64,000 bases of DNA, from contig NZ_CP009832.1 of the NCBI RefSeq assembly GCF_000959525.1, forward strand, positions 1,116,001 through 1,180,000. Direction: 5' to 3'. Position 1 is the first letter of the stretch. The number at the start of each line of letters is the position of its first letter. This document shows positions 1 to 64,000 of this stretch, piece after piece. This DNA comes from Burkholderia multivorans ATCC BAA-247. GTDB taxonomy: Bacteria > Pseudomonadota > Gammaproteobacteria > Burkholderiales > Burkholderiaceae. Under the pieces are notes generated by a model, which was not told the origin of the DNA, ran no database searches, and was given only the letters and a program-made list of their open reading frames with translations. Both the position numbers and the translations under genes were made by a program.

Positions 1-1044
1 GCGGATCCGCTCGAACACGGCCGACGATGCGCCGCCCGAGCGGTTCGACAGCTGCTCCGCGAGAATCGCCGACACACCGAGGAACGCCGGATATTCGGCG
101 GTGATCAGGTAGGTCGGGATGTTCTGCAGATAGTGCGTGAAGCGGCCCTTCGCCTCGAAGCGCGCGCGGAACGACGAACGCGTGAAGAGTTCGCCGAGCT
201 TCAGCGCGACGCCGCCGCCGATATAGACGCCGCCGAGCGCGCCGAGCGTCAGCGCGACGCTGCCCGCGAACGAGCCGAGGATGCCGCAGAAGCATTCGAC
301 CGTCTCGAGCGCGAGCGCATCGCCCGCATGCGCGCGCTCGACGACTTCGGCGGTATCGACGTTCGCGGCGACGCGCTTCTTGTCGCGCGCGGCGAGCGCG
401 CGATAGATGATCTCGATGCCGGGCCCCGCGCAGACGCGCTCGAACGACACGTGCGGAAACTTCTTGCGCGCGTACTGCAGCACGAGATCCTCGCGTTCGT
501 CCTGCGGCGCGAACGACGCGTGGCCGCCTTCGCTGCCGAGCGCGATCCAGCGATCGTCGGCAGGAATCAGGCCCGATACGCCGAGCCCCGTGCCGGGCCC
601 GAGCAGCCCGATCACGCTGTTCTGGCGGCGCGTGCCGCCGCCGATCTGCACGCGCTGCGCGTCGGTCAGCCCCGGCAGCGCCATCGCGAGCGCCGTGAAG
701 TCGTTGACGACGAGCAGCGTATCGAAGCCGAGCGCGCGGCGCGTCGCCTCGATCGAGAAGCTCCAGTCGTGGTTCGTCATCGTCACCTGATCGCCGTCGA
801 CCGGATTCGCGATCGCAATCGCCGCATGGTTCACGCGGCTGATCTTCACGTCCTTCAGGTATTTGCGGATCGCATCGGTGAGCGTCGGGTAATCGGCGCC
901 GGGATACACGCGGATCTGCGTGATCTCACCCGGCCCGGTTTCCAGCGCGAAGCGCGCGTTGGTGCCGCCGACGTCCGCGAGCAGGCGCGGGCCGTCGGCA
1001 TGCTGGCCCGCGACGACGGCCTTACTTTGCGCACCAGTAGACAT
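1..1044 (-). CDS. glk: Glucokinase, N-terminal part of a glucokinase/HexR-type fusion (cut by window edge)
   Basis: Phosphorylates glucose to glucose 6-phosphate with ATP in the cytoplasm. The ATG at 1044 opens 348 visible codons. Near the N-terminus is the kinase phosphate-binding motif [14 protein letters not shown], followed by [11 protein letters not shown] and the conserved [10 protein letters not shown]. The frame is still open at base 1, running past the usual length of a glucokinase (about 320-340 residues) into SSAVFERI. In Burkholderia this is where a C-terminal RpiR/HexR-like DNA-binding and SIS domain begins, so the product is probably a bifunctional kinase and regulator; the regulator half lies outside the window. 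The start overlaps the end of pgl by 23 bp, so the gene is the third of a translationally coupled zwf-pgl-glk operon. The kinase assignment is firm, the fusion is inferred from length. Confidence 0.93.
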
Positions 1045-1702
1045 CGAGCTTGGTCCCCTTGTCGTTGGCCAGTTGGGAAATCGCGTTCTTCTGCAGCGAC
1101 GCGGCCGCGGCGTCGAGCACTTCGCGCTTGCGGTCGCCCGCGATCAGCAGGAACAGGCGCCCGACGCGCTTGAGCGCATCGAGCGACAGGCTCACGCGCG
1201 CGTGCGGCGCGGCGCCCGGATGCACGGCGACGAAACGCTCGGGCGTCGCGATCGCGTGATCCCATTCGGGCGCGTCCGCGAAGATCGACGCGGTGTGGCC
1301 GTCCTCGCCCATGCCGAGCACGGCGACGTCGGGCACGCGGTAGTCGGGGTTGGCGTTCAGCGCGGCGACATGCGCGTCGAGCGCGGCGCGCGTGTCGACG
1401 AGCGGCAGGAAGCGGGCGGGCGCGGCCGCGTGCTGCAGCAGCGTGTCGCGCACGAGACGCGCGTTGCTCGCCGCATCGTCGTCCGGCACCCAGCGGTCGT
1501 CGACCAGCGTCACGTCGACGCCGGCCCAGTCGAGCGCCGCGTGCGACAGCGTTTGCAGGAACGGCCGCGGGCTCGTGCCGCCGGACACCGCGAGCAGCGG
1601 CCGCGCGGGCCGCGCGCTTGCCGCGCGCAGCGCGTCGCCGACGGCCTGCGCGAGCGCTTCGCTTTGCGCTTCCTGGGTGTCGAAAGCGTGGATCTCGATC
1701 AC
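1022..1702 (-). CDS. pgl: 6-phosphogluconolactonase
   Basis: Hydrolyses 6-phosphogluconolactone, the product of Zwf, to 6-phosphogluconate. The protein has 226 residues, typical for the DevB/Pgl family. It shows [12 protein letters not shown] near residue 40, TLVDDRWVP near 70 and the signature [14 protein letters not shown] near 130. The start is a GTG at 1702 preceded by a purine-rich GGAGGAGA; no in-frame ATG is placed as well. It lies 86 bp downstream of zwf, and its last codons overlap the glk start, which supports one transcript for the upper Entner-Doudoroff/pentose phosphate steps. Confidence 0.95.
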
Positions 1703-1788
1703 ATCTCCTCCGGACTGCTTTGTCTGTTCAAATCGTGTCGTTCATGCGACGCGATGCCGGGCCGCCGTGCGGCGCGGCGACGCGCGCA

Positions 1789-3258
1789 TCAGTTTTCTTC
1801 TTCGAGCCAGCACGTGCCGTGCTGCGCGAGCATCGCGCTCGACGCGGCCGGCCCCCACGTGCCTGCCGCATAGGGCTTCGGCGGCTTCAGCGAGCGCGCC
1901 CATTCGTTGAGGATCGGCTCGACCCAGCGCCACGCGGCCTCCTGCTCGTCGCGGCGCACGAACAGCGCGAGGCGACCGTTGATCACGTCGAGCAGCAGGC
2001 GCTGATACGCCTCCATCTGTCCTTCCTTGAAGAACTGATCGAACGCGAGATCGAGGTGCACGCTGGCAAGATTCATTCCCTCGCCCGGCTGCTTCGCGAG
2101 GCAGTAGAGGCGAATCGTCTCGTTCGGCTGCAGACGGATCACGAGGCGGTTCGCGCCGGGACGCAGCGCGGTCGGCCCGAGCGCCGAATGCGGGACCGGC
2201 CGGAAATTGACGACGATCTCCGCGACGCGATCGGCGAGCCGCTTGCCCGTACGCAGGAAGAACGGCACGCCGGCCCAGCGCCAGTTTTCGATTTCCGCCT
2301 TCAGCGCGACGAACGTTTCGGTCTGGCTGTCGGGCTTCACGCCCGGCTCGGTCGCATAGGCGGGCACCTGCACGCCCTTGATCACGCCCGCATGATACTG
2401 GCCGCGCACCGCGACCTTGCCGATGTCGCGCGGATCGACCGGCTTCAGCGCGCGCAGCACGCGCAGCTTTTCGTCGCGCACGGAATCGGAATCCATCGAG
2501 TGCGGCGGCTCCATCGCGACGATCGACAGCAGCTGCAGCAGGTGGTTCTGCACCATGTCGCGCAGCGCGCCCGTATTGTCGTAGAAATCGCCGCGCGCTT
2601 CGACGCCGAGCTCCTCGGCGATCGTGATCTGGATGCTCTCGACCCACTCGCGGCGCCACAGCGGCTCGAACAGCGCGTTGCCGAAGCGCAGCGCGAGCAG
2701 GTTCTGCACGGGTTCCTTGCCGAGGTAGTGGTCGATCCGGTAGATCTGCTCTTCCGCGAAGATTTCGCCGACCGCGTCGTTGATCGCGTTCGACGAGCGC
2801 AGGTCGTAGCCGAGCGGCTTCTCGAGCACGATGCGCGAGCCTTCGTTGAGCCCGACCGATGCGAGCGCCTTGCAGATCGGCACGAACAGCGACGGCCCCG
2901 TCGCGAGATAGAACACGCGGATGCCGGGCAGCGGCTCGACCGCATCGCGCAGCACCGCATAGTCTTCCGCGCGGCCGAGATCGAGCTTCACGTATTCGAT
3001 GCGCTCGAGGAAGGACTGCCACGCAGCCTGATCGAACGCGCTGCCCGCCGCCTTCGCCGCGTGCGGCTTCACGTGCGTGTCGACCCATTCGAGATACCCG
3101 GCCCGATCCGATTCGTGCCGCGCGACGGCAACGATCCGGCCGCTTTGCGCGAGCATGTTCGCGCGGTGCGCTTCGAACAGCGCAGGCAGGATCTTGCGCA
3201 TCGACAGATCGCCGGTGCCGCCGAAAAGTACGAAGGTAAAGCTGGAATCGGTATGCAT
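1789..3258 (-). CDS. zwf: Glucose-6-phosphate 1-dehydrogenase
   Basis: Oxidises glucose 6-phosphate to 6-phosphogluconolactone with NAD(P)+. It has 489 residues, the usual family length. The N-terminal dinucleotide fold carries FVLFGGTGDLSMRKILPAL, and the substrate and catalytic segment is RIDHYLGKEPVQNLLALRFGN (residues about 170-190), with the reactive Lys in HYLGKE. C-terminal landmarks include FVALKAEIENWRWAGVPFFLRTGKRL. It is the first gene of zwf-pgl-glk and is transcribed away from the gts transport genes. Its promoter region carries a perfect HexR-type operator, so induction by Entner-Doudoroff intermediates is expected. Confidence 0.97.
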   Translation of the reverse strand: MHTDSSFTFVLFGGTGDLSMRKILPALFEAHRANMLAQSGRIVAVARHESDRAGYLEWVDTHVKPHAAKAAGSAFDQAAWQSFLERIEYVKLDLGRAEDYAVLRDAVEPLPGIRVFYLATGPSLFVPICKALASVGLNEGSRIVLEKPLGYDLRSSNAINDAVGEIFAEEQIYRIDHYLGKEPVQNLLALRFGNALFEPLWRREWVESIQITIAEELGVEARGDFYDNTGALRDMVQNHLLQLLSIVAMEPPHSMDSDSVRDEKLRVLRALKPVDPRDIGKVAVRGQYHAGVIKGVQVPAYATEPGVKPDSQTETFVALKAEIENWRWAGVPFFLRTGKRLADRVAEIVVNFRPVPHSALGPTALRPGANRLVIRLQPNETIRLYCLAKQPGEGMNLASVHLDLAFDQFFKEGQMEAYQRLLLDVINGRLALFVRRDEQEAAWRWVEPILNEWARSLKPPKPYAAGTWGPAASSAMLAQHGTCWLEEEN

Positions 3259-3315
3259 GTGTCTCCGCCGGTTTGGGGGTGCTGGGAAGCGATCCGTAGT
3301 GCGATAAAAATATTT

Positions 3316-3344
3316 TTGACACTGAATTGTAGTTTAACTACAAT
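3316..3344. promoter_or_regulatory. Divergent promoters with a shared HexR-type operator
   Basis: On the + strand TTGACA (3316-3321), a 17-bp spacer and TACAAT (3339-3344) form a near-consensus sigma-70 promoter pointing at gtsA. A palindrome ATTGTAGTTTAACTACAAT (3326-3344) covers the -10. Its other half gives TACAAT on the - strand (3331-3326), with a weak TTGCGG 16 bp upstream, pointing at zwf. The core TGTAGTTTAACTACA (3328-3342) fits the published proteobacterial HexR consensus TGTARTWWWAYTACA exactly. Because the glk product probably carries a HexR-like domain, the operon would control itself. The 427-bp gap 3259-3685 contains this site and a leader of about 330 nt before gtsA. Confidence 0.85.
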
Positions 3345-3527
3345 CCGCCGCAAGGGGTAGCACCCGGGCGAAGAAAAAAATGAAGTGCGGCCGATGAACT
3401 GCGCGCGCTTCGTCTTCGGGAGCGCCTTGTGCCGAATGTTATCGGACATTGGCGGCGCGCATCGTCCGCGCGCCGTCGGCCCCGGGCTCGTGCCGCTTCG
3501 CGGCGGGCCAGAAACACAAGAGGAGAC

Positions 3528-3560
3528 ATGCAGTTGAATCTCAAGTCACGCTTTCTGTAA
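3528..3560 (+). CDS. Possible 10-residue leader ORF in the gts leader
   Basis: An ATG preceded by AGAGGAGAC opens MQLNLKSRFL and then TAA. It lies in the long untranslated stretch between the gts promoter and gtsA. The Shine-Dalgarno is better than that of many annotated genes, but the peptide is short and I cannot test conservation. It may be chance, a decoy start, or a leader peptide. Confidence 0.25.
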   Translation: MQLNLKSRFL

Positions 3561-3685
3561 GAGCCCGGCCGGTCATCGGCCCCGTACGCGCCATGCGTCT
3601 CGCGGCTCGATTTCCCCGTCGTTATCAAGAAGCCGTTCCCGCTGAGGGAACTTCACGAGTTGATTCAGTCTGGAGGAGATAAGGA

Positions 3686-4933
3686 ATGAAAGTTCGCTCG
3701 ATCATGGGCGCGCTCTGCGCCGCAGGTCTGATGGCCGGCGCGATGGCGGCGCAGGCGGCCGAGAACGTCACGGTGCTGCACTGGTGGACTTCGGGCGGCG
3801 AGTCGAAGGCCGTCGGCGTGCTGAAGGACGACCTGCAGAAGCAGGGCTACGTGTGGAAGGACTTCGCGGTCGCGGGCGGTGCGGGTGCAGCGGCGATGAC
3901 GGCGCTGAAGACCAAGGTGATCAGCGGCGATGCGCCGTCGGCGGCGCAGATCAAGGGCCCGCTGATTCAGGATTGGGCCGATCAGGGCGTGCTCGTGAAC
4001 ATCGATTCGGTCGCCGGCGACTGGAAGCAGAACCTGCCGCCGGAAATCGACAAGATCATGAAGTACAAGGGCCATTACGTCGCTGCGCCGTTCTCGGTGC
4101 ACCGCGTGAACTGGCTCTACATCAACAAGGCCGCGCTCGACAAGGTCGGCGCGAAGGTGCCGACCACCTGGCCCGAGTTCTTCGCGGTCGCCGACAAGCT
4201 CAAGGCCGCCGGCATCCAGCCGGTCGCGATGGGCGGCCAGCCGTGGCAGGACCTGACGCTGTGGGAAGACGTCGTGCTGTCGCAGGGCGCCGCGTTCTAC
4301 AAGAAGGCGCTCGTCGATCTCGACCAGGCGACGCTGACGTCGCCGCAGATGGTGTCGGTGTTCGACACCGTGCGCAAGATCCAGGGTTACTTCGACGCGG
4401 GCCGCAACGGCCGCGACTGGAACCTCGCGACCGCGATGGTCATCAACGGCAAGGCCGGCATGCAGTTCATGGGCGACTGGGCGAAGGGCGAGTTCGAGAA
4501 CGCGGGCAAGAAGGCGGGCAAGGACTACATCTGCGCGCCGGTGCCGGGCACGAGCAACGCGTACACGTTCAACGTCGACTCGTTCGTGTTCTTCCAGCAG
4601 AAGGGGCAGAAGGCGGCGACGCCGGGCCAGCTCGCGCTCGCGAAGACGATCATGACGCCCGAATTCCAGGAGCAGTTCAGCCTGCTGAAGGGTTCGATTC
4701 CGGTGCGCCTCGGCGTGAAGATGGACAAGTTCGACGACTGCGCGAAGAAGTCGTATGCCGACGAGCAGACCGCGCTGAAGGCCGGCGGCTACGTGCCGTC
4801 GCTCGCGCACGGGATGGCGCAGGGCGATGCGACGGCCGGTGCGATCACCGACGTCGTGACGAAGTTCATGAACTCGCAGCAGGATTCGAAGAGCGCGGTG
4901 GCGGCGCTCGCGAAGGCCGCGAAGGTGAAGTAA
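3686..4933 (+). CDS. gtsA: Glucose/mannose ABC transporter substrate-binding protein
   Basis: Periplasmic sugar-binding subunit of a CUT1-type ABC importer. It has 415 residues with a clear signal peptide (MKVRSIMGALCAAGLM, cleavage after AQA near residue 23), then VTVLHWWTSGGESKAVGVL, typical of bacterial extracellular solute-binding family 1. Aromatic residues suited to sugar stacking (HWW, QPWQDLTLWED) are present. A GGAGGAGATAAGGA ribosome site precedes the ATG. It is the first gene after the HexR-controlled promoter and is followed by two permeases and an ATPase. The divergence from zwf makes glucose the likely main substrate; the exact substrate is inferred from context. Confidence 0.92.
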   Translation: MKVRSIMGALCAAGLMAGAMAAQAAENVTVLHWWTSGGESKAVGVLKDDLQKQGYVWKDFAVAGGAGAAAMTALKTKVISGDAPSAAQIKGPLIQDWADQGVLVNIDSVAGDWKQNLPPEIDKIMKYKGHYVAAPFSVHRVNWLYINKAALDKVGAKVPTTWPEFFAVADKLKAAGIQPVAMGGQPWQDLTLWEDVVLSQGAAFYKKALVDLDQATLTSPQMVSVFDTVRKIQGYFDAGRNGRDWNLATAMVINGKAGMQFMGDWAKGEFENAGKKAGKDYICAPVPGTSNAYTFNVDSFVFFQQKGQKAATPGQLALAKTIMTPEFQEQFSLLKGSIPVRLGVKMDKFDDCAKKSYADEQTALKAGGYVPSLAHGMAQGDATAGAITDVVTKFMNSQQDSKSAVAALAKAAKVK

Positions 4934-4950
4934 TGCCGTAGCGCGACGGG

Positions 4951-4980
4951 CGCCCGGCCGGCTGCGCTGGCCGTCGGGCG
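4951..4980 (+). other. Intercistronic hairpin after gtsA
   Basis: CGCCCG and CGGCC pair with GGCCG and CGGGCG across a small bulge, giving a GC-rich stem-loop without a T-run in the 142-bp gap between gtsA and gtsB. Such stems often stabilise the upstream message so that the binding protein is made in excess over the membrane subunits. This role is inferred. Confidence 0.4.
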
Positions 4981-5075
4981 TTCCGCCAGCGCTGCAAACG
5001 GGCGCGTCCGCGCGCCCGTGCCGTATCGGACGCCGGCTGCGGCCCGCGTCGCCCTCGTTCCAGGAGTCGAATCAA

Positions 5076-6014
5076 GTGGCTGCCCCTCTTAGCGGAAACG
5101 GATCTGGCGCTGCCGTCGCGCGGCGATCGTCGCCGATGTCGGCATTCGCCGATCGCTGGATTCCGAAGCTCGTGCTCGCGCCGAGCGTCGCGATTGCCGT
5201 GGTGTTCATCTACGGCTTCATCCTGATCACCGGCTATCTGTCGCTGACCAACTCGCGGCTGTTGCCGAACTACGAATTCGACGGCTTCGGCCGTTATACG
5301 GATCTGTTCCAGAACGACGTGTGGTGGACCTCCGCCGCGAACCTCGGCTGGTTCGGGATTCCGTTCATCGCGATCTGCGTCGCGCTCGGGCTGTTCCTCG
5401 CGATCCTGCTCGACCAGAAAATCCGCAACGAAGGCGCGCTGCGCGCGATCTTCCTGTATCCGATGGCGCTGTCGTTCATCGTCACGGGCACCGCATGGCA
5501 GTGGATCCTGAACCCGGGCCTCGGCCTCGAGAAGGTGATGCACGACTGGGGCTGGACGAGCTTCTCGTTCGGCTGGCTCGACGATCCCGACAAGGCGATC
5601 TTCTGCGTGGTGATCGCGGCCGTGTGGCAGTCGACCGGCTTCGTGATGGCGCTGTTCCTCGCGGGGTTGCGCGGCGTCGACGGCGAGATCTTCAAGGCCG
5701 CGCAGGTCGACGGCGCGACGCTGCCCACCATCTACCGCAAGATCGTGATCCCGAGCATGCGCCCCGTGTTCTTCTCGGTGCTGCTGATTCTCTGCCACAT
5801 CACGATCAAGACCTTCGACCTCGTCGTCGCGCTGACGGCCGGCGGCCCCGGCACGTCGTCGTCGCTGCCGGCGATGTTCATGTACACGTTTTCGTTCAAC
5901 CGCGGCCAGCTGGGCCTGGGCGCGGCATCGTCGGTGATGATGCTCGCGACCGTGGTCGCGGTGCTCGTGCCGCTGATGTATATGGAATCGAGGAGCACGC
6001 GCAATGCAGCCTAA
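5076..6014 (+). CDS. gtsB: Sugar ABC transporter permease, first subunit
   Basis: Inner-membrane subunit of the glucose importer (MalF/UgpA class). It has 312 residues with six hydrophobic segments; a first helix near FVLAPSVAIAVVFIYGFIL-type sequence follows a short polar N-terminus. The cytoplasmic EAA loop, which docks on the ATPase, is visible as EIFKAAQVDGATLPTIYRKIVIP. The start is GTG at 5076 with CAGGAG ten bases upstream. The gene overlaps the next permease by 11 bp, showing translational coupling. Confidence 0.93.
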   Translation: MAAPLSGNGSGAAVARRSSPMSAFADRWIPKLVLAPSVAIAVVFIYGFILITGYLSLTNSRLLPNYEFDGFGRYTDLFQNDVWWTSAANLGWFGIPFIAICVALGLFLAILLDQKIRNEGALRAIFLYPMALSFIVTGTAWQWILNPGLGLEKVMHDWGWTSFSFGWLDDPDKAIFCVVIAAVWQSTGFVMALFLAGLRGVDGEIFKAAQVDGATLPTIYRKIVIPSMRPVFFSVLLILCHITIKTFDLVVALTAGGPGTSSSLPAMFMYTFSFNRGQLGLGAASSVMMLATVVAVLVPLMYMESRSTRNAA

Positions 6015-6861
6015 GATGACCATCAGCCGGGCGGTGATCTACGCGGCATTGATCCTGTTCGCGCTGTACTTCCTGTTCCCGATCTACGTGATGCTGTCGA
6101 CGTCGTTCAAGGATCTCGACCAGCTGCGCACCGGCAACCTGCTGACGCCGCCGTCGAACTGGACGGTCGCGCCGTGGGTCAAGGCGTGGAGCGAGGCCTG
6201 CACGGGCGTGCGCTGCGACGGCATGAAGCCGTTCTTCCTGAACTCGATCCAGATGGTGATTCCGGCCGTGCTGATCTCGTCGCTGATCGGCGCGTTCAAC
6301 GGCTACGTGCTCACGCATTGGCGCTTTCGCGGCGCGGATGCGCTGTTCACGATGATGCTGGTCGGCTGCTTCATTCCGTTCCAGGTGATCCTGCTGCCGA
6401 TGGCGCGGCTGCAGGGCATGTTCGGGCTCGCGAACACGATTCCGGGCCTCGTGTTCGTGCACGTCGTGTACGGCATCGCGTTCACGACGATGTTCTTCCG
6501 CAACTTCTACGTGAGCGTGCCGGCCGAGCTCGTGAAGGCGGCGCGCATCGACGGCGCGGGCTTCTTCACGATTTTCACGAAGATCCTGCTGCCGGTGTCG
6601 CTGCCGATCTTCATGGTCTGCCTGATCTGGCAGTTCACGCAGATCTGGAACGACTTCCTGTTCGGGATCGTGTTCTCCGGCGTCGATTCGATGCCGATCA
6701 CGGTGGCGCTGAACAACCTCGTGAACACGTCGACGGGCGTGAAGGAATACAACGTCGACATGGCCGGCGCGATCATCGCCGCGCTGCCGACGCTGCTCGT
6801 CTACGTGATCGCCGGCCGCTACTTCGTGCGCGGCCTGACGGCGGGCGCGGTGAAGGGCTGA
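6004..6861 (+). CDS. gtsC: Sugar ABC transporter permease, second subunit
   Basis: Second inner-membrane subunit of the importer (MalG/UgpE class), 285 residues. Six membrane segments are apparent, starting with a helix containing ALILFALYFLFPIYVML. The EAA-type loop reads ELVKAARIDGAGFFTIFTKI. It starts inside the end of the preceding permease (11-bp overlap) and is followed 150 bp later by the ATPase gene, so all four components are probably on one transcript. Confidence 0.93.
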   Translation: MQPKMTISRAVIYAALILFALYFLFPIYVMLSTSFKDLDQLRTGNLLTPPSNWTVAPWVKAWSEACTGVRCDGMKPFFLNSIQMVIPAVLISSLIGAFNGYVLTHWRFRGADALFTMMLVGCFIPFQVILLPMARLQGMFGLANTIPGLVFVHVVYGIAFTTMFFRNFYVSVPAELVKAARIDGAGFFTIFTKILLPVSLPIFMVCLIWQFTQIWNDFLFGIVFSGVDSMPITVALNNLVNTSTGVKEYNVDMAGAIIAALPTLLVYVIAGRYFVRGLTAGAVKG

Positions 6862-7011
6862 GCGCGACGACCACGATGCAACGCGATGCGCCGCCGTGCG
6901 GCGCGTCGAAACGAACCGACACGGCGCTGGAGCGCGCCGGGCTTTGGATGGGACCGCGGGCGCGCGCCGACGCGCGCCGCGGCCGACACACGAGACAGAG
7001 GATTCACAAGC

Positions 7012-8130
7012 ATGGCAAGCCTTTCCATCCGTGACGTGTACAAGACCTACCCGAACGGGGTGCCGGTCCTGAAGGGTGTCGACATCGACATCGAGGACGG
7101 CCAGTTCCTGATTCTCGTCGGCGGCTCGGGCTGCGGGAAGTCGACGCTGCTCAACATGATCGCGGGGCTCGAGACCGTCACGAGCGGCGAGATCCGCATC
7201 GACGGCAAGGTCGTCAACGACCTGTCGCCGAAGGATCGCGACATCGCGATGGTGTTTCAGTCGTATGCGCTGTACCCGTCGATGACGGTGCGCGACAACA
7301 TCTCGTTCGGCCTGAACATCCGCAAGGTGCCGAAGAGCGAGCAGCAGCAGATCGTCGATCGCGTGTCGCAGATGCTGCAGATCCAGCATCTGCTCGACCG
7401 CAAGCCGGGCCAGCTGTCGGGCGGCCAGCGCCAGCGCGTCGCGATGGGCCGCGCGCTCGCGCGCGATCCGGCGCTGTTCCTGTTCGACGAGCCGCTGTCG
7501 AACCTCGACGCGAAGCTGCGCATCGAAATGCGCGCCGAAATCAAGCTGCTGCACCAGCGGCTCGGCACGACGATCGTCTACGTGACGCACGACCAGATCG
7601 AGGCGATGACGCTCGGCGACCGGATCGCGGTGATGAAGGACGGCGTCGTCCAGCAGTTCGGCGCGCCGCAGGAGATCTACGACTCGCCGTCGAACCTGTT
7701 CGTCGCGGGCTTCATCGGCGCGCCGCCGATGAACTTCATCAGCGGCAAGCTTACGGAGCAGGGCAGCGGCGTCGCGCTCGAGCTCGATACGGGCCTGGCG
7801 CGCAGCGCGCTGAATCTGCCGTTCGATGCGGCGAAGCTGAAGTCGTACATCGGCCGCGAAGTGATCCTCGGGCTGCGCCCGGAGCGCATCACCGATGCGC
7901 GCAGCGCGCACAACGGCGAGGCGTCGCGGCTGCAGCCGGTCGACGTGCGCGTCGACGTGACCGAGCCGACCGGGCCCGACACGCACGTGTTCGCGCAGGT
8001 GAACGGCAAGCGCATCGTGAGCCGCGTGCATCCGGCCGCGAATCCGCAGCCGGGGCAGACGCAGTCGCTGCTGTTCGACGTGTCGAAGGCCGTGCTGTTC
8101 GATCCGCAGACGGAGGCGCGCATCGCGTGA
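7012..8130 (+). CDS. gtsD: Sugar ABC transporter ATP-binding protein (UgpC/MsmK class)
   Basis: Energises the glucose importer. It has 372 residues: an ABC ATPase domain followed by a C-terminal OB-fold (TOBE) regulatory region typical of MalK-like proteins. Walker A is GGSGCGKST near residue 38-46, the Q-loop lies in MVFQSYALYPSM, the signature is LSGGQRQRVAMGRALARDP, Walker B is LFLFDEPLSNLD and the switch His is in YVTHDQIEAM. The frame extends upstream, but the ATG at 7012 gives the conserved MASLSIRDVYKTYPNG start. MalK-type ATPases of this class may serve more than one permease pair. Confidence 0.93.
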   Translation: MASLSIRDVYKTYPNGVPVLKGVDIDIEDGQFLILVGGSGCGKSTLLNMIAGLETVTSGEIRIDGKVVNDLSPKDRDIAMVFQSYALYPSMTVRDNISFGLNIRKVPKSEQQQIVDRVSQMLQIQHLLDRKPGQLSGGQRQRVAMGRALARDPALFLFDEPLSNLDAKLRIEMRAEIKLLHQRLGTTIVYVTHDQIEAMTLGDRIAVMKDGVVQQFGAPQEIYDSPSNLFVAGFIGAPPMNFISGKLTEQGSGVALELDTGLARSALNLPFDAAKLKSYIGREVILGLRPERITDARSAHNGEASRLQPVDVRVDVTEPTGPDTHVFAQVNGKRIVSRVHPAANPQPGQTQSLLFDVSKAVLFDPQTEARIA

Positions 8131-8250
8131 TGCACGCGGGCCCGCGGCAGCGGCGTGCCGCCGGGCTCGGAGCCGGGCCGGGCCGCGCGGCGGTGTGCGG
8201 CGTGCCGCGCCGCTTTACGGTTGCTCGGCGCGCTGCCCGATGCGCGTCGC

Positions 8251-8874
8251 TCAGTGCGGCAGCCGCACGTCGAACTTGAACGTGAGAAGCCGCGCGACGA
8301 GCGTGAAGCCCGTCGCGAGCAGCACGCTGTACACCGAGTCGAACTGCAGCCACACGAGCAGCAGATAGAACCAGCAGCCGACGAACGCGCAGGTCGCGTA
8401 GGGCCGCGAGTCGCGCAGGATCAGCGGAATGTCGTTGCACAGCACGTCGCGGACGATCCCGCCGACGACCCCCGTAATCACGCCCATCATCACCGCGATG
8501 AAGCGCGGCATTTCCGCTTCGAGCGCGATCGCGGTGCCCGAGATGCTGAAGATCCCGAGCCCGATCGCATCGGCGACGAGCAGCACGCGCTCGGCCGACA
8601 GCCGCGACAGCATGCGCAGCAGGAACGGCGCGAACAGCGCGAGTACGAAGATCGCGATCACGTAGTCGTCGTGCACGACCCAGTAGAACGGCCGGCGTTC
8701 GAGCAGGATGTCGCGCAGCGTGCCGCCGCCGAACGCGGTCGCGATCGCGACGACGAACGTGCCGACCGAGTCGAGCCGGTTCTTGCGCGCTTCGATGAAG
8801 CCGGAGATCGCGAAGGCGAGCGTGGCGATCGCTTCGAGTACCGCGATCGCGAGCGTGAGCCTAGGATGCGGCAC
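8251..8874 (-). CDS. Trimeric intracellular cation (TRIC) channel family membrane protein
   Basis: A 207-residue membrane protein of the YicG/UPF0126 (TRIC) family, which forms homotrimeric cation channels. Two glycine-rich repeats typical of the family are visible: TAFGGGTLRDILLERRPFYW and GVVGGIVRDVLCNDIPLIL. Each is flanked by membrane helices, about seven in total. The chosen start is GTG at 8874 (MPHPRLTLAIAVLEAIATLAF), which overlaps the end of the Smr-domain gene by 14 bp; an upstream ATG would add a charged, improbable N-terminus. It converges with the gts operon. The physiological ion is not visible from the sequence. Confidence 0.88.
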   Translation of the reverse strand: MPHPRLTLAIAVLEAIATLAFAISGFIEARKNRLDSVGTFVVAIATAFGGGTLRDILLERRPFYWVVHDDYVIAIFVLALFAPFLLRMLSRLSAERVLLVADAIGLGIFSISGTAIALEAEMPRFIAVMMGVITGVVGGIVRDVLCNDIPLILRDSRPYATCAFVGCWFYLLLVWLQFDSVYSVLLATGFTLVARLLTFKFDVRLPH

Positions 8875-9637
8875 GCGGTCCCCGCTCGGCGGATGCCGCG
8901 AGCGGCTGCAGCAGCACGAGCACCGCGCCCGCACCGCCGTCGTGGCCGCGCGCCTCGCAGAACGCGATCACTTCTTCCTTCTGCACGAGCCACGCACGGA
9001 CCTTGCCCTTCAGTACCGGCTCCTTGCCGATCGAGCCGAGCCCCTTGCCGTGGATCACGCGCAGGCAGCGCAGCCCCTTCTTGCCGGCTTCGCGGATGAA
9101 TTCGGCCAGCGCCTCGCGCGCCTCGTCGCGGCGCATCCCGTGCAGATCGAGTTGCGCCTGCACGATCCATGCGCCGCTGCGCAGCTTGCGCACGACGTCG
9201 CGGCTGATGCCGGGGCGGTGGTAATACAGCGATTCGTCGCTGTCGAGCAGCGTCTCGGGATCGAACTCGTCGGACAGCGTCGCGTTCAGCACCGCTTCCT
9301 CGTCGCGCTGCGTCTGCTTCGGCACGGGCGGCGGCGGCACGCGGCCGGACGCCGCGCGCGGCGGAGCGTTCAGCGGCCGCACGGCGCCGATCTCGTTGCG
9401 GAACAGGTTCGCGTCGGCTTCGGCCTGGCGCGCGGCCTTGACGGTTTCGACGCGCGTGCGCTCGCGGCGCTCGGCTTCGCCTTGCAGCGCCTGGCGCAAC
9501 GCGGCGAGGCCGGCGAGACCCTGGCCGCGCAATGCGGCCGGTTCGACGGCAGGCGGCGGCGCGACGGGCGCGGCGGCGGGACGGGCGGCGATCTGCCGCT
9601 TCGCGGGATCGCTCGGATGGGGCTGATTCTTCGCCAT
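8861..9637 (-). CDS. Smr/MutS2-domain endonuclease-like protein
   Basis: A 258-residue protein with a long charged, Ala/Pro-rich N-terminal region and a C-terminal Smr domain. The conserved Smr motifs LDLHGM and the loop RVIHGKGLG are visible, the residues associated with nicking activity or nucleic-acid binding in this family. The ATG at 9637 (MAKNQPHPSDP) was chosen because the longer frame reaches back over the trxB terminator. The stop overlaps the TRIC channel start, so the two are probably co-transcribed. Its exact role (DNA recombination control or ribosome rescue-type cleavage) is open. Confidence 0.85.
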   Translation of the reverse strand: MAKNQPHPSDPAKRQIAARPAAAPVAPPPAVEPAALRGQGLAGLAALRQALQGEAERRERTRVETVKAARQAEADANLFRNEIGAVRPLNAPPRAASGRVPPPPVPKQTQRDEEAVLNATLSDEFDPETLLDSDESLYYHRPGISRDVVRKLRSGAWIVQAQLDLHGMRRDEAREALAEFIREAGKKGLRCLRVIHGKGLGSIGKEPVLKGKVRAWLVQKEEVIAFCEARGHDGGAGAVLVLLQPLAASAERGPRAAS

Positions 9638-9675
9638 GATTCGATACGCAATGCAGCGCCGGGGCGCGCGGGCAC

Positions 9676-9704
9676 AAAAAAGCCGCTGCGCGACGGGCAG
9701 CGGC
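9676..9704 (-). terminator. Rho-independent terminator of trxB
   Basis: Read on the - strand, GCCGCTG pairs with CAGCGGC around a 9-base loop and is followed by six T. It lies between the trxB stop and the ATG of the Smr gene. Confidence 0.8.
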
Positions 9705-9769
9705 TCCGGCCTGGCCTGCTTCGCGGCAGCGGCCGCCATTGTAGCGCCCGACGCGGCGGCGCTTGCGGC

Positions 9770-10870
<1,101 letters not shown>

Positions 10871-11062
10871 TCAATCGGCGCGATAGCGTTTCGCCCGAAC
10901 TGCGCGCACGATGCGCGGTGCGCCGCCGGTCCGCTTCGGCATCCGGCCCGCCGATGTAACCGTCATTTACACTTGGGCGCCCGATGCAGCGTTTACAATA
11001 AGCGGGATCGAACGACAGGCGGGACGCGCGGCATGCGCGGCCCGTTCTCTTTATACGGATTC

Positions 11063-13372
11063 ATGGCAAAAGCTCCTTATTCCGCCCAGGCACAGGCGTT
11101 GCCGCACCGGATGTCGAAGCTCCTCATGGAGATCCGCTGGATTCTCCAGGTCGCGCTCTGCGCATTTCTCGTGATGGCGCTGCTCAGCTATAGCCGGCGC
11201 GATCCCAGCTGGACGCACGCCGCGCAGGTCGACCACATCTCGAACTGGGCCGGCCGCGTCGGCGCGTGGACGGCCGACATCGTGCTGCTGCTGTTCGGCC
11301 TGTCGGCGTACTGGCTGATCGTGCCGCTCGCGCGGCGCATCGCGGTCAACTATCGGCGCATCACGCGCCACGACGCGCTTGCCGACGAGCCCGAGCGGCC
11401 GATCGGCTGGCTCACCGAGATCTTCGCGTTCGTGCTTGTCGTGCTCGCGTGCGACGGCATCGAGGCGCTGCGCATGTGGTCGCTGAAGGTGCAGCTGCCG
11501 CGCGCGCCGGGCGGCGTCGTCGGCGAGGCCGTCGCGGGCGCGATGTCGCATGCGTTCGGCTTCACGGGCGGCACGCTGCTGCTGCTGATCGCGCTCGCGA
11601 TCGGCCTGTCGCTGTATTTCCGCTTCTCGTGGCTGGCCGTCGCCGAGCGTGTCGGCGGCGCGATCCTGTCCGCGGTGAACGTCGCGAAGCTGCGCCGCGA
11701 GGCCGAGCGCGACCGCAAGCTCGGCGAAGCCGCGGCGGTGCGCCGCGAGGGCAAGGTCGAGGAAGAGCGCGTGCGCATCGAGGATCACGAGCCGGTGACG
11801 ATCGTGCCGCCGGTCGTCACGCCGGCCAAGTCCGAGCGCGTCGAGCGCGAGCGTCAGGTGCCGCTGTTTACCGACCTGCCGGGCGACTCGACGCTGCCGC
11901 CCGTGTCGCTGCTCGATCCTGCGCCGAAGACGCAGGAATCGATCTCCGCCGATACGCTCGAATTCACGTCGCGGCTGATCGAAAAGAAGCTGAAGGACTT
12001 CGGCGTCGAGGCGAGCGTCGTCGCCGCGTATCCGGGCCCGGTCGTCACGCGCTACGAGATCGAACCGGCCACCGGCGTGAAGGGCAGCCAGATCGTGAAC
12101 CTCGCGAAGGATCTCGCGCGTTCGCTGTCGCTCGTGTCGATCCGCGTCGTCGAGACGATTCCGGGCAAGAACTACATGGCGCTCGAACTGCCGAACCAGC
12201 GCCGCCAGACGGTGTACCTGTCCGAGATCATCGGCTCCGAGGTCTATGCGGCCGCGCCGTCCGCGCTGACGCTGAGCCTCGGCAAGGACATCAGCGGCAA
12301 GCCGGTGTGCGCCGATCTCGCGAAGATGCCGCACCTGCTGGTCGCCGGCACGACGGGCTCGGGCAAGTCGGTCGGCATCAACGCGATGATCCTGTCGCTG
12401 CTGTACAAGGCCACCGCCGAGCAGGTGCGGCTGATCCTGATCGATCCGAAGATGCTCGAAATGAGCGTCTACGAAGGCATTCCGCATCTGCTGTGTCCGG
12501 TCGTCACCGACATGCGTCAGGCGGGCCATGCGCTGAACTGGACCGTCGCCGAGATGGAGCGCCGCTACAAGCTGATGAGCAAGCTCGGCGTGCGCAATCT
12601 CGCGGGCTACAACAACAAGATCGACGAAGCGGCCAAGCGCGAGGAAAAGATTCCGAATCCGTTCAGCCTGACGCCCGAGGATCCGGAGCCGCTCGGCCGG
12701 CTGCCGAACATCGTCGTCGTGATCGACGAGCTCGCCGATCTGATGATGGTCGTCGGCAAGAAGGTCGAAGAGTTGATCGCGCGGATCGCGCAGAAGGCGC
12801 GCGCGGCCGGCATCCATCTGATCCTCGCGACGCAGCGTCCGTCGGTCGACGTGATCACCGGCCTGATCAAGGCGAACGTGCCGACGCGGATCGCGTTCCA
12901 GGTGTCGTCGAAGATCGACTCGCGCACGATTCTCGACCAGATGGGCGCCGAGTCGCTGCTCGGGATGGGCGACATGCTGTACCTGCCGCCGGGCACCGGG
13001 CTGCCGGTGCGCGTGCATGGTGCTTTCGTCGCCGACGACGAAGTGCATCGCGTCGTCGAGAAGCTCAAGGAGCAGGGCGAGCCGAATTACGTCGAGGGCC
13101 TGCTTGAAGGCGGCACCGCCGACGGCGACGAGGGCTCGGCCGGCGCGGGAACCGGCGAAGCCGGCGCGGAGTCTGATCCGCTGTACGACCAGGCGGTCGA
13201 GATCGTGATCAAGAACCGCCGCGCATCGATCTCGCTCGTGCAGCGTCATCTGCGGATCGGCTACAACCGCGCGGCACGGCTGCTGGAGCAGATGGAGCAG
13301 TCGGGGCTCGTGTCGGCGATGTCGTCGAGCGGCAACCGCGAAATTCTTGTGCCGGTACGCGACGCGGAATGA
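11063..13372 (+). CDS. ftsK: DNA translocase FtsK
   Basis: Septum-anchored motor that pumps chromosome termini and aids dimer resolution at division. It has 769 residues from the ATG at 11063 ([11 protein letters not shown]). The N-terminal 200 residues contain four membrane helices, followed by a charged linker and the RecA-like motor. Walker A is [15 protein letters not shown] (about 429-443) and Walker B is [14 protein letters not shown]. The C-terminal gamma winged-helix domain ([33 protein letters not shown]), which reads the KOPS polarity sequences, is complete. Many longer in-frame starts exist upstream but lack membrane-protein character. The stop codon lies just before lolA. Confidence 0.96.
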
Positions 13373-13419
13373 AGTCTGCGGCGCCCGCGGCGCCGGCCAC
13401 CCACGGAGAAAACCGCATC

Positions 13420-14109
13420 ATGCAGCAACTTTCGTTCGTCCCTTCCCTTCGTTCGACGCGCCGCTGGCTCGGCGCCGCGCTCGCCGGCGCGTCGCTGATG
13501 CTCGCGGCCACGCACGCGTTCGCGGGCGGCACCGAGCAGCTGAAGGCGTTCGTGGCGCAAGTGCGCTCGGCGAAGGGCGACTTCACGCAGCAGATCGTCA
13601 AGGCGCCGGCCAAGGGCGCGAGCGCCGCGCAGGCCGCGCCGAAGCCCACCGACAATTCGAGCGGCACGTTCGTGTTCTCGCGTCCCGGCAAGTTCATCTG
13701 GACGTACCAGAAGCCGTACCAGCAGGTGCTGCAGGCCGACGGCGACAAGCTCTACGTGTACGACCGCGATCTGAACCAGGTCACCGAGCGCAAGCTGAAC
13801 GGCGCGCTCGGCGCGAGCCCCGCCGCGATCCTGTTCGGCAGCAACGATCTCGACAAGAGCTACACGCTGCGCGACGCCGGCGAGAAGGGCGGCATCGAAT
13901 GGCTCGAGATGCTGCCGAAGGCGCAGGACACGCAGTTCCAGCGAATCGGCATCGGCTTCAAGAACGGCACGCTCGCGGCGATGGAGCTGCACGACGTGTT
14001 CGGCAACGTCACGCTGCTCACGTTCTCGAACATCCAGACCAATCCGCCGCTGAAGGCCGACACGTTCAAGTTCGTCGTGCCGAAGGGCGCGGACGTGATC
14101 ACCGGCTGA
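13420..14109 (+). CDS. lolA: Outer-membrane lipoprotein carrier protein LolA
   Basis: Periplasmic chaperone that ferries lipoproteins from LolCDE to LolB. It has 229 residues with a signal peptide ending in ATHAFA; the mature part starts [22 protein letters not shown]. The LolA fold signatures ([22 protein letters not shown] and [20 protein letters not shown]) are clear. The ATG at 13420 has GGAGAA nine bases upstream; an earlier in-frame ATG at 13369 overlaps the ftsK stop and would spoil the signal peptide. It lies 47 bp after ftsK, presumably on the same transcript as ftsK and rarA. Confidence 0.94.
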
Positions 14110-14257
14110 GCGGCGCGCCGCTCGCACCGACCACGGGCCTGCCGGCAACGGCAGGCCCGTGTCGTTTCCGGGCACGGCGGGCGCGTCGCGCGACTGTCAT
14201 AATGTCGGGTCCGGCGGCCGCGTTCGGCCGCTACCGTTTGTTGTGGAGCGAGGGTTC

Positions 14258-15568
14258 ATGTCCGACCTGTTTCAAGTCGAGCCGCGCCGTCCGCTCGCCG
14301 AGGCGCTGCGGCCGAAAACGCTCGCCGACGTGATCGGCCAGACGCATTTGCTCGGCGAAGGCAAGCCGCTGCGGCTCGCGTTCGAATCCGGCAAGCCGCA
14401 TTCGATGATCCTCTGGGGGCCGCCCGGCGTCGGCAAGACGACGCTCGCACGGCTCACCGCGCTCGCGTTCGACTGCGAGTTCATCGCGCTGTCCGCGGTG
14501 CTCGGCGGCGTGAAGGACATCCGCGAGGCGATGGATCAGGCGAAGGAGACGCTGAACCGCACGGGCCGCCACACGATCCTGTTCGTCGACGAAATCCACC
14601 GCTTCAACAAAGGGCAGCAGGACGCGTTGCTGCCGTTCGTCGAGTCGGGGCTCGTCACGTTCATCGGCGCGACCACCGAGAATCCGAGCTTCGAGGTCAA
14701 CTCCGCACTGCTGTCGCGTGCGCAGGTGTACGTGCTGAAATCGCTGACCGACGACGAAATGCGGCAGCTGCTCAAGCGCGCGCAGCAGATCGCGCTCGAC
14801 GGTCTCGAATTCGACGACAAGGCGGTCGATACGCTGATCGGCTATGCGGACGGCGACGCGCGGCGCTTTCTGAACCTGCTCGAGCAGGCGCAGACGGCCG
14901 CGTCCTCGGCCGGCGTGACGACGATCGATGCGGACTTCGTCGGCAGCGCGATGACGCTGAACGCGCGCCGCTTCGACAAGGGCGGCGACAACTTCTACGA
15001 CCAGATCTCGGCGCTGCACAAGTCGGTGCGCGGATCGAGCCCGGACGGCGCGCTGTACTGGTTCTGCCGGATGGTCGACGGCGGCGCCGATCCGAAGTAC
15101 CTCGCGCGCCGGATCGTGCGCATGGCATGGGAAGACATCGGGCTTGCCGATCCGCGCGCGCTGCAGATCGCGAACGACGCGGCCGAGACGTACGAGCGGC
15201 TCGGGTCGCCGGAAGGCGAACTCGCGCTCGCGCAGGCCGTGATCTATCTCGCGTGCGCCGCGAAGAGCAATGCGGGCTACAACGCGTTCAACCAGGCGAT
15301 GGCGTTCGTGAAGCAGGACAAGTCGCGCGAGGTGCCCGTGCATCTGCGCAATGCGCCGACGAAGCTGATGAAGGAGCTCGGCTACGGTCACGCGTATCGC
15401 TACGCGCACGACGAGCCGAACGCGTATGCGGCCGGCGAGACCTACCTGCCGGACGGCATGCGCGAGCCGCACTGGTACAAGCCGGTGCCGCGCGGGCTCG
15501 AATCGAAGATCGCGGACAAGCTCGCATGGCTGCGCGAGCTCGATCGCGAGGCCGGCAAGAAGGACTGA
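14258..15568 (+). CDS. rarA: Replication-associated recombination protein RarA (MgsA)
   Basis: AAA+ ATPase that acts at stalled replication forks; homologue of the clamp-loader-like WRNIP1/Mgs1 family. It has 436 residues, the usual length. It carries RPKTLADVIGQTHLLG, Walker A GPPGVGKTTLARL, Walker B ILFVDEIHRFNKGQQDALLP and sensor 1 FIGATTENPSFEVN. The C-terminal MgsA tetramerisation region (RRIVRMAWEDIGLADPRALQIANDA and AKSNAGYNAFNQAM) is complete. The start ATG at 14258 was chosen for the conserved MSDLFQVEPRRPLAEALRP. It follows lolA by 148 bp and is 690 bp upstream of serS. Confidence 0.95.
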   Translation: MSDLFQVEPRRPLAEALRPKTLADVIGQTHLLGEGKPLRLAFESGKPHSMILWGPPGVGKTTLARLTALAFDCEFIALSAVLGGVKDIREAMDQAKETLNRTGRHTILFVDEIHRFNKGQQDALLPFVESGLVTFIGATTENPSFEVNSALLSRAQVYVLKSLTDDEMRQLLKRAQQIALDGLEFDDKAVDTLIGYADGDARRFLNLLEQAQTAASSAGVTTIDADFVGSAMTLNARRFDKGGDNFYDQISALHKSVRGSSPDGALYWFCRMVDGGADPKYLARRIVRMAWEDIGLADPRALQIANDAAETYERLGSPEGELALAQAVIYLACAAKSNAGYNAFNQAMAFVKQDKSREVPVHLRNAPTKLMKELGYGHAYRYAHDEPNAYAAGETYLPDGMREPHWYKPVPRGLESKIADKLAWLRELDREAGKKD

Positions 15569-15580
15569 TGGCGCGGCGCG

Positions 15581-15847
15581 TCAGCGCTTGCGGTGCGGCT
15601 GCTTCGTCCAGTAACCGAACGGCTCCTCGTGGCAGTCGATGTCGAGTTCGGCGACACGCGTGTGCAGGCGCGCCTGCGCGTCGGCGATCGCGGCGTTATA
15701 GATCGCCGGCGCGATTTCGTCGACGAAGAAGTTCAGCAATGCGCCCGCCTGAATGTTGCCGATCGGCTCGTCCAGGTTTTCTGTGAAATAGCGTTGCAGC
15801 GACGCGATCGCGCGGTCGCGTACGTCCTTGTCGAGTTCGATGGGCAT
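15581..15847 (-). CDS. DUF2164 family protein
   Basis: A small acidic cytoplasmic protein of 88 residues: MPIELDKDVRDRAIASLQRY at the start, then NIQAGALLNFFVDEIAPAIYNAAIADA and a C-terminal DCHEEPFGYW. This matches the DUF2164 family, whose function is unknown. The ATG at 15847 is preferred to longer upstream in-frame starts because those add an Arg-rich, non-conserved stretch. It converges with rarA, 12 bp apart, with no intervening terminator that I can see. Confidence 0.8.
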   Translation of the reverse strand: MPIELDKDVRDRAIASLQRYFTENLDEPIGNIQAGALLNFFVDEIAPAIYNAAIADAQARLHTRVAELDIDCHEEPFGYWTKQPHRKR

Positions 15848-16059
15848 CGGTCCTGGCCTCTGTGATCGGGTGGCGCCCGGAGGGCGGCGGAGCGCGGCGC
15901 ACTCCCGCACGGTGCGGGCGTTGCGGCGGGCGCGGTTCGGCCGACGACGGCCGTGTGCCGCGCGGTCCCGCGACACGCGCTTGTTCGATACTGCCACCGC
16001 CCGAGGTTTTCCGTCATCGTCCGCCCGGCCGATGCGTTGGCGGTGCCGCCGTGCGTTAG

Positions 16060-17397
<1,338 letters not shown>

Positions 17398-17449
17398 CGG
17401 CGCGCGACGATGCGCATGCCAGGCCCGCAAAAAAATTTGCAAAAAGGGC

Positions 17450-17479
17450 TTGGAAGTTTCGCAGAGTTCGTTCTATAAT
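17450..17479 (+). promoter_or_regulatory. Promoter of tRNA-Ser(CGA)
   Basis: TTGGAA (17450-17455), an 18-bp spacer and a perfect TATAAT (17474-17479) lie 47 bp upstream of the mature tRNA 5' end, inside an AT-rich patch that follows serS. Confidence 0.75.
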
Positions 17480-17526
17480 CTTTGCTTTCCCGGAAACGAC
17501 CAACCGGGAAATGAAGCAGCAAGGAA

Positions 17527-17617
<91 letters not shown>

Positions 17618-17627
17618 AAATACGAAG

Positions 17628-17658
17628 CCCCTTGATCCGAAAGGATCAAGGGGTTTTT
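17628..17658 (+). terminator. Terminator of tRNA-Ser(CGA)
   Basis: An 11-bp perfect stem CCCCTTGATCC/GGATCAAGGGG closed by a GAAA tetraloop and followed by TTTTT. It lies 10 bp after the tRNA and 20 bp before the convergent alkB stop. Confidence 0.93.
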
Positions 17659-17677
17659 CGTTTTGGCCGTGCATCGA

Positions 17678-18838
17678 TCACGCCGGCGCCGGATACTGCG
17701 CGAGCACCTTCTCGCGAATCGACGGCTTGATGTTCGACTGCGCCATGTTGCCGCGGTAATGCGCGACGACGCGCGGGTTCATCACGCGATACCAGAGCGG
17801 CGGCACGTACGCGAGCAGGATCATCGTCGCGTAGCCGGCCGGCAATTGCGGCGCGTCGTCGAAGTGGCGCAGCGCCTGATACGAACGCGTCGGATTCGCG
17901 TGATGGTCCGCGTGTCGCTGCAGCTGATACAGGAACAGGTTCGTGACGACGTGATTGCTGTTCCACGAATGCTGCGGCGTGCAGCGCTCGTAGCGACCGT
18001 TCGGCAGCCTGCGCCGGCCGAGCCCGTAGTGCTCGACGTAGTTCACGACTTCGAGCAGCGACGCGCCGTACACGGCCTGGATCACGAGGAACGGGATCGC
18101 CACCACGCCGCCGATCGCAATCGCGATACCCCATACGACCAGCGTCATCGCCCACGCATGCAGCACCTCGTTGCGCCAGGTCCAAGGCGAGCGGCCGAGC
18201 CGCGCGAGACGCGTGCGTTCGAGCCGCCACGCGGAGCGCACGCTGCCGACGACGGTACGCGGCAGGAACGCCCAGAACGATTCGCCGTAACGCGCGCTCG
18301 CGGGATCCTCGGCGGTCGCGACGCGCACGTGATGACCGCGGTTGTGCTCGACGAAGAAGTGGCCGTATGCGACCGGCGCCAGCGTAATCTTCGCGAGCCA
18401 GCGCTCGAAGCGGTTCGTCTTGTGCCCGAGCTCGTGCGCGGTGTTGATCGAGATGCCGGTCGCCGCGCCAAGCGACAGCGCGAAGCCGACGTAGTCGTGC
18501 CACGCCAGCGCATGCGTGCCGACGATCCGTACGCACATGAAGAACGCGACATACTCGACGAGCGTCGCAAGATAGACGATCAAGCGGTAGTAGCGCTCGC
18601 GTTCGAGGTGCGGCACGACGTCTTCGGGCGGGTTGTCGCGGTCGTCGCCGATGAGCGTGTCGAGAACCGGAATGACGCCGAACGCGAACAGCGGGCCGAA
18701 CCACCAGAACACGTGAAGCCCCGTCGACAGCGCGAGCTGTGCGGCGAAGATCGGCAGCGTGATCGTCAGCGCGCCCAGCAGCCATAGATAACGTTTGCCA
18801 TCCGACCAGCTCGAGGCCGGTGCGTCGGTCGTTGCCAT
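17678..18838 (-). CDS. alkB: Alkane 1-monooxygenase (AlkB-type, membrane di-iron)
   Basis: Inner-membrane non-haem di-iron enzyme that hydroxylates terminal carbons of medium-chain alkanes using rubredoxin as electron donor. It has 386 residues with about six membrane helices. All family histidine boxes are present: HELGHK, EHNRGHH, LQRHADHH, plus the AlkB-specific NYVEHYGL. No rubredoxin or rubredoxin reductase gene lies beside it, so electrons must come from genes elsewhere. It stands alone, converging on tRNA-Ser. The family is certain; alkane chain range cannot be read from the sequence. Confidence 0.94.
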   Translation of the reverse strand: MATTDAPASSWSDGKRYLWLLGALTITLPIFAAQLALSTGLHVFWWFGPLFAFGVIPVLDTLIGDDRDNPPEDVVPHLERERYYRLIVYLATLVEYVAFFMCVRIVGTHALAWHDYVGFALSLGAATGISINTAHELGHKTNRFERWLAKITLAPVAYGHFFVEHNRGHHVRVATAEDPASARYGESFWAFLPRTVVGSVRSAWRLERTRLARLGRSPWTWRNEVLHAWAMTLVVWGIAIAIGGVVAIPFLVIQAVYGASLLEVVNYVEHYGLGRRRLPNGRYERCTPQHSWNSNHVVTNLFLYQLQRHADHHANPTRSYQALRHFDDAPQLPAGYATMILLAYVPPLWYRVMNPRVVAHYRGNMAQSNIKPSIREKVLAQYPAPA

Positions 18839-19520
18839 CGTCTCCCTCCAGTCGGCCGGATCGTATGCGGCGGTGCATCGTCCGGTCCGTTACGGTTTTG
18901 TGCGGATCCTCGTCGGCCGGGGTGCGCGTGCAAGGCGCGAGATCGTCGCCCGGTTCTGCCGTTATATGACCCGTGCGCGCGCTTTCCAAACGCCGCCGCT
19001 AGGCGCGAAACTCCAAACGCGCCGCGGTGCGTGCGCCGCGCGTACAAGCGGCCGCGTGCGCCGATTGAAACGCGACGGCGCAGGGTGAATCGTCGTGCGT
19101 AGTAGCCGTATCGTCGGATGAATCGAGCGGAGACACTCCCGCTCAATCGCAAGCGCATCGCGACAACAAATGTTGCGCCGCAATATCGGGCATACCTTCA
19201 CGGTCTCGCCGGTGTACTTTCCCCGCCGTGTATTACTGCCGATTACAACACGCGCGCCGACATCGTTTCGAAAGAATTCCCACCTACCCGCGCGTATCAA
19301 CGCGCACGCCGATCGCCGCAGCGATAACCGGCGCGCATGACGCACCTCCCGCCGCGCATCGACACGCGATGCTGCACATGCACATCGCCGCCTGCGAAAC
19401 GCGCAACGGACGTTGCCTGCCGCCTTTCGATCGGCGCCGCCATTTGAAAATAACGATTTGACTCATGCCCCGCTTTCGGTTGAAGCTAATAGCTTGCTGT
19501 CCGAAGGGGGCTGTGCCTGC
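18839..19520. other. Non-coding gap between alkB and the GNAT gene
   Basis: About 680 bp without a supportable gene. It must hold the promoter of alkB (left) and of the acetyltransferase (right). It is lower in G+C than neighbouring coding DNA toward 19140-19300 and 19440-19500. TTGACT at 19458-19463 is a possible -35 box, but no -10 box stands at normal spacing. I see no RNA gene or repeat in it. Confidence 0.4.
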
Positions 19521-20033
19521 ATGAGTTCGACCTTGACCGTTCGTCGTATCGCCGCCGACCAGGGCGACGTGTATCGCGAACTGCGCGCGGCGTCGCTGCG
19601 CGAGCCCTACGCACCGGGCGAAGCGCCGGAGGCCGAATTGCTGAACGTCGATTCGGACGCCGCGGCGGCCATCGCTGCGCAGCGCGCCGCATCCGACACG
19701 TCGACGACCTTCGTGCTCTACACGGAAGGCCATCCTGCCGGCATGATCGGCGCCTACTTCGACAACTCGCCCGAGCGGCGCGCGTTCGTCAGCGAACTGT
19801 GGGTCGCGCATGCCGTGCGTCATCTGCGCGGCGGCGTGCTGCTGGTCGAGACGGCGACCGGCTGGCTCGCCGAGCGCGGCGCCCAGGACGTCTATGCCTG
19901 GATCGCCGACGCGAACCGGAACGCGATCCGTTTCTACGAGCGCGTCGGTTTCAGCAACACCGGCGAACACGCGCCGATCGTGCGCATGCCGGGCGCGCTG
20001 AAGTCGCTGTTCGTGTCGCACGTCAAGCCGTGA
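19521..20033 (+). CDS. GNAT-family N-acetyltransferase
   Basis: A 170-residue cytoplasmic acetyltransferase of the Gcn5-related superfamily. The N-terminal RRIAADQGDVYRELRAASL, central strand FVSELWVAHAVRHLRGGVLLVE and C-terminal ANRNAIRFYERVGFSNTGEH are typical motifs; the last is motif B with the tyrosine that commonly protonates CoA. The acetyl-CoA binding loop (R/Q-x-x-G-x-G/A) appears as VRHLRGGVL. The substrate is unknown. It lies 130 bp upstream of minC, in the same direction. Confidence 0.8.
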   Translation: MSSTLTVRRIAADQGDVYRELRAASLREPYAPGEAPEAELLNVDSDAAAAIAAQRAASDTSTTFVLYTEGHPAGMIGAYFDNSPERRAFVSELWVAHAVRHLRGGVLLVETATGWLAERGAQDVYAWIADANRNAIRFYERVGFSNTGEHAPIVRMPGALKSLFVSHVKP

Positions 20034-20163
20034 ACCGGCATCCTTCCCGTGGCCGCTGCGCGCAGTGAGCGGCGCACCGGGGCCGCGCATCGCGGCCGCC
20101 CAAAAATGATGGCTGCGCGCGTGGACGCCTGTAAAATACGCAAAAATTTTTTGCAGAGTGTCC

Positions 20164-20937
20164 ATGTCGCTTAAAAAATCGCCATTCTTCGAGCTGCGCA
20201 GCGGATCGGTCGATACGTTGCTGTTCACCGTGAAGACGACCGATCTCGATGCGTTGCGTGCCGAACTGGTCAAACGCTTCGAAGCGACTCCCGAGTTTTT
20301 CGCCGACGATGTCGTCGCCATCGACGTCCGCCGCCTCGCGGACGGCGAGCGCGTCGCGCTGGCCGACATCCGGCAGATGCTGAGCGACGTGCGGATGCGC
20401 CCGGTGGGCGTCGTCGCGCTTGCCACGCAGGGCTGGGCGACGGAAGCCGGTCTGCCGCTGCTCGAGGCGCGCGATCGCCGCGCGCCGGCTGCAAAAGCGG
20501 CCGACGAAGCGGAGCCCGCCGCGGTGCCGGCTGTCGAAGCCGCCGCTGCACCGGCAGCGGAACCGACGCCGGAGCCCGGCGCGGCGTCGCAGCCGGCGGG
20601 CGTTCAGACGCTCGTGATCGACCGGCCGCTGCGCTCGGGGCAGCAGATTTACGCGAAAGGAGACCTCGTGGTGCTCGCGCCGGTCAGTCACGGCGCCGAA
20701 ATCATCGCGGAAGGCAACATCCACATCTACGCGCCGTTGCGCGGCCGCGCACTCGCGGGCGTGCACGGCAATCACGACGCGCGCATCTTCTGCACGTGTC
20801 TCGAGCCGGAACTGATTTCGATCGCGGGTATCTATCGAACGACCGAGAACCCGCTGCCCGCAGACGTACTGGGCAAATCGGTGCAGATCCGGCTCGAAGA
20901 GGAAAAACTGATGATCGAACCGCTGCGCCTCACGTGA
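20164..20937 (+). CDS. minC: Septum site-determining protein MinC
   Basis: Division inhibitor that, with MinD, blocks FtsZ ring assembly near the poles. It has 257 residues: an N-terminal FtsZ-inhibiting domain (about 1-100), an Ala/Pro/Glu-rich linker (about 105-145), and a C-terminal beta-helix domain with [23 protein letters not shown] and the conserved [19 protein letters not shown]. The ATG at 20164 ([17 protein letters not shown]) is preferred to an in-frame GTG two codons earlier. It is the first gene of minCDE. Confidence 0.95.
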
Positions 20938-20996
20938 TGCATACGGTGCGCTCCGGATCGATCGGCTCTCATTGACGAACACAGGGTATTGGGTAA

Positions 20997-21812
20997 ATGG
21001 CAAAAATCATCGTGGTGACTTCGGGCAAGGGCGGCGTGGGCAAGACGACGACGAGCGCGAGCTTCGCGTCCGGTCTCGCGCTGCGCGGCCACAAGACGGC
21101 CGTGATCGACTTCGACGTCGGCCTGCGTAACCTCGATCTCATCATGGGCTGCGAGCGTCGTGTCGTGTACGACCTCGTGAACGTGATCCAGGGCGAAGCG
21201 AACCTGAACCAGGCGCTGATCAAGGACAAGAAGTGCGAGAACCTGTTCATCCTGCCGGCGTCGCAGACGCGCGACAAGGATGCGCTCACGCGTGACGGCG
21301 TCGAGAAGGTGCTGAACGATCTCGCGGCGATGGACTTCGAATACATCGTCTGCGATTCGCCGGCCGGCATCGAGGCCGGTGCGCTGCACGCGATGTACTT
21401 CGCGGACGAAGCGCTGATCGTGACGAACCCGGAAGTGTCGTCGGTGCGCGACTCGGATCGCATTCTCGGCATCCTGTCGTCGAAGACGAAGCGCGCGACC
21501 GAAGGCAAGGAGCCGATCAAGGAGCATCTGCTGATCACGCGCTACAGCCCGAAGCGCGTGAGCGAGGGCGAGATGCTCTCGCTCGAGGACATCAGCGAGA
21601 TCCTGCGCATCAAGCTGATCGGCGTGGTGCCGGAGTCCGAAGCGGTGCTGCACGCGTCGAACCAGGGTTTGCCGGCCGTGCATCTCGACGGTACCGACGT
21701 CGCCGAAGCGTACAAGGACATCGTCGCGCGCTTCCTCGGCGAGGACAAGCCGCTGCGCTTCACCGAATACCAGAAGCCGGGCCTGCTGCAGCGCCTCTTC
21801 GGCAGCAAGTAA
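20997..21812 (+). CDS. minD: Septum site-determining ATPase MinD
   Basis: Membrane-associated ParA/MinD-family ATPase that recruits MinC and oscillates with MinE. It has 271 residues. The deviant Walker A motif is VTSGKGGVGKTTTSASF at residues about 6-22. The protein ends in a short amphipathic membrane-targeting helix (QKPGLLQRLFGSK). It lies 59 bp after minC and 12 bp before minE. Confidence 0.97.
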   Translation: MAKIIVVTSGKGGVGKTTTSASFASGLALRGHKTAVIDFDVGLRNLDLIMGCERRVVYDLVNVIQGEANLNQALIKDKKCENLFILPASQTRDKDALTRDGVEKVLNDLAAMDFEYIVCDSPAGIEAGALHAMYFADEALIVTNPEVSSVRDSDRILGILSSKTKRATEGKEPIKEHLLITRYSPKRVSEGEMLSLEDISEILRIKLIGVVPESEAVLHASNQGLPAVHLDGTDVAEAYKDIVARFLGEDKPLRFTEYQKPGLLQRLFGSK

Positions 21813-21824
21813 CGGAGGCCGCTC

Positions 21825-22079
21825 ATGTCCATTCTTTCGTTTCTCCTCGGCGAGAAGAAGAAGTCCGCATCGGTCGCGAAGGAGCGTCTGCAGCTCATCA
21901 TCGCGCACGAGCGGGTCGGCGGCCGGCCGCCGGCCGATTACCTGCCGGCGCTGCAGAAAGAGCTCGTTGCCGTCATTTCGAAGTACGTGCAGATCTCGAA
22001 CGACGACATCCGCGTGAGCCTCGAGCGCCAGGACGATCTCGAAGTCCTCGAAGTGAAGATCGAGATTCCGCAGGCCTGA
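21825..22079 (+). CDS. minE: Cell division topological specificity factor MinE
   Basis: Stimulates MinD ATPase and drives pole-to-pole oscillation. It has 84 residues. The N-terminus [30 protein letters not shown] contains the membrane-binding segment and the MinD-contact strand, and the C-terminal topological specificity domain follows. It is the last gene of the min operon. Confidence 0.96.
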
Positions 22080-22096
22080 CCGTTTCGCTATCCCTC

Positions 22097-22122
22097 CGCA
22101 CGGCGGCGCAGGCCGCCGTGCG
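22097..22122 (+). terminator. Hairpin after minE
   Basis: An 11-bp perfect stem CGCACGGCGGC/GCCGCCGTGCG with loop GCAG starts 17 bp after the minE stop. No T-run follows, so it is a weak intrinsic terminator or an mRNA 3'-end stabiliser. Confidence 0.5.
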
Positions 22123-22239
22123 CGTCTTACGCGTTGTTGCACTTTCGGCCGTGCCGTAACACGGCGTCTGTCGGCCGTTCGCCTGCCTCCCGCATTGAAC
22201 GAATACGTTCCGCGTGATCCGTTCAATCAGGAGGTTGTC

Positions 22240-22644
22240 ATGACTGTCTCTTCCGTTCCGCGCCGTCTCGTGTCGCTCGCGCTCTGTGCCGCGGGCCTGT
22301 CTGCCGTCGCCGCGCCGTTCGCCGCGCACGCCGAAGAAATCCTCGTCGGCGCGCCCGTCGTCGCGCAGCCCGCGCGCATCGTCGTCGCGCAACCCGTTGC
22401 GGTGCCGGCCGCCGAAGAAGTCGTGGTCGTCGCGCCGAGCGCGCCGCCGCCGGTGCGCTACGAAGTCGTCCCGCCTGCGCGCGTCGGCTACGTGTGGGAG
22501 CGCGGCCACTGGCGCTGGGAGCACGGCCGCTATGTCTGGATCGGCGGCCACTGGGAGGCCGAGCGCGTCGGCATGCATTGGGTGCCCGGTCACTGGGAGC
22601 AGCGCGGGCCGAACTGGTTCTGGACGCGCGGTCACTGGGCCTGA
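22240..22644 (+). CDS. Secreted YXWGXW/WXXGXW-repeat protein
   Basis: A 134-residue exported protein with a signal peptide ending near AAHAEE, an Ala/Val/Pro-rich spacer, and a C-terminal half built of short Trp/Gly/His repeats (RGHWRWEHGRYVWIGGHWEAE, VPGHWEQRGPNWFWTRGHW). Such repeats define a family of envelope proteins of unknown function common in Burkholderia. The ATG at 22240 has AGGAGG directly upstream. It is followed 12 bp later by a tiny lipoprotein gene, probably in the same operon. Confidence 0.82.
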   Translation: MTVSSVPRRLVSLALCAAGLSAVAAPFAAHAEEILVGAPVVAQPARIVVAQPVAVPAAEEVVVVAPSAPPPVRYEVVPPARVGYVWERGHWRWEHGRYVWIGGHWEAERVGMHWVPGHWEQRGPNWFWTRGHWA

Positions 22645-22656
22645 CGGAGGCGCACG

Positions 22657-22767
22657 ATGAAACGAACGCTCTTTGCCATCGCGCTCGTGGCCGTCACGCT
22701 CGCCGGCTGCATCGTCGTGCCGGCGCGGCCCGTCTACTACCGGCCGGCGCCCGTGGTGATCTACTGA
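22657..22767 (+). CDS. Tiny lipoprotein (36 residues)
   Basis: ATG at 22657 with ACGGAGG seven bases upstream gives 36 residues. MKRTLFAIALVAVTLAGC is a classical lipoprotein signal peptide with lipobox LAGC; the mature peptide would have 19 residues rich in Pro, Val and Tyr (VYYRPAPVVIY). The gene lies 12 bp after the YXWGXW-repeat gene. Its last seven bases overlap the end of the convergent ClC gene. Function unknown; the signal peptide makes it very likely to be real. Confidence 0.75.
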   Translation: MKRTLFAIALVAVTLAGCIVVPARPVYYRPAPVVIY

Positions 22768-24281
22768 GTGTCGCGCGGGCCGCTGCGCGCCGCATCGGCT
22801 GCGGCGGCCGTCTCTGCCTCGTCGCTTTCTGCGCGATGGCCGGTCTCGGCGCCGCCTTCGTCGCGCAGCGTATCGAGCGGATCGGCAGGCGCCGCGCCCG
22901 CGTCCTGCGCGGCGACGACGTCGGTGGCCGCCGCTGCCGCCGCTGCGGCCGGTGCCGGCTGCGCGGCGGCGACGGGCGCCGGCGGCGCGAGGTAGCGCTC
23001 GGCGAGCGTCTCGTAGAGCGGCGGCGCGAAGAAGCGCGCGACGCGGCTCGAGACGAGCGCGGTCGCCATCAGCGAAATCACGAGCGCATGGCCATTGATC
23101 ATTTCCATCACGATCACGAACGACGTGATCGGCGACTGCGTGACGGCGGCGAGATAGCCGACCATCGCGAGCGCGATCAGCAACGGCAGCGGCATGTTGC
23201 CGAACACGAGATGCAGCAGGTTGCCGAACCCCGCGCCGATCGAGAGCGACGGCGCGAAGATCCCGCCCGGAATGCCGGGCAGATACGACGCGACCATCGA
23301 TACCATCTTCATGAACGGATAGAAGACCGACAATTGCTCGTAGCCGTCGAGCAGCCCGCGCGCTTCGGCGTAGCCGCTGCCGAACGTCGTGCCGCCCGAC
23401 ACGAGGCCGACGACGGCGATCACGAAGCCGCACAGCGCGGCGAACGCGACCGGCCGCCCGCGGTACAGGCCGAGCAGCCGCTCGGGCAGCCAGCGCGCGG
23501 TATTGAGCAGCAGCCAGCTGAACAGGCCGCCGGCGATGCCGGTCACGATCGCGGTGACGAGCACGGCAACCGCGAGCAGCTTCGGGAAATGCGCGCCGAC
23601 GTCGATCGTGCCGAAATACGTGTAGTTGCCGTTCAGGCCCAGCGCGACGACGCCGGCGAGGATGATCGCGGTAATCAGCACGCCGCTCGCACGTGCGGAG
23701 AAGCTGCGCGTCAGTTCCTCGATCGCGAACACGATCCCCGCGAGCGGCGTGTTGAACGCGGCCGACAGGCCGGCGGCCGCGCCGGCGAGCACGAGCTGGC
23801 GTTCGATCTGCGCGTTCGAGCGCGGATACAGGCGCCGCAGATTGAACATTAGCGCGGCGCCGACCTGCACGGTCGGCCCTTCGCGGCCGATCGTGAAGCC
23901 GCCGAGGATGCCGAGAAACGAAATCAGGATCTTGCCGAACAGGATGCGCAGCGTCAGCAGCCGCGAGCCGAATGCACCCGGCTGCGCGTGCAGTGTCGCG
24001 ATCACCTGCGGAATGCCGCTGCCTTCGGCGCCGCGAAAGAACCGGCGCGTGGTCCACACGGAGGCTGCCGCGATCGCGGGCGTCAGCACGAGCGGCAGCC
24101 ACACGGCATGCGCGCGCATCGTGCGGAACGTTTCGTAGCCCCAGTCGATCAGCCGCGCATAGAGCACCGCGGTGAGGCCGACGGCGATCGCGCCGAGCCA
24201 GAACACGCCGTACTGGCGCCAGATCCGCAGCGAGCGGCGGGTGAGGGCGGGAAACAGGGTGGGAAGCGCGGGGCGTGGCAT
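22761..24281 (-). CDS. ClC-family chloride/proton antiporter or channel
   Basis: A 506-residue inner-membrane ClC protein. The three anion-selectivity signatures are present: GSGIPQV (central serine), GREGPTVQVG (gating glutamate kept) and GGIFAPSLSIGAGFG. Retention of the gating Glu fits a proton-coupled antiporter such as EriC, linked to acid resistance. The ATG at 24281 starts MPRPALPTLF. The C-terminal tail of about 80 residues is Ala/Asp-rich and without CBS domains. It converges with the tiny lipoprotein gene, sharing 7 bp. Confidence 0.92.
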   Translation of the reverse strand: MPRPALPTLFPALTRRSLRIWRQYGVFWLGAIAVGLTAVLYARLIDWGYETFRTMRAHAVWLPLVLTPAIAAASVWTTRRFFRGAEGSGIPQVIATLHAQPGAFGSRLLTLRILFGKILISFLGILGGFTIGREGPTVQVGAALMFNLRRLYPRSNAQIERQLVLAGAAAGLSAAFNTPLAGIVFAIEELTRSFSARASGVLITAIILAGVVALGLNGNYTYFGTIDVGAHFPKLLAVAVLVTAIVTGIAGGLFSWLLLNTARWLPERLLGLYRGRPVAFAALCGFVIAVVGLVSGGTTFGSGYAEARGLLDGYEQLSVFYPFMKMVSMVASYLPGIPGGIFAPSLSIGAGFGNLLHLVFGNMPLPLLIALAMVGYLAAVTQSPITSFVIVMEMINGHALVISLMATALVSSRVARFFAPPLYETLAERYLAPPAPVAAAQPAPAAAAAAAATDVVAAQDAGAAPADPLDTLRDEGGAETGHRAESDEAETAAAADAARSGPRDTQ

Positions 24282-24451
24282 CGGCGGGGCCGGGCGGGCA
24301 AAGATTCGATTATAAAAAGAACGCCGCCGGCGCGCCTTTCGACAAGCTTTTACTGTCGCGACGCATTTTGTTGCAAGTGTAGTGAAATCGTAATATTTGC
24401 GCGCGCCAATCGTCTTTAGTATGCCGAAATGGCCGGCTCTTCCCCGCAAAC

Positions 24452-25444
24452 GTGAACCGCATCCTCATCGTAAAAGTGACGTCGCTCGGCGATGTCGTCC
24501 AGACGCTGCCCGTCGTCGCGGACATCCATCGCGCGTTTCCCGGCGTGACGGTCGATTGGGCCGTCGACGAATCGTGCGCGGAAGTCGTGCGCTGGCATCC
24601 CGGCGTCAGCACGGTGCTGTGTGCGCCGCTGCGGCGGTTCAAGAAGCTGCGCAACGCCGGCGATCTGAAGGCGATCACCGCCTCGATCGGCGCGCTGCGC
24701 GCGCATCGCTACGACGCGGTAATCGACCTGCACGGCGTGTACAAGAGCGCGATCATCGCGGCGCTCGCGCGTGCGGCGCGCCGCGTCGGCTATCAGACGC
24801 AGGATCTCGGCGAAACGGGCGCGCGCTTCGCGTACTCGCATCGCTTCGGCCCGCGGCCGGCGTGCGACGCATGGCACGGGATGCGCGTGAGCGCCGGCGA
24901 GGCGCTCGGCTACGTGCCGGAGGGCGCAGCGACATACGGCATCGTCGCGCCGCAGCATGCGGATCTGCCGCCTGCCGTGACGAGCGGCGCGCCGTTCATG
25001 CTGCTGTTCCACGCGACGTCGAATCCCGACAAGAAATGGCCGGCCGACCGCTGGGCCGCGCTCGCGACGCGAATGATGGCGCGCGGCCTGCGCGTGCTGC
25101 TGCCGTGGGGCTCGGCCGCCGAGCATGACGACGCGCAGGACATCGCCGCCAGGGCGCCTGGCGCGATCGTGCTGCCGGCGATGTCGGTGCGCGCGCTCGG
25201 CGCGGCGATCGGCCGGGCGGCGCTCGTCGTCGGCGTCGATACGGGATTCGTCCATATGGCGCACGCGCTCGGGCGGCCGACCGTGATGATCTTCGTCGCG
25301 ACGTCGCGTCATCACTGCGGGATCGGTGGTGCGCCGCATGCGTTGTCGATCGGCGAGCAGGGTGTGATGCCGACCGTCGACGATGCGCTCCGTGCGATCG
25401 ATACGGTCGGGCCCGCATACGGCGCATTCGCGCGCGCGAGCTGA
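24452..25444 (+). CDS. waaC: Lipopolysaccharide heptosyltransferase I
   Basis: Adds the first heptose to Kdo of the lipid A inner core. It has 330 residues in the glycosyltransferase family 9 fold, starting NRILIVKVTSLGDVVQTLPVV. The motif FHATSNPDKKWPADRW and the donor-binding VGVDTGFVHMAHALGRPTVMIF are typical of WaaC. The start is GTG at 24452. It is a single gene here, divergent from the ClC gene; in related genomes waaC often lies with phosphomannomutase or Kdo transferase genes, which are not in this window. Confidence 0.9.
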   Translation: MNRILIVKVTSLGDVVQTLPVVADIHRAFPGVTVDWAVDESCAEVVRWHPGVSTVLCAPLRRFKKLRNAGDLKAITASIGALRAHRYDAVIDLHGVYKSAIIAALARAARRVGYQTQDLGETGARFAYSHRFGPRPACDAWHGMRVSAGEALGYVPEGAATYGIVAPQHADLPPAVTSGAPFMLLFHATSNPDKKWPADRWAALATRMMARGLRVLLPWGSAAEHDDAQDIAARAPGAIVLPAMSVRALGAAIGRAALVVGVDTGFVHMAHALGRPTVMIFVATSRHHCGIGGAPHALSIGEQGVMPTVDDALRAIDTVGPAYGAFARAS

Positions 25445-25468
25445 CGCGCGCGGCGCGCGGCCGTCGCG

Positions 25469-25648
25469 CTACGCAAGCAGCGCTTCGACGGTGACGACCG
25501 CGGCGATCGCCGCGAGGTTCGCGAGCAGCGCCTCGAACACGAGGCCGCGCCAGGTTTTCGGCCGGAAGCGCAGCGCGAGCAGCAGCGCGCCGCCCAGCGC
25601 GAGCGCGAGGATCAGGACGAGGTCGGCGTTGCCGAGACGGACGCTCAT
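25469..25648 (-). CDS. Small membrane protein (59 residues)
   Basis: ATG at 25648 with AAGGAG eight bases upstream gives 59 residues: MSVRLGNADLVLILALALGG, a first helix, a short basic turn RFRPKTWRG, then a second Ala/Leu/Val-rich helix ending EALLA. Two membrane segments in a hairpin are predicted. It converges with waaC, 24 bp apart. I do not recognise the family. Confidence 0.65.
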   Translation of the reverse strand: MSVRLGNADLVLILALALGGALLLALRFRPKTWRGLVFEALLANLAAIAAVVTVEALLA

Positions 25649-25750
25649 GGGCGCGGCTCCTTCAGGGACGGATGGGGCGCGCGCGGCGGCGCCCTCGGAT
25701 CCGAGTATAAGGAGCGCCCGGCGCCGTGCAACCCGGGTCGTCCCGGAGCG

Positions 25751-27061
25751 TCAGACGAGCGACGTGTCGCGCGTCTCGCGCATCAGCAGCACGCCGATCA
25801 GGCTGATCGCGGCCGCGACGGACACGTAGCCGCCGACCCACGACAGCCCGCCGCGCGCGGCCAGCAGCTGCGCGATGTACGGCGCGATCGACGCGCCGAG
25901 AATCCCGCCGAGGTTGTACGCGACGCCGGCACCCGTGTAGCGGACGTTGGTCGGGAACAGCTCGGGCAGCAGCGCGCCCATCGGCGCGAACGTGACGCCC
26001 ATCAGGAACAGCTCGATCGTCAGGAACAGCGCGACGAGCGGCATCGACCCGCTGCCGAGCAGCGGCGCCATCGCGAAGCCCGACAGCAACGCGGCGATCG
26101 AGCCGACGACGAGCACCGGCTTGCGGCCGAACCGGTCGGATGCCCACGCGGACAGCGGCGTCGCGAGTCCCATGAACACGACGGCAAAGCACAGCAGCCC
26201 GAGGAAGCTCTGGCGCGGAATGTGCAGCGCCGACACGCCGTACGACAGCGAGAACACCGTCGAGATATAGAACAGCGTGTAGCAGACGACCATCGCGAGC
26301 GCGCCGAGCAGCGTCGGCTGCCAGTGCTGCGACACGAGCGTCGCGACCGGCACGCGCACGCGCTCCTGACGGTCGACGGCGGCCTGAAACGCCGGCGTCT
26401 CGGCGATCTTGAGCCGCACATAGAGGCCGAGCGCGACGAGCACCGCGCTGACGAGGAACGGAATGCGCCAGCCCCAACTGCGGAACTGCGCGTCGGACAG
26501 CGACAGCGCGAGCGCGAAGAACAGCCCATTCGACATCAGGAAGCCGACCGACGGGCCGAGCTGCGGGAACATGCCGAACCAGCCGCGCTTGCCCTGCGGC
26601 GCATGTTCGGTCGCGAGCAGCGCTGCGCCGCCCCATTCGCCGCCGAGGCCGATGCCCTGGCCGAAGCGCAGCACGCACAGCAGCACGGGCGCGAGCGTGC
26701 CGATCGCGTCGTAGCCGGGCACGAAGCCGATCGCGGTCGTCGACAGACCCATCACGAGCAGCGAGGCGACGAGCGTCGATTTGCGCCCGATGCGGTCGCC
26801 GAAGTGGCCGAACAGGAACGAGCCGATCGGTCGCGCGATGAACGCGATGCCGAACGTGACGAAGGCGGACAGCGCCTGCGCGGTCGCCGAGCCGTGCGGG
26901 AAAAACACGGGGCCGATCACGAGCGCGGCGGCCGTCGCGTAGACGTAGAAATCGTAGAACTCGATCGCGGTGCCGATGAAGCTCGCGAACACGATGCGCC
27001 GGTGGCTGACGGCGCCGGCCGAACCGGTTGCATGTGCAACGGCCGGTGGGGATGCGGACAT
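25751..27061 (-). CDS. MFS transporter, metabolite:H+ symporter (MHS) family
   Basis: A 436-residue 12-helix secondary transporter. It matches the MHS subfamily (ShiA/ProP/YdfJ-like): the first helix FASFIGTAIEFYDFYVYATAAAL, the loop 2-3 motif FGHFGDRIGRKSTLV, and RFGQGIGLGGEWGGAALL in helix 4. The second-half motif is SDRFGRKPVLV. Substrates of this group are organic acids, shikimate or betaines; which one cannot be decided from the sequence, and no metabolic genes flank it. Confidence 0.9.
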   Translation of the reverse strand: MSASPPAVAHATGSAGAVSHRRIVFASFIGTAIEFYDFYVYATAAALVIGPVFFPHGSATAQALSAFVTFGIAFIARPIGSFLFGHFGDRIGRKSTLVASLLVMGLSTTAIGFVPGYDAIGTLAPVLLCVLRFGQGIGLGGEWGGAALLATEHAPQGKRGWFGMFPQLGPSVGFLMSNGLFFALALSLSDAQFRSWGWRIPFLVSAVLVALGLYVRLKIAETPAFQAAVDRQERVRVPVATLVSQHWQPTLLGALAMVVCYTLFYISTVFSLSYGVSALHIPRQSFLGLLCFAVVFMGLATPLSAWASDRFGRKPVLVVGSIAALLSGFAMAPLLGSGSMPLVALFLTIELFLMGVTFAPMGALLPELFPTNVRYTGAGVAYNLGGILGASIAPYIAQLLAARGGLSWVGGYVSVAAAISLIGVLLMRETRDTSLV

Positions 27062-27344
27062 GGATGTCTCCGTTTTGTCGTTGGGGCGGGCTGCGCGCGT
27101 TCGGTCGGACGAAGGCCCGCCGGCGCGGCCGAGCGATGGATGCGGGGAGGGCGTCGCGCGTCGCCGCGCGGACGTCGTCCGCCGGTCGACGATGGAGACG
27201 GATAGTCGCCGCCGCCCGGTGCCGGCGTGGTCGGCCCGCCTGCCGGGTGCGGCGCGCGGGCGGCGCGCAGCGTGATGGCCGCGCGAGTGTGCGGAAAATT
27301 ATAGCGATCGCGGCCGCGCGCCGGCAATTGCGACCGGCGGCGGT

Positions 27345-27833
27345 TCAGTCGAGCGACTGCGCCTGTGCGGAGGCCGTGCTCTGCAACTGGAAGTGACCGT
27401 CGTCGTTGAACAGCCAGCCTTCCATCAGTTCGAGCCGGCCGTCGCCGTCGAGCAGCCGCGACGGCGGCGCGGGCAGCGGCGCCGAGCGGCGTAGCGAGGC
27501 GAGCGCGAGCGCTTCGGCTTCGCTGTCGCCGTTGCTGCGATAGACGGACGCGTTGACGAGCCGGCCGCCGCGATCGACGGTGAACGCGACGACGACGAGC
27601 GAACGCAGCATCGCCTGCGGCGTGCCGCGCAGCAGGCCCGACGGATTGCGTTCGGCCACGCGCCGCGCGATCTCGATGCGGTACTGATCGAGGCTCGCGG
27701 AACGGATGACGGGTGAAACGACTGCGCTCGTGTGCGACGGCGGAGGCGTGATGGTGCACGCGGCGAGCATCGCGACGGCGGCGAGCGCGACGACGCGCAG
27801 CCGGTCGACGATCGGAACGGATAGGGGACGCAT
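27345..27833 (-). CDS. TonB C-terminal-like lipoprotein
   Basis: A 162-residue protein with a lipoprotein signal (VVALAAVAMLAAC, lipobox LAAC at about residue 23). Its C-terminal half resembles a TonB C-terminal domain: SLDQYRIEIARRVAERNP, then SLVVVAFTVDRGGRLVNASVYRSNGDSEAEALALASLRR. It lacks the N-terminal membrane anchor and Pro-rich spacer of true TonB, so it is a TonB-domain lipoprotein rather than an energy transducer. The ATG at 27833 starts MRPLSVPIVDR. Confidence 0.75.
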   Translation of the reverse strand: MRPLSVPIVDRLRVVALAAVAMLAACTITPPPSHTSAVVSPVIRSASLDQYRIEIARRVAERNPSGLLRGTPQAMLRSLVVVAFTVDRGGRLVNASVYRSNGDSEAEALALASLRRSAPLPAPPSRLLDGDGRLELMEGWLFNDDGHFQLQSTASAQAQSLD

Positions 27834-27967
27834 GGCAGGGCAGCCGAGGTGACGATAGAAAAATGATAGACGCGCGCACGCCGCGCGATATGGGGAGAAA
27901 CGCATAGCCCGCGAGGCGCAATACGCACGCGGCAGATGATGGAGCGGGCGCGCGCCGTGCGCGGACG

Positions 27968-28261
27968 TCAGTACCCGTGCGTGACGAGCGACAGGACCGA
28001 CAAGTCGGGATGCGTGCCGTCGACGATGCTCTTGCCGACGTGCACGGCCTCGTGCACGGCTTCGTCGACGCTCGCGAAGCTCTCCTCGCCGTCCGCATGA
28101 AACGGCACCGCATGGCCGGGCAGCGCGGGATTCGCGCCCGGATGGCAGACGTAGCCCGTGTACGTGTAGCGCATCGCGTTGCCGGGCGCCGTGCCGGGCA
28201 CGACGTGGATCTCGAAACCTTCGTAATCGACGTGATCGGTCGGGGTCGACAGCTCGGTCAT
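27968..28261 (-). CDS. Small conserved-type hypothetical protein (GFEI...DEA family)
   Basis: A 97-residue soluble protein starting MTELSTPTDHVDYEGFEIHV. The N-terminal YEGFEI and C-terminal FASVDEAVHEAVHVGKSIVDG blocks match the 87-residue protein at 48969-49232 and more loosely the 80-residue one at 49272-49514 (see findings). No known domain is recognised; the shape (beta strands then one amphipathic helix) resembles small stress-type proteins. Function unknown. Confidence 0.72.
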   Translation of the reverse strand: MTELSTPTDHVDYEGFEIHVVPGTAPGNAMRYTYTGYVCHPGANPALPGHAVPFHADGEESFASVDEAVHEAVHVGKSIVDGTHPDLSVLSLVTHGY

Positions 28262-28422
28262 GGCGGTCTCCGTATGCGGCGCGCACGGATCGCGCGCGCG
28301 GCGTCGAGTGCGCGGCGGATCGTGTCGCCGTGCTGATCCGAATTTTAGGCGATCGCCGCGCGGGCGGCGGCGACATCCGCGCTGCCGTGGTCGCCGCGCT
28401 CAGGCATGCGCGCGCGATCGGA

Positions 28423-28818
28423 TCACGGCTTGCAGCGCGCGTCCTTTCTCTGTACGTCGATGATCACGGGATAGGTCCTGCCGTGGTCGAGCTCGACCGG
28501 CGCGACGACCGTCAGCATCGTCGGATCCGAATCGTCGTACACGCTGACGCGCTCGTTGCGCAGATAGGTGACGCCCGTGCAGTTCGACGCGCGTCCATCG
28601 TCGGACACCTTGCACTGCAGCTCGTTTTCCTTCAGATAGTTGTACGGCGTCGGGCTCGCGAGATATTCGCGCAGGCTGCCGGGCGCGCCGCCGACGCCCG
28701 TCACGGACGCGATCGCGCACGATGCGCTCTGCGTATCGCCGGCGGCGGTATCCGCGGCCGCCTGCGCGCTGACGACGGCCAGCACGGCGGCGAGCGACGA
28801 GAGGAGAAAGGGCTTCAT
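28423..28818 (-). CDS. Secreted hypothetical protein
   Basis: A 131-residue protein with a signal peptide (MKPFLLSSLAAVLAVVSAQA, cleavage near AAADT). The mature part holds four cysteines, enough for two disulfides: SASCAIA, ELQCKV, SNCTG and a C-terminal DARCKP. Several short beta strands are suggested. I do not recognise the family. The ATG at 28818 is chosen for the signal peptide; longer in-frame starts run into the tRNA-Ser terminator region. Confidence 0.72.
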   Translation of the reverse strand: MKPFLLSSLAAVLAVVSAQAAADTAAGDTQSASCAIASVTGVGGAPGSLREYLASPTPYNYLKENELQCKVSDDGRASNCTGVTYLRNERVSVYDDSDPTMLTVVAPVELDHGRTYPVIIDVQRKDARCKP

Positions 28819-28953
28819 GACGGGTTTCCCGTTTCGCGAATCGGAGCGCGGAATTGTAGCGGCATCCGGCGCGACGCGCGTCGGCGCGGCCGTCGCGCGG
28901 CACGTACAAGGCGGCTGCCGCATCGCGGCATCGCCGCGTCGGCCGCACAAACG

Positions 28954-28978
28954 AAAAACGGGCCGAGCGGCCCGTTTT
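28954..28978 (-). terminator. Terminator of tRNA-Ser(TGA)
   Basis: AAAACGGGCC/GGCCCGTTTT stem with loop GAGC. On the - strand the stem is followed by a run of T. It stands 12 bp beyond the tRNA 3' end and could work in both directions. Confidence 0.85.
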
Positions 28979-28990
28979 CCATTCAAGCGT

Positions 28991-29078
<88 letters not shown>

Positions 29079-29121
29079 ATGCGAGGCGGCATTGTAACCG
29101 AAATGCCGCACCGTTTTGCCG

Positions 29122-30336
29122 TCAATCGTCGCGCAGGAACAGTTCCTGCAGATCGTTCAGGAAACGCTGGCCGAGCGGCGTCGGCGCGATCCGCGTGAAG
29201 TCGCGCGTGATGAGTCCGCGCCGTTCCGCCTCCTGCAGCGCCGGCTCGATCGTGCTGATCGGCAGCCCCGTGCGCTCGACGAAGCTGTGCACCGGAAAGC
29301 CTTCGACGAGCCGCAGCGTGTTCAGCATGAACTCGAACGGCAGGTCGCGTGCGCCGACTTCGCGCTCCTCCTGCACCGGCGTGCCGGCCAGCGCCTGTTC
29401 GATGAAGGTCGCCGGATGCTTGTAGCGCGCCTGCCGCACGATCCGGTTCGGAAACGACAGCTTCGTATGCGCGCCCGCGCCGATCCCGAGGTAATCGCCG
29501 AAGCGCCAGTAGTTCAGATTGTGCTTGCAGCGATGATTCGGCTTCGCATACGCGGACACTTCATACCGTTCGTAGCCGGCTTCCGCGGTGCGCGCATGAA
29601 TCCATTCCTGCATGTCGGCCGACGCGTCGTCGTCGGGCACCGCCGGCGGAAATTTCGCGAACAGCGTGTTCGGCTCCAGCGTCAGGTGGTACAGCGACAG
29701 ATGCGGCGGCGCGAACGACAGTGCGGTCTCGATGTCGGCGCGGCATTCGTCGAACGTCTGGTTCGGCAGCGCGAACATCAGGTCGAGGTTGAAGTTGTCG
29801 AACGTCTTCGCGGCGATCTCGACGGCGGCGCGCGCTTGCGCGGTGTCGTGGATGCGGCCGAGCGCCTTCAGGTGCGCTTCGTTGAAGCTCTGGATGCCGA
29901 CCGACAGCCGGTTCACGCCGCTCGCGCGAAACTGCGCGAACTTCGCGGCTTCGAACGTGCCGGGATTCGCCTCGAGCGTGATCTCGGCGTCCGCGTCGAG
30001 CGGCAGCAATGCGCGCACGTCCGACAGCAGCCGGTCGAGGCCGGCCGCCGACAGCAGGCTCGGCGTGCCGCCGCCGATGAACACCGTATGCACCTGCCGG
30101 CCCCACACGAGCGGCAGCGCGTGCTCGAGATCCGCGCGCAGCGCATCGAGATACTCGGTTTCCGGGAAGCGCTCGCCTTTCCATTCATGCGAGTTGAAAT
30201 CGCAGTACGGGCACTTGCGCACGCACCACGGGAAATGCACGTACAGCGCGAGCGGCGGCAGCGACGTGAGCCGCACCTGTCCGGGCGACGTGAACGTCGC
30301 GACCACGCGTGCGCCCGTTTCGGCGGCCTGACTCAT
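29122..30336 (-). CDS. hemW: Radical SAM heme chaperone HemW
   Basis: Radical-SAM protein of the HemN-like clade that binds heme and delivers it to respiratory enzymes rather than oxidising coproporphyrinogen. It has 404 residues. The [4Fe-4S] motif is in FPWCVRKCPYCDFNSH (residues about 37-50), followed by FIGGGTPSLL and SVGIQSFNEAHLKALGR. It has the shorter HemW-type N-terminus. It is the last gene of rph-rdgB-hemW, 34 bp after rdgB. Confidence 0.93.
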   Translation of the reverse strand: MSQAAETGARVVATFTSPGQVRLTSLPPLALYVHFPWCVRKCPYCDFNSHEWKGERFPETEYLDALRADLEHALPLVWGRQVHTVFIGGGTPSLLSAAGLDRLLSDVRALLPLDADAEITLEANPGTFEAAKFAQFRASGVNRLSVGIQSFNEAHLKALGRIHDTAQARAAVEIAAKTFDNFNLDLMFALPNQTFDECRADIETALSFAPPHLSLYHLTLEPNTLFAKFPPAVPDDDASADMQEWIHARTAEAGYERYEVSAYAKPNHRCKHNLNYWRFGDYLGIGAGAHTKLSFPNRIVRQARYKHPATFIEQALAGTPVQEEREVGARDLPFEFMLNTLRLVEGFPVHSFVERTGLPISTIEPALQEAERRGLITRDFTRIAPTPLGQRFLNDLQELFLRDD

Positions 30337-30370
30337 GCGGCCTCCCGCACACGGCTGACGTCGACGCGCG

Positions 30371-30997
30371 TCATGCTTCCTCCGCGAGTCGCGCGAGCAG
30401 CGCCTTCAGCGCGCGCGCCCGATGGCTGTGCGTATTCTTCACGGCCGGTTCGAGTTCGGCGGCCGTCGCGCCGAGCGAGGGCAGATAGAAATACGGGTCG
30501 TAGCCGAATCCGTGTTCGCCGCGCGGCGTGTCGACGATTTCGCCTTCCCAGCGGCCTTCGGCGAACAGCGGTTCGGGATCGTCCGCATGGCGCACGAGTG
30601 CGAGCACGCAGCAGTAGTACGCGCGGCGGTCGTCGATGCCGCGCAGTTGCTCGACCAGATAGGCGTTGTTCGCCGCGTCGCCCTTCTCGCGGCCCGCACG
30701 CTGCGCGTAGCGCGCCGAATAGACGCCGGGCGCGCCGCGCAGCGCGCGTACGCAGAGCCCCGAATCGTCGGCGATCGCCGGCAGCCCGGTGAGCTGCGAT
30801 GCGTGGCGTGCTTTCGTCAGCGCGTTTTCGATGAAGGTGCGAAACGGCTCCTCGGCTTCCGGCACGGCGAGCTCGCCTTGCGGCACGATTTCGATGCCGA
30901 CCGTCGAGAACAGCGCGGCGAACTCGCGCAGCTTGCCGGGATTGTTCGACGCGAGCACGATGCGCGCGAGCGGGGCGGCCATGCGATTCTCAGACAT
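30371..30997 (-). CDS. rdgB: dITP/XTP pyrophosphatase
   Basis: Removes non-canonical purine nucleoside triphosphates (dITP, XTP) from the pool. It has 208 residues of the HAM1/RdgB family: [20 protein letters not shown], then [25 protein letters not shown] and [14 protein letters not shown], which carry the metal and substrate residues. Its ATG overlaps the rph stop by 8 bp (ATGTCTGA), which indicates coupling. Confidence 0.95.
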
Positions 30998-31730
30998 GGC
31001 GCAGGCCCAGCACGTCCTTCTGCAGCTGCACGAGCGTGCCGATGCCGCTTTGCGCGAGATCGAGCAGCGCGTCCATCTCGGCGCGCGAGAACGGCACGCC
31101 TTCGGCGGTGCCCTGGACTTCGACGAAGCCGCCCGCGCCCGTCATCACGACGTTCATGTCGGTGTCGCAGCGCGAGTCTTCCGCGTAGTCGAGGTCGAGC
31201 ACCGGCGTGCCTTCGTACACGCCGACCGAAATCGCGGCGACATGATCGACGATCGGCGAGCGTTCGAGCTTGCCCGCTGCAAGCAGCGTCGACACCGCAT
31301 CGTGCGCGGCGACGAAGGCGCCGGTGATGCTCGCGGTGCGCGTGCCGCCGTCGGCCTGGATCACGTCGCAGTCGAGGTGGATCGTGCGCGGGCCGAGCGC
31401 TTCGAGATCGAACACGGCGCGCAGTGCGCGGCCGATCAGGCGCTGAATTTCCTGCGTGCGGCCGGTTTGCTTGCCGCGGGCGGCCTCGCGATCGCTGCGC
31501 GTGTGCGTCGCGCGCGGCAGCATGCCGTATTCGGCGGTGAGCCAGCCCTGTCCGCGCTCGCGCAGGAATTCGGGCACGCGCTCGGCGACGCTCGCCGTGC
31601 AGATCACCTTCGTGTCGCCGAATTCGACGAGCACGGAGCCTTCCGCGTGCTTCGTGTAGTGGCGGGTGAGCGCGACCTTGCGCAGTTCGTCTGCGCGGCG
31701 GCCGCTCGGGCGGGAAAGGGAGGACGTCAT
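30990..31730 (-). CDS. rph: Ribonuclease PH
   Basis: Phosphorolytic exonuclease that trims tRNA 3' ends. It has 246 residues from the ATG at 31730 ([31 protein letters not shown]). The phosphate-binding and catalytic segments [17 protein letters not shown] and [18 protein letters not shown] are complete, and the C-terminus is full length, unlike some E. coli strains in which rph is frameshifted. It is the first gene of rph-rdgB-hemW, divergent from yicC. Confidence 0.95.
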
Positions 31731-31904
31731 GAGCGAATCGTGAGGAGGAAGAGGAAACCCCGATTTTAGCGCCGAACGGCGGGCTTGCCCGGCGGGGTCG
31801 TCCGCAAAAATGGGATAATGCGCGCTTCCCGCCCCGCGCTTCGGAACGCGCCGGGCGCCTCGACATATCCCGCCCGCAAGGGCACCCAGACGGCGAGACG
31901 AACC

Positions 31905-33519
<1,615 letters not shown>

Positions 33520-33577
33520 CGCGGGGCATGAGGGACATAAGGTAGAATAAGGACTATATTCAGAAGGAATTACCAAC

Positions 33578-33781
33578 ATGGCTCGCATTACTGTCGAAGA
33601 CTGCCTGAAGCAAATCCCGAACCGCTTCGAACTGGCGCTCGCCGCCACCTATCGCGCGCGGCAGCTCGCGCAAGGCCATACGCCGAAGATCGAAAGCCGC
33701 GACAAGCCGACCGTCGTCGCGCTGCGCGAGATCGCGGCCGGCCAGGTCGGCCTCGAGATGTTGAAGAAGGTGCCGGTGTAA
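33578..33781 (+). CDS. rpoZ: RNA polymerase omega subunit
   Basis: Assembly subunit of RNA polymerase that binds the beta' subunit and forms part of a ppGpp site. It has 67 residues: [21 protein letters not shown], then the conserved [16 protein letters not shown] and [16 protein letters not shown]. It sits 63 bp upstream of the (p)ppGpp synthetase/hydrolase. Confidence 0.96.
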
Positions 33782-33844
33782 CGCGCACCCGGCCCGTTTC
33801 AGCCATGTAATTCACGCGCGCAACGACTCGACCAGGAGGCGAAT

Positions 33845-36211
33845 ATGAGCACCACCCCATCGTCCGCCTCCGCGGATGCGATCACCGAAGACACGGTCCG
33901 GTCGCCAGCGCGCCAGTACATCGACGCGGTCCTCGAACAGTCCTTCCGGCATCTGTTCGGGCCGACCGCCACTCCGGAGCAGCCGCGCAAGCACGGCGTC
34001 GTTTCGATTGCGAATCTGACGGCCGCGCTTGCCGAGTATCTCGGTCCGGACGAAATCAAAGAGGTGAAGGCGGCGTTCCATTTCAGCGACGAAGCCCACC
34101 TCGGTCAATATCGCCAGAGCGGCGAACCCTACATCACCCATCCTGTCGCCGTCGCCGAAATCTGTGCGGGCTGGAAGCTCGACGCGCAGGCGATCATGGC
34201 GGCGCTGCTGCACGACGTGATGGAAGACCAGGGCGTCACGAAGAGCGAGCTCGCCGAGCGCTTCGGCCCGAAGGTCGCCGAGCTCGTCGACGGCCTGTCG
34301 AAACTCGACAAGATGGAATTCCGCAGTCGCGAGGAAGCGCAGGCGGAAAACTTCCGCAAGATGCTGCTCGCGATGGCGCGCGACGTGCGCGTGATCCTCG
34401 TGAAGCTCGCCGACCGCCTGCACAATATGCGCACGCTCGGCGCGGTGCCGATGGAAAAGCGTCGCCGCGTCGCGCGCGAAACGCTCGACATCTATGCGCC
34501 GATCGCGCACCGGCTCGGCTTGAACAACACGTATCGCGAGCTGCAGGACATGAGCTTCGCGAACTTCAATCCGCATCGCTACGCGACGCTCGAGAAGGCC
34601 GTGAAGGCCGCGCGCGGCAATCGCCGCGAAGTGATCGGCAAGATTCTCGAGGCCGCGCAGCGCGCGATGGCCGACGCGAAGCTCGACGCCGAGATCACCG
34701 GGCGCGAAAAGACGATCTACAGCATCTACCGCAAGATGCGCGACAAGCAGCTGTCGTTCTCGCAGGTGCTCGACGTGTACGGCTTTCGCGTCGTCGTCGA
34801 CAGCCCGCTCGACTGCTACACGTGCATCGGCGCGCTGCATGCGCTCTACAAGCCCGTACCCGGCAAGTTCAAGGACTACATCGCAATCCCGAAGATCAAC
34901 GGCTATCAGTCGCTGCACACGACGCTCGTCGGGCCGTTCGGCGCGCCGATCGAATTCCAGGTGCGCACGCGCAAGATGCACGAGATCGCGGAAGCCGGCG
35001 TGGCCGCGCACTGGCTCTACAAGAACGGCGGCGCGGATCTGAACGACGTGCAGAAACGCGCGCATCAGTGGCTGAAATCGCTGCTCGACATCCAGAGCGA
35101 AGCCGGCGATTCGAGCGAATTCCTCGAGCACGTGAAGATCGACCTGTTCCCGGACGCGGTCTACGTGTTCACGCCGAAGTCGAAGATCATGGCGCTGCCG
35201 CGCGGCGCGACCGCGCTCGACTTCGCGTATTCGATCCACAGCGATCTGGGCAACCAGTGCGTCGCCGTGAAGATCAACAACGAACTGCTGCCGCTGCGCA
35301 CCGAGCTGAAGAGCGGCGACATCGTCGAGGTCATTACCGCGCCGTATTCGAAGCCGAACCCGGCGTGGCTCGGCTTCGTGCGCACCGGCAAGGCGCGTTC
35401 GGCGATTCGTCACTATCTGAAGACGATGCGGCTGAACGAGTCGGTGCAGCTCGGCGAGCGGCTCGTCGACCAGAGCCTGAAGGGCTACGGCCTATCGCTG
35501 GCCGACGTCGCGCCCGAGGTGTGGGAAAAGCTCGTGCAGTGGACGGGCAACAAGAGTCGTCAGGAAATCTTCGCCGACATCGGCCTCGGCCGCCGCGTCG
35601 CGGCGGTGATGGCCAAGCGCATCGAGGTGCTGATGAGCGGCCGCGACGCGGACGACGATCTGCCGAAGGGCGAGCGCCACGTCGTGCAGCACGCGCCGCC
35701 GGTCGTGATCACCGGCACGGAAGGGATGTCGGTGCAGTTGTCCGCGTGCTGCCGGCCAATCCCGGGCGACGCGATCATGGGCTATATCGGCATCGGCCTC
35801 GGGATGGCGATCCATACGACCGACTGCCGCGTGGCGCAGCGCATCCATCGTCGCGATCCGGGGCGCTGGATCGACGTCGAATGGGCGCCGCAGCCGGGCC
35901 GGCTGTTCGACGTCGCGGTGAAGGCGCTCGTGAAGAACACGAAGGGCATCTTCGCGCGCGTGGCGGCCGACATCACGTCGGCCGACGCGAACATCGTGCA
36001 CATCGCGATGGACGAGGATCTCACGCACGAATCGACGGTGCTGCGCTTCGTGATCCAGGTCAGCGACCGCGTGCATCTGGCAAACGTGATGCGCCGCGTG
36101 CGCACGAATCCGGACGTCATGCGCATCATGCGCGAGCGCTCGACCGACGACGGCACGCATGCGCGCCACGACGGCGGAATGCGCATCGAGCGCGAGCGGC
36201 AGGATTACTGA
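33845..36211 (+). CDS. spoT: Bifunctional (p)ppGpp synthetase/hydrolase SpoT
   Basis: Controls the stringent response by making and degrading (p)ppGpp. It has 788 residues. The HD hydrolase domain contains AALLHDVMED (near 120), and the synthetase domain has GREKTIYSIYRKMRDK (near 286) and YGFRVVVDS. A TGS domain (VYVFTPKSKIMALPRGATALDFAYSIH) and a C-terminal ACT domain follow. The HD motif is intact, so it should be bifunctional rather than a RelA with a dead hydrolase domain; the N-terminus is about 70 residues longer than in E. coli SpoT. A clear terminator follows. Confidence 0.95.
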   Translation: MSTTPSSASADAITEDTVRSPARQYIDAVLEQSFRHLFGPTATPEQPRKHGVVSIANLTAALAEYLGPDEIKEVKAAFHFSDEAHLGQYRQSGEPYITHPVAVAEICAGWKLDAQAIMAALLHDVMEDQGVTKSELAERFGPKVAELVDGLSKLDKMEFRSREEAQAENFRKMLLAMARDVRVILVKLADRLHNMRTLGAVPMEKRRRVARETLDIYAPIAHRLGLNNTYRELQDMSFANFNPHRYATLEKAVKAARGNRREVIGKILEAAQRAMADAKLDAEITGREKTIYSIYRKMRDKQLSFSQVLDVYGFRVVVDSPLDCYTCIGALHALYKPVPGKFKDYIAIPKINGYQSLHTTLVGPFGAPIEFQVRTRKMHEIAEAGVAAHWLYKNGGADLNDVQKRAHQWLKSLLDIQSEAGDSSEFLEHVKIDLFPDAVYVFTPKSKIMALPRGATALDFAYSIHSDLGNQCVAVKINNELLPLRTELKSGDIVEVITAPYSKPNPAWLGFVRTGKARSAIRHYLKTMRLNESVQLGERLVDQSLKGYGLSLADVAPEVWEKLVQWTGNKSRQEIFADIGLGRRVAAVMAKRIEVLMSGRDADDDLPKGERHVVQHAPPVVITGTEGMSVQLSACCRPIPGDAIMGYIGIGLGMAIHTTDCRVAQRIHRRDPGRWIDVEWAPQPGRLFDVAVKALVKNTKGIFARVAADITSADANIVHIAMDEDLTHESTVLRFVIQVSDRVHLANVMRRVRTNPDVMRIMRERSTDDGTHARHDGGMRIERERQDY

Positions 36212-36233
36212 CCTGGGATGAATCCAATGACGA

Positions 36234-36259
36234 AACGGCGGCCGCGGGCCGCCGTTTTT
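36234..36259 (+). terminator. Terminator of spoT
   Basis: AACGGCGGCC/GGCCGCCGTT stem with loop GCG and a following T-run, 23 bp after the spoT stop. Confidence 0.85.
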
Positions 36260-36314
36260 GTACGTGGGTTCGACAGGGAGGGGAGGCGCCACGCGCGCGG
36301 AACGAGCGGGCAAG

Positions 36315-36342
36315 AAAAAAGGGCCTTCCCGAAGGAAGGCCC
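36315..36342 (-). terminator. Terminator of the tRNA-Arg array
   Basis: Read on the - strand: a 9-bp stem GGGCCTTCC/GGAAGGCCC with loop TTCG and six T, 9 bp beyond the third tRNA-Arg. Confidence 0.9.
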
Positions 36343-36350
36343 TGATGAGG

Positions 36351-36427
36351 TGGCGCGGCTGGCAGGATTCGAACCCACGACCCCTTGGTTCGTAGCCAAG
36401 TACTCTATCCAACTGAGCTACAGCCGC
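36351..36427 (-). tRNA. tRNA-Arg(ACG), promoter-distal copy
   Basis: On the - strand the acceptor GCGGCTG/CAGCCGC pairs fully. The anticodon stem CTTGG/CCAAG holds loop CTACGAA, giving anticodon ACG. The T-loop is TTCGAAT and CCA is encoded. Decoding of CGC and CGA needs adenosine deamination of the wobble base by TadA. Confidence 0.97.
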
Positions 36428-36486
36428 ACGCAAAGCGGTACTACTTCAACTGTCGGAGCCTTCTGCGATGGGAAGGCCCCCGAAAA

Positions 36487-36563
36487 TGGCGCGGCTGGCA
36501 GGATTCGAACCCACGACCCCTTGGTTCGTAGCCAAGTACTCTATCCAACTGAGCTACAGCCGC
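36487..36563 (-). tRNA. tRNA-Arg(ACG), middle copy
   Basis: Identical in sequence to the copies on either side, with the same ACG anticodon, acceptor stem and encoded CCA. The flanking spacers are also alike. Confidence 0.97.
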
Positions 36564-36624
36564 ACGCAAAACGCTACTACATCGAACTGAAAGGGCCTTC
36601 GGTTTGGAAGGCCCTCGAAAAAGG

Positions 36625-36701
36625 TGGCGCGGCTGGCAGGATTCGAACCCACGACCCCTTGGTTCGTAGCCAAGTACTCTATCCAACTGAGCTACAGCCG
36701 C
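36625..36701 (-). tRNA. tRNA-Arg(ACG), promoter-proximal copy
   Basis: First of the three copies after the promoter at 36715-36743; identical tRNA sequence and CCA end. Confidence 0.97.
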
Positions 36702-36714
36702 ACGCAGAAGAGGG

Positions 36715-36743
36715 ATTATAGCAGGGTTATATAAAAAGGGAAG
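36715..36743 (-). promoter_or_regulatory. Promoter of the tRNA-Arg array
   Basis: A perfect TATAAT (36720-36715) stands 13 bp from the first tRNA. The sequence at the -35 distance, CTTCCC (36743-36738, 17-bp spacer), is a poor match. Confidence 0.6.
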
Positions 36744-36832
36744 CCTTATTCGCAAATTGAGGGGCGCGACCGCGCTACGACGCCCTTCGTGTACCCTTGA
36801 CGCATCTGTCAACCGCAATTCGAATCTGCATC

Positions 36833-37396
36833 ATGAACAAGGCGTTTGTCAAAGAGTCCGACGGCGACGACGACGATCTCGACCAGGCCCAGACCGCCAT
36901 TCCGGCGGGCGCGAAGAACTACATCACGCCGGCCGGCCACAAGCGGCTGAAGGACGAGCTGCTGAACCTGATCGACGTCGAGCGGCCGGAAGTCGTGCGG
37001 CTCGTGTCGTGGGCCGCATCGAACGGCGATCGCTCGGAGAACGGTGACTACATCTACGGCAAGCGGCGGCTGCGCGAGATCGACCGCCGTATCCGTTTCC
37101 TCACCAAGCGGCTCGATCTCGCCGAAGTCGTCGACGCCAGCCGGCAGGAAAACGTCGATCAGGTGTTCTTTGGCGCGACCGTCGATTACGCCACGCCGGA
37201 CGGCGAAGAACACACGATCACGATCGTCGGCATCGACGAGGTCGATCTGGATCGCGGCTGCGTGAGCTGGATCTCGCCGGTCGCACGCGCATTGATCAAG
37301 GCGCGGATCGGCGACACCGTCACGCTGATGACGCCGGCCGGCCCGCAGCCGATCGACGTGCTCGACGTCCGCTATCCGGCGCGCGGCGACGCGTAG
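36833..37396 (+). CDS. greB: Transcription elongation factor GreB
   Basis: Rescues backtracked RNA polymerase by stimulating transcript cleavage. It has 187 residues, longer than GreA (about 158). An acidic N-terminal stretch (ESDGDDDDLDQ) precedes the coiled-coil: ITPAGHKRLKDELLNLIDVERPEV, then NGDRSENGDYIYGKRRLREIDRRI, whose acidic tip residues reach the active site. The C-terminal FKBP-like domain follows. The ATG at 36833 is chosen over an upstream in-frame ATG lacking a ribosome site. Confidence 0.93.
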   Translation: MNKAFVKESDGDDDDLDQAQTAIPAGAKNYITPAGHKRLKDELLNLIDVERPEVVRLVSWAASNGDRSENGDYIYGKRRLREIDRRIRFLTKRLDLAEVVDASRQENVDQVFFGATVDYATPDGEEHTITIVGIDEVDLDRGCVSWISPVARALIKARIGDTVTLMTPAGPQPIDVLDVRYPARGDA

Positions 37397-37438
37397 GCGT
37401 GTAGACGCATAGAGGCGACCGCACACCGCCGCAACGAC

Positions 37439-37460
37439 AAAGCGCCCCGATCGGGGCGCT
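37439..37460. terminator. Bidirectional terminator-like palindrome between greB and the porin gene
   Basis: A 22-bp perfect palindrome with arms AAGCGCCCCGA and TCGGGGCGCTT lies between two convergent genes. T-runs on each side are only two bases, so it is a moderate terminator. Confidence 0.6.
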
Positions 37461-37501
37461 TCGTCATTCGAATGCCGGCCGGCGAGCCGCGCGGCCGTCG
37501 C

Positions 37502-38641
37502 TCAAAAGCGGTGACGCATGCCGGCCGTCACCGCGATCTGCTTGTTGGTCGACGACGCGACGCCGAGGCCGTTGATGTTCGCGCCGACCGCGAGTCCGTC
37601 CCCGTTCACGCGCTGGTATTCGCCCTGCAGATACAGGTCGGTGCGCTTCGACAGCGCGTAGTCGGCCTGCAGGTTGAACTGGTGCCAGCTCGGCTTCTGT
37701 CCTTCCATGCGGCCGTCGGTGTACGTATAGGAGCCTGCGAGCGAGAACGCCGGCGTCAATGCATAGCGCGCGTTCAGTTCGTAGTTGTTGAAGCGCGTGT
37801 CGCCCGTCAGCGGGATGCCGCCCGACACGCCCGATTGCCCGGCGCTGATGCCGGCCGAATCGGTGAGGCGCGTCTGCGTGAACACGAAGCCCGCGGTTGC
37901 CGGGCCGAACGCGTAGTTGAGGCCGGCGCCCCAGGTGCGCTGCCGGCTCGCCGCGAACGTCCAGTCGCCGGCCACCGCGCCGGGATCGCTAGCCGCGAGC
38001 GCGAGCGAGTTGATATTGTTGTTCAGCTGCATGTAGGCGGCGGCGACGTTGAAGCCCATGAAGCTGTACGACGCGCCGACGCTGTACGCGCGGTTGTTCG
38101 AGAAATCGGTCGAATTCGAGAAGCCGTAGAGCGCGCCGAACTTCAGTCCGCCGAAGTCCGCGCTTTGATACTTGACCGCGTTGCTGATCCGGAACGAGTT
38201 GTTCAGGTTGTCGTTGTCGAACGGGTGCGCGAACTGCGTGCCGCCGTACTGCGTGCCCGTCAGCGACAGCGGGCCGAGGAAGTCGACGACGCTGTCGTAC
38301 TGGCGACCGAGCGTCAGCGAGCCGAACCCGCTATGCGCGAGGCCGACGAATGCCTGGCGGCCGAATTCGCGGCCGTTCTGCTTCAGCGTGCCGTTGTTGA
38401 TCCCGAAGCCGTTCTCCAGCGTGAAGATCGCTTTCAATCCGCCGCCGAGGTCCTCGGTGCCGCGCAGCCCCCAGCGGCTGCCGTTGATCGAGCCGCTCGT
38501 TTCCTGCCATGCGCTGTGGCCGCCCTGGTTGTTCGTATACGTGATGCCGGCGTCGATCAGGCCGTAGAGCGTGACGCTGCTTTGCGCGTGCGCGGCCGCG
38601 CACGCGCCGGACAGGGCGGCGAAGATCAGGGTCTTTTTCAT
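37502..38641 (-). CDS. Gram-negative porin (OmpC/PorB-like)
   Basis: Trimeric 16-strand outer-membrane porin for small hydrophilic solutes. It has 379 residues: signal peptide MKKTLIFAALSGACAAAHA, then QSSVTLYGLIDAGITYTNN, the conserved first strand of Burkholderia porins, and GSRWGLRGTEDLGGGLKAIF. The last residue is Phe (TAGMRHRF), the usual outer-membrane insertion signal. The start ATG at 38641 is fixed by the signal peptide. Burkholderia genomes hold many paralogues; which substrate this one prefers is not visible. Confidence 0.93.
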   Translation of the reverse strand: MKKTLIFAALSGACAAAHAQSSVTLYGLIDAGITYTNNQGGHSAWQETSGSINGSRWGLRGTEDLGGGLKAIFTLENGFGINNGTLKQNGREFGRQAFVGLAHSGFGSLTLGRQYDSVVDFLGPLSLTGTQYGGTQFAHPFDNDNLNNSFRISNAVKYQSADFGGLKFGALYGFSNSTDFSNNRAYSVGASYSFMGFNVAAAYMQLNNNINSLALAASDPGAVAGDWTFAASRQRTWGAGLNYAFGPATAGFVFTQTRLTDSAGISAGQSGVSGGIPLTGDTRFNNYELNARYALTPAFSLAGSYTYTDGRMEGQKPSWHQFNLQADYALSKRTDLYLQGEYQRVNGDGLAVGANINGLGVASSTNKQIAVTAGMRHRF

Positions 38642-38980
38642 GGAATGCTGTCTCCAGACACGATGATGTCGATCGGACCTGTTGCCGGGCGCGACGGAGT
38701 CGGGCGGCATCGTCGGAAATCCACTTGAAGTGTAAGGAGCGTGCCGCAAGCGGACGAAAACCGCTTCCGGCAATACTGTATTTTGAATTTGGAAATGATC
38801 GGCGTGGATTGAAAACCCTATTTCGATCAAGGGGTTACAATCGTCGATCGAGCGGGTCGAAGCGCGGCGCGCGCCCGCCGTGCGTTGCGCGACGGCGACA
38901 CGCGCCCTCTAGCCGCCCGCGGCCGCTATAGCGCGATTATTGACACATCGGCAATAGAGGTTTGTGCGGGCCATGGCTAA
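38642..38980. other. Upstream region of the porin gene
   Basis: A gap of 478 bp runs from the porin to the 88-residue gene; its right part holds the sRNA candidate. This left part includes TTGACA at 38940-38945 on the + strand with no -10 at proper spacing. It must contain the porin promoter on the - strand, which I cannot place. Confidence 0.35.
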
Positions 38981-39011
38981 TGTAAGGATGTTATCTCGCT
39001 ATACTGCGGTT

Positions 39012-39095
39012 TCTGCTTTCCGAAGCAGACTTTTTCGTTGACGGAAAAGATCTCCAAACCTTTGTCGGCGCGACTTCCCAGTCGCGCTTTTTTTT
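39012..39095 (+). ncRNA. Candidate small RNA with its own terminator
   Basis: A TATACT -10 box (39000-39005) with a poor -35 box precedes a hairpin TCTGCTT/AAGCAGA with loop TCCG (39012-39029). An AU-rich single-stranded stretch with a T-run follows, then a strong intrinsic terminator GCGCGACT/AGTCGCGC plus eight T (39068-39095). No + strand gene lies upstream for the terminator to serve, since the porin is divergent. The product would be about 84 nt, the size and architecture of an Hfq-type sRNA. No known family was recognised. Confidence 0.6.
39068..39095 (+). terminator. Intrinsic terminator of the sRNA candidate
   Basis: 8-bp perfect stem GCGCGACT/AGTCGCGC, loop TCCC, then eight T. It points only on the + strand. 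Confidence 0.9.
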
Positions 39096-39119
39096 GCCCG
39101 TTTGGTCCGTCGGTTGCCC

Positions 39120-39386
39120 TTACTGCCCGTATGAGCGCCGTTTGCGCTTGCCCGCGGGGGGCGTGTCGTCGGTGTCCGCCTGCGGCGGCGTGTACGTCCA
39201 GTCTTCCATCACGTAGTGGCGCGCATCCAGCGGGGACGCCAGAAGGTTCTGCCAGTGATCGCCATGCCACGTCGGGTCGAACTCGGTGTCGCACGGCGCA
39301 GTACGGGACGTTTCAGCCAGCGCGCGGGACTTGCGGCGCACGCGCGCGAGCCGACTCGCGAAGCGCTTGATTCCGTCCAGCCACAT
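39120..39386 (-). CDS. Hypothetical protein, 88 residues
   Basis: ATG at 39386 with GAGGAGAG eight bases upstream. The protein is basic at both ends: MWLDGIKRFASRLARVRRKS, a middle with CDTEFDPTWHGDHWQNLLASPLDARHYV, and a Pro/Asp then Lys/Arg-rich tail. It has no signal peptide or membrane segment. Family unknown to me. The good ribosome site and coding-like GC pattern support it. Confidence 0.6.
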   Translation of the reverse strand: MWLDGIKRFASRLARVRRKSRALAETSRTAPCDTEFDPTWHGDHWQNLLASPLDARHYVMEDWTYTPPQADTDDTPPAGKRKRRSYGQ

Positions 39387-39628
39387 GACCCTCTCCTCAA
39401 ACTGCGTTGTCTCAGGATCGCAACATCCGGCGCGTCGTGCAACCGTAAAAACCCCGACGATTTACCGACGGGATACGTCCCCGGTAGGATTTTCACTATC
39501 CGATTAATAATGGATCCGATCCCGGTAATATTGACAGGGTTTCTGATGCGAATCAATTAATCATCAGTGATGCGGTACCGATTCCGTCTGTATTCGTTTT
39601 TCGCGTAAAGCGAACGTTAAAAATTTTC
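39387..39628. other. AT-richer gap upstream of the cold-shock gene
   Basis: Part of a 390-bp gap between the divergent 88-residue gene and cspA. It is clearly lower in G+C than coding DNA, especially 39490-39620. TTGACA at 39531-39536 lacks a good -10. I see no gene or RNA in it apart from the cspA promoter that follows. Confidence 0.4.
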
Positions 39629-39658
39629 TTGACGCGCCCGGATTGTCCCATTTATAAA
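39629..39658 (+). promoter_or_regulatory. Promoter of the cold-shock gene
   Basis: TTGACG (39629-39634), 18-bp spacer and TATAAA (39653-39658). Transcription would start near 39665 and leave a leader of about 110 nt before the ATG, as in cold-inducible csp genes whose leaders change structure with temperature. Confidence 0.7.
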
Positions 39659-39776
39659 GTGAGCACTCCGTCCTCGGGCGTAGTGCCCGGTACCGGTGCC
39701 GGCGCCCGATCGCGGGATTTCGGGAATCAGCTATAACGTAGCGATTTTTTTATCAAATTGAGTGGGGAACGAAGGT

Positions 39777-39980
39777 ATGGATACCGGTATCGTGAAATGG
39801 TTTAACGATGCTAAAGGTTTCGGCTTTATTACGTCCGACAATGGCGGCGAAGATTTGTTTGCGCACTTTTCCGAAATCCGGATGGACGGTTTCAAGACGC
39901 TGAAGGAAAACCAGCGCGTTTCGTTCGACGTGAAGGTCGGGCCGAAGGGCAAGCAGGCTGCGAACATCCAGGCGCTCTGA
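39777..39980 (+). CDS. cspA: Cold-shock protein (CspA family)
   Basis: Single-stranded nucleic acid-binding OB-fold RNA chaperone of 67 residues. RNP1 (KGFGFIT) and RNP2-like (DLFAHFSEI) motifs are present: [20 protein letters not shown], then the C-terminal [23 protein letters not shown]. The ATG at 39777 follows GAACGAAGG. It has its own promoter, a long leader and a terminator, so it is monocistronic. Confidence 0.94.
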
Positions 39981-40006
39981 CGCGCCGCGCATGGCCGATC
40001 AAGCAG

Positions 40007-40031
40007 GCCCCCGCAATGGCGGGGGCTTTTT
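40007..40031 (+). terminator. Terminator of the cold-shock gene
   Basis: GCCCCCGC/GCGGGGGC stem with loop AATG followed by five T, 26 bp after the stop codon. Confidence 0.93.
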
Positions 40032-40098
40032 GCATCTGGGCGGCGAATCGCGCCGCGCGTGGTGCATACTCACGGCAGCACCGCTTTTCCGTCCTTTC

Positions 40099-41226
40099 AT
40101 GTCCGATTCCTGCCCGTCCGATCCCGCCAGCGAACAGCCGCTCGTCTTCGTCGACCTTGAAACCACCGGCGGCACGCCCGCCGAGCACCGGATTACCGAA
40201 ATCGGCGTCGTCGAAATCGGGCCGCTCGGCGTGTCGACCTGGACGACGCTCGTCAATCCCGGGCAGCCGATTCCGCCGTTCATCCAGCAATTGACCGGCA
40301 TCTCCGATGCGATGGTGCGCGACGCGCCGTCGTTCGCCGAGCTCGCGCCGGCGCTGTTCGAGCGCCTCGACGGCAAGCTGTTCGTAGCGCACAACGCGAG
40401 CTTCGACCGCGGCTTCCTGCGCGCGGAGTTCGAACGGGCCGGCTTCGCGTTCAATCCGGACGTGCTCTGCACGGTACGCCTGTCGCGCGCGCTCTTTCCG
40501 CGCGAATCGCGGCATGGCCTCGACGCGCTGATCGCACGGCACGGCCTCGTGCCGGCCGCGCGGCACCGCGCGCTCGCGGACGCCGACCTGCTATGGCAAT
40601 TCTGGCGGCACCTGCACGATGTCGTGCCGCTCGAGCGGCTGCGCGACCAGATCGCGCGGACGACGCGCCGGTTCCGGCTCGCGGGCGAGGTGACCGAAGC
40701 GCTGCTCGACACGGCGCCGGTGGGCTGCGGCGCGTATGCATTGTTCGGCGAGGAAGACCAGCCGCTCTACGTCGGCCGCAGCGTGCGCGTGCGGCAGCGG
40801 CTGCGCGCGCTGCTGACCGGCGAGCGGCGTTCGTCGAAAGAGATGCGGATCGCCCAGCAGGTGCGGCGCGTCGAATGGCGGGAAACCGGCAACGAGCTCG
40901 GCGCGATGCTCGTCGAAGCGCAGTGGATCGCGCGGTTGCGGCCGTCGTACAACCGCCGCCCGGTTGCCGAGGCGGTGCGTGCGGGCAGCGCGCCCTGGCC
41001 GTTCGACGGCGCCGTCGCGTTCGAGGCGCACGGCGAGCGGCGGCTCTTTCATGTGATCGACGGCTGGTGCTACCTCGGCGGTGCCGAATCGCTCGATGCG
41101 GCCGCGCGTCTCGCTGCGGACGCCGCGGGCAGCGCGTTCGAACCGTTCACACACCGTCTGCTGCAGACCCACCTCGCGCGCGGTCTGCAATTGATTCCGC
41201 TCGCTGCGGCGACGTCGGCCGCCTGA
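40099..41226 (+). CDS. DnaQ-like 3'-5' exonuclease fused to a GIY-YIG nuclease domain
   Basis: A 375-residue two-domain nuclease. Residues about 15-175 are a DEDDh exonuclease like the DNA polymerase III epsilon subunit: FVDLETTGG (exo I), FVAHNASFDRGFLRAEF (exo II) and HRALADADLLW (exo III). From about 205 a UvrC/Cho-type GIY-YIG domain follows (GAYALFGEEDQPLYVGRSVRVRQRL, with a later EAQWIARLRPSYNRRP). In other bacteria the same pairing is known for Cho-like repair nucleases. The ATG at 40099 is chosen because upstream codons cross the cspA terminator. Likely a repair enzyme; the partner is unknown. Confidence 0.88.
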   Translation: MSDSCPSDPASEQPLVFVDLETTGGTPAEHRITEIGVVEIGPLGVSTWTTLVNPGQPIPPFIQQLTGISDAMVRDAPSFAELAPALFERLDGKLFVAHNASFDRGFLRAEFERAGFAFNPDVLCTVRLSRALFPRESRHGLDALIARHGLVPAARHRALADADLLWQFWRHLHDVVPLERLRDQIARTTRRFRLAGEVTEALLDTAPVGCGAYALFGEEDQPLYVGRSVRVRQRLRALLTGERRSSKEMRIAQQVRRVEWRETGNELGAMLVEAQWIARLRPSYNRRPVAEAVRAGSAPWPFDGAVAFEAHGERRLFHVIDGWCYLGGAESLDAAARLAADAAGSAFEPFTHRLLQTHLARGLQLIPLAAATSAA

Positions 41227-41263
41227 GCGGCGGGCGCGAGGCCCGCCTCGGCACGCGCCGGTA

Positions 41264-41854
41264 TCAGCCGATCGCGCTCGCGCCGCCGCCCGCGCACACG
41301 TGCGACAGCGCCGTATCGAGCGCGGGTGTCCGGCTCGCATCGTAGCGCGTGAGCGCCTTCCAGTTCGCGATGCTGCGCGCGAGACGCGCCTGGCAGTCGG
41401 GCGCATCGCGCAGCGGCGCGACCTGCGCGAGACCGGCCAGCATTTTCTGTGTCAGCCGGTCGAGCGCCGGACGCGTGCTGGTCGCGAGATCGGGCGGCGT
41501 GCCTTCGGGCGGCCGCGTCGCCCGCCATGTCGCGAACAGCGCGTTCTGCACTTCCTTGCTCGCGGCGATCTGGTCCTCGAAGAACGTGCGCGCGAACGAC
41601 GGATCGAGGCCCGCCTGCGCCGCGCGCTGTTCGACGGCCGCGAGCAACGCGGCCTCGCGCGGACGATCCTCGATCGGCTGACGATTCGCCCATTTCCAGC
41701 GCGCGACCGGCTCGGCGAGCGCGAGACGCTGCGACGCGAGCGCGACGAGGTTGGTGAGCGCGGTATCGTCACCGTCCGCGCGAACGGGCGACGACAAGAA
41801 GAGGGCGAGACCGAGCGCGGCGGCAACGGCGCTGACACGAAAGGCTTGCTTCAT
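41264..41854 (-). CDS. Secreted chorismate mutase (AroQ-gamma type)
   Basis: Converts chorismate to prephenate, exported to the periplasm or outside. It has 196 residues: signal peptide MKQAFRVSAVAAALGLALFLSSPVRA, then an all-helical AroQ domain. Residues ASQRLALAEPVARWKWANRQPIEDRPREAALLAAV match the first helix of the gamma class, and FFEDQIAASKEVQNALFATW the third. The C-terminal half carries the extra helices with one Cys pair (DCQARL and SHVC). Similar *AroQ proteins occur in pathogens and plant-associated bacteria; the purpose of an exported enzyme is unsettled. It converges with the exonuclease/GIY-YIG gene. Confidence 0.88.
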   Translation of the reverse strand: MKQAFRVSAVAAALGLALFLSSPVRADGDDTALTNLVALASQRLALAEPVARWKWANRQPIEDRPREAALLAAVEQRAAQAGLDPSFARTFFEDQIAASKEVQNALFATWRATRPPEGTPPDLATSTRPALDRLTQKMLAGLAQVAPLRDAPDCQARLARSIANWKALTRYDASRTPALDTALSHVCAGGGASAIG

Positions 41855-42077
41855 CGGAATGATCGGAGGGGCGGGGTAGGCCCGAGGTGGAAAACCAGAA
41901 GGATAGACGAACGCGGCCGCGCGGCGTGGCGACGCAGCGGAAGAATCAGCGGGCGAGCCGATCCGGCACCGTCAGGCCGTTGCAGCCCGGGTGCGAAGAA
42001 AACTGCGCAACAGACGCAGCGATGAACCGCACGATGACGACGATCGACACGTGTCGGTTACAGAGCGGAACGGTCGT

Positions 42078-42224
42078 TCACTTCGGCGAGTACAGCTTGT
42101 GCTGCTCGTCGAAGAACGCCCGCACATGCTCGGGCAATTCGGCGAGGAATTCCACGCCGACGGGTTCCGGATCCGGGCTCATCACTTGCTCGGGCGGCGG
42201 CATGCGGGTCGGTCTTTCATCCAT
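42078..42224 (-). CDS. Small hypothetical protein, 48 residues
   Basis: The ATG at 42224 lies 8 bases after GGAG; an in-frame ATG at 42230 would be too close to it. The protein is MDERPTRMPPPEQVMSPDPEPVGVEFL, then AELPEHVRAFFDEQHKLYSPK: an acidic, Pro-rich head and an amphipathic C-terminal helix. No family recognised. It is divergent from the DUF2946 gene. Confidence 0.5.
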   Translation of the reverse strand: MDERPTRMPPPEQVMSPDPEPVGVEFLAELPEHVRAFFDEQHKLYSPK

Positions 42225-42368
42225 GGTCATTTCTCCAACGGGTTCAACGATTATCAACCTCGTGCTCGGATTTGTGCCAGAGACGAATCGTTAGATTTTG
42301 TCTCTGTTGTATTAACGGCACATGCGCTGCAGCACGCGCTCTGATGCCCGCTATTGCCGTCTGCAGAA

Positions 42369-42397
42369 TCGGCAACAGTCGGGCCGCTTGTTATACT
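42369..42397 (+). promoter_or_regulatory. Promoter of the DUF2946/TonB-receptor operon
   Basis: TCGGCA (42369-42374), 17-bp spacer and TATACT (42392-42397). The transcript would begin about 20 bp before the DUF2946 start codon. Confidence 0.6.
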
Positions 42398-42422
42398 TGC
42401 GCGCACTTTTTCCTGGACCGCG

Positions 42423-42812
42423 ATGAAACGAACGACGCGATGGATCGGCCTGGTTTGGCTGGCGCTGGTACTGAACGTACTGTCGCCCGTCATCGGCTAT
42501 GCGCGCGTCGCGTCGAGCGGCTCCGGCCCGCTGACGCTCGAATTGTGCAGTGCGGCGGGCGCACGCCATGTCGCGCTCGCGCAGGCGGACGACGATCGCG
42601 CCGCGTCGTCGTTCGATCACGCCGGCGTGCCGCACTGCGTGTACTGTCCCGGCTTTGCGGCGAACCTCGCGCTCGGCGCGAGCATGCCGCCGGTGCCCGG
42701 CTTCGTGCGGGCCTTCGCGTACCGCGCCGTCGCGCCCGTCGCCGCGGACGTCAGACGCACGGGCCTGCGTCTCGCGCAACCGCGCGCTCCCCCTGAAAAC
42801 ACCGCGATCTGA
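42423..42812 (+). CDS. DUF2946 family protein, possible copper-sensing upstream ORF
   Basis: A 129-residue protein with an N-terminal hydrophobic signal (MKRTTRWIGLVWLALVLNVLSPVIGYA) and the DUF2946 core with C72 and C75 in HCVYCPGF, preceded by His66 and His71. In Bordetella pertussis a DUF2946 ORF (CruR) was described as a copper-responsive upstream ORF that governs the downstream TonB-receptor gene; that comparison is from memory. Here the ORF likewise precedes a TonB-dependent receptor by 136 bp. The metal role is inferred. Confidence 0.78.
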   Translation: MKRTTRWIGLVWLALVLNVLSPVIGYARVASSGSGPLTLELCSAAGARHVALAQADDDRAASSFDHAGVPHCVYCPGFAANLALGASMPPVPGFVRAFAYRAVAPVAADVRRTGLRLAQPRAPPENTAI

Positions 42813-42948
42813 TTGACGTCGTCCGTGCGCCGCTGCGGCGCACGGTCCGCCGCCCGCGGCCGATGCCGCGCGCCGCGCGCTTGCTGCACGGCGCGCCGGC
42901 GTCCGCATCTGCACGGCGGTATCCGGTTACGTTTTCAGGACACCCTCC

Positions 42949-45324
42949 ATGTTGCTCATCCTTGCCGCGCGACCGACGCGCGGCCGGCTCGCGCTGGCGT
43001 GCGCGGCCGCTTTTGCCTTGCCCGGCGCATATGCGGCATCGTCCGACAGCGCGCCGACCGATCCGATCCGCGATCCGGCGAATCGCTCCGCGCGGGCCGC
43101 CGTGCCCGCGGCTTCCGCGGCTTCGGCTGCTTCCGCCGCTGCCGCCGATCCGGCCGGCGACACGCTGAGTGCCGTCAGCGTGACGGCCCAGCGCCAGCCG
43201 CTCGATCCCGATACGCCGGCCGTCGTCGAATCGATGACGCGCGAGCGCATCGACACGCATACCAACGTCACCACCGAGGATGCGCTGAAGTACGCACCGA
43301 ACCTGATGGTGCGCAAGCGCTATATCGGCGACCGCAACAGCGTGTTCGCGGGCCGCGACTTCAACGAGCTGCAGAGCGCGCGCGGCCTCGTGTACGCGGA
43401 CGGCCTGCTGTTGTCGAACCTGCTCGGTTCGAGCTATGCGTATCCGCCGCGCTGGTCGCTGATCGCGCCCGACGACATCGCGCGCGTCGACGTGCTGTAC
43501 GGCCCGTTTTCGGCGCTGTATCCGGGCAATGCGATCGGCTCGACGGTGCTGCTCACCACGCGGCGGCCGGACAAGCTCGAGGCGTCGCTGTCGACGCAAT
43601 TCTTCACGCAGCGCTATCGCGACGGCTACGGATTCGCCGACAGCTTCGGCGGCAATCATCAGACTGCGCGAATCGCGAACCGCATCGGCCGCTTCTGGTT
43701 CTCGCTGTCGCTCGACCGGCTCGAGAACGACGGTCAGCCGATGCAGTACGCTAGCCCGAACGCGAGCTACAACGCGAAACTCGGCCGCGCGGTGCCCGTC
43801 ACGGGCGCCGCAACCGACATCGGGCCGAACGGCAAGGCGCGCACGATCGTCGGCGCGCAATCGCTCGAGCGCACCGAGCAGATCAACGAAACCGTGCGGA
43901 TGGGCTATGCGTTCACCGACCGCGTCGACGCGACGCTGACGCTCGGGCACTGGGAGAACCACTACCGCCAGCACGGCGACACGTTTCTGCGCGACGCGGC
44001 CGGCCAGCCGGTCTACGGCGGCAACGTGTCGGTCGGCGGGCAGAGCATGACGATTGCGCCCGGCGCATTCGCGCCGCAGCGCGGCGACCAGGAGAACTGG
44101 CTGTACGCGTTCGGGCTCAACGGCCGGCTCGCCTCGGGCTGGCGGCTGTCGGGCATCGTGTCGGCGTACGACGTGTCGCGCGACGTGCTGCGCGCCGCGT
44201 CTACCGCGCAGGGCGGGGCGGGCACGCTGTTCCAGGGCGACGGCACCGGCTGGCGCACGCTCGACCTGAAGGCCGAAGCGCCCGAGGTGCACGGCCATGC
44301 GTTCACGTTCGGCTATCACTACGACAACTATTTCCTGCGCAACGTGACGTACAACACGGCCGACTGGCTGAACGGTCCGGTCACGTCGCTCGCCAGCGTC
44401 TATCGCGGCGATACGCGCACGCGGGCGCTCTACGCGCAGGACGCATGGCGCTTCGCGCCGGGCTGGCTCGCGACGCTCGGGCTGCGCTACGAGCGCTGGG
44501 ACGCCTACGGCGGCGCGCTCGGCAACGCGAGCGGCACGTTCGGCTATGCGGATCGCAGCGCCAACGCGCTGTCGCCGAAAGTTGCGCTGCAATGGGATGC
44601 GACCGACGTGTGGCGCTTCCGGCTGTCGTTCGCGACCGGCACACGTTTTCCGACGGTCGGCGAGCTGTTCCAGGGGACGATCTCGAATAACGCGATCGTC
44701 AACAACAATCCGAGCCTGCGCCCCGAAAAGGCGATCGACTGGGACTTCACCGCCGAGCGCGACGTCGGCGTCGGCGTCGTGCGCGCGAGCGTGTTCCAGA
44801 GCGATCTGCGCGATTCGATCTACAGCCAGACGACGGTCGCCGGCGCCTCGACGGTCACCAACATCTCGAACGTCGACCGCGTGCGCGTGCGCGGCGTCGA
44901 ACTCGCGTTCAGCGGCGAAAACGTCGGGCTCAAGGGACTCGCGATCGACGCGAACGTATCGGCGAGCAACGCGCAGATTCTCGCCGATGCCGCCAACCCC
45001 GCGTACGTCGGCTCGCGCTTTCCGCGCATTCCGCGGATGCGCGCGAATCTGCTCGCGTCGTATCGCTTCGACGAGCACTGGCTCGCGAGCGTCGGCGTGC
45101 GCTATTCGGGGCGGCAGTTCAACACGCTCGACAACAGCGACGTGAATCCCGACGTTTATGGCGGCACGAGCGCGTTTACGGTCGTCGACGTGAAGGCGCG
45201 CTATCGCTTCGATCGTCACTGGACCGCATCGGTCGGCATCGACAACCTGACGGACCGCCGCTACTACGTGTTCCACCCGTATCCGGGTCGCACTTTCTAT
45301 GGAGAACTGAAATGGTCGCTGTGA
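42949..45324 (+). CDS. TonB-dependent outer-membrane receptor
   Basis: A 791-residue receptor that imports a metal or metal chelate with energy from TonB-ExbBD. It has a signal peptide (to about GAYA, residue 29), an Ala/Ser/Asp-rich linker, a TonB-box-like segment LSAVSVTA near 75-80, the plug domain (TTEDALKYAPNLMVRKRY, then VDVLYGPFSALYPGNAIG) and a 22-strand barrel ending GELKWSL. It follows a DUF2946 gene and overlaps a periplasmic BNR-repeat gene by 13 bp. Copper is the best guess from context; other substrates (haem, siderophore) are not excluded. Confidence 0.9.
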   Translation: MLLILAARPTRGRLALACAAAFALPGAYAASSDSAPTDPIRDPANRSARAAVPAASAASAASAAAADPAGDTLSAVSVTAQRQPLDPDTPAVVESMTRERIDTHTNVTTEDALKYAPNLMVRKRYIGDRNSVFAGRDFNELQSARGLVYADGLLLSNLLGSSYAYPPRWSLIAPDDIARVDVLYGPFSALYPGNAIGSTVLLTTRRPDKLEASLSTQFFTQRYRDGYGFADSFGGNHQTARIANRIGRFWFSLSLDRLENDGQPMQYASPNASYNAKLGRAVPVTGAATDIGPNGKARTIVGAQSLERTEQINETVRMGYAFTDRVDATLTLGHWENHYRQHGDTFLRDAAGQPVYGGNVSVGGQSMTIAPGAFAPQRGDQENWLYAFGLNGRLASGWRLSGIVSAYDVSRDVLRAASTAQGGAGTLFQGDGTGWRTLDLKAEAPEVHGHAFTFGYHYDNYFLRNVTYNTADWLNGPVTSLASVYRGDTRTRALYAQDAWRFAPGWLATLGLRYERWDAYGGALGNASGTFGYADRSANALSPKVALQWDATDVWRFRLSFATGTRFPTVGELFQGTISNNAIVNNNPSLRPEKAIDWDFTAERDVGVGVVRASVFQSDLRDSIYSQTTVAGASTVTNISNVDRVRVRGVELAFSGENVGLKGLAIDANVSASNAQILADAANPAYVGSRFPRIPRMRANLLASYRFDEHWLASVGVRYSGRQFNTLDNSDVNPDVYGGTSAFTVVDVKARYRFDRHWTASVGIDNLTDRRYYVFHPYPGRTFYGELKWSL

Positions 45325-46571
45325 AATCGATCGTCGCCGGCTGCGCGCTGTGGCTCGCGGCGCTGTCGTCGGCCGGCGCGCACGATGCGCCGGCGGCCGC
45401 CGATCCGCATGCCGCGCACATGAGCATGTCGGGCGCGCCCGCGCAACAGAAGGCACCGCTCGCGACCGGCGCCGCGTTCGACGCGCAGCATCGGCTGTGG
45501 GTCGCGTGGGTCGAAGGCGCGCATGTCGTCGTCGCGCACTCCGACGACGCGGGCCGCACCTTGTCCGCGCCGGTCGTCGTCAATGCGATGCCGGAGCCGA
45601 TCTACACGAGTGCGGAGAATCGCCCGAAGGTCGCGACGAGCCCGGACGGGCGCGCGGTCTACGTGTCGTGGTCGATGCCGCTCGATGCGCCGTACACCGG
45701 CATGGTCCGCTTCTCGCGTTCGCTCGACGGCGGCGCGACCTGGAGCGTGCCGACGACCGTGCATCGCGATCGGCAGGCGATCACGCACCGCTTCGACATG
45801 ATGGCCGTCGATCGGGCCGGCAATATCGCGATCGCGTGGATCGACAAGCGCGACCTCGTCGCCGCCAAGGCCGCGGGGCGCAGCTACGATGGCGCGGCCG
45901 TTTACTACGCGGTGTCGCGCGACGGCGGCGCATCGTTCGAGCCCGAGCGCAAGGTGACCGATCACACGTGCGAGTGCTGTCGGATCGCAATGACGGTCGA
46001 TCCGGCCGGCCGCATCCAGGCGGCCTGGCGCAACGTGTTTCCGGGGCAGATCCGCGACCATGCGCTCGCGGTGCTGCCGGTATCGGCGTCGGAGCCCGTC
46101 GTGCCGCTGCGCGCGACGTTCTCGAACTGGCATGTCGAAGCGTGTCCGGAGCACGGGCCCGCGCTCGCGATCACGCCGGACGGCACGCGCCATCTCGCCT
46201 GGTTCGGCGTCGTCGGCGGCCGCGCCGACGTGTTCTATTCGCGCATCGGCGCGGACGGCCAGCCGCGCGGCACGCCGTGGGCCTTCGGTGCGAATCCGGC
46301 GGCTCCGGTCGAGCAGGCGTCGCATCCGGCACTCGTATCGCACGGCGATGTCGTGTGGCTCGCCTGGAAGGCGTTCGACGGCGATGCGATGCAGATCAAG
46401 CTGCGCCGGTCCGACGATCGCGGCGAACACTGGTCGGCGCCGCGCGTGATTGCCTCGACGTCGGGTGCGAGCGACAACCCGCAACTGCTCGACGATGCGG
46501 GCCGCATCTATCTGTCGTGGCGCACGCGCAACGACGGTTACCGGCTGATCGCGGTGGAGGACGGGCAATGA
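45312..46571 (+). CDS. Exported BNR/sialidase-fold protein with a CECC motif
   Basis: A 419-residue exported protein with a signal peptide (cleavage near SAGAHDA) and a beta-propeller of sialidase (BNR/Asp-box) type: SDDAGRTLSAP, RSLDGGATWSVP, SRDGGASFEPE and RSDDRGEHWSAP. After the signal comes a His/Met-rich tract DPHAAHMSMSG, and HTCECC at residues 218-223; both are suited to binding copper. Catalytic sialidase residues were not identified, so it may be a binding protein rather than an enzyme. Its start overlaps the receptor end; its stop overlaps the next gene by ATGA. Confidence 0.85.
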   Translation: MVAVKSIVAGCALWLAALSSAGAHDAPAAADPHAAHMSMSGAPAQQKAPLATGAAFDAQHRLWVAWVEGAHVVVAHSDDAGRTLSAPVVVNAMPEPIYTSAENRPKVATSPDGRAVYVSWSMPLDAPYTGMVRFSRSLDGGATWSVPTTVHRDRQAITHRFDMMAVDRAGNIAIAWIDKRDLVAAKAAGRSYDGAAVYYAVSRDGGASFEPERKVTDHTCECCRIAMTVDPAGRIQAAWRNVFPGQIRDHALAVLPVSASEPVVPLRATFSNWHVEACPEHGPALAITPDGTRHLAWFGVVGGRADVFYSRIGADGQPRGTPWAFGANPAAPVEQASHPALVSHGDVVWLAWKAFDGDAMQIKLRRSDDRGEHWSAPRVIASTSGASDNPQLLDDAGRIYLSWRTRNDGYRLIAVEDGQ

Positions 46572-47053
46572 AGCGGCTGATCGCATCGATGATGCTCGTG
46601 CTGGCGAGCGTGTCTGCATGGGCGGCGGCCACGCTGCAGCCGCTGCGCGCGACCGAGGTCGCGACGCTGTACGCCGGCGCGCACGAACGTCCGCTCGCGG
46701 TCGAAATCTGGTCGCTCGATTGCGGCTACTGCCGCGAGAACGCCGCGCATCTCGTCGCGTGGCAGCGTCGTCATCCGGACGTGCGTGTCGCGATGATCGC
46801 GATGGATGCGTACGACGACAATCGCGCGGCGCTCGAACAGGCGCTCGCGCAGATGAACCTGCCGCCGCAGATCGCGCAGTATGCGAATGCGGAGCCGATG
46901 CCCGAGCGTCTGCGCGCGGCGCTCGATGCGGGATGGCGAGGCGAGATGCCGCGCACCGTGTGGATCGCGCGCGACGGCGCGCGCGAGGCGCGCAGCGGGT
47001 TGCTCAGCGACGACGTGCTCGACGGCTGGCTGCAGCGCGCGAAGCGGCGCTGA
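46568..47053 (+). CDS. Exported thioredoxin-like (TlpA/DsbE-type) protein
   Basis: A 161-residue exported thioredoxin-fold protein. The signal peptide MKRLIASMMLVLASVSAWA is followed by EIWSLDCGYCRENAAHLV with the redox motif C52-G-Y-C55. The cis-Pro region appears as MPRTVWIARDG. It starts inside the stop codon of the BNR-repeat gene (ATGA), so the three genes are translationally coupled. It may keep the cysteines of the neighbouring CECC and CxxC proteins reduced or assist metal transfer; this is inference. Confidence 0.85.
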   Translation: MKRLIASMMLVLASVSAWAAATLQPLRATEVATLYAGAHERPLAVEIWSLDCGYCRENAAHLVAWQRRHPDVRVAMIAMDAYDDNRAALEQALAQMNLPPQIAQYANAEPMPERLRAALDAGWRGEMPRTVWIARDGAREARSGLLSDDVLDGWLQRAKRR

Positions 47054-47138
47054 AACGGAACGCGGCGCGCGGCGAAGGGGCCGCGCGCCGCGCTCGATAC
47101 GGGGCGCGCCCGCGCCCGCGGGCGCGCGGAGACGATCG

Positions 47139-47390
47139 TCAGGCTCGTCGGAACAGGCGGATGATGAACAGCAGGATCACCGCACCGATCACCGCGATGA
47201 TCACCGAACCGATGAAGCCGCTGCCGACGCTGATGCCGAGCACACCGGCCAGCCAGCCGCCGATCACCGCGCCCACGATGCCGACGATGATGTCGACGAT
47301 CAGCCCGAAGCCGCCGCCCTTGACGAGTACGCCCGCGAGCCAGCCGGCGATGGCGCCGATGATGAGCCACATAATCAAGCCATGAGTCAT
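47139..47390 (-). CDS. GlsB/YeaQ/YmgE family stress-response membrane protein
   Basis: An 83-residue inner-membrane protein of the transglycosylase-associated family. Three membrane segments: LIMWLIIGAIAGWLAGVLVKG, GFGLIVDIIVGIVGAVIGGW and SGFIGSVIIAVIGAVILLFII. The family is induced by general stress in several bacteria; molecular function unknown. It converges with the copper-type operon. Confidence 0.88.
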   Translation of the reverse strand: MTHGLIMWLIIGAIAGWLAGVLVKGGGFGLIVDIIVGIVGAVIGGWLAGVLGISVGSGFIGSVIIAVIGAVILLFIIRLFRRA

Positions 47391-47812
47391 GTTGATCCTC
47401 TCCTTGTGTTGAGTCGAAATGACCGGACATCGGCGGAGTGCCGCAAGCGCTGGGCGAGTGCGGCTGACGATCCGTCGTGCCGCCTTCGCAATGTAACGCG
47501 ATAGACGGGTCGGAATCGTTAAGTAATGTTATGCACGCTTAACGGGATTTTCCAGTTGATTTGTCTGATCAGCGGGCGCGAATGGGCAGTATGTTCGCCG
47601 TAATAAAAATGTAATGACGATCGCGGCGATTGCCTGTTCGCGTAGTCGGCATCGCCATGCACGCACGCGCGGGTGCGCCGATCGCGAACTGGAGCCATGC
47701 GCGTTCCGTCTGAGCGAAGCTACGGTTTCCTGATGAACGCACTCGGCATACGGACCGTGCCGACCAGCGCTTGCGCGAGCGTCGCTCTGCCGCATTGGGA
47801 GCGCTCCGCACT
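47391..47812. other. Non-coding gap before the hsp20 promoter
   Basis: Part of a 592-bp gap between the GlsB-type gene and hsp20. An inverted repeat CGTTAAG (47517-47523) and CTTAACG (47538-47544), 14 bp apart, lies in an AT-richer stretch. It may be the operator of the GlsB-type gene or of a divergent transcript. No gene recognised. Confidence 0.4.
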
Positions 47813-47840
47813 CTTGAAGCCATGCGTGCCGCCCCTATCT
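47813..47840 (+). promoter_or_regulatory. Sigma-32-type heat-shock promoter of hsp20
   Basis: CTTGAAG (47813-47819, six of seven consensus bases), a 13-bp spacer and CCCTATCT (47833-47840, seven of eight against CCCCATnT). It lies about 140 bp upstream of the hsp20 start. Confidence 0.72.
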
Positions 47841-47954
47841 TCACGGCGTGGTGGTTCGGCGCGAATGCGCCGGACCGTAGTCGACTGCTTCGTGTGTGCA
47901 GGCAGCATGCGCGGACGAACGCAGTGCGTCTCGCGCTCGCCGTGCATCGTTCGC

Positions 47955-47979
47955 CTGCCTTCCGAAATACAGGAGGTGG
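47955..47979 (+). promoter_or_regulatory. Possible RNA thermometer over the hsp20 Shine-Dalgarno
   Basis: CUGCCUUC can pair with GGAGGUGG across a 9-nt loop. The 8-bp stem has three G-U wobbles, enough for heat-labile pairing, and buries the entire ribosome-binding site just ahead of the ATG. Similar metastable hairpins control small heat-shock genes in other bacteria (ROSE and fourU types). Confidence 0.55.
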
Positions 47980-47982
47980 AAA

Positions 47983-48480
47983 ATGGACTTCAGGAATCTG
48001 ATTCCGTGGAACCGCGATCGCAACGTGCCGGCCGTGCGTCAGCGCGAGGACGATCATCCGGTGCTGGCGCTGCATCGCGAAATGAATCGGCTCTTCGACG
48101 ACTTCTTCCGCAGCTTCGATATGCCCGCACGTTTCGGCTCGTCGCTGGCGGCTTCGTCGTTCGGCTGGCCGAACATCGAGCTCAACGAGAGCGACAACGA
48201 AATCACCGTCGTCGCGGAGCTGCCCGGCCTCGAGCAGAAGGACATCGACGTGTCGCTCGATCACGACGTGCTGACGATCCGCGGCGAGAAGAAGGGCGCG
48301 TCGACCGGCGCCGTCTACAGCGAGCGCTGGCAGGGCGCGTTCCAGCGTTCGGTGCAGTTGAGCCCCGACGCCGATCCGGAGAAGGTGACGGCCAGCTTCC
48401 GCAACGGCGTGCTTACCGTGACGATCGCGAAGCGGCCCGACGCGCAGAGCCGCGTGCGCCGCATCCCGGTGACCGGGTAA
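47983..48480 (+). CDS. Small heat-shock protein, Hsp20/alpha-crystallin family
   Basis: A 165-residue ATP-independent holdase. It has a divergent N-terminus (MDFRNLIPWNRDRNVPAVRQ), an alpha-crystallin domain (PNIELNESDNEITVVAELPGLEQKDIDVSL, then LTIRGEKKG) and a C-terminal extension with the R-x-I-P-V anchor (RRIPVTG). It has its own heat-shock promoter and terminator. Gene order shows no second sHsp beside it. Confidence 0.94.
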   Translation: MDFRNLIPWNRDRNVPAVRQREDDHPVLALHREMNRLFDDFFRSFDMPARFGSSLAASSFGWPNIELNESDNEITVVAELPGLEQKDIDVSLDHDVLTIRGEKKGASTGAVYSERWQGAFQRSVQLSPDADPEKVTASFRNGVLTVTIAKRPDAQSRVRRIPVTG

Positions 48481-48490
48481 TTCGTGCAAG

Positions 48491-48518
48491 CGGCCGGCAG
48501 CGATGCCGGCCGTTTTTT
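48491..48518 (+). terminator. Terminator of hsp20
   Basis: 9-bp stem CGGCCGGCA/TGCCGGCCG with loop GCGA and six T, starting 10 bp after the stop. Confidence 0.95.
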
Positions 48519-48743
48519 CTGCTGCCGTCGTGCGCGAGACGAGGTGCGCGTCGCGCGAATGCGAACCGGCCGCGCCGCTTGAATTTTTCGTCGCGTGCGC
48601 TATGTTATCTGTCGCTCGGCAGTTGCGGTTCACGCACTGCGTGTTTCGATTTGTGTGTCGGCGGCCATGCGCGCGGCAGACGAACTGGAGCGCGTGGTCC
48701 GGTTCGGCTTGCGCGCAGGCCCCTCTGAAATCAGGAGCCGGTG

Positions 48744-48938
48744 ATGAGCGATTTTTTCTTCGACGTGAATCTGCGTGGCGATCTGCGGCGCCTGCAACGG
48801 CAGATCGCGCATTTCTTCGCGGGTCTCCCCGCGCGGCTGCGCGCAACGCGCATCGGCCGCTTCTTCGATGCGCGCCAGGCCGCAGCGTCTGACGATACCG
48901 CGCCGCAACGGCGCGACGATCCGGTGCATCGCACGTAA
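48744..48938 (+). CDS. Hypothetical protein, 64 residues
   Basis: ATG at 48744 after CAGGAGCCG. It is a short basic protein: MSDFFFDVNLRGDLRRLQRQIAHFFAGL, then PARLRATRIGRFFDARQ, then an Asp/Arg-rich tail. It has one amphipathic helix and no membrane segment. It is followed by two more small genes (30 and 39 bp gaps), so the three form a likely operon after the hsp20 terminator. Family unknown. Confidence 0.55.
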   Translation: MSDFFFDVNLRGDLRRLQRQIAHFFAGLPARLRATRIGRFFDARQAAASDDTAPQRRDDPVHRT

Positions 48939-48968
48939 CGGGATGCGCCGTACACGGAGAAACGAGCC

Positions 48969-49232
48969 ATGATCGATCCCGTCAGACACGAACACTGGAA
49001 GGGCTTCGAGATCGACACGCGCGAGATGCCGGTCAGGCATTGCGCGACGCCGTCGGCGACGCGCGATACGTACGTCGCGCTCGTGCGCATCGTACGTGCG
49101 GGGACCGTGCTGGCCGACTGGCATCTGCCGCGCTATGCGCAGCAGTGGGCGAGCGCCGACGAGGCGCACCGCGAAGCCGTGGAATATGCGATCAAGGCGA
49201 TCGCGTCGGGACGCGTCGGCACCGCGGCCTGA
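48969..49232 (+). CDS. Small conserved-type hypothetical protein (GFEI...DEA family)
   Basis: 87 residues. HEHWKGFEIDTREMPV at the start and QWASADEAHREAVEYAIKAIASG at the end repeat the blocks seen in the 97-residue protein at 27968-28261. Soluble, without signal or membrane segments. It sits between two other small genes downstream of hsp20, suggesting a stress setting. No known domain. Confidence 0.72.
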   Translation: MIDPVRHEHWKGFEIDTREMPVRHCATPSATRDTYVALVRIVRAGTVLADWHLPRYAQQWASADEAHREAVEYAIKAIASGRVGTAA

Positions 49233-49271
49233 CGATTGCTCGCCGGCGCACACGCGACCATAGGAGGCAAC

Positions 49272-49514
49272 ATGCAGACGGAAACGTTCAGCGAATACCG
49301 AAGTTGCGCGATCCGTACCGTCGTCACGACGGAAGAGGACGGCCGCTACACGGCGGCCGCGATCGTCGCCGACCGCGACGGCGAGACGCGCACGCTCGGC
49401 GTCGAAGGCAACTTCGCGGAGTCGGACGAAGCGCGCGATCGCGCAATGGAACTGGCGATCGCGTGGATCCAGCAGCGCAGCATCGTGTCGGAGCGCTGCG
49501 TGCGACACGCATAG
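49272..49514 (+). CDS. Small hypothetical protein, distant relative of the preceding gene
   Basis: 80 residues from the ATG at 49272, with AGGAGG six bases upstream. It has FSEYRSCAIRTVV at the start and FAESDEARDRAMELAIAWIQQ near the end, the same layout of a strand block and a DEA-helix as its neighbour, at lower identity. Function unknown. Confidence 0.68.
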   Translation: MQTETFSEYRSCAIRTVVTTEEDGRYTAAAIVADRDGETRTLGVEGNFAESDEARDRAMELAIAWIQQRSIVSERCVRHA

Positions 49515-49546
49515 CGTGTTGCGCCGCGTATCGCGGCTCGGAAAGC

Positions 49547-49577
49547 AAAAAGCCCAGTCGCGAGGACTGGGCTTTTT
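49547..49577 (-). terminator. Terminator of tRNA-Thr(CGT)
   Basis: A 15-bp perfect stem GCAAAAAGCCCAGTC/GACTGGGCTTTTTGC around a 5-base loop. It ends in T-runs on both strands and can also end the small-gene operon from the left. Confidence 0.92.
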
Positions 49578-49588
49578 GCCTGAATCAG

Positions 49589-49664
49589 TGGTGCCGGAGA
49601 TAGGAGTCGAACCTACGACCTTCGCATTACGAATGCGCTGCTCTACCAACTGAGCTACACCGGC
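49589..49664 (-). tRNA. tRNA-Thr(CGT)
   Basis: On the - strand the acceptor GCCGGTG pairs with CTCCGGC except for a U-U at 6-67. The anticodon stem GCGCA/TGCGA with loop TTCGTAA gives anticodon CGT. The T-loop is TTCGACT and CCA is encoded. Confidence 0.95.
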
Positions 49665-49870
49665 AGCAGAGAAATGAAATTATAGGGTGAAATCCGAGAC
49701 CTTGGCAATAGGTTTCGCGAAATTTTTTTAGCGCCTGGCGCCTGCTTCGCGAAACCGTCGATCCGGCGGACTTCCCGCTTTCACTTCACCGCGATGCGGC
49801 CTGTCAGGGCCACATCGCGAGGCGCGATTTTACTTGCGTCGCGCGCGTCCGTCCAGTGTTGCGGTGCAAA

Positions 49871-50884
<1,014 letters not shown>

Positions 50885-51058
50885 GACAGACTCCGAAAGG
50901 CCAAAGAATCCTTGAGTTGCCGCAATTTTACCTGCCGGGCCTCGGCGGCCGACGGGTTTTTTCGTCCCGTTACAACGCGCGGCGCGCGAATCGGCCCGGT
51001 TCGCGTGGCTATGGTGCGGTAGCGCACGCGCGCGGCGGGCACGCGCCGCGCCTCATGG

Positions 51059-51092
51059 AAAAAGGCCGGCACTGCAGGGCGCAGTACCGGCC
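51059..51092 (-). terminator. Terminator of pepN
   Basis: On the - strand GGCCGGTACTGC pairs with GCAGTGCCGGCC (one wobble) around a 5-base loop, followed by five T. It lies 38 bp after the pepN stop. Confidence 0.85.
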
Positions 51093-51129
51093 TCGATGCG
51101 CGAGCGCGCCTGCCGCGATGCGGGGCGCG

Positions 51130-53823
51130 TCAGGCGAGCGCCTTCTCGACGATCTCGCGCACGTCGCGCGATTTCGCGCCTGCGGCGACCTTTTCGAGCG
51201 CCTCGCGCATCTTGTCGCGCAGCGCGGGCGTGTAGCGGCGCCACAGCTCGAGCGAACGCGCGAGCCGCGCGGCGACCTGCGGATTGATCGCGTCGAGCGC
51301 GAGCACCTGCTCGGCCCAGAACGCATAGCCCGAGCCGTCCGCCGCATGGAACTGCGCGGGGTTTGCCGCACAGAAGCTGAAGATCAGCGAGCGCGCGCGG
51401 TTCGGATTCTTCAGATTGAACGCCGGATGCGCCATCAGCTTGCGAACCTTTGCGAGCGTCGGCTGCGCGGGCGTGCCGCGTTGCGCGGCCTGCATCGCGA
51501 ACCACTTGTCGATCACGAGCGCTTCCTTCTCGAAGCGGCGATAGAAGTCGTCGAGCGCGCGCTCGGCCGGCTCGTTCGCGCCGGCCGCCGCCGCGGACAG
51601 CAGTGCGCCGAGCGCGGCCGCGCGATCGGTCATGTTGTTCGCCGCGTCGTATTGCGCAGTCGCGAGCCGTACCGCGTCGGCCGGATCCTCGAGTTCCGCG
51701 AGATACGCGAGCGCGAGGTTTTTCAGCGCGCGGCGGCCCGACGCTTCGGGCGTCGGCTCGTACGTCCCGGGCGTCTGGTGCTGTTCGTACGCGGTGAGCC
51801 ATTCGGCGCGCAGCGCGGTCGCGAGCTGGCGACGCACGAACTGGCGAGCGCGATGCACGGCGGCCGGATCGGCTTCGGCCATCTGGTCGGCGAGGTAGGT
51901 TTCCGACGGCAGCGTCAGCGCGAGTTCGCGGAACGCCGGCGACAGGTTCGCGTCGGTCAGCACGCGGCGGAACGCGGCGACGAAGTTCTCGCCGAGCGTC
52001 AGCGGCTCGTTCGCGGCCGCGCGCGCAGCGAGCGTCAGCAGCGCGCGCGTCGCGAGCCGCTGGCCGGCTTCCCAGCGATTGAACGCGTCGCTGTCGTGCG
52101 CGAGCAGGAACGCGAGATCGTCGTCGCTGTAGTCGTATTCGACGATCACCGGCGCCGAGAAATTGCGCAGCAGCGACGGCAGCGGCGCTTCCGGCACGTC
52201 GACGAACGTGAACGTCTGCTCGGTCTCGGTGAACTCCAGCACGCGCGTCGTGCCCGCTGCAGCGGCCTCGCCGTCGAGGCGCAGCGGCAGGTCGCGGCCG
52301 TCGCGGCCGATCAGCCCGATCGCGAACGGAATCAGCAGCGGACCTTGCTGCGTGTCGCGCGCGGCCGGCGACGCATCGCCGTAGCCCTGCGCGAGCGTGA
52401 CGGTGTAGCGGCGCGCGGCGGCGTCATACGCGGCGCGCACGCTGACGCGCGGCGTGCCGGCCTGGCTGTACCAGCGCTCGAACTGCGCGAGATCGCGCCC
52501 GTTCGCATCGGCCATCGCGTGACGGAAATCGTCGCACGTGACGGCCTGGCCGTCGTGGCGCTTGAAGTAGAGGTCCATCCCCTTGCGGAAGCCGTCGCGA
52601 CCGAACAGCGTCTGATACATCCGCACGACTTCCGCGCCTTTCTCGTAGACGGTCATCGTGTAGAAGTTGTTGATCTCGACGTAGCTTTCCGGGCGCACCG
52701 GATGCGCCATCGGGCCGGCGTCCTCGGCGAACTGCAGCTGGCGCAGCACGCGCACGTCCTCGATGCGCTTGACCGCACGCGCGGCCGATTCGAGATCGTC
52801 GCCGGCGGCCATGTCGGCCGAGAACTCCTGGTCGCGGAACACCGTCAGGCCTTCCTTCAGGCTCAGCTGGAACCAGTCGCGGCACGTCACGCGGTTGCCG
52901 GTCCAGTTGTGGAAATACTCGTGGCCGACCACCGATTCGATGTTCGCGAAATCGACGTCGGTCGCCGTCTCGGGGTTCGCGAGCACGTACTTCGTGTTGA
53001 AGATGTTGAGCCCCTTGTTCTCCATCGCGCCCATGTTGAAGTCGCCGACCGCGACGATCATGAAGCGGTCGAGATCGAGCTCGAGGCCGAAGCGCCGTTC
53101 GTCCCAGCGGATCGAATGGATCAGCGAATCCATCGCGTGACGCGTCTTGTCGAGATCGGCCGGCTCGACCCACACCTGCAGCAGCTTTTCCTTGCCGGAG
53201 CCGGTCGTGATCCGCTCCTCGATCGCGACGAGCTTGCCCGCGACCAGCGCGAACAGATAGCTCGGTTTGCGGAACGGGTCTTCCCATTTCGCGAAGTGGC
53301 GGCCGTCGGGCAGGTCGCCCGAATCGACGAGGTTGCCGTTCGACAGCAGCACCGGATACGCGGCCTTGTCGGCGCGCAGCACGACCGTATACGACGCCAT
53401 CACGTCGGGACGATCGAGGAAGTATGTGATGCGGCGGAAGCCTTCGGCCTCGCATTGCGTGAAGAAGTTGCCGCTCGATACGTACAGGCCCGACAGCGTC
53501 GTGTTCTGGTCGGGCGCGCACGCGCTTTCGAGCGTCAGGTCGAACGTGTCGGGCACGTTCTCGACGGTCAGCCCGTGCTCGTGCGCGCGCACGGCGCCGT
53601 GCGGCGCGCCGTTCAGCTGGGCGCCGAGGAATTCGAGCGCCTCGCCCATCAGCTCCAGATGCGGTGCGGGCGCGGCATCGGGATTGCGACGCACGCGCAT
53701 CGTATTCCTGACGATCGTACGGGCCGGCTCGAGATCGAATTCGAGCGCGACGGAATCGATGAGGAAGGCCGGCGGCGTGTAGTCGGCGCGGCGAATCACG
53801 GTGGAAGAGGCGTTGTCGGACAT
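51130..53823 (-). CDS. pepN: Aminopeptidase N
   Basis: Broad-specificity M1 zinc aminopeptidase. It has 897 residues, standard for the bacterial PepN group. The substrate motif GAMEN lies near residue 265, the zinc site HEYFHNWTGNR near 300, and the third ligand Glu in LKEGLTVFRDQEF. It has N-terminal beta, thermolysin-like, beta-sandwich and C-terminal helical domains. No signal peptide, so it is cytoplasmic. It is divergent from the DUF4136 lipoprotein. Confidence 0.96.
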   Translation of the reverse strand: MSDNASSTVIRRADYTPPAFLIDSVALEFDLEPARTIVRNTMRVRRNPDAAPAPHLELMGEALEFLGAQLNGAPHGAVRAHEHGLTVENVPDTFDLTLESACAPDQNTTLSGLYVSSGNFFTQCEAEGFRRITYFLDRPDVMASYTVVLRADKAAYPVLLSNGNLVDSGDLPDGRHFAKWEDPFRKPSYLFALVAGKLVAIEERITTGSGKEKLLQVWVEPADLDKTRHAMDSLIHSIRWDERRFGLELDLDRFMIVAVGDFNMGAMENKGLNIFNTKYVLANPETATDVDFANIESVVGHEYFHNWTGNRVTCRDWFQLSLKEGLTVFRDQEFSADMAAGDDLESAARAVKRIEDVRVLRQLQFAEDAGPMAHPVRPESYVEINNFYTMTVYEKGAEVVRMYQTLFGRDGFRKGMDLYFKRHDGQAVTCDDFRHAMADANGRDLAQFERWYSQAGTPRVSVRAAYDAAARRYTVTLAQGYGDASPAARDTQQGPLLIPFAIGLIGRDGRDLPLRLDGEAAAAGTTRVLEFTETEQTFTFVDVPEAPLPSLLRNFSAPVIVEYDYSDDDLAFLLAHDSDAFNRWEAGQRLATRALLTLAARAAANEPLTLGENFVAAFRRVLTDANLSPAFRELALTLPSETYLADQMAEADPAAVHRARQFVRRQLATALRAEWLTAYEQHQTPGTYEPTPEASGRRALKNLALAYLAELEDPADAVRLATAQYDAANNMTDRAAALGALLSAAAAGANEPAERALDDFYRRFEKEALVIDKWFAMQAAQRGTPAQPTLAKVRKLMAHPAFNLKNPNRARSLIFSFCAANPAQFHAADGSGYAFWAEQVLALDAINPQVAARLARSLELWRRYTPALRDKMREALEKVAAGAKSRDVREIVEKALA

Positions 53824-54008
53824 GGTCGTCGAGGTCGTGGAAAGGGGATCGGGCCCGCGGCGCGGACCTGGCGAACCGGCTCATTGTACAAAGGCTTGCG
53901 GCTGCGCGCCGCGCGAACTTTTTACCGGTTCGGACGGTCCGCGTATTATCGACATCCCGTCCGGTTCGCGCGGTGCGACGAACGGGAAACGGATCGACGA
54001 GGACGAAC

Positions 54009-54713
54009 ATGAAACGCGAATGGATTCATCGTGCCGCCGGCTGCATCGCGGCATTCGGCGCGGCGCTGCTGACAGGCTGCACCAGCTATGTGACGACGCA
54101 GGTCACGGCCTTTTCCGACTGGAGCGGCAGCGACGCGACGCGCACCTATGCGTTCACGCGCACCGATGCGCAGAAGAACAGCATCGAGCAGTCGACGTAC
54201 GAGCCGATCGTCGCGAACGAGCTGTCCGCGTATGCGTTCCGGCAGGTGCCGCTTGCGCAGGCGCGCTACCTCGTCGGCCTGTCGTACAACGTCGGCAGCG
54301 ATCTCGTGACGGTGCCGCAGCCGGTCTATTACGATCCGTGGTTCATCGGGCCGGGGCCGTACTGGCGCGGCGGCCCGTGGGGCCCCTGGGGGCCCTGGGG
54401 GCCGATGCCGGCCGGCTACGTCGCGCAGACGTATCGCGTGTTCGACTACACGCTCGGCATCCGCATCACCGAGCGCGCGACCGGCAAGGAGGTTTACAAC
54501 GTGACCGCGCGCACGACCGGCGACAACGGCGCGATGCTCAACGCGATGCCGTTTCTCGCGCGCAGCGCGCTCGCCGATTTCCCGCTTGCGAACGGCGCGG
54601 TGCGCACGGTCCGCTTGCCGGTCGACAAGCGTGGCGGGCCCGCGATGCCGGCTTCCAACGAGCGTCCGGTTGCACCGGCGCCGGCGTCGGGCGCCGCGGC
54701 CGCGCCGAAATAA
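54009..54713 (+). CDS. DUF4136 lipoprotein with a GPW repeat
   Basis: A 234-residue envelope lipoprotein. The signal sequence ends at LLTGC (lipobox, Cys about 24); the DUF4136 core follows: RTYAFTRTDAQKNSIEQSTY, then VANELSAYAFRQVPLAQARYLVGLSYN and RVFDYTLGIRITERATGKEVYNVTA. Between them is a low-complexity insert GGPWGPWGPWGPMP. The ATG at 54009 is the only start giving a proper signal. Function unknown. Confidence 0.85.
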   Translation: MKREWIHRAAGCIAAFGAALLTGCTSYVTTQVTAFSDWSGSDATRTYAFTRTDAQKNSIEQSTYEPIVANELSAYAFRQVPLAQARYLVGLSYNVGSDLVTVPQPVYYDPWFIGPGPYWRGGPWGPWGPWGPMPAGYVAQTYRVFDYTLGIRITERATGKEVYNVTARTTGDNGAMLNAMPFLARSALADFPLANGAVRTVRLPVDKRGGPAMPASNERPVAPAPASGAAAAPK

Positions 54714-54777
54714 TCGGCGGAATCCGGCGCGCAGGCGGACTGTCGCGGCCTGTTCGCCGCGACGTCCGCGCGTGCGA

Positions 54778-55350
54778 TCAGAGGCCGACGCCCAACAGCG
54801 CCAGCACGCCGAGCACGACGAACAGCACGGCCGCGATGCCGTGCACGAGCTTGGTCGGCAGGCGATGCGCGAAGCGGTCGCCGAGCAGGATCGCCGGCAC
54901 GTTCGCGAGCATCATGCCGAACGTCGTACCGGCGACGACCCCTATGTAATCCTGAAAGCGTGCGGCGAGCGCGACGGTCGCGAGCTGCGTCTTGTCGCCC
55001 ATCTCCGCGAGGAAGAACGCGACGAACGTCGCGCCGAACACGCCGAGCCTCGAGCGGTTCGCATTGGCTTCGTCCGCGTCGAGCTTGTCCGGCACCAGGA
55101 TCCACAAGCCCATTCCGACGAACGACACCGCGAGCGCCCACCGCATGATCGACGGCGTGACGAGCGCGCCGAGCCATTCGCCGAGCGCACCCGCGCAGCC
55201 GTGGTTGACGAGCGTCGCGACGAGCACGCCGAGAATGATCGGCAGCGGCTTGCGATAGCGCGCAGCGAGGACGAGCGAGAGCAGTTGGGTCTTGTCGCCG
55301 ATTTCAGCGAGAGCGACGGCGCCGGTGGAGATCAGGAAGGCTTGAGTCAC
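54778..55350 (-). CDS. GDT1/TMEM165/UPF0016 family manganese exporter
   Basis: A 190-residue inner-membrane cation exporter of the UPF0016 family (MneA/MntX type), six helices in two inverted repeats. Both signature motifs are present: ALAEIGDKTQLLSLVLA in the first half and FLAEMGDKTQLATVALA in the second, whose acidic residues bind Mn2+. The start is GTG at 55350 (ATG-less region). It is preceded by a yybP-ykoY riboswitch, which in this class turns expression on when manganese is high. Confidence 0.92.
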   Translation of the reverse strand: MTQAFLISTGAVALAEIGDKTQLLSLVLAARYRKPLPIILGVLVATLVNHGCAGALGEWLGALVTPSIMRWALAVSFVGMGLWILVPDKLDADEANANRSRLGVFGATFVAFFLAEMGDKTQLATVALAARFQDYIGVVAGTTFGMMLANVPAILLGDRFAHRLPTKLVHGIAAVLFVVLGVLALLGVGL

Positions 55351-55429
55351 GTACGGGGTTCCACGGGCCTTGTTATGCGTGCGAGCGACGATCCACCGCG
55401 CGCCGGGCCCTGATGCGGCGCGCCATGAA

Positions 55430-55556
55430 CCATCGGTCTCGCCAGGCCTCGGTGGCTGCGTCCGCCATGGCCGAACGGCCAAGTCTGTTGACGGACGCCT
55501 CCGTCACGATCGACGCAGCGGTGCGGCGGATCGAGCGGAGCGGCTACTCCCCAATG
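55430..55556 (-). promoter_or_regulatory. yybP-ykoY manganese riboswitch
   Basis: On the - strand the transcript carries the conserved segments in order: TGGGGAGTAGCC at the 5' side (55553-55542), GTCAACAGACTTGG in the centre, and CCTGGCGAGACC at the 3' side (ending near 55435). These match the yybP-ykoY aptamer that senses Mn2+. It stands 80 bp upstream of the start codon of the exporter gene, leaving room for an expression platform. The assignment rests on motif recognition, not on a covariance-model search. Confidence 0.85.
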
Positions 55557-55564
55557 AGCGGCGC

Positions 55565-55593
55565 ATTCTAGCATGGCGCGCGCAACGTGCAAA
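55565..55593 (-). promoter_or_regulatory. Promoter of the riboswitch-controlled exporter gene
   Basis: On the - strand TTTGCA (55593-55588), 17-bp spacer and TAGAAT (55570-55565). The start of transcription would fall a few bases before the aptamer GGGGAGTAG. Confidence 0.65.
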
Positions 55594-55666
55594 TGTGCGT
55601 TGCGCGCGCATCGAACGGCGCTCGGCTGCCGGCCCGCACGCGCTGCGTGCGGGCGCGGGGACGTCG

Positions 55667-56986
55667 TCAGTTCGCGGCGACGCGGCATGCGGCGCCGCGC
55701 TCGTGCACGAGGCGGCCGGCCGCATAGGTGCGATAGACCGCGCGGTCGTCGCCGAGCAGCGCGAACGCGAACAGCAGTTCCTCGAGCGATTCCGCGCGCT
55801 GCGTGCGCCGCGCGAGCAGCGGCGTGGCCTGCGGATCGAGCACGACGAAGTCGGCCTCGGTGCGCGGCGCGAGCGTGCCGATCGTATCGGCGAGATCGAG
55901 CGCCTGCGCGGCGCCCGCCGTCGCGAGCCAGAACATCCGCGTCGCGCTCAAATGATGGCCCGACAACCGCGCGACCTTGTGCGCCTCGTTCATCGTCTGC
56001 AGCATCGAGAACGACGTGCCGCCGCCGACGTCGGTCGCGAGCGTGACCGGCACGCCGTATTCGCCGGCCTTGTCGAAATCGAACAAGCCGCTGCCGAGGA
56101 AGAAGTTCGACGTCGGGCAGTGCGCGACGACCGTGCGCGTCTCGGCCATCCGGCGGCGGTCCTCGTCGTCGAGATGGATGCAGTGGCCGTACACGGCGCG
56201 CGGCCGCAGCAGCCCGTAGCGATCGTAGATGTCGAGATAGCTGCGATGGCCGGGGAACAGCTCGGCCGCCCATTTCACCTCGTCGACGTTTTCGGCGACG
56301 TGGCTCTGCACGAACACGTCCGGATGGCGGCGCGCGAGCTCGCCGCATGCCTCGAGTTGCGCTTCGGTCGAGGTCGGCGCAAAGCGCGGCGTGATCACGT
56401 ACATCTGCCGGCCGCGGCCGTGCCAGCGCCCGATCAGCTCGGCCGTGTCGTCGTAGCCGGACTGCGCGGTATCGCGCAGGAACTCGGGGCAGTTGCGATC
56501 CATCATCACCTTGCCCGCGATCATCCGCAGGTCGCGCGCTTCGCTCGCCGCGAACAGCGCGTCGGCCGACTGCTTGTGCACCGTGCAGTAGACGAGCGCG
56601 CTCGTCGTGCCGCAGGCGAGCAGTTCGTCGACGAAGAAGTCCGCGACCTCGCGCGCATGCTCGGGATCGCCGAACCGGCGCTCGGTCGGGAACGTGTACG
56701 TGTCGAGCCAGGGCAGCAGGCCGGGCGCCGGCGACGCGATCATGTCCGTCTGCGGGTAGTGGATGTGCGTGTCGATGAAGCCCGGCACGATCAGCTTGCC
56801 GCGCAGGTCGTGCACGACTGCGTCGCGCGCGAGCATCGGCGCGATGCGCGTATACGGGCCGGCCGCGACGACCTTGCCGTCGTCGACGATCAGCAGACCG
56901 TCTGTCTCGTGAATCGCGGCCTGGCTCGATTGTGCGGGGTCGCCGTTGAAGGTCAGCAACTGGGAGCGAAAAGCGGTTTGCGTCAT
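55667..56986 (-). CDS. guaD: Guanine deaminase
   Basis: Converts guanine to xanthine. It has 439 residues of the amidohydrolase superfamily: VPGFIDTHIHYPQTDMIASP (metal His pair), VHKQSADALFAASEARDLRMIAGKVMMDRNCPEFL and VYGHCIHLDDEDRRRMAETRTVVAHCPTSNFFLGSG, then ATDVGGGTSFSMLQTMNE with the Asp ligand. The ATG at 56986 starts MTQTAFRSQLLTF. It is the last gene of the purine cluster xdhC-add-guaD, 312 bp after add. Confidence 0.95.
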   Translation of the reverse strand: MTQTAFRSQLLTFNGDPAQSSQAAIHETDGLLIVDDGKVVAAGPYTRIAPMLARDAVVHDLRGKLIVPGFIDTHIHYPQTDMIASPAPGLLPWLDTYTFPTERRFGDPEHAREVADFFVDELLACGTTSALVYCTVHKQSADALFAASEARDLRMIAGKVMMDRNCPEFLRDTAQSGYDDTAELIGRWHGRGRQMYVITPRFAPTSTEAQLEACGELARRHPDVFVQSHVAENVDEVKWAAELFPGHRSYLDIYDRYGLLRPRAVYGHCIHLDDEDRRRMAETRTVVAHCPTSNFFLGSGLFDFDKAGEYGVPVTLATDVGGGTSFSMLQTMNEAHKVARLSGHHLSATRMFWLATAGAAQALDLADTIGTLAPRTEADFVVLDPQATPLLARRTQRAESLEELLFAFALLGDDRAVYRTYAAGRLVHERGAACRVAAN

Positions 56987-57298
56987 GACGAAGGGTCCTG
57001 CATCAAGGTAAGACAGACAGAAGAAAACGGCCGGCGCCGCAGCGGCGAAGGCGTCGACGAAGCCGTGCGCGTATCGGCGCAGCGGCGGTTCGCGCGCTGC
57101 GATGCGCACGCGCGTGCATGGCGGTTATTCGCGATTGCGCCGCGTGCAGCGCGCACTGCATCGCGCGTTGCCCATGCCGGGCGCGGCGGGCGCGCCACGT
57201 CGCATCGCCTCGGCGTGCGGTGCGGCGCGCGTCCCGTCGTCGCGACATGCCGGCCGGTGCGGTGCGTGATCATCTGTCCGTCGCCTCGATTGCAGCCG
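56987..57298. other. Gap between add and guaD
   Basis: 312 bp between two genes on the same strand, GC-rich, with no recognised gene, terminator or RNA. It is long enough for a separate guaD promoter. Confidence 0.35.
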
Positions 57299-59351
<2,053 letters not shown>

Positions 59352-59352
<1 letters not shown>

Positions 59353-59528
59353 CAGCGTGCTCCGATCGGGACGACGCGGCACGACGCGCGGCGCGGGCTG
59401 GCGGGCGCGGCGGCAACGGGAACGGTCGGGAGCGGTGCGCGCCCGGCAGGCGCGGGCCGCGCGCAAGCGGGGCGGCCGGACGTGCGGACGCCATGAGGGT
59501 GACGGATGCGGATGGTTTGCGTTGTCAT
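59352..59528 (-). CDS. Possible small ORF coupled to xdhC
   Basis: An ORF starting MTTQTIRIRHPHGVRTS ends in a TGA that overlaps the xdhC ATG by one base (TGATG). Composition is Arg/Pro/Ala-rich, no family recognised, and no clear ribosome site. Chance is as likely as a coupled leader. Confidence 0.2.
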
Positions 59529-59546
59529 GATGAATCCAGTCGACAT

Positions 59547-59902
59547 TGCGGATCAGGCGCGCGTTACGCAGGGTGAGACCGCCCGGTCTCGCGCACGTAG
59601 ATCGCCATCCAGCCGCGAAGATAGCATCGCGCGGCCGCGCGAACATGGCCGGGCGGTGATGCGGGCTATCAGACGGCGATCATGTCGATCATAGGCCGAC
59701 CGCGCGATGGCGGGGAGCGATGCGTGCGCGTCGGGCCGGAAAGCCGCAGCGGCGCGCCGTTCGCGCGGCAGGGGCGCGGGCCGCGCGGGCGTCGCGCGAC
59801 GGGGACGAAACGGCTAGGTGTTTACGCGGAGCGCCCGGCAGGGCCGGGCCGCGTGCGAACGGGGCCGCGGCGCGCGGCCGCCGCCCGCGCAGTGTGCAGG
59901 CC
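59547..59902. other. Non-coding gap between xdhC and dsbB
   Basis: About 350 bp on the upstream side of the xdhC cluster, GC-rich and without a supportable gene. No remnant of xdhB could be recognised in either strand by eye. The xdhC promoter must lie here or in the small ORF region. Confidence 0.35.
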
Positions 59903-60415
59903 TCAGCCCGCGAGCTTGCGGCGATGCCGCCAGAGGTTCGCGGCGACCGCGACGAGGATCACGGCGAACGCGATCAGCGCCCAGCCGGGCAGCAGGATCC
60001 CGAGGATCGGCGGATAGACGGTTTCGCACAGCCCGGCGACCTTGAACATGCCGGGGAACCAGTGCGCCGGCGGCAGGCTGTCGACGATCGGCTGCAGCGT
60101 GTCGAAGCCGCAGCTGAAGCCCGGATTCATCTGGATCGACAGGTGCCGCGCGGCCGTTCCGACGCCGGCGGCCGCCGCGATCGCGATCAGCAGCTCGAGC
60201 ACCCAGATTGCGCGCCAGTTGCGCATCCCGGCGGCGAGGAACGCGAAAATGCCGATCGCCGCGAAGAAGTAGCGCTGGATGATGCACAGCGGGCACGGAT
60301 CTTCGTTCTTCACGTACTGCAGATACAGCGCACCGGCGAGCAGGGCAATGCAGACCCATCCGAGCAGCATCAGCAGATGGCGTTGGCGGCGCAGCGCAAG
60401 CGTGGCTTCTTTCAT
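59903..60415 (-). CDS. dsbB: Disulfide bond formation protein B
   Basis: Inner-membrane quinone reductase that re-oxidises periplasmic DsbA. It has 170 residues with four membrane helices. The essential cysteines are all present: C41 and C44 in DPCPLC, C102 in GFSCGF and C130 in [10 protein letters not shown]. The ATG at 60415 starts [20 protein letters not shown]. Its gene is not linked to dsbA here. Confidence 0.94.
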
Positions 60416-60533
60416 GTCGGCAGGGATCCTCGTCGGTCGGTACGGAAAACGATCGCGCGATTTTAGCGCGAACGGTCCGGCCCCCACCGGCCGCCGCGCC
60501 TGCGGCACCCCGCCGCATCCCCGCGCGCCGCGC

Positions 60534-61910
60534 TCAGCGGATCGTGTTCAGCACGGCCTCGACCGACTGGCCGATCGCGAGCAGCGCATCGTCGCGGTGC
60601 GGCGCGGCTGCGAGCATCAGGCCGACCGGCGCGCCGTCGCGCGGATGGCAGGGCAGCGACAGCGCGCAGGCATCGAGGAAGTTGAACGCGCTCGGATTGC
60701 GCAGGATCAGCGCATTGGTGCGCGTGAACGCGGCGTCGTCGGTTTCGAGTTCCGCGATGCGTGGCGGCACGATCGGCACCGTCGGCGCGACCAGCGCATC
60801 GAAGCGCGCCCACACCGTGTGCGCGGCTTCGTCGAGCATCGCGCGGCGCGCCGCGAGCAGATCGAGATAGTCGGCCGCGGTGGCCGGCTCGCCTTTCAGA
60901 ATGCGCGTCAGCACGCGCGGGTCGTAGCGGTCGCGATGCTCGGCGAGCAGCGGACGGTGCCACGCGTACGCCTCGATCGGCGAGAAGCCGAAGCGGTTGA
61001 TGTCCGGCAGCCGGTCCAGCGCGGAGAACCGCACTTCGGTGACGATCGCGCCGGCCGCTTCCAGATGCTTGAGCGCGGTATCGAGCGCAGCGGCGACGTC
61101 GGCGTCGACGCCGTCGGTCACGTAGTTCGTCAGCACGCCGAGCCGCACGCCTTCGAGCGGCCGCGCGGCCGGCACGCTCGGCTCGAGTCCGGCGAGCATG
61201 CGGTCGACGAGCGCGCAGCACGCGACCGTCACGCCGATCGGCCCGAACGAATCGAGCGTCGTCGACAGCGGGACGCCGCCTTGCGTCGGCACGCGGCTCG
61301 CGGTCGGCTTGAAGCCGGTCAGCCCGCACAGCGCGGCCGGAATGCGGATCGAGCCGCCGGTGTCGGTGCCGAGCGCGACGGCCGCCATCCCGTCGGCGAC
61401 CGACGCGGCGGCGCCCGACGACGACCCGCCCGCGATGCGTGCATCGCCCGGCACGTCGCGTCGATACGGCGACGCGGGCGTGCCGAAGTGCGGATTGAGC
61501 CCGAGCCCCGAGAACGCGAACTCGCTCATGTTGGTGCGGCCGACCAGCACCGCCCCCGCACGGCGCAGCCGTGCGACCGCGACCGCATCGGCGCGCGCGG
61601 GCGGCGCGTCGTCGAGCACGCGCGAACCGGCGCGCGTGACTTGTCCGGCAACGTCGAACAGATCCTTGATCGACACCGGAATGCCCGCGAGCGGCGACAG
61701 CACGGTGCCCGCGGCCCGCAGCCGGTCGTGCGCGTCGGCGGCCGCGCGCGCGTTGTCCGCATCGACTTCGGTGAAGACGACGGCGCCCTGGCCGGACGGA
61801 TCGGCGATCCGTTCGAGCGCGGCGTCGACGAGCGCGCGGCTCGTGGTCGTGCCGGCGGCGAGATCGGCGGCGAGCTGGGCGAGCGGAGGGAAGGGCGTGA
61901 AAGTGGTCAT
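60534..61910 (-). CDS. Amidase signature-family hydrolase
   Basis: A 458-residue amidase with the Ser-cisSer-Lys triad. Catalytic Lys is in [17 protein letters not shown] (about residue 80), the loop [15 protein letters not shown] contains the cis-Ser, and [15 protein letters not shown] the nucleophile Ser. The family includes indoleacetamide hydrolase, allophanate hydrolase domains and GatA; which amide it cleaves is not evident. It is co-oriented with and 7 bp downstream of a GntR-type regulator, so it is probably controlled by it. Confidence 0.9.
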
Positions 61911-61917
61911 GAGCGGC

Positions 61918-62598
61918 TCAGGGGCGAAGATGTTGGACAAGCGTGGAGCGGAACGAATCGATATGACGTTCGACGGCCGCGCGTGCACCGGCGGCGTCGC
62001 GCGCGGACAGCCGCTCGAACAGCGCGCAGTGCTCGCGCTGGACGTCGGCCAGATGGTGCGGCTCGGACAGCGTGACGAACCAGAAGCGCAGCGAGCGATC
62101 GTGCAGCCCGCGCAGGATGTCGGCGAGCACCGCGTTGCGCGCGGCCGCCGCGATCGTCTGATGGAACGCGCGATCGAGCTCCATCATCCCTTCGACGTCG
62201 TGCTGCTCGACACACGCCCGGCCTGCGTCGAGCAGCGCGGCGAGCGCTGCGAGATCGTCGGGCGTCGCGTGGCGCGCGGCGAGTTCCGCGCAATGGGCTT
62301 CGTTGATGCGGCGCACGTCGATCACCGCGACGATCTCGTCGAGCGACAGCGGCTGCACCATCAACCCCTTGCGCGGCATCACGGACAGCAGCCCTTCGAG
62401 CACGAGCCGATGCACGGCCTGATGGACGGGCGTGCGGCCGATGCCGGTGCGCGCGACGAGGTCCGCCTCGTTCAGCGCGGCGCCGGGCTTCAGCCGCATC
62501 GTGACGATGTCGCGCCGGATCAGCGCGTACGCGCGCTCGGCGAGGCTCGTGGCGGACGCATCGATGCGGTCGCGCGGTCGGTCGGTCGGGGCATTCAT
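61918..62598 (-). CDS. GntR-family regulator with FCD domain
   Basis: A 226-residue transcription factor. The N-terminal winged helix reads LAERAYALIRRDIVTMRLKPGAALNEADLVARTGIGRTPVHQAVHRL. The FCD effector-binding domain (about 85-215) has DVRRINEAHCAELAARHA, then DRAFHQTIAAAARNAVL and EHCALFERLSARDAAGARAAVERHIDSF, with the metal-binding His residues. Effectors in this class are often organic acids. It probably controls itself and the amidase through the palindrome at 62677-62690. Confidence 0.92.
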   Translation of the reverse strand: MNAPTDRPRDRIDASATSLAERAYALIRRDIVTMRLKPGAALNEADLVARTGIGRTPVHQAVHRLVLEGLLSVMPRKGLMVQPLSLDEIVAVIDVRRINEAHCAELAARHATPDDLAALAALLDAGRACVEQHDVEGMMELDRAFHQTIAAAARNAVLADILRGLHDRSLRFWFVTLSEPHHLADVQREHCALFERLSARDAAGARAAVERHIDSFRSTLVQHLRP

Positions 62599-62669
62599 GC
62601 GGACGGCGGCGCGGCGGCCGGACGAGGCGCGATCATGGCGCGGGATCCCGGAAACGTGGCGAAGCGTCG

Positions 62670-62698
62670 ATATTATTGTGATATATCACACGTGTCCA
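62670..62698 (-). promoter_or_regulatory. Promoter and operator of the GntR regulator gene
   Basis: On the - strand TGGACA (62698-62693), a 17-bp spacer and TAATAT (62675-62670). The spacer holds a perfect 14-bp palindrome TGTGATATATCACA (62677-62690), the type of site bound by GntR/FCD dimers. Bound protein would block polymerase, which suggests autorepression. Confidence 0.75.
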
Positions 62699-62749
62699 GC
62701 CGGCTGCGAACCGGATGCCGGACGTACGGCGACGCGCTTGCGACGGGCT

Positions 62750-62775
62750 TGCAACAATCTCGACAGGATGTTGCA
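62750..62775 (+). promoter_or_regulatory. Inverted repeat upstream of the amidotransferase gene
   Basis: TGCAACA (62750-62756) and TGTTGCA (62769-62775) are perfect inverted arms separated by 12 bp. They lie about 80 bp before the start codon, near a possible -10 box CATAAT at 62803-62808. A regulator site is possible. Confidence 0.45.
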
Positions 62776-62855
62776 GGTTTACCGGACGATCGTGCGCTGA
62801 AGCATAATGAATCCTCGTCTATCTACCCGCGTGAGCGACGCACCAGACCATCGTC

Positions 62856-64000
62856 ATGAGCGAAAACACGCCTTCCCCGGCCGGTCTGCCCGGCACCTCG
62901 TCCGCTTCTTCCGATTCTCCCCGTTCCACCCCGGCCAAAGCCACCGACATGTCCGACACGTCGGCGGCGCAGGCGGCAGCTGCCGCGCAGGATGTCGCCG
63001 ACGACGGCGCGTCGCCCGTCACGACGGCAACCGAACCGGGCGCGCCCGGCTCGTCCGCGACCGCCGCCGAGCCCGCGACCGCCGCCGAGCCCGCGGCCGC
63101 GACGGCAGCGGCCGCCGCGTCGAAGCCCGGATCGCCGCCGCCCGGATTCGGCGCGCCGCCCGATTTCGACACGCCGCGCCCGCCGCCCGCGAGCGCGCAG
63201 AATGCGCCGCCTGCGTATCTGAAGCAGAGCGACACGCCGTGGTCGGTGTTCGGCCGCATCATCGCCGCGCGCGCACGCCGGCTGTTCGACCGCGCCGGCC
63301 AGCGCATCACGCAGCGCACGCTGCGCATCGGCGTGTCGGCGCGGATCTTCCATCCCGAGCCGGGCGCGAAGGGGCTGCGCGGCAAGACGCTGCAGTATCT
63401 CGAGGAATCGATCGCGCACTGGGTGATGTCGCGCGACGTGCTCGTGTTCATGATTCCGACCGTCGGCCACCAGGGGATGCTGCATCCGAGCAACATCCGG
63501 CTGCGCGATTACGCGAAGCATCTCGACGGCCTGCTGCTGCAGGGCGGCGCCGACGTGTCGCCGCAGACCTACGCGGCGTCCGACGCGCGCCCCGAATGGC
63601 CCGGCGACCGCGTGCGCGACATGTACGAGCTCGAGCTGCTGCACGAGTTCATCGAGTCCGGCAAGCCGGTGCTCGGCGTGTGCCGCGGCTGTCAGCTGAT
63701 CAACGTCGCATTCGGCGGGTCGCTGTACCAGGACATCGCGACCGACGTGCCGACCGCCAACGCGCACGTGAGCGAGCATTACGACCAGCACCGCCATGCG
63801 ATCCGCTTTCCCGATTCGTCGACGCTCGCGAGCATGTTCCCCGGCCGCAGCGAGGCGATCGTCAATTCGATCCACCATCAGGCGATTCGCGATCTCGGCC
63901 GCGATCTGAACATCGAGGCCGTCTCGTCCGGCGACGGGATCATCGAGGCGATCCGTTATCGGCGCGCGCCGTTCGTCGTCGGCGTGCAGTGGCACCCGGA
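62856..64000 (+). CDS. Class I glutamine amidotransferase, PuuD-like gamma-glutamyl-GABA hydrolase family (cut by window edge)
   Basis: The open frame continues beyond base 64000. Peptidase C26/class I glutamine amidotransferase domain: SARIFHPEPGAKGL near 165, a central LDGLLLQGGADVSP, nucleophile Cys in LGVCRGCQLINVAFGG, then SIHHQAIRDLGRDL and the catalytic His in VQWHPE at the window edge. Preceding it are about 110 residues rich in Ala, Pro, Ser and Thr with no recognised domain. Similar proteins (PuuD) cleave gamma-glutamyl-GABA in putrescine breakdown; Burkholderia versions often lead a puu gene set, so glutamine synthetase-like genes are expected just outside. Confidence 0.88.
   Translation, partial: MSENTPSPAGLPGTSSASSDSPRSTPAKATDMSDTSAAQAAAAAQDVADDGASPVTTATEPGAPGSSATAAEPATAAEPAAATAAAAASKPGSPPPGFGAPPDFDTPRPPPASAQNAPPAYLKQSDTPWSVFGRIIAARARRLFDRAGQRITQRTLRIGVSARIFHPEPGAKGLRGKTLQYLEESIAHWVMSRDVLVFMIPTVGHQGMLHPSNIRLRDYAKHLDGLLLQGGADVSPQTYAASDARPEWPGDRVRDMYELELLHEFIESGKPVLGVCRGCQLINVAFGGSLYQDIATDVPTANAHVSEHYDQHRHAIRFPDSSTLASMFPGRSEAIVNSIHHQAIRDLGRDLNIEAVSSGDGIIEAIRYRRAPFVVGVQWHP

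Follow-up and report, generated by a model that had tools for sequence, protein, structure and literature searches.

Operon layout

What does a compact four-gene operon in Burkholderia multivorans ATCC BAA-247 do, and what controls its expression? The operon lies at positions 42423 to 47053 on the forward strand of the window (the whole stretch of 64,000 nucleotides that was analyzed, to which coordinates refer), in a genome of 6.32 Mb in 3 contigs. It encodes, in order, a DUF2946 leader, a TonB-dependent receptor, a BNR-repeat protein (BNR), and a thioredoxin-like protein (TRX); the receptor and BNR genes overlap by 13 nt and the BNR and TRX genes by 4 nt. An earlier note on this DNA, which proposed copper acquisition under a copper-sensing upstream open reading frame (uORF), had described this layout, and our re-check of ORF coordinates and Pfam matches agrees with its gene order, coordinates, and both overlaps. 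The leader Cys72/Cys75 pair with His71, the BNR His/Met tract and CECC, and the TRX CGYC were likewise all confirmed in the translations. We regard it as probable that this is a copper-acquisition operon controlled by a CruR-type leader, in which BNR and TRX stand in the role of the PepSY_TM protein of related operons. The features on which this reading draws are as follows.

42369 to 42397, + strand: candidate sigma-70-like promoter (TCGGCA, 17, TATACT) 5' of the leader; consensus scan, 1 match against 0.4 expected in the region
42423 to 42812, +: cruR-type leader ORF (DUF2946), 129 aa; PF11162 E value 7e-15, motifs, and spacing
42633 to 42647, +: codons His71-Cys72-Val-Tyr-Cys75, presumed copper sensor; residue conservation, with the role taken from PMC9426467
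42716 to 42872 (edges approximate), +: C>G bubble, candidate Rho-utilization region; sliding window, conserved in relatives
42783 to 42794, +: codons of the RAPP arrest motif, residues 121 to 124; R[AG]PP in 49 of 49 related loci
42813 to 42948, +: GC-rich spacer, 136 nt, 75% G+C; folding and aligned relatives
About 42823 to 42845 and about 42868 to 42896, +: two GC hairpins in the spacer; folding and aligned relatives
About 42922 to 42940, +: small hairpin over the receptor ribosome-binding site (RBS); folding and aligned relatives
42949 to 45324, +: TonB-dependent receptor, 791 aa; PF00593 2.6e-54, Plug 1.4e-14
45312 to 46571, +: BNR-repeat periplasmic protein, 419 aa; PF13088 36.4 bits (cut-off 31.4)
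45381 to 45431, +: BNR His/Met tract after a putative signal peptide; read from the translation
45969 to 45980, +: BNR codons of CECC (Cys220, 222, and 223); CxCC in 99 of 99 sequences
46143 to 46154, +: BNR codons Cys278-Pro-Glu-His281; CPx[HQ]G in 97 of 99 sequences, the remaining two having CP..G
46568 to 47053, +: thioredoxin-like periplasmic protein TRX, 161 aa; below all Pfam and NCBIfam cut-offs
46721 to 46732, +: TRX codons of CGYC (Cys52 and Cys55); both cysteines in 26 of 26 aligned relatives

The leader ORF and the CruR type

In Bordetella pertussis, the DUF2946 leader CruR needs its C-terminal RAPP motif for receptor expression when copper is scarce; copper acts via the CxxC motif, after which Rho stops transcription ahead of the receptor gene (PMC9426467). 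The hallmarks of CruR are a CxxC motif followed after 45 residues by RAPP, a long spacer rich in G+C, and a C>G bubble, and its regulation is copper specific (PMC9426467). Arrest by Bordetella CruR has been shown in vitro, with RAPP and RGPP both supporting it (PMC12992588).

The leader studied here is the first gene, followed by the 136-nt spacer and then the receptor gene. It matches PF11162 (DUF2946) with 56.3 bits against a cut-off of 23.7, and its N terminus, hydrophobic as judged by eye, may be an export signal. The RAPP motif, which the earlier note had missed, sits close to the C terminus of the 129-residue protein, and 45 residues separate the CxxC motif from it. Among 80 related loci, all 49 matches to the CruR profile have a CxxC-to-R[AG]PP spacing of 44 to 46 residues (45 in 37 leaders, 46 in 11, and 44 in 1), with RAPP as the arrest motif in 41 of them and RGPP in 8. 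Across 51 aligned leaders, with ORF starts set by a trimming rule, C72 and C75 are present in every row and H71 in 98%; the only invariant residues, numbered as in the present leader, are W7, A14, P22, C42, C72, C75, R121, P123, and P124. By its sequence, the leader is clearly a new member of the CruR type of copper-responsive uORF, and it would be expected to respond to copper in this organism. The proposal that it is a uORF of the Bordetella type is thereby supported by the DUF2946 match, the CxxC and RAPP motifs, their spacing of 45, and the C>G bubble.

The same genome carries a second CruR (CGYC, RAPP, spacing 45; L113:3768-4136, on contig C2 near 789794), which precedes an OprC-type receptor gene (TIGR01778, 848 bits; L113:4389-6350). 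Two successive CruR-like leaders occur in a reversed locus from another genome (L227; 3577-3945, 4094-5383, 5384-5797, and 5839-8076), one before a divergent BNR gene and the other, with RGPP, before a TonB receptor gene.

The transcript between leader and receptor

The excess of C over G peaks within the leader ORF, about 54 nt from its end (sliding window). In this operon and all 49 loci compared with it (50 of 50), the C-over-G excess at the end of cruR exceeds that of the operon downstream. Ranked against downstream windows, the best 78-nt window at the cruR end reaches the top 5% in 49 of the 50; these counts should not be read as a P value, since the rows are related and the maximum was taken over many positions.

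The spacer itself folds slightly better than shuffled sequences (z = -1.53, with 17 of 200 shuffles as good), and it has no Rfam match at an E value of ≤1. Both GC hairpins persist across 13 aligned Burkholderia spacers, with 98.6% of cells paired and 2 double changes, a conservation reached by 18 of 500 shuffles (rows L035, L043, and L050 of this alignment, A4, extend some bases into the receptor gene). Such conservation weakly suggests GC structure or a pausing region, and the hairpins are unneeded as a switch. The earlier note had suggested that the 136-nt spacer forms an mRNA structure responsive to translation of the uORF; this is unsupported, as the fold is near that of shuffles even though the two GC hairpins are kept, and a special mRNA switch was rejected on the z score, the shuffle count, and the lack of an Rfam match. 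Ribosome stalling combined with Rho fits better than an mRNA switch because of the C>G bubble, the RAPP motif, and the published CruR biology, and Rho would then be used at this operon.

Control could also run in the opposite direction, as in CutF, with a copper-induced stall opening a hairpin that masks the RBS, so that copper induces the operon rather than represses it. This type of mechanism is published (PMC9973294), and the small hairpin over the receptor RBS is indeed kept in the 13 aligned Burkholderia spacers. However, some 130 nt separate that hairpin from the stall site, its pairing includes no double change, and most CutF-like intergenic regions are shorter than 100 nt (PMC9973294). 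The leader moreover shows CruR spacing and carries a C>G bubble, and its closest studied relatives control uptake genes that are repressed by copper. We consider CutF-type control improbable for this operon.

The receptor

The receptor scores 42.7 bits against the OprC model (TIGR01778), far under the cut-off of 472.45, and the CrtA structure 9rvq is absent from its matches at an E value of ≤1e-5. We rejected its assignment to either OprC or CrtA on these two results. A true CrtA relative, the CruR-linked receptor of L180, matches 9rvq at 2.5e-100. Spacing patterns of the CrtA ligand residues (Y130, W265, E337, Q356, H358, and R395) gave no match in the receptor, and they missed the L180 receptor too; such patterns therefore cannot recognize CrtA. 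The receptor is 44 to 45% identical to the receptors of three loci with the order cruR-receptor-PepSY_TM (L145, L151, and L153). As it matches neither OprC nor CrtA, it is, judging from sequence, a third family of CruR-linked TonB receptors. It probably transports copper, which would enter as a copper chelate.

The BNR and TRX proteins

BNR/Asp-box repeats in the BNR protein exceed the cut-offs of both PF13088 and PF02012. The nearest named relative is from B. dolosa (92%; very near records were possibly left out of the search). In 99 BNR sequences, CxCC and CP..G are each present in all 99, and CPx[HQ]G is present in 97. TRX falls under all family cut-offs (best E value, 0.037 in Pfam and 0.025 in NCBIfam), and C52, C55, and a later proline, P128, are kept in 26 of 26 aligned rows; a later conserved proline is a thioredoxin-type feature. 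Elsewhere in the window, at 59903 to 60415 on the reverse strand, a small membrane protein carries CPLC and, by eye, resembles DsbB.

Sialidases carry a catalytic FRIP motif. No PDB sialidase matches the BNR protein below an E value of 0.6 and its translation contains no RIP sequence, so that a sialidase assignment found no support. The BNR/Asp-box repeats would nevertheless suit a sialidase-like enzyme that modifies a carbohydrate or chelator bound by the receptor, with TRX serving SCO or CoxB instead; in other bacteria, proteins of the TRX type do reduce ScoI and CoxB (work cited in PMC13038864). Against this, the conserved BNR residues are cysteines, and TRX tracks BNR rather than SCO among related loci. 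This alternative appears unlikely. Within the partial coverage of our literature search, nothing was found that places BNR or sialidase proteins in copper operons, and the terms BNR, sialidase, and thioredoxin are absent from PMC9426467 and PMC12914433; PMC12617631, PMC6769254, and PMC8424229 were also drawn on. A role in copper binding and redox chemistry is a well-placed but tentative reading of the BNR-TRX pair.

Distribution of the BNR-TRX pair

A scan of genome contigs for BNR relatives gave 495 stretches, of which the best 80 were kept as the related loci. Among these 80, TRX follows BNR in 78, that is, in all but L106 and L064, the latter at a contig end. In 72 loci a TonB receptor gene is found upstream, on the same strand and no more than 4 kb away, and in 65 of them it is of the type described here; the other 8 loci have no receptor upstream. 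CruR is present in 49 loci and absent from 31. In Rhodanobacter and Luteibacter loci, the place of CruR upstream is taken by a POT transporter, a histidine kinase, and a Fis-type response regulator (Pfam checked in one locus only, L097:1742-5291), which suggests that these modules have another regulatory input.

In a phylum-wide sample, 29 of 398 genomes gave a match (15 strong and 14 weak), and 13 loci were taken from 12 of them. A TRX gene comes after BNR in 11 of the 13 loci (not in L222 or L227), and a CruR-like ORF, identified by motif or profile, is upstream in 11 (not in L224 or L225), the lowest CruR profile score being 15 bits (L220). BNR genes without adjacent TRX occur in L106, L222, L227, and L273.

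Copper-related neighbors, scanned in selected loci only, accompany BNR-TRX in alpha-, beta-, and gammaproteobacteria, where the pair occurs with CruR, TonB, PCuAC, SCO1, YcnI, or CopC/CopD genes. For example, the order in L215 is cruR-receptor-BNR-TRX-PCuAC-DUF1775/YcnI-CopC/CopD, and PCuAC also follows BNR-TRX in L216, L223, and L162. Other loci have SCO1, PCuAC, and an OprC-type receptor (L090), TonB-ExbB-ExbD (L084), or a Cu-oxidase/cupredoxin-domain protein (L100) after the pair. Together with the CruR hallmarks, these neighbors of related modules support, at the level of sequence, the copper acquisition role that had been proposed for the operon. The supposition that the last two genes are an added copper-handling module also found support: they form a copper-linked module that the Bordetella operon lacks, with PepSY_TM encoded at that position instead.

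A metal other than copper, such as zinc, nickel, or iron, has some precedent. DUF2946 also occurs in the zinc-linked, Zur-activated czr operon of Caulobacter (PMC4176598), and CutF-like leaders with His only adjoin nickel/cobalt genes (PMC9973294). However, the leader here is of the Cys type, as in copper-specific CruR, and the same module neighbors PCuAC, SCO1, YcnI, CopC/CopD, and OprC. It is therefore very improbable that the operon serves another metal.

Alternation with PepSY_TM

A search of 150 family genomes for the receptor type, which scored at most seven first-look candidates per genome and may have missed some, gave 72 receptors in 70 genomes. By listed coordinates, and with loci not fetched, 28 of the 72 receptors adjoin a strong BNR match. 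The other 44 loci were fetched; the receptor gene is followed by PepSY_TM in 31, by BNR-TRX in 4, by BNR/TRX remnants in 5, and by neither in 4, of which one is at a contig end and one has an internal stop in the receptor match. The family total is thus 31 PepSY_TM and 32 BNR among 72 receptors. In a class-level sample, 8 of 274 genomes matched, and the 7 loci fetched from 7 of them comprise 3 with PepSY_TM, 2 with BNR but, as far as could be seen, no TRX (a contig end in one case), and 2 with neither. Neither partner was therefore found in 6 of 51 fetched loci, one of them at a contig end, and none of the 51 has both BNR and PepSY_TM. Nor was a PepSY_TM gene called in 93 BNR loci (the gene calls of L220 and L221 are faulty there).

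The receptor tree of 46 rows implies at least 5 partner changes. With nine long-branch rows left out (37 rows), this minimum falls to 3, and the smaller tree rejects placing the PepSY_TM group in one clade (p-AU = 4.5e-5); one further locus, L288, was omitted from both trees for its doubtful reading frame.

One genome (G059) has two such receptors, one followed by PepSY_TM and the other by BNR-TRX (L239 and L277), and offers a natural test bed for whether the two do the same job. Five loci from the genus Burkholderia (L261, L263, L264, L265, and L266) keep the receptor gene, and only the joined ends of BNR and TRX are left; the breakpoints differ among the five, as if the pair had been deleted as a unit. 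As the pair was lost and the receptor kept, BNR-TRX is dispensable in these genomes.

CrpH, the PepSY_TM protein of Bordetella, is a proposed periplasmic copper reductase (PMC13038864). Given this proposal and the alternation with PepSY_TM, BNR-TRX may perform a comparable step with thiols, and the simplest reading is that the pair would be a soluble, thiol-based counterpart of the PepSY_TM step.

Proposed mechanism

We propose that, at little copper, the ribosome would stall at the leader RAPP motif and keep Rho off the C-rich transcript, so that RNA polymerase could continue into the receptor, BNR, and TRX genes. Copper at the CxxC motif of the nascent leader would relieve the stall, the ribosome would leave, and Rho would terminate transcription in the spacer. 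The receptor would import a copper chelate, and the BNR cysteines of CxCC and CP..H may take or release the copper, with TRX keeping the BNR thiols reduced or supplying electrons. BNR-TRX would thus fill the job of a CrpH-type PepSY_TM protein, and copper would pass to PCuAC/SCO-type chaperones for oxidases.

More tentatively, and with rather less confidence than in the operon's overall role, the pair could be a new soluble, thiol-driven system that strips copper from TonB-imported chelates, holding Cu(I) on a propeller cluster of CxCC and CP..H, and that has repeatedly replaced a heme-type PepSY_TM reductase under the same CruR switch.

Comparison with known systems

For the release of copper from an imported chelate in the periplasm, the reductase role of CrpH is only proposed in Bordetella, and an alternative partner under the same switch and receptor family allows a direct genetic or biochemical test of that step. 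The comparison also makes copper import a likely function of the third TonB receptor family, and the BNR-TRX pair is an addition to the genes named in the CruR and CrtA papers searched.

Like the B. pertussis operon cruR-crtA(bfrG)-crpH(bp2921), this operon has CxxC, RAPP, 45 residues between them, and a long GC-rich spacer, with a TonB receptor gene next; it differs in its receptor family and in having BNR-TRX in place of PepSY_TM. The cruR-receptor-PepSY_TM operons (such as L145, L151, L153, L177, and L183, and the 31 of 44 fetched family loci) share CruR leaders and the same receptor type (about 45% identical in L145, L151, and L153) but have PepSY_TM where this operon has BNR-TRX. In pcuABCDE of Bradyrhizobium japonicum, a copper-starvation operon headed by a cruR homologue (PMC9426467), the available account describes a TonB receptor, PcuB, together with the PCuAC protein PcuC and the YcnI-like PcuD; BNR and TRX are not named in it, and the operon studied here is without PCuAC and YcnI. 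OprC (TIGR01778) is also a CruR-headed copper receptor, of which the same genome has one at 848 bits, in contrast to the 42.7 bits (cut-off, 472) of the receptor here. CutF-cutO of Rhodobacter capsulatus shares a leader peptide that is exported, binds copper, and has a proline-rich stall motif, but its control has the opposite sign, and its intergenic region is short and carries a masking hairpin (PMC9973294). Among CruR copper-uptake operons, the arrangement of this receptor with BNR-TRX is new.
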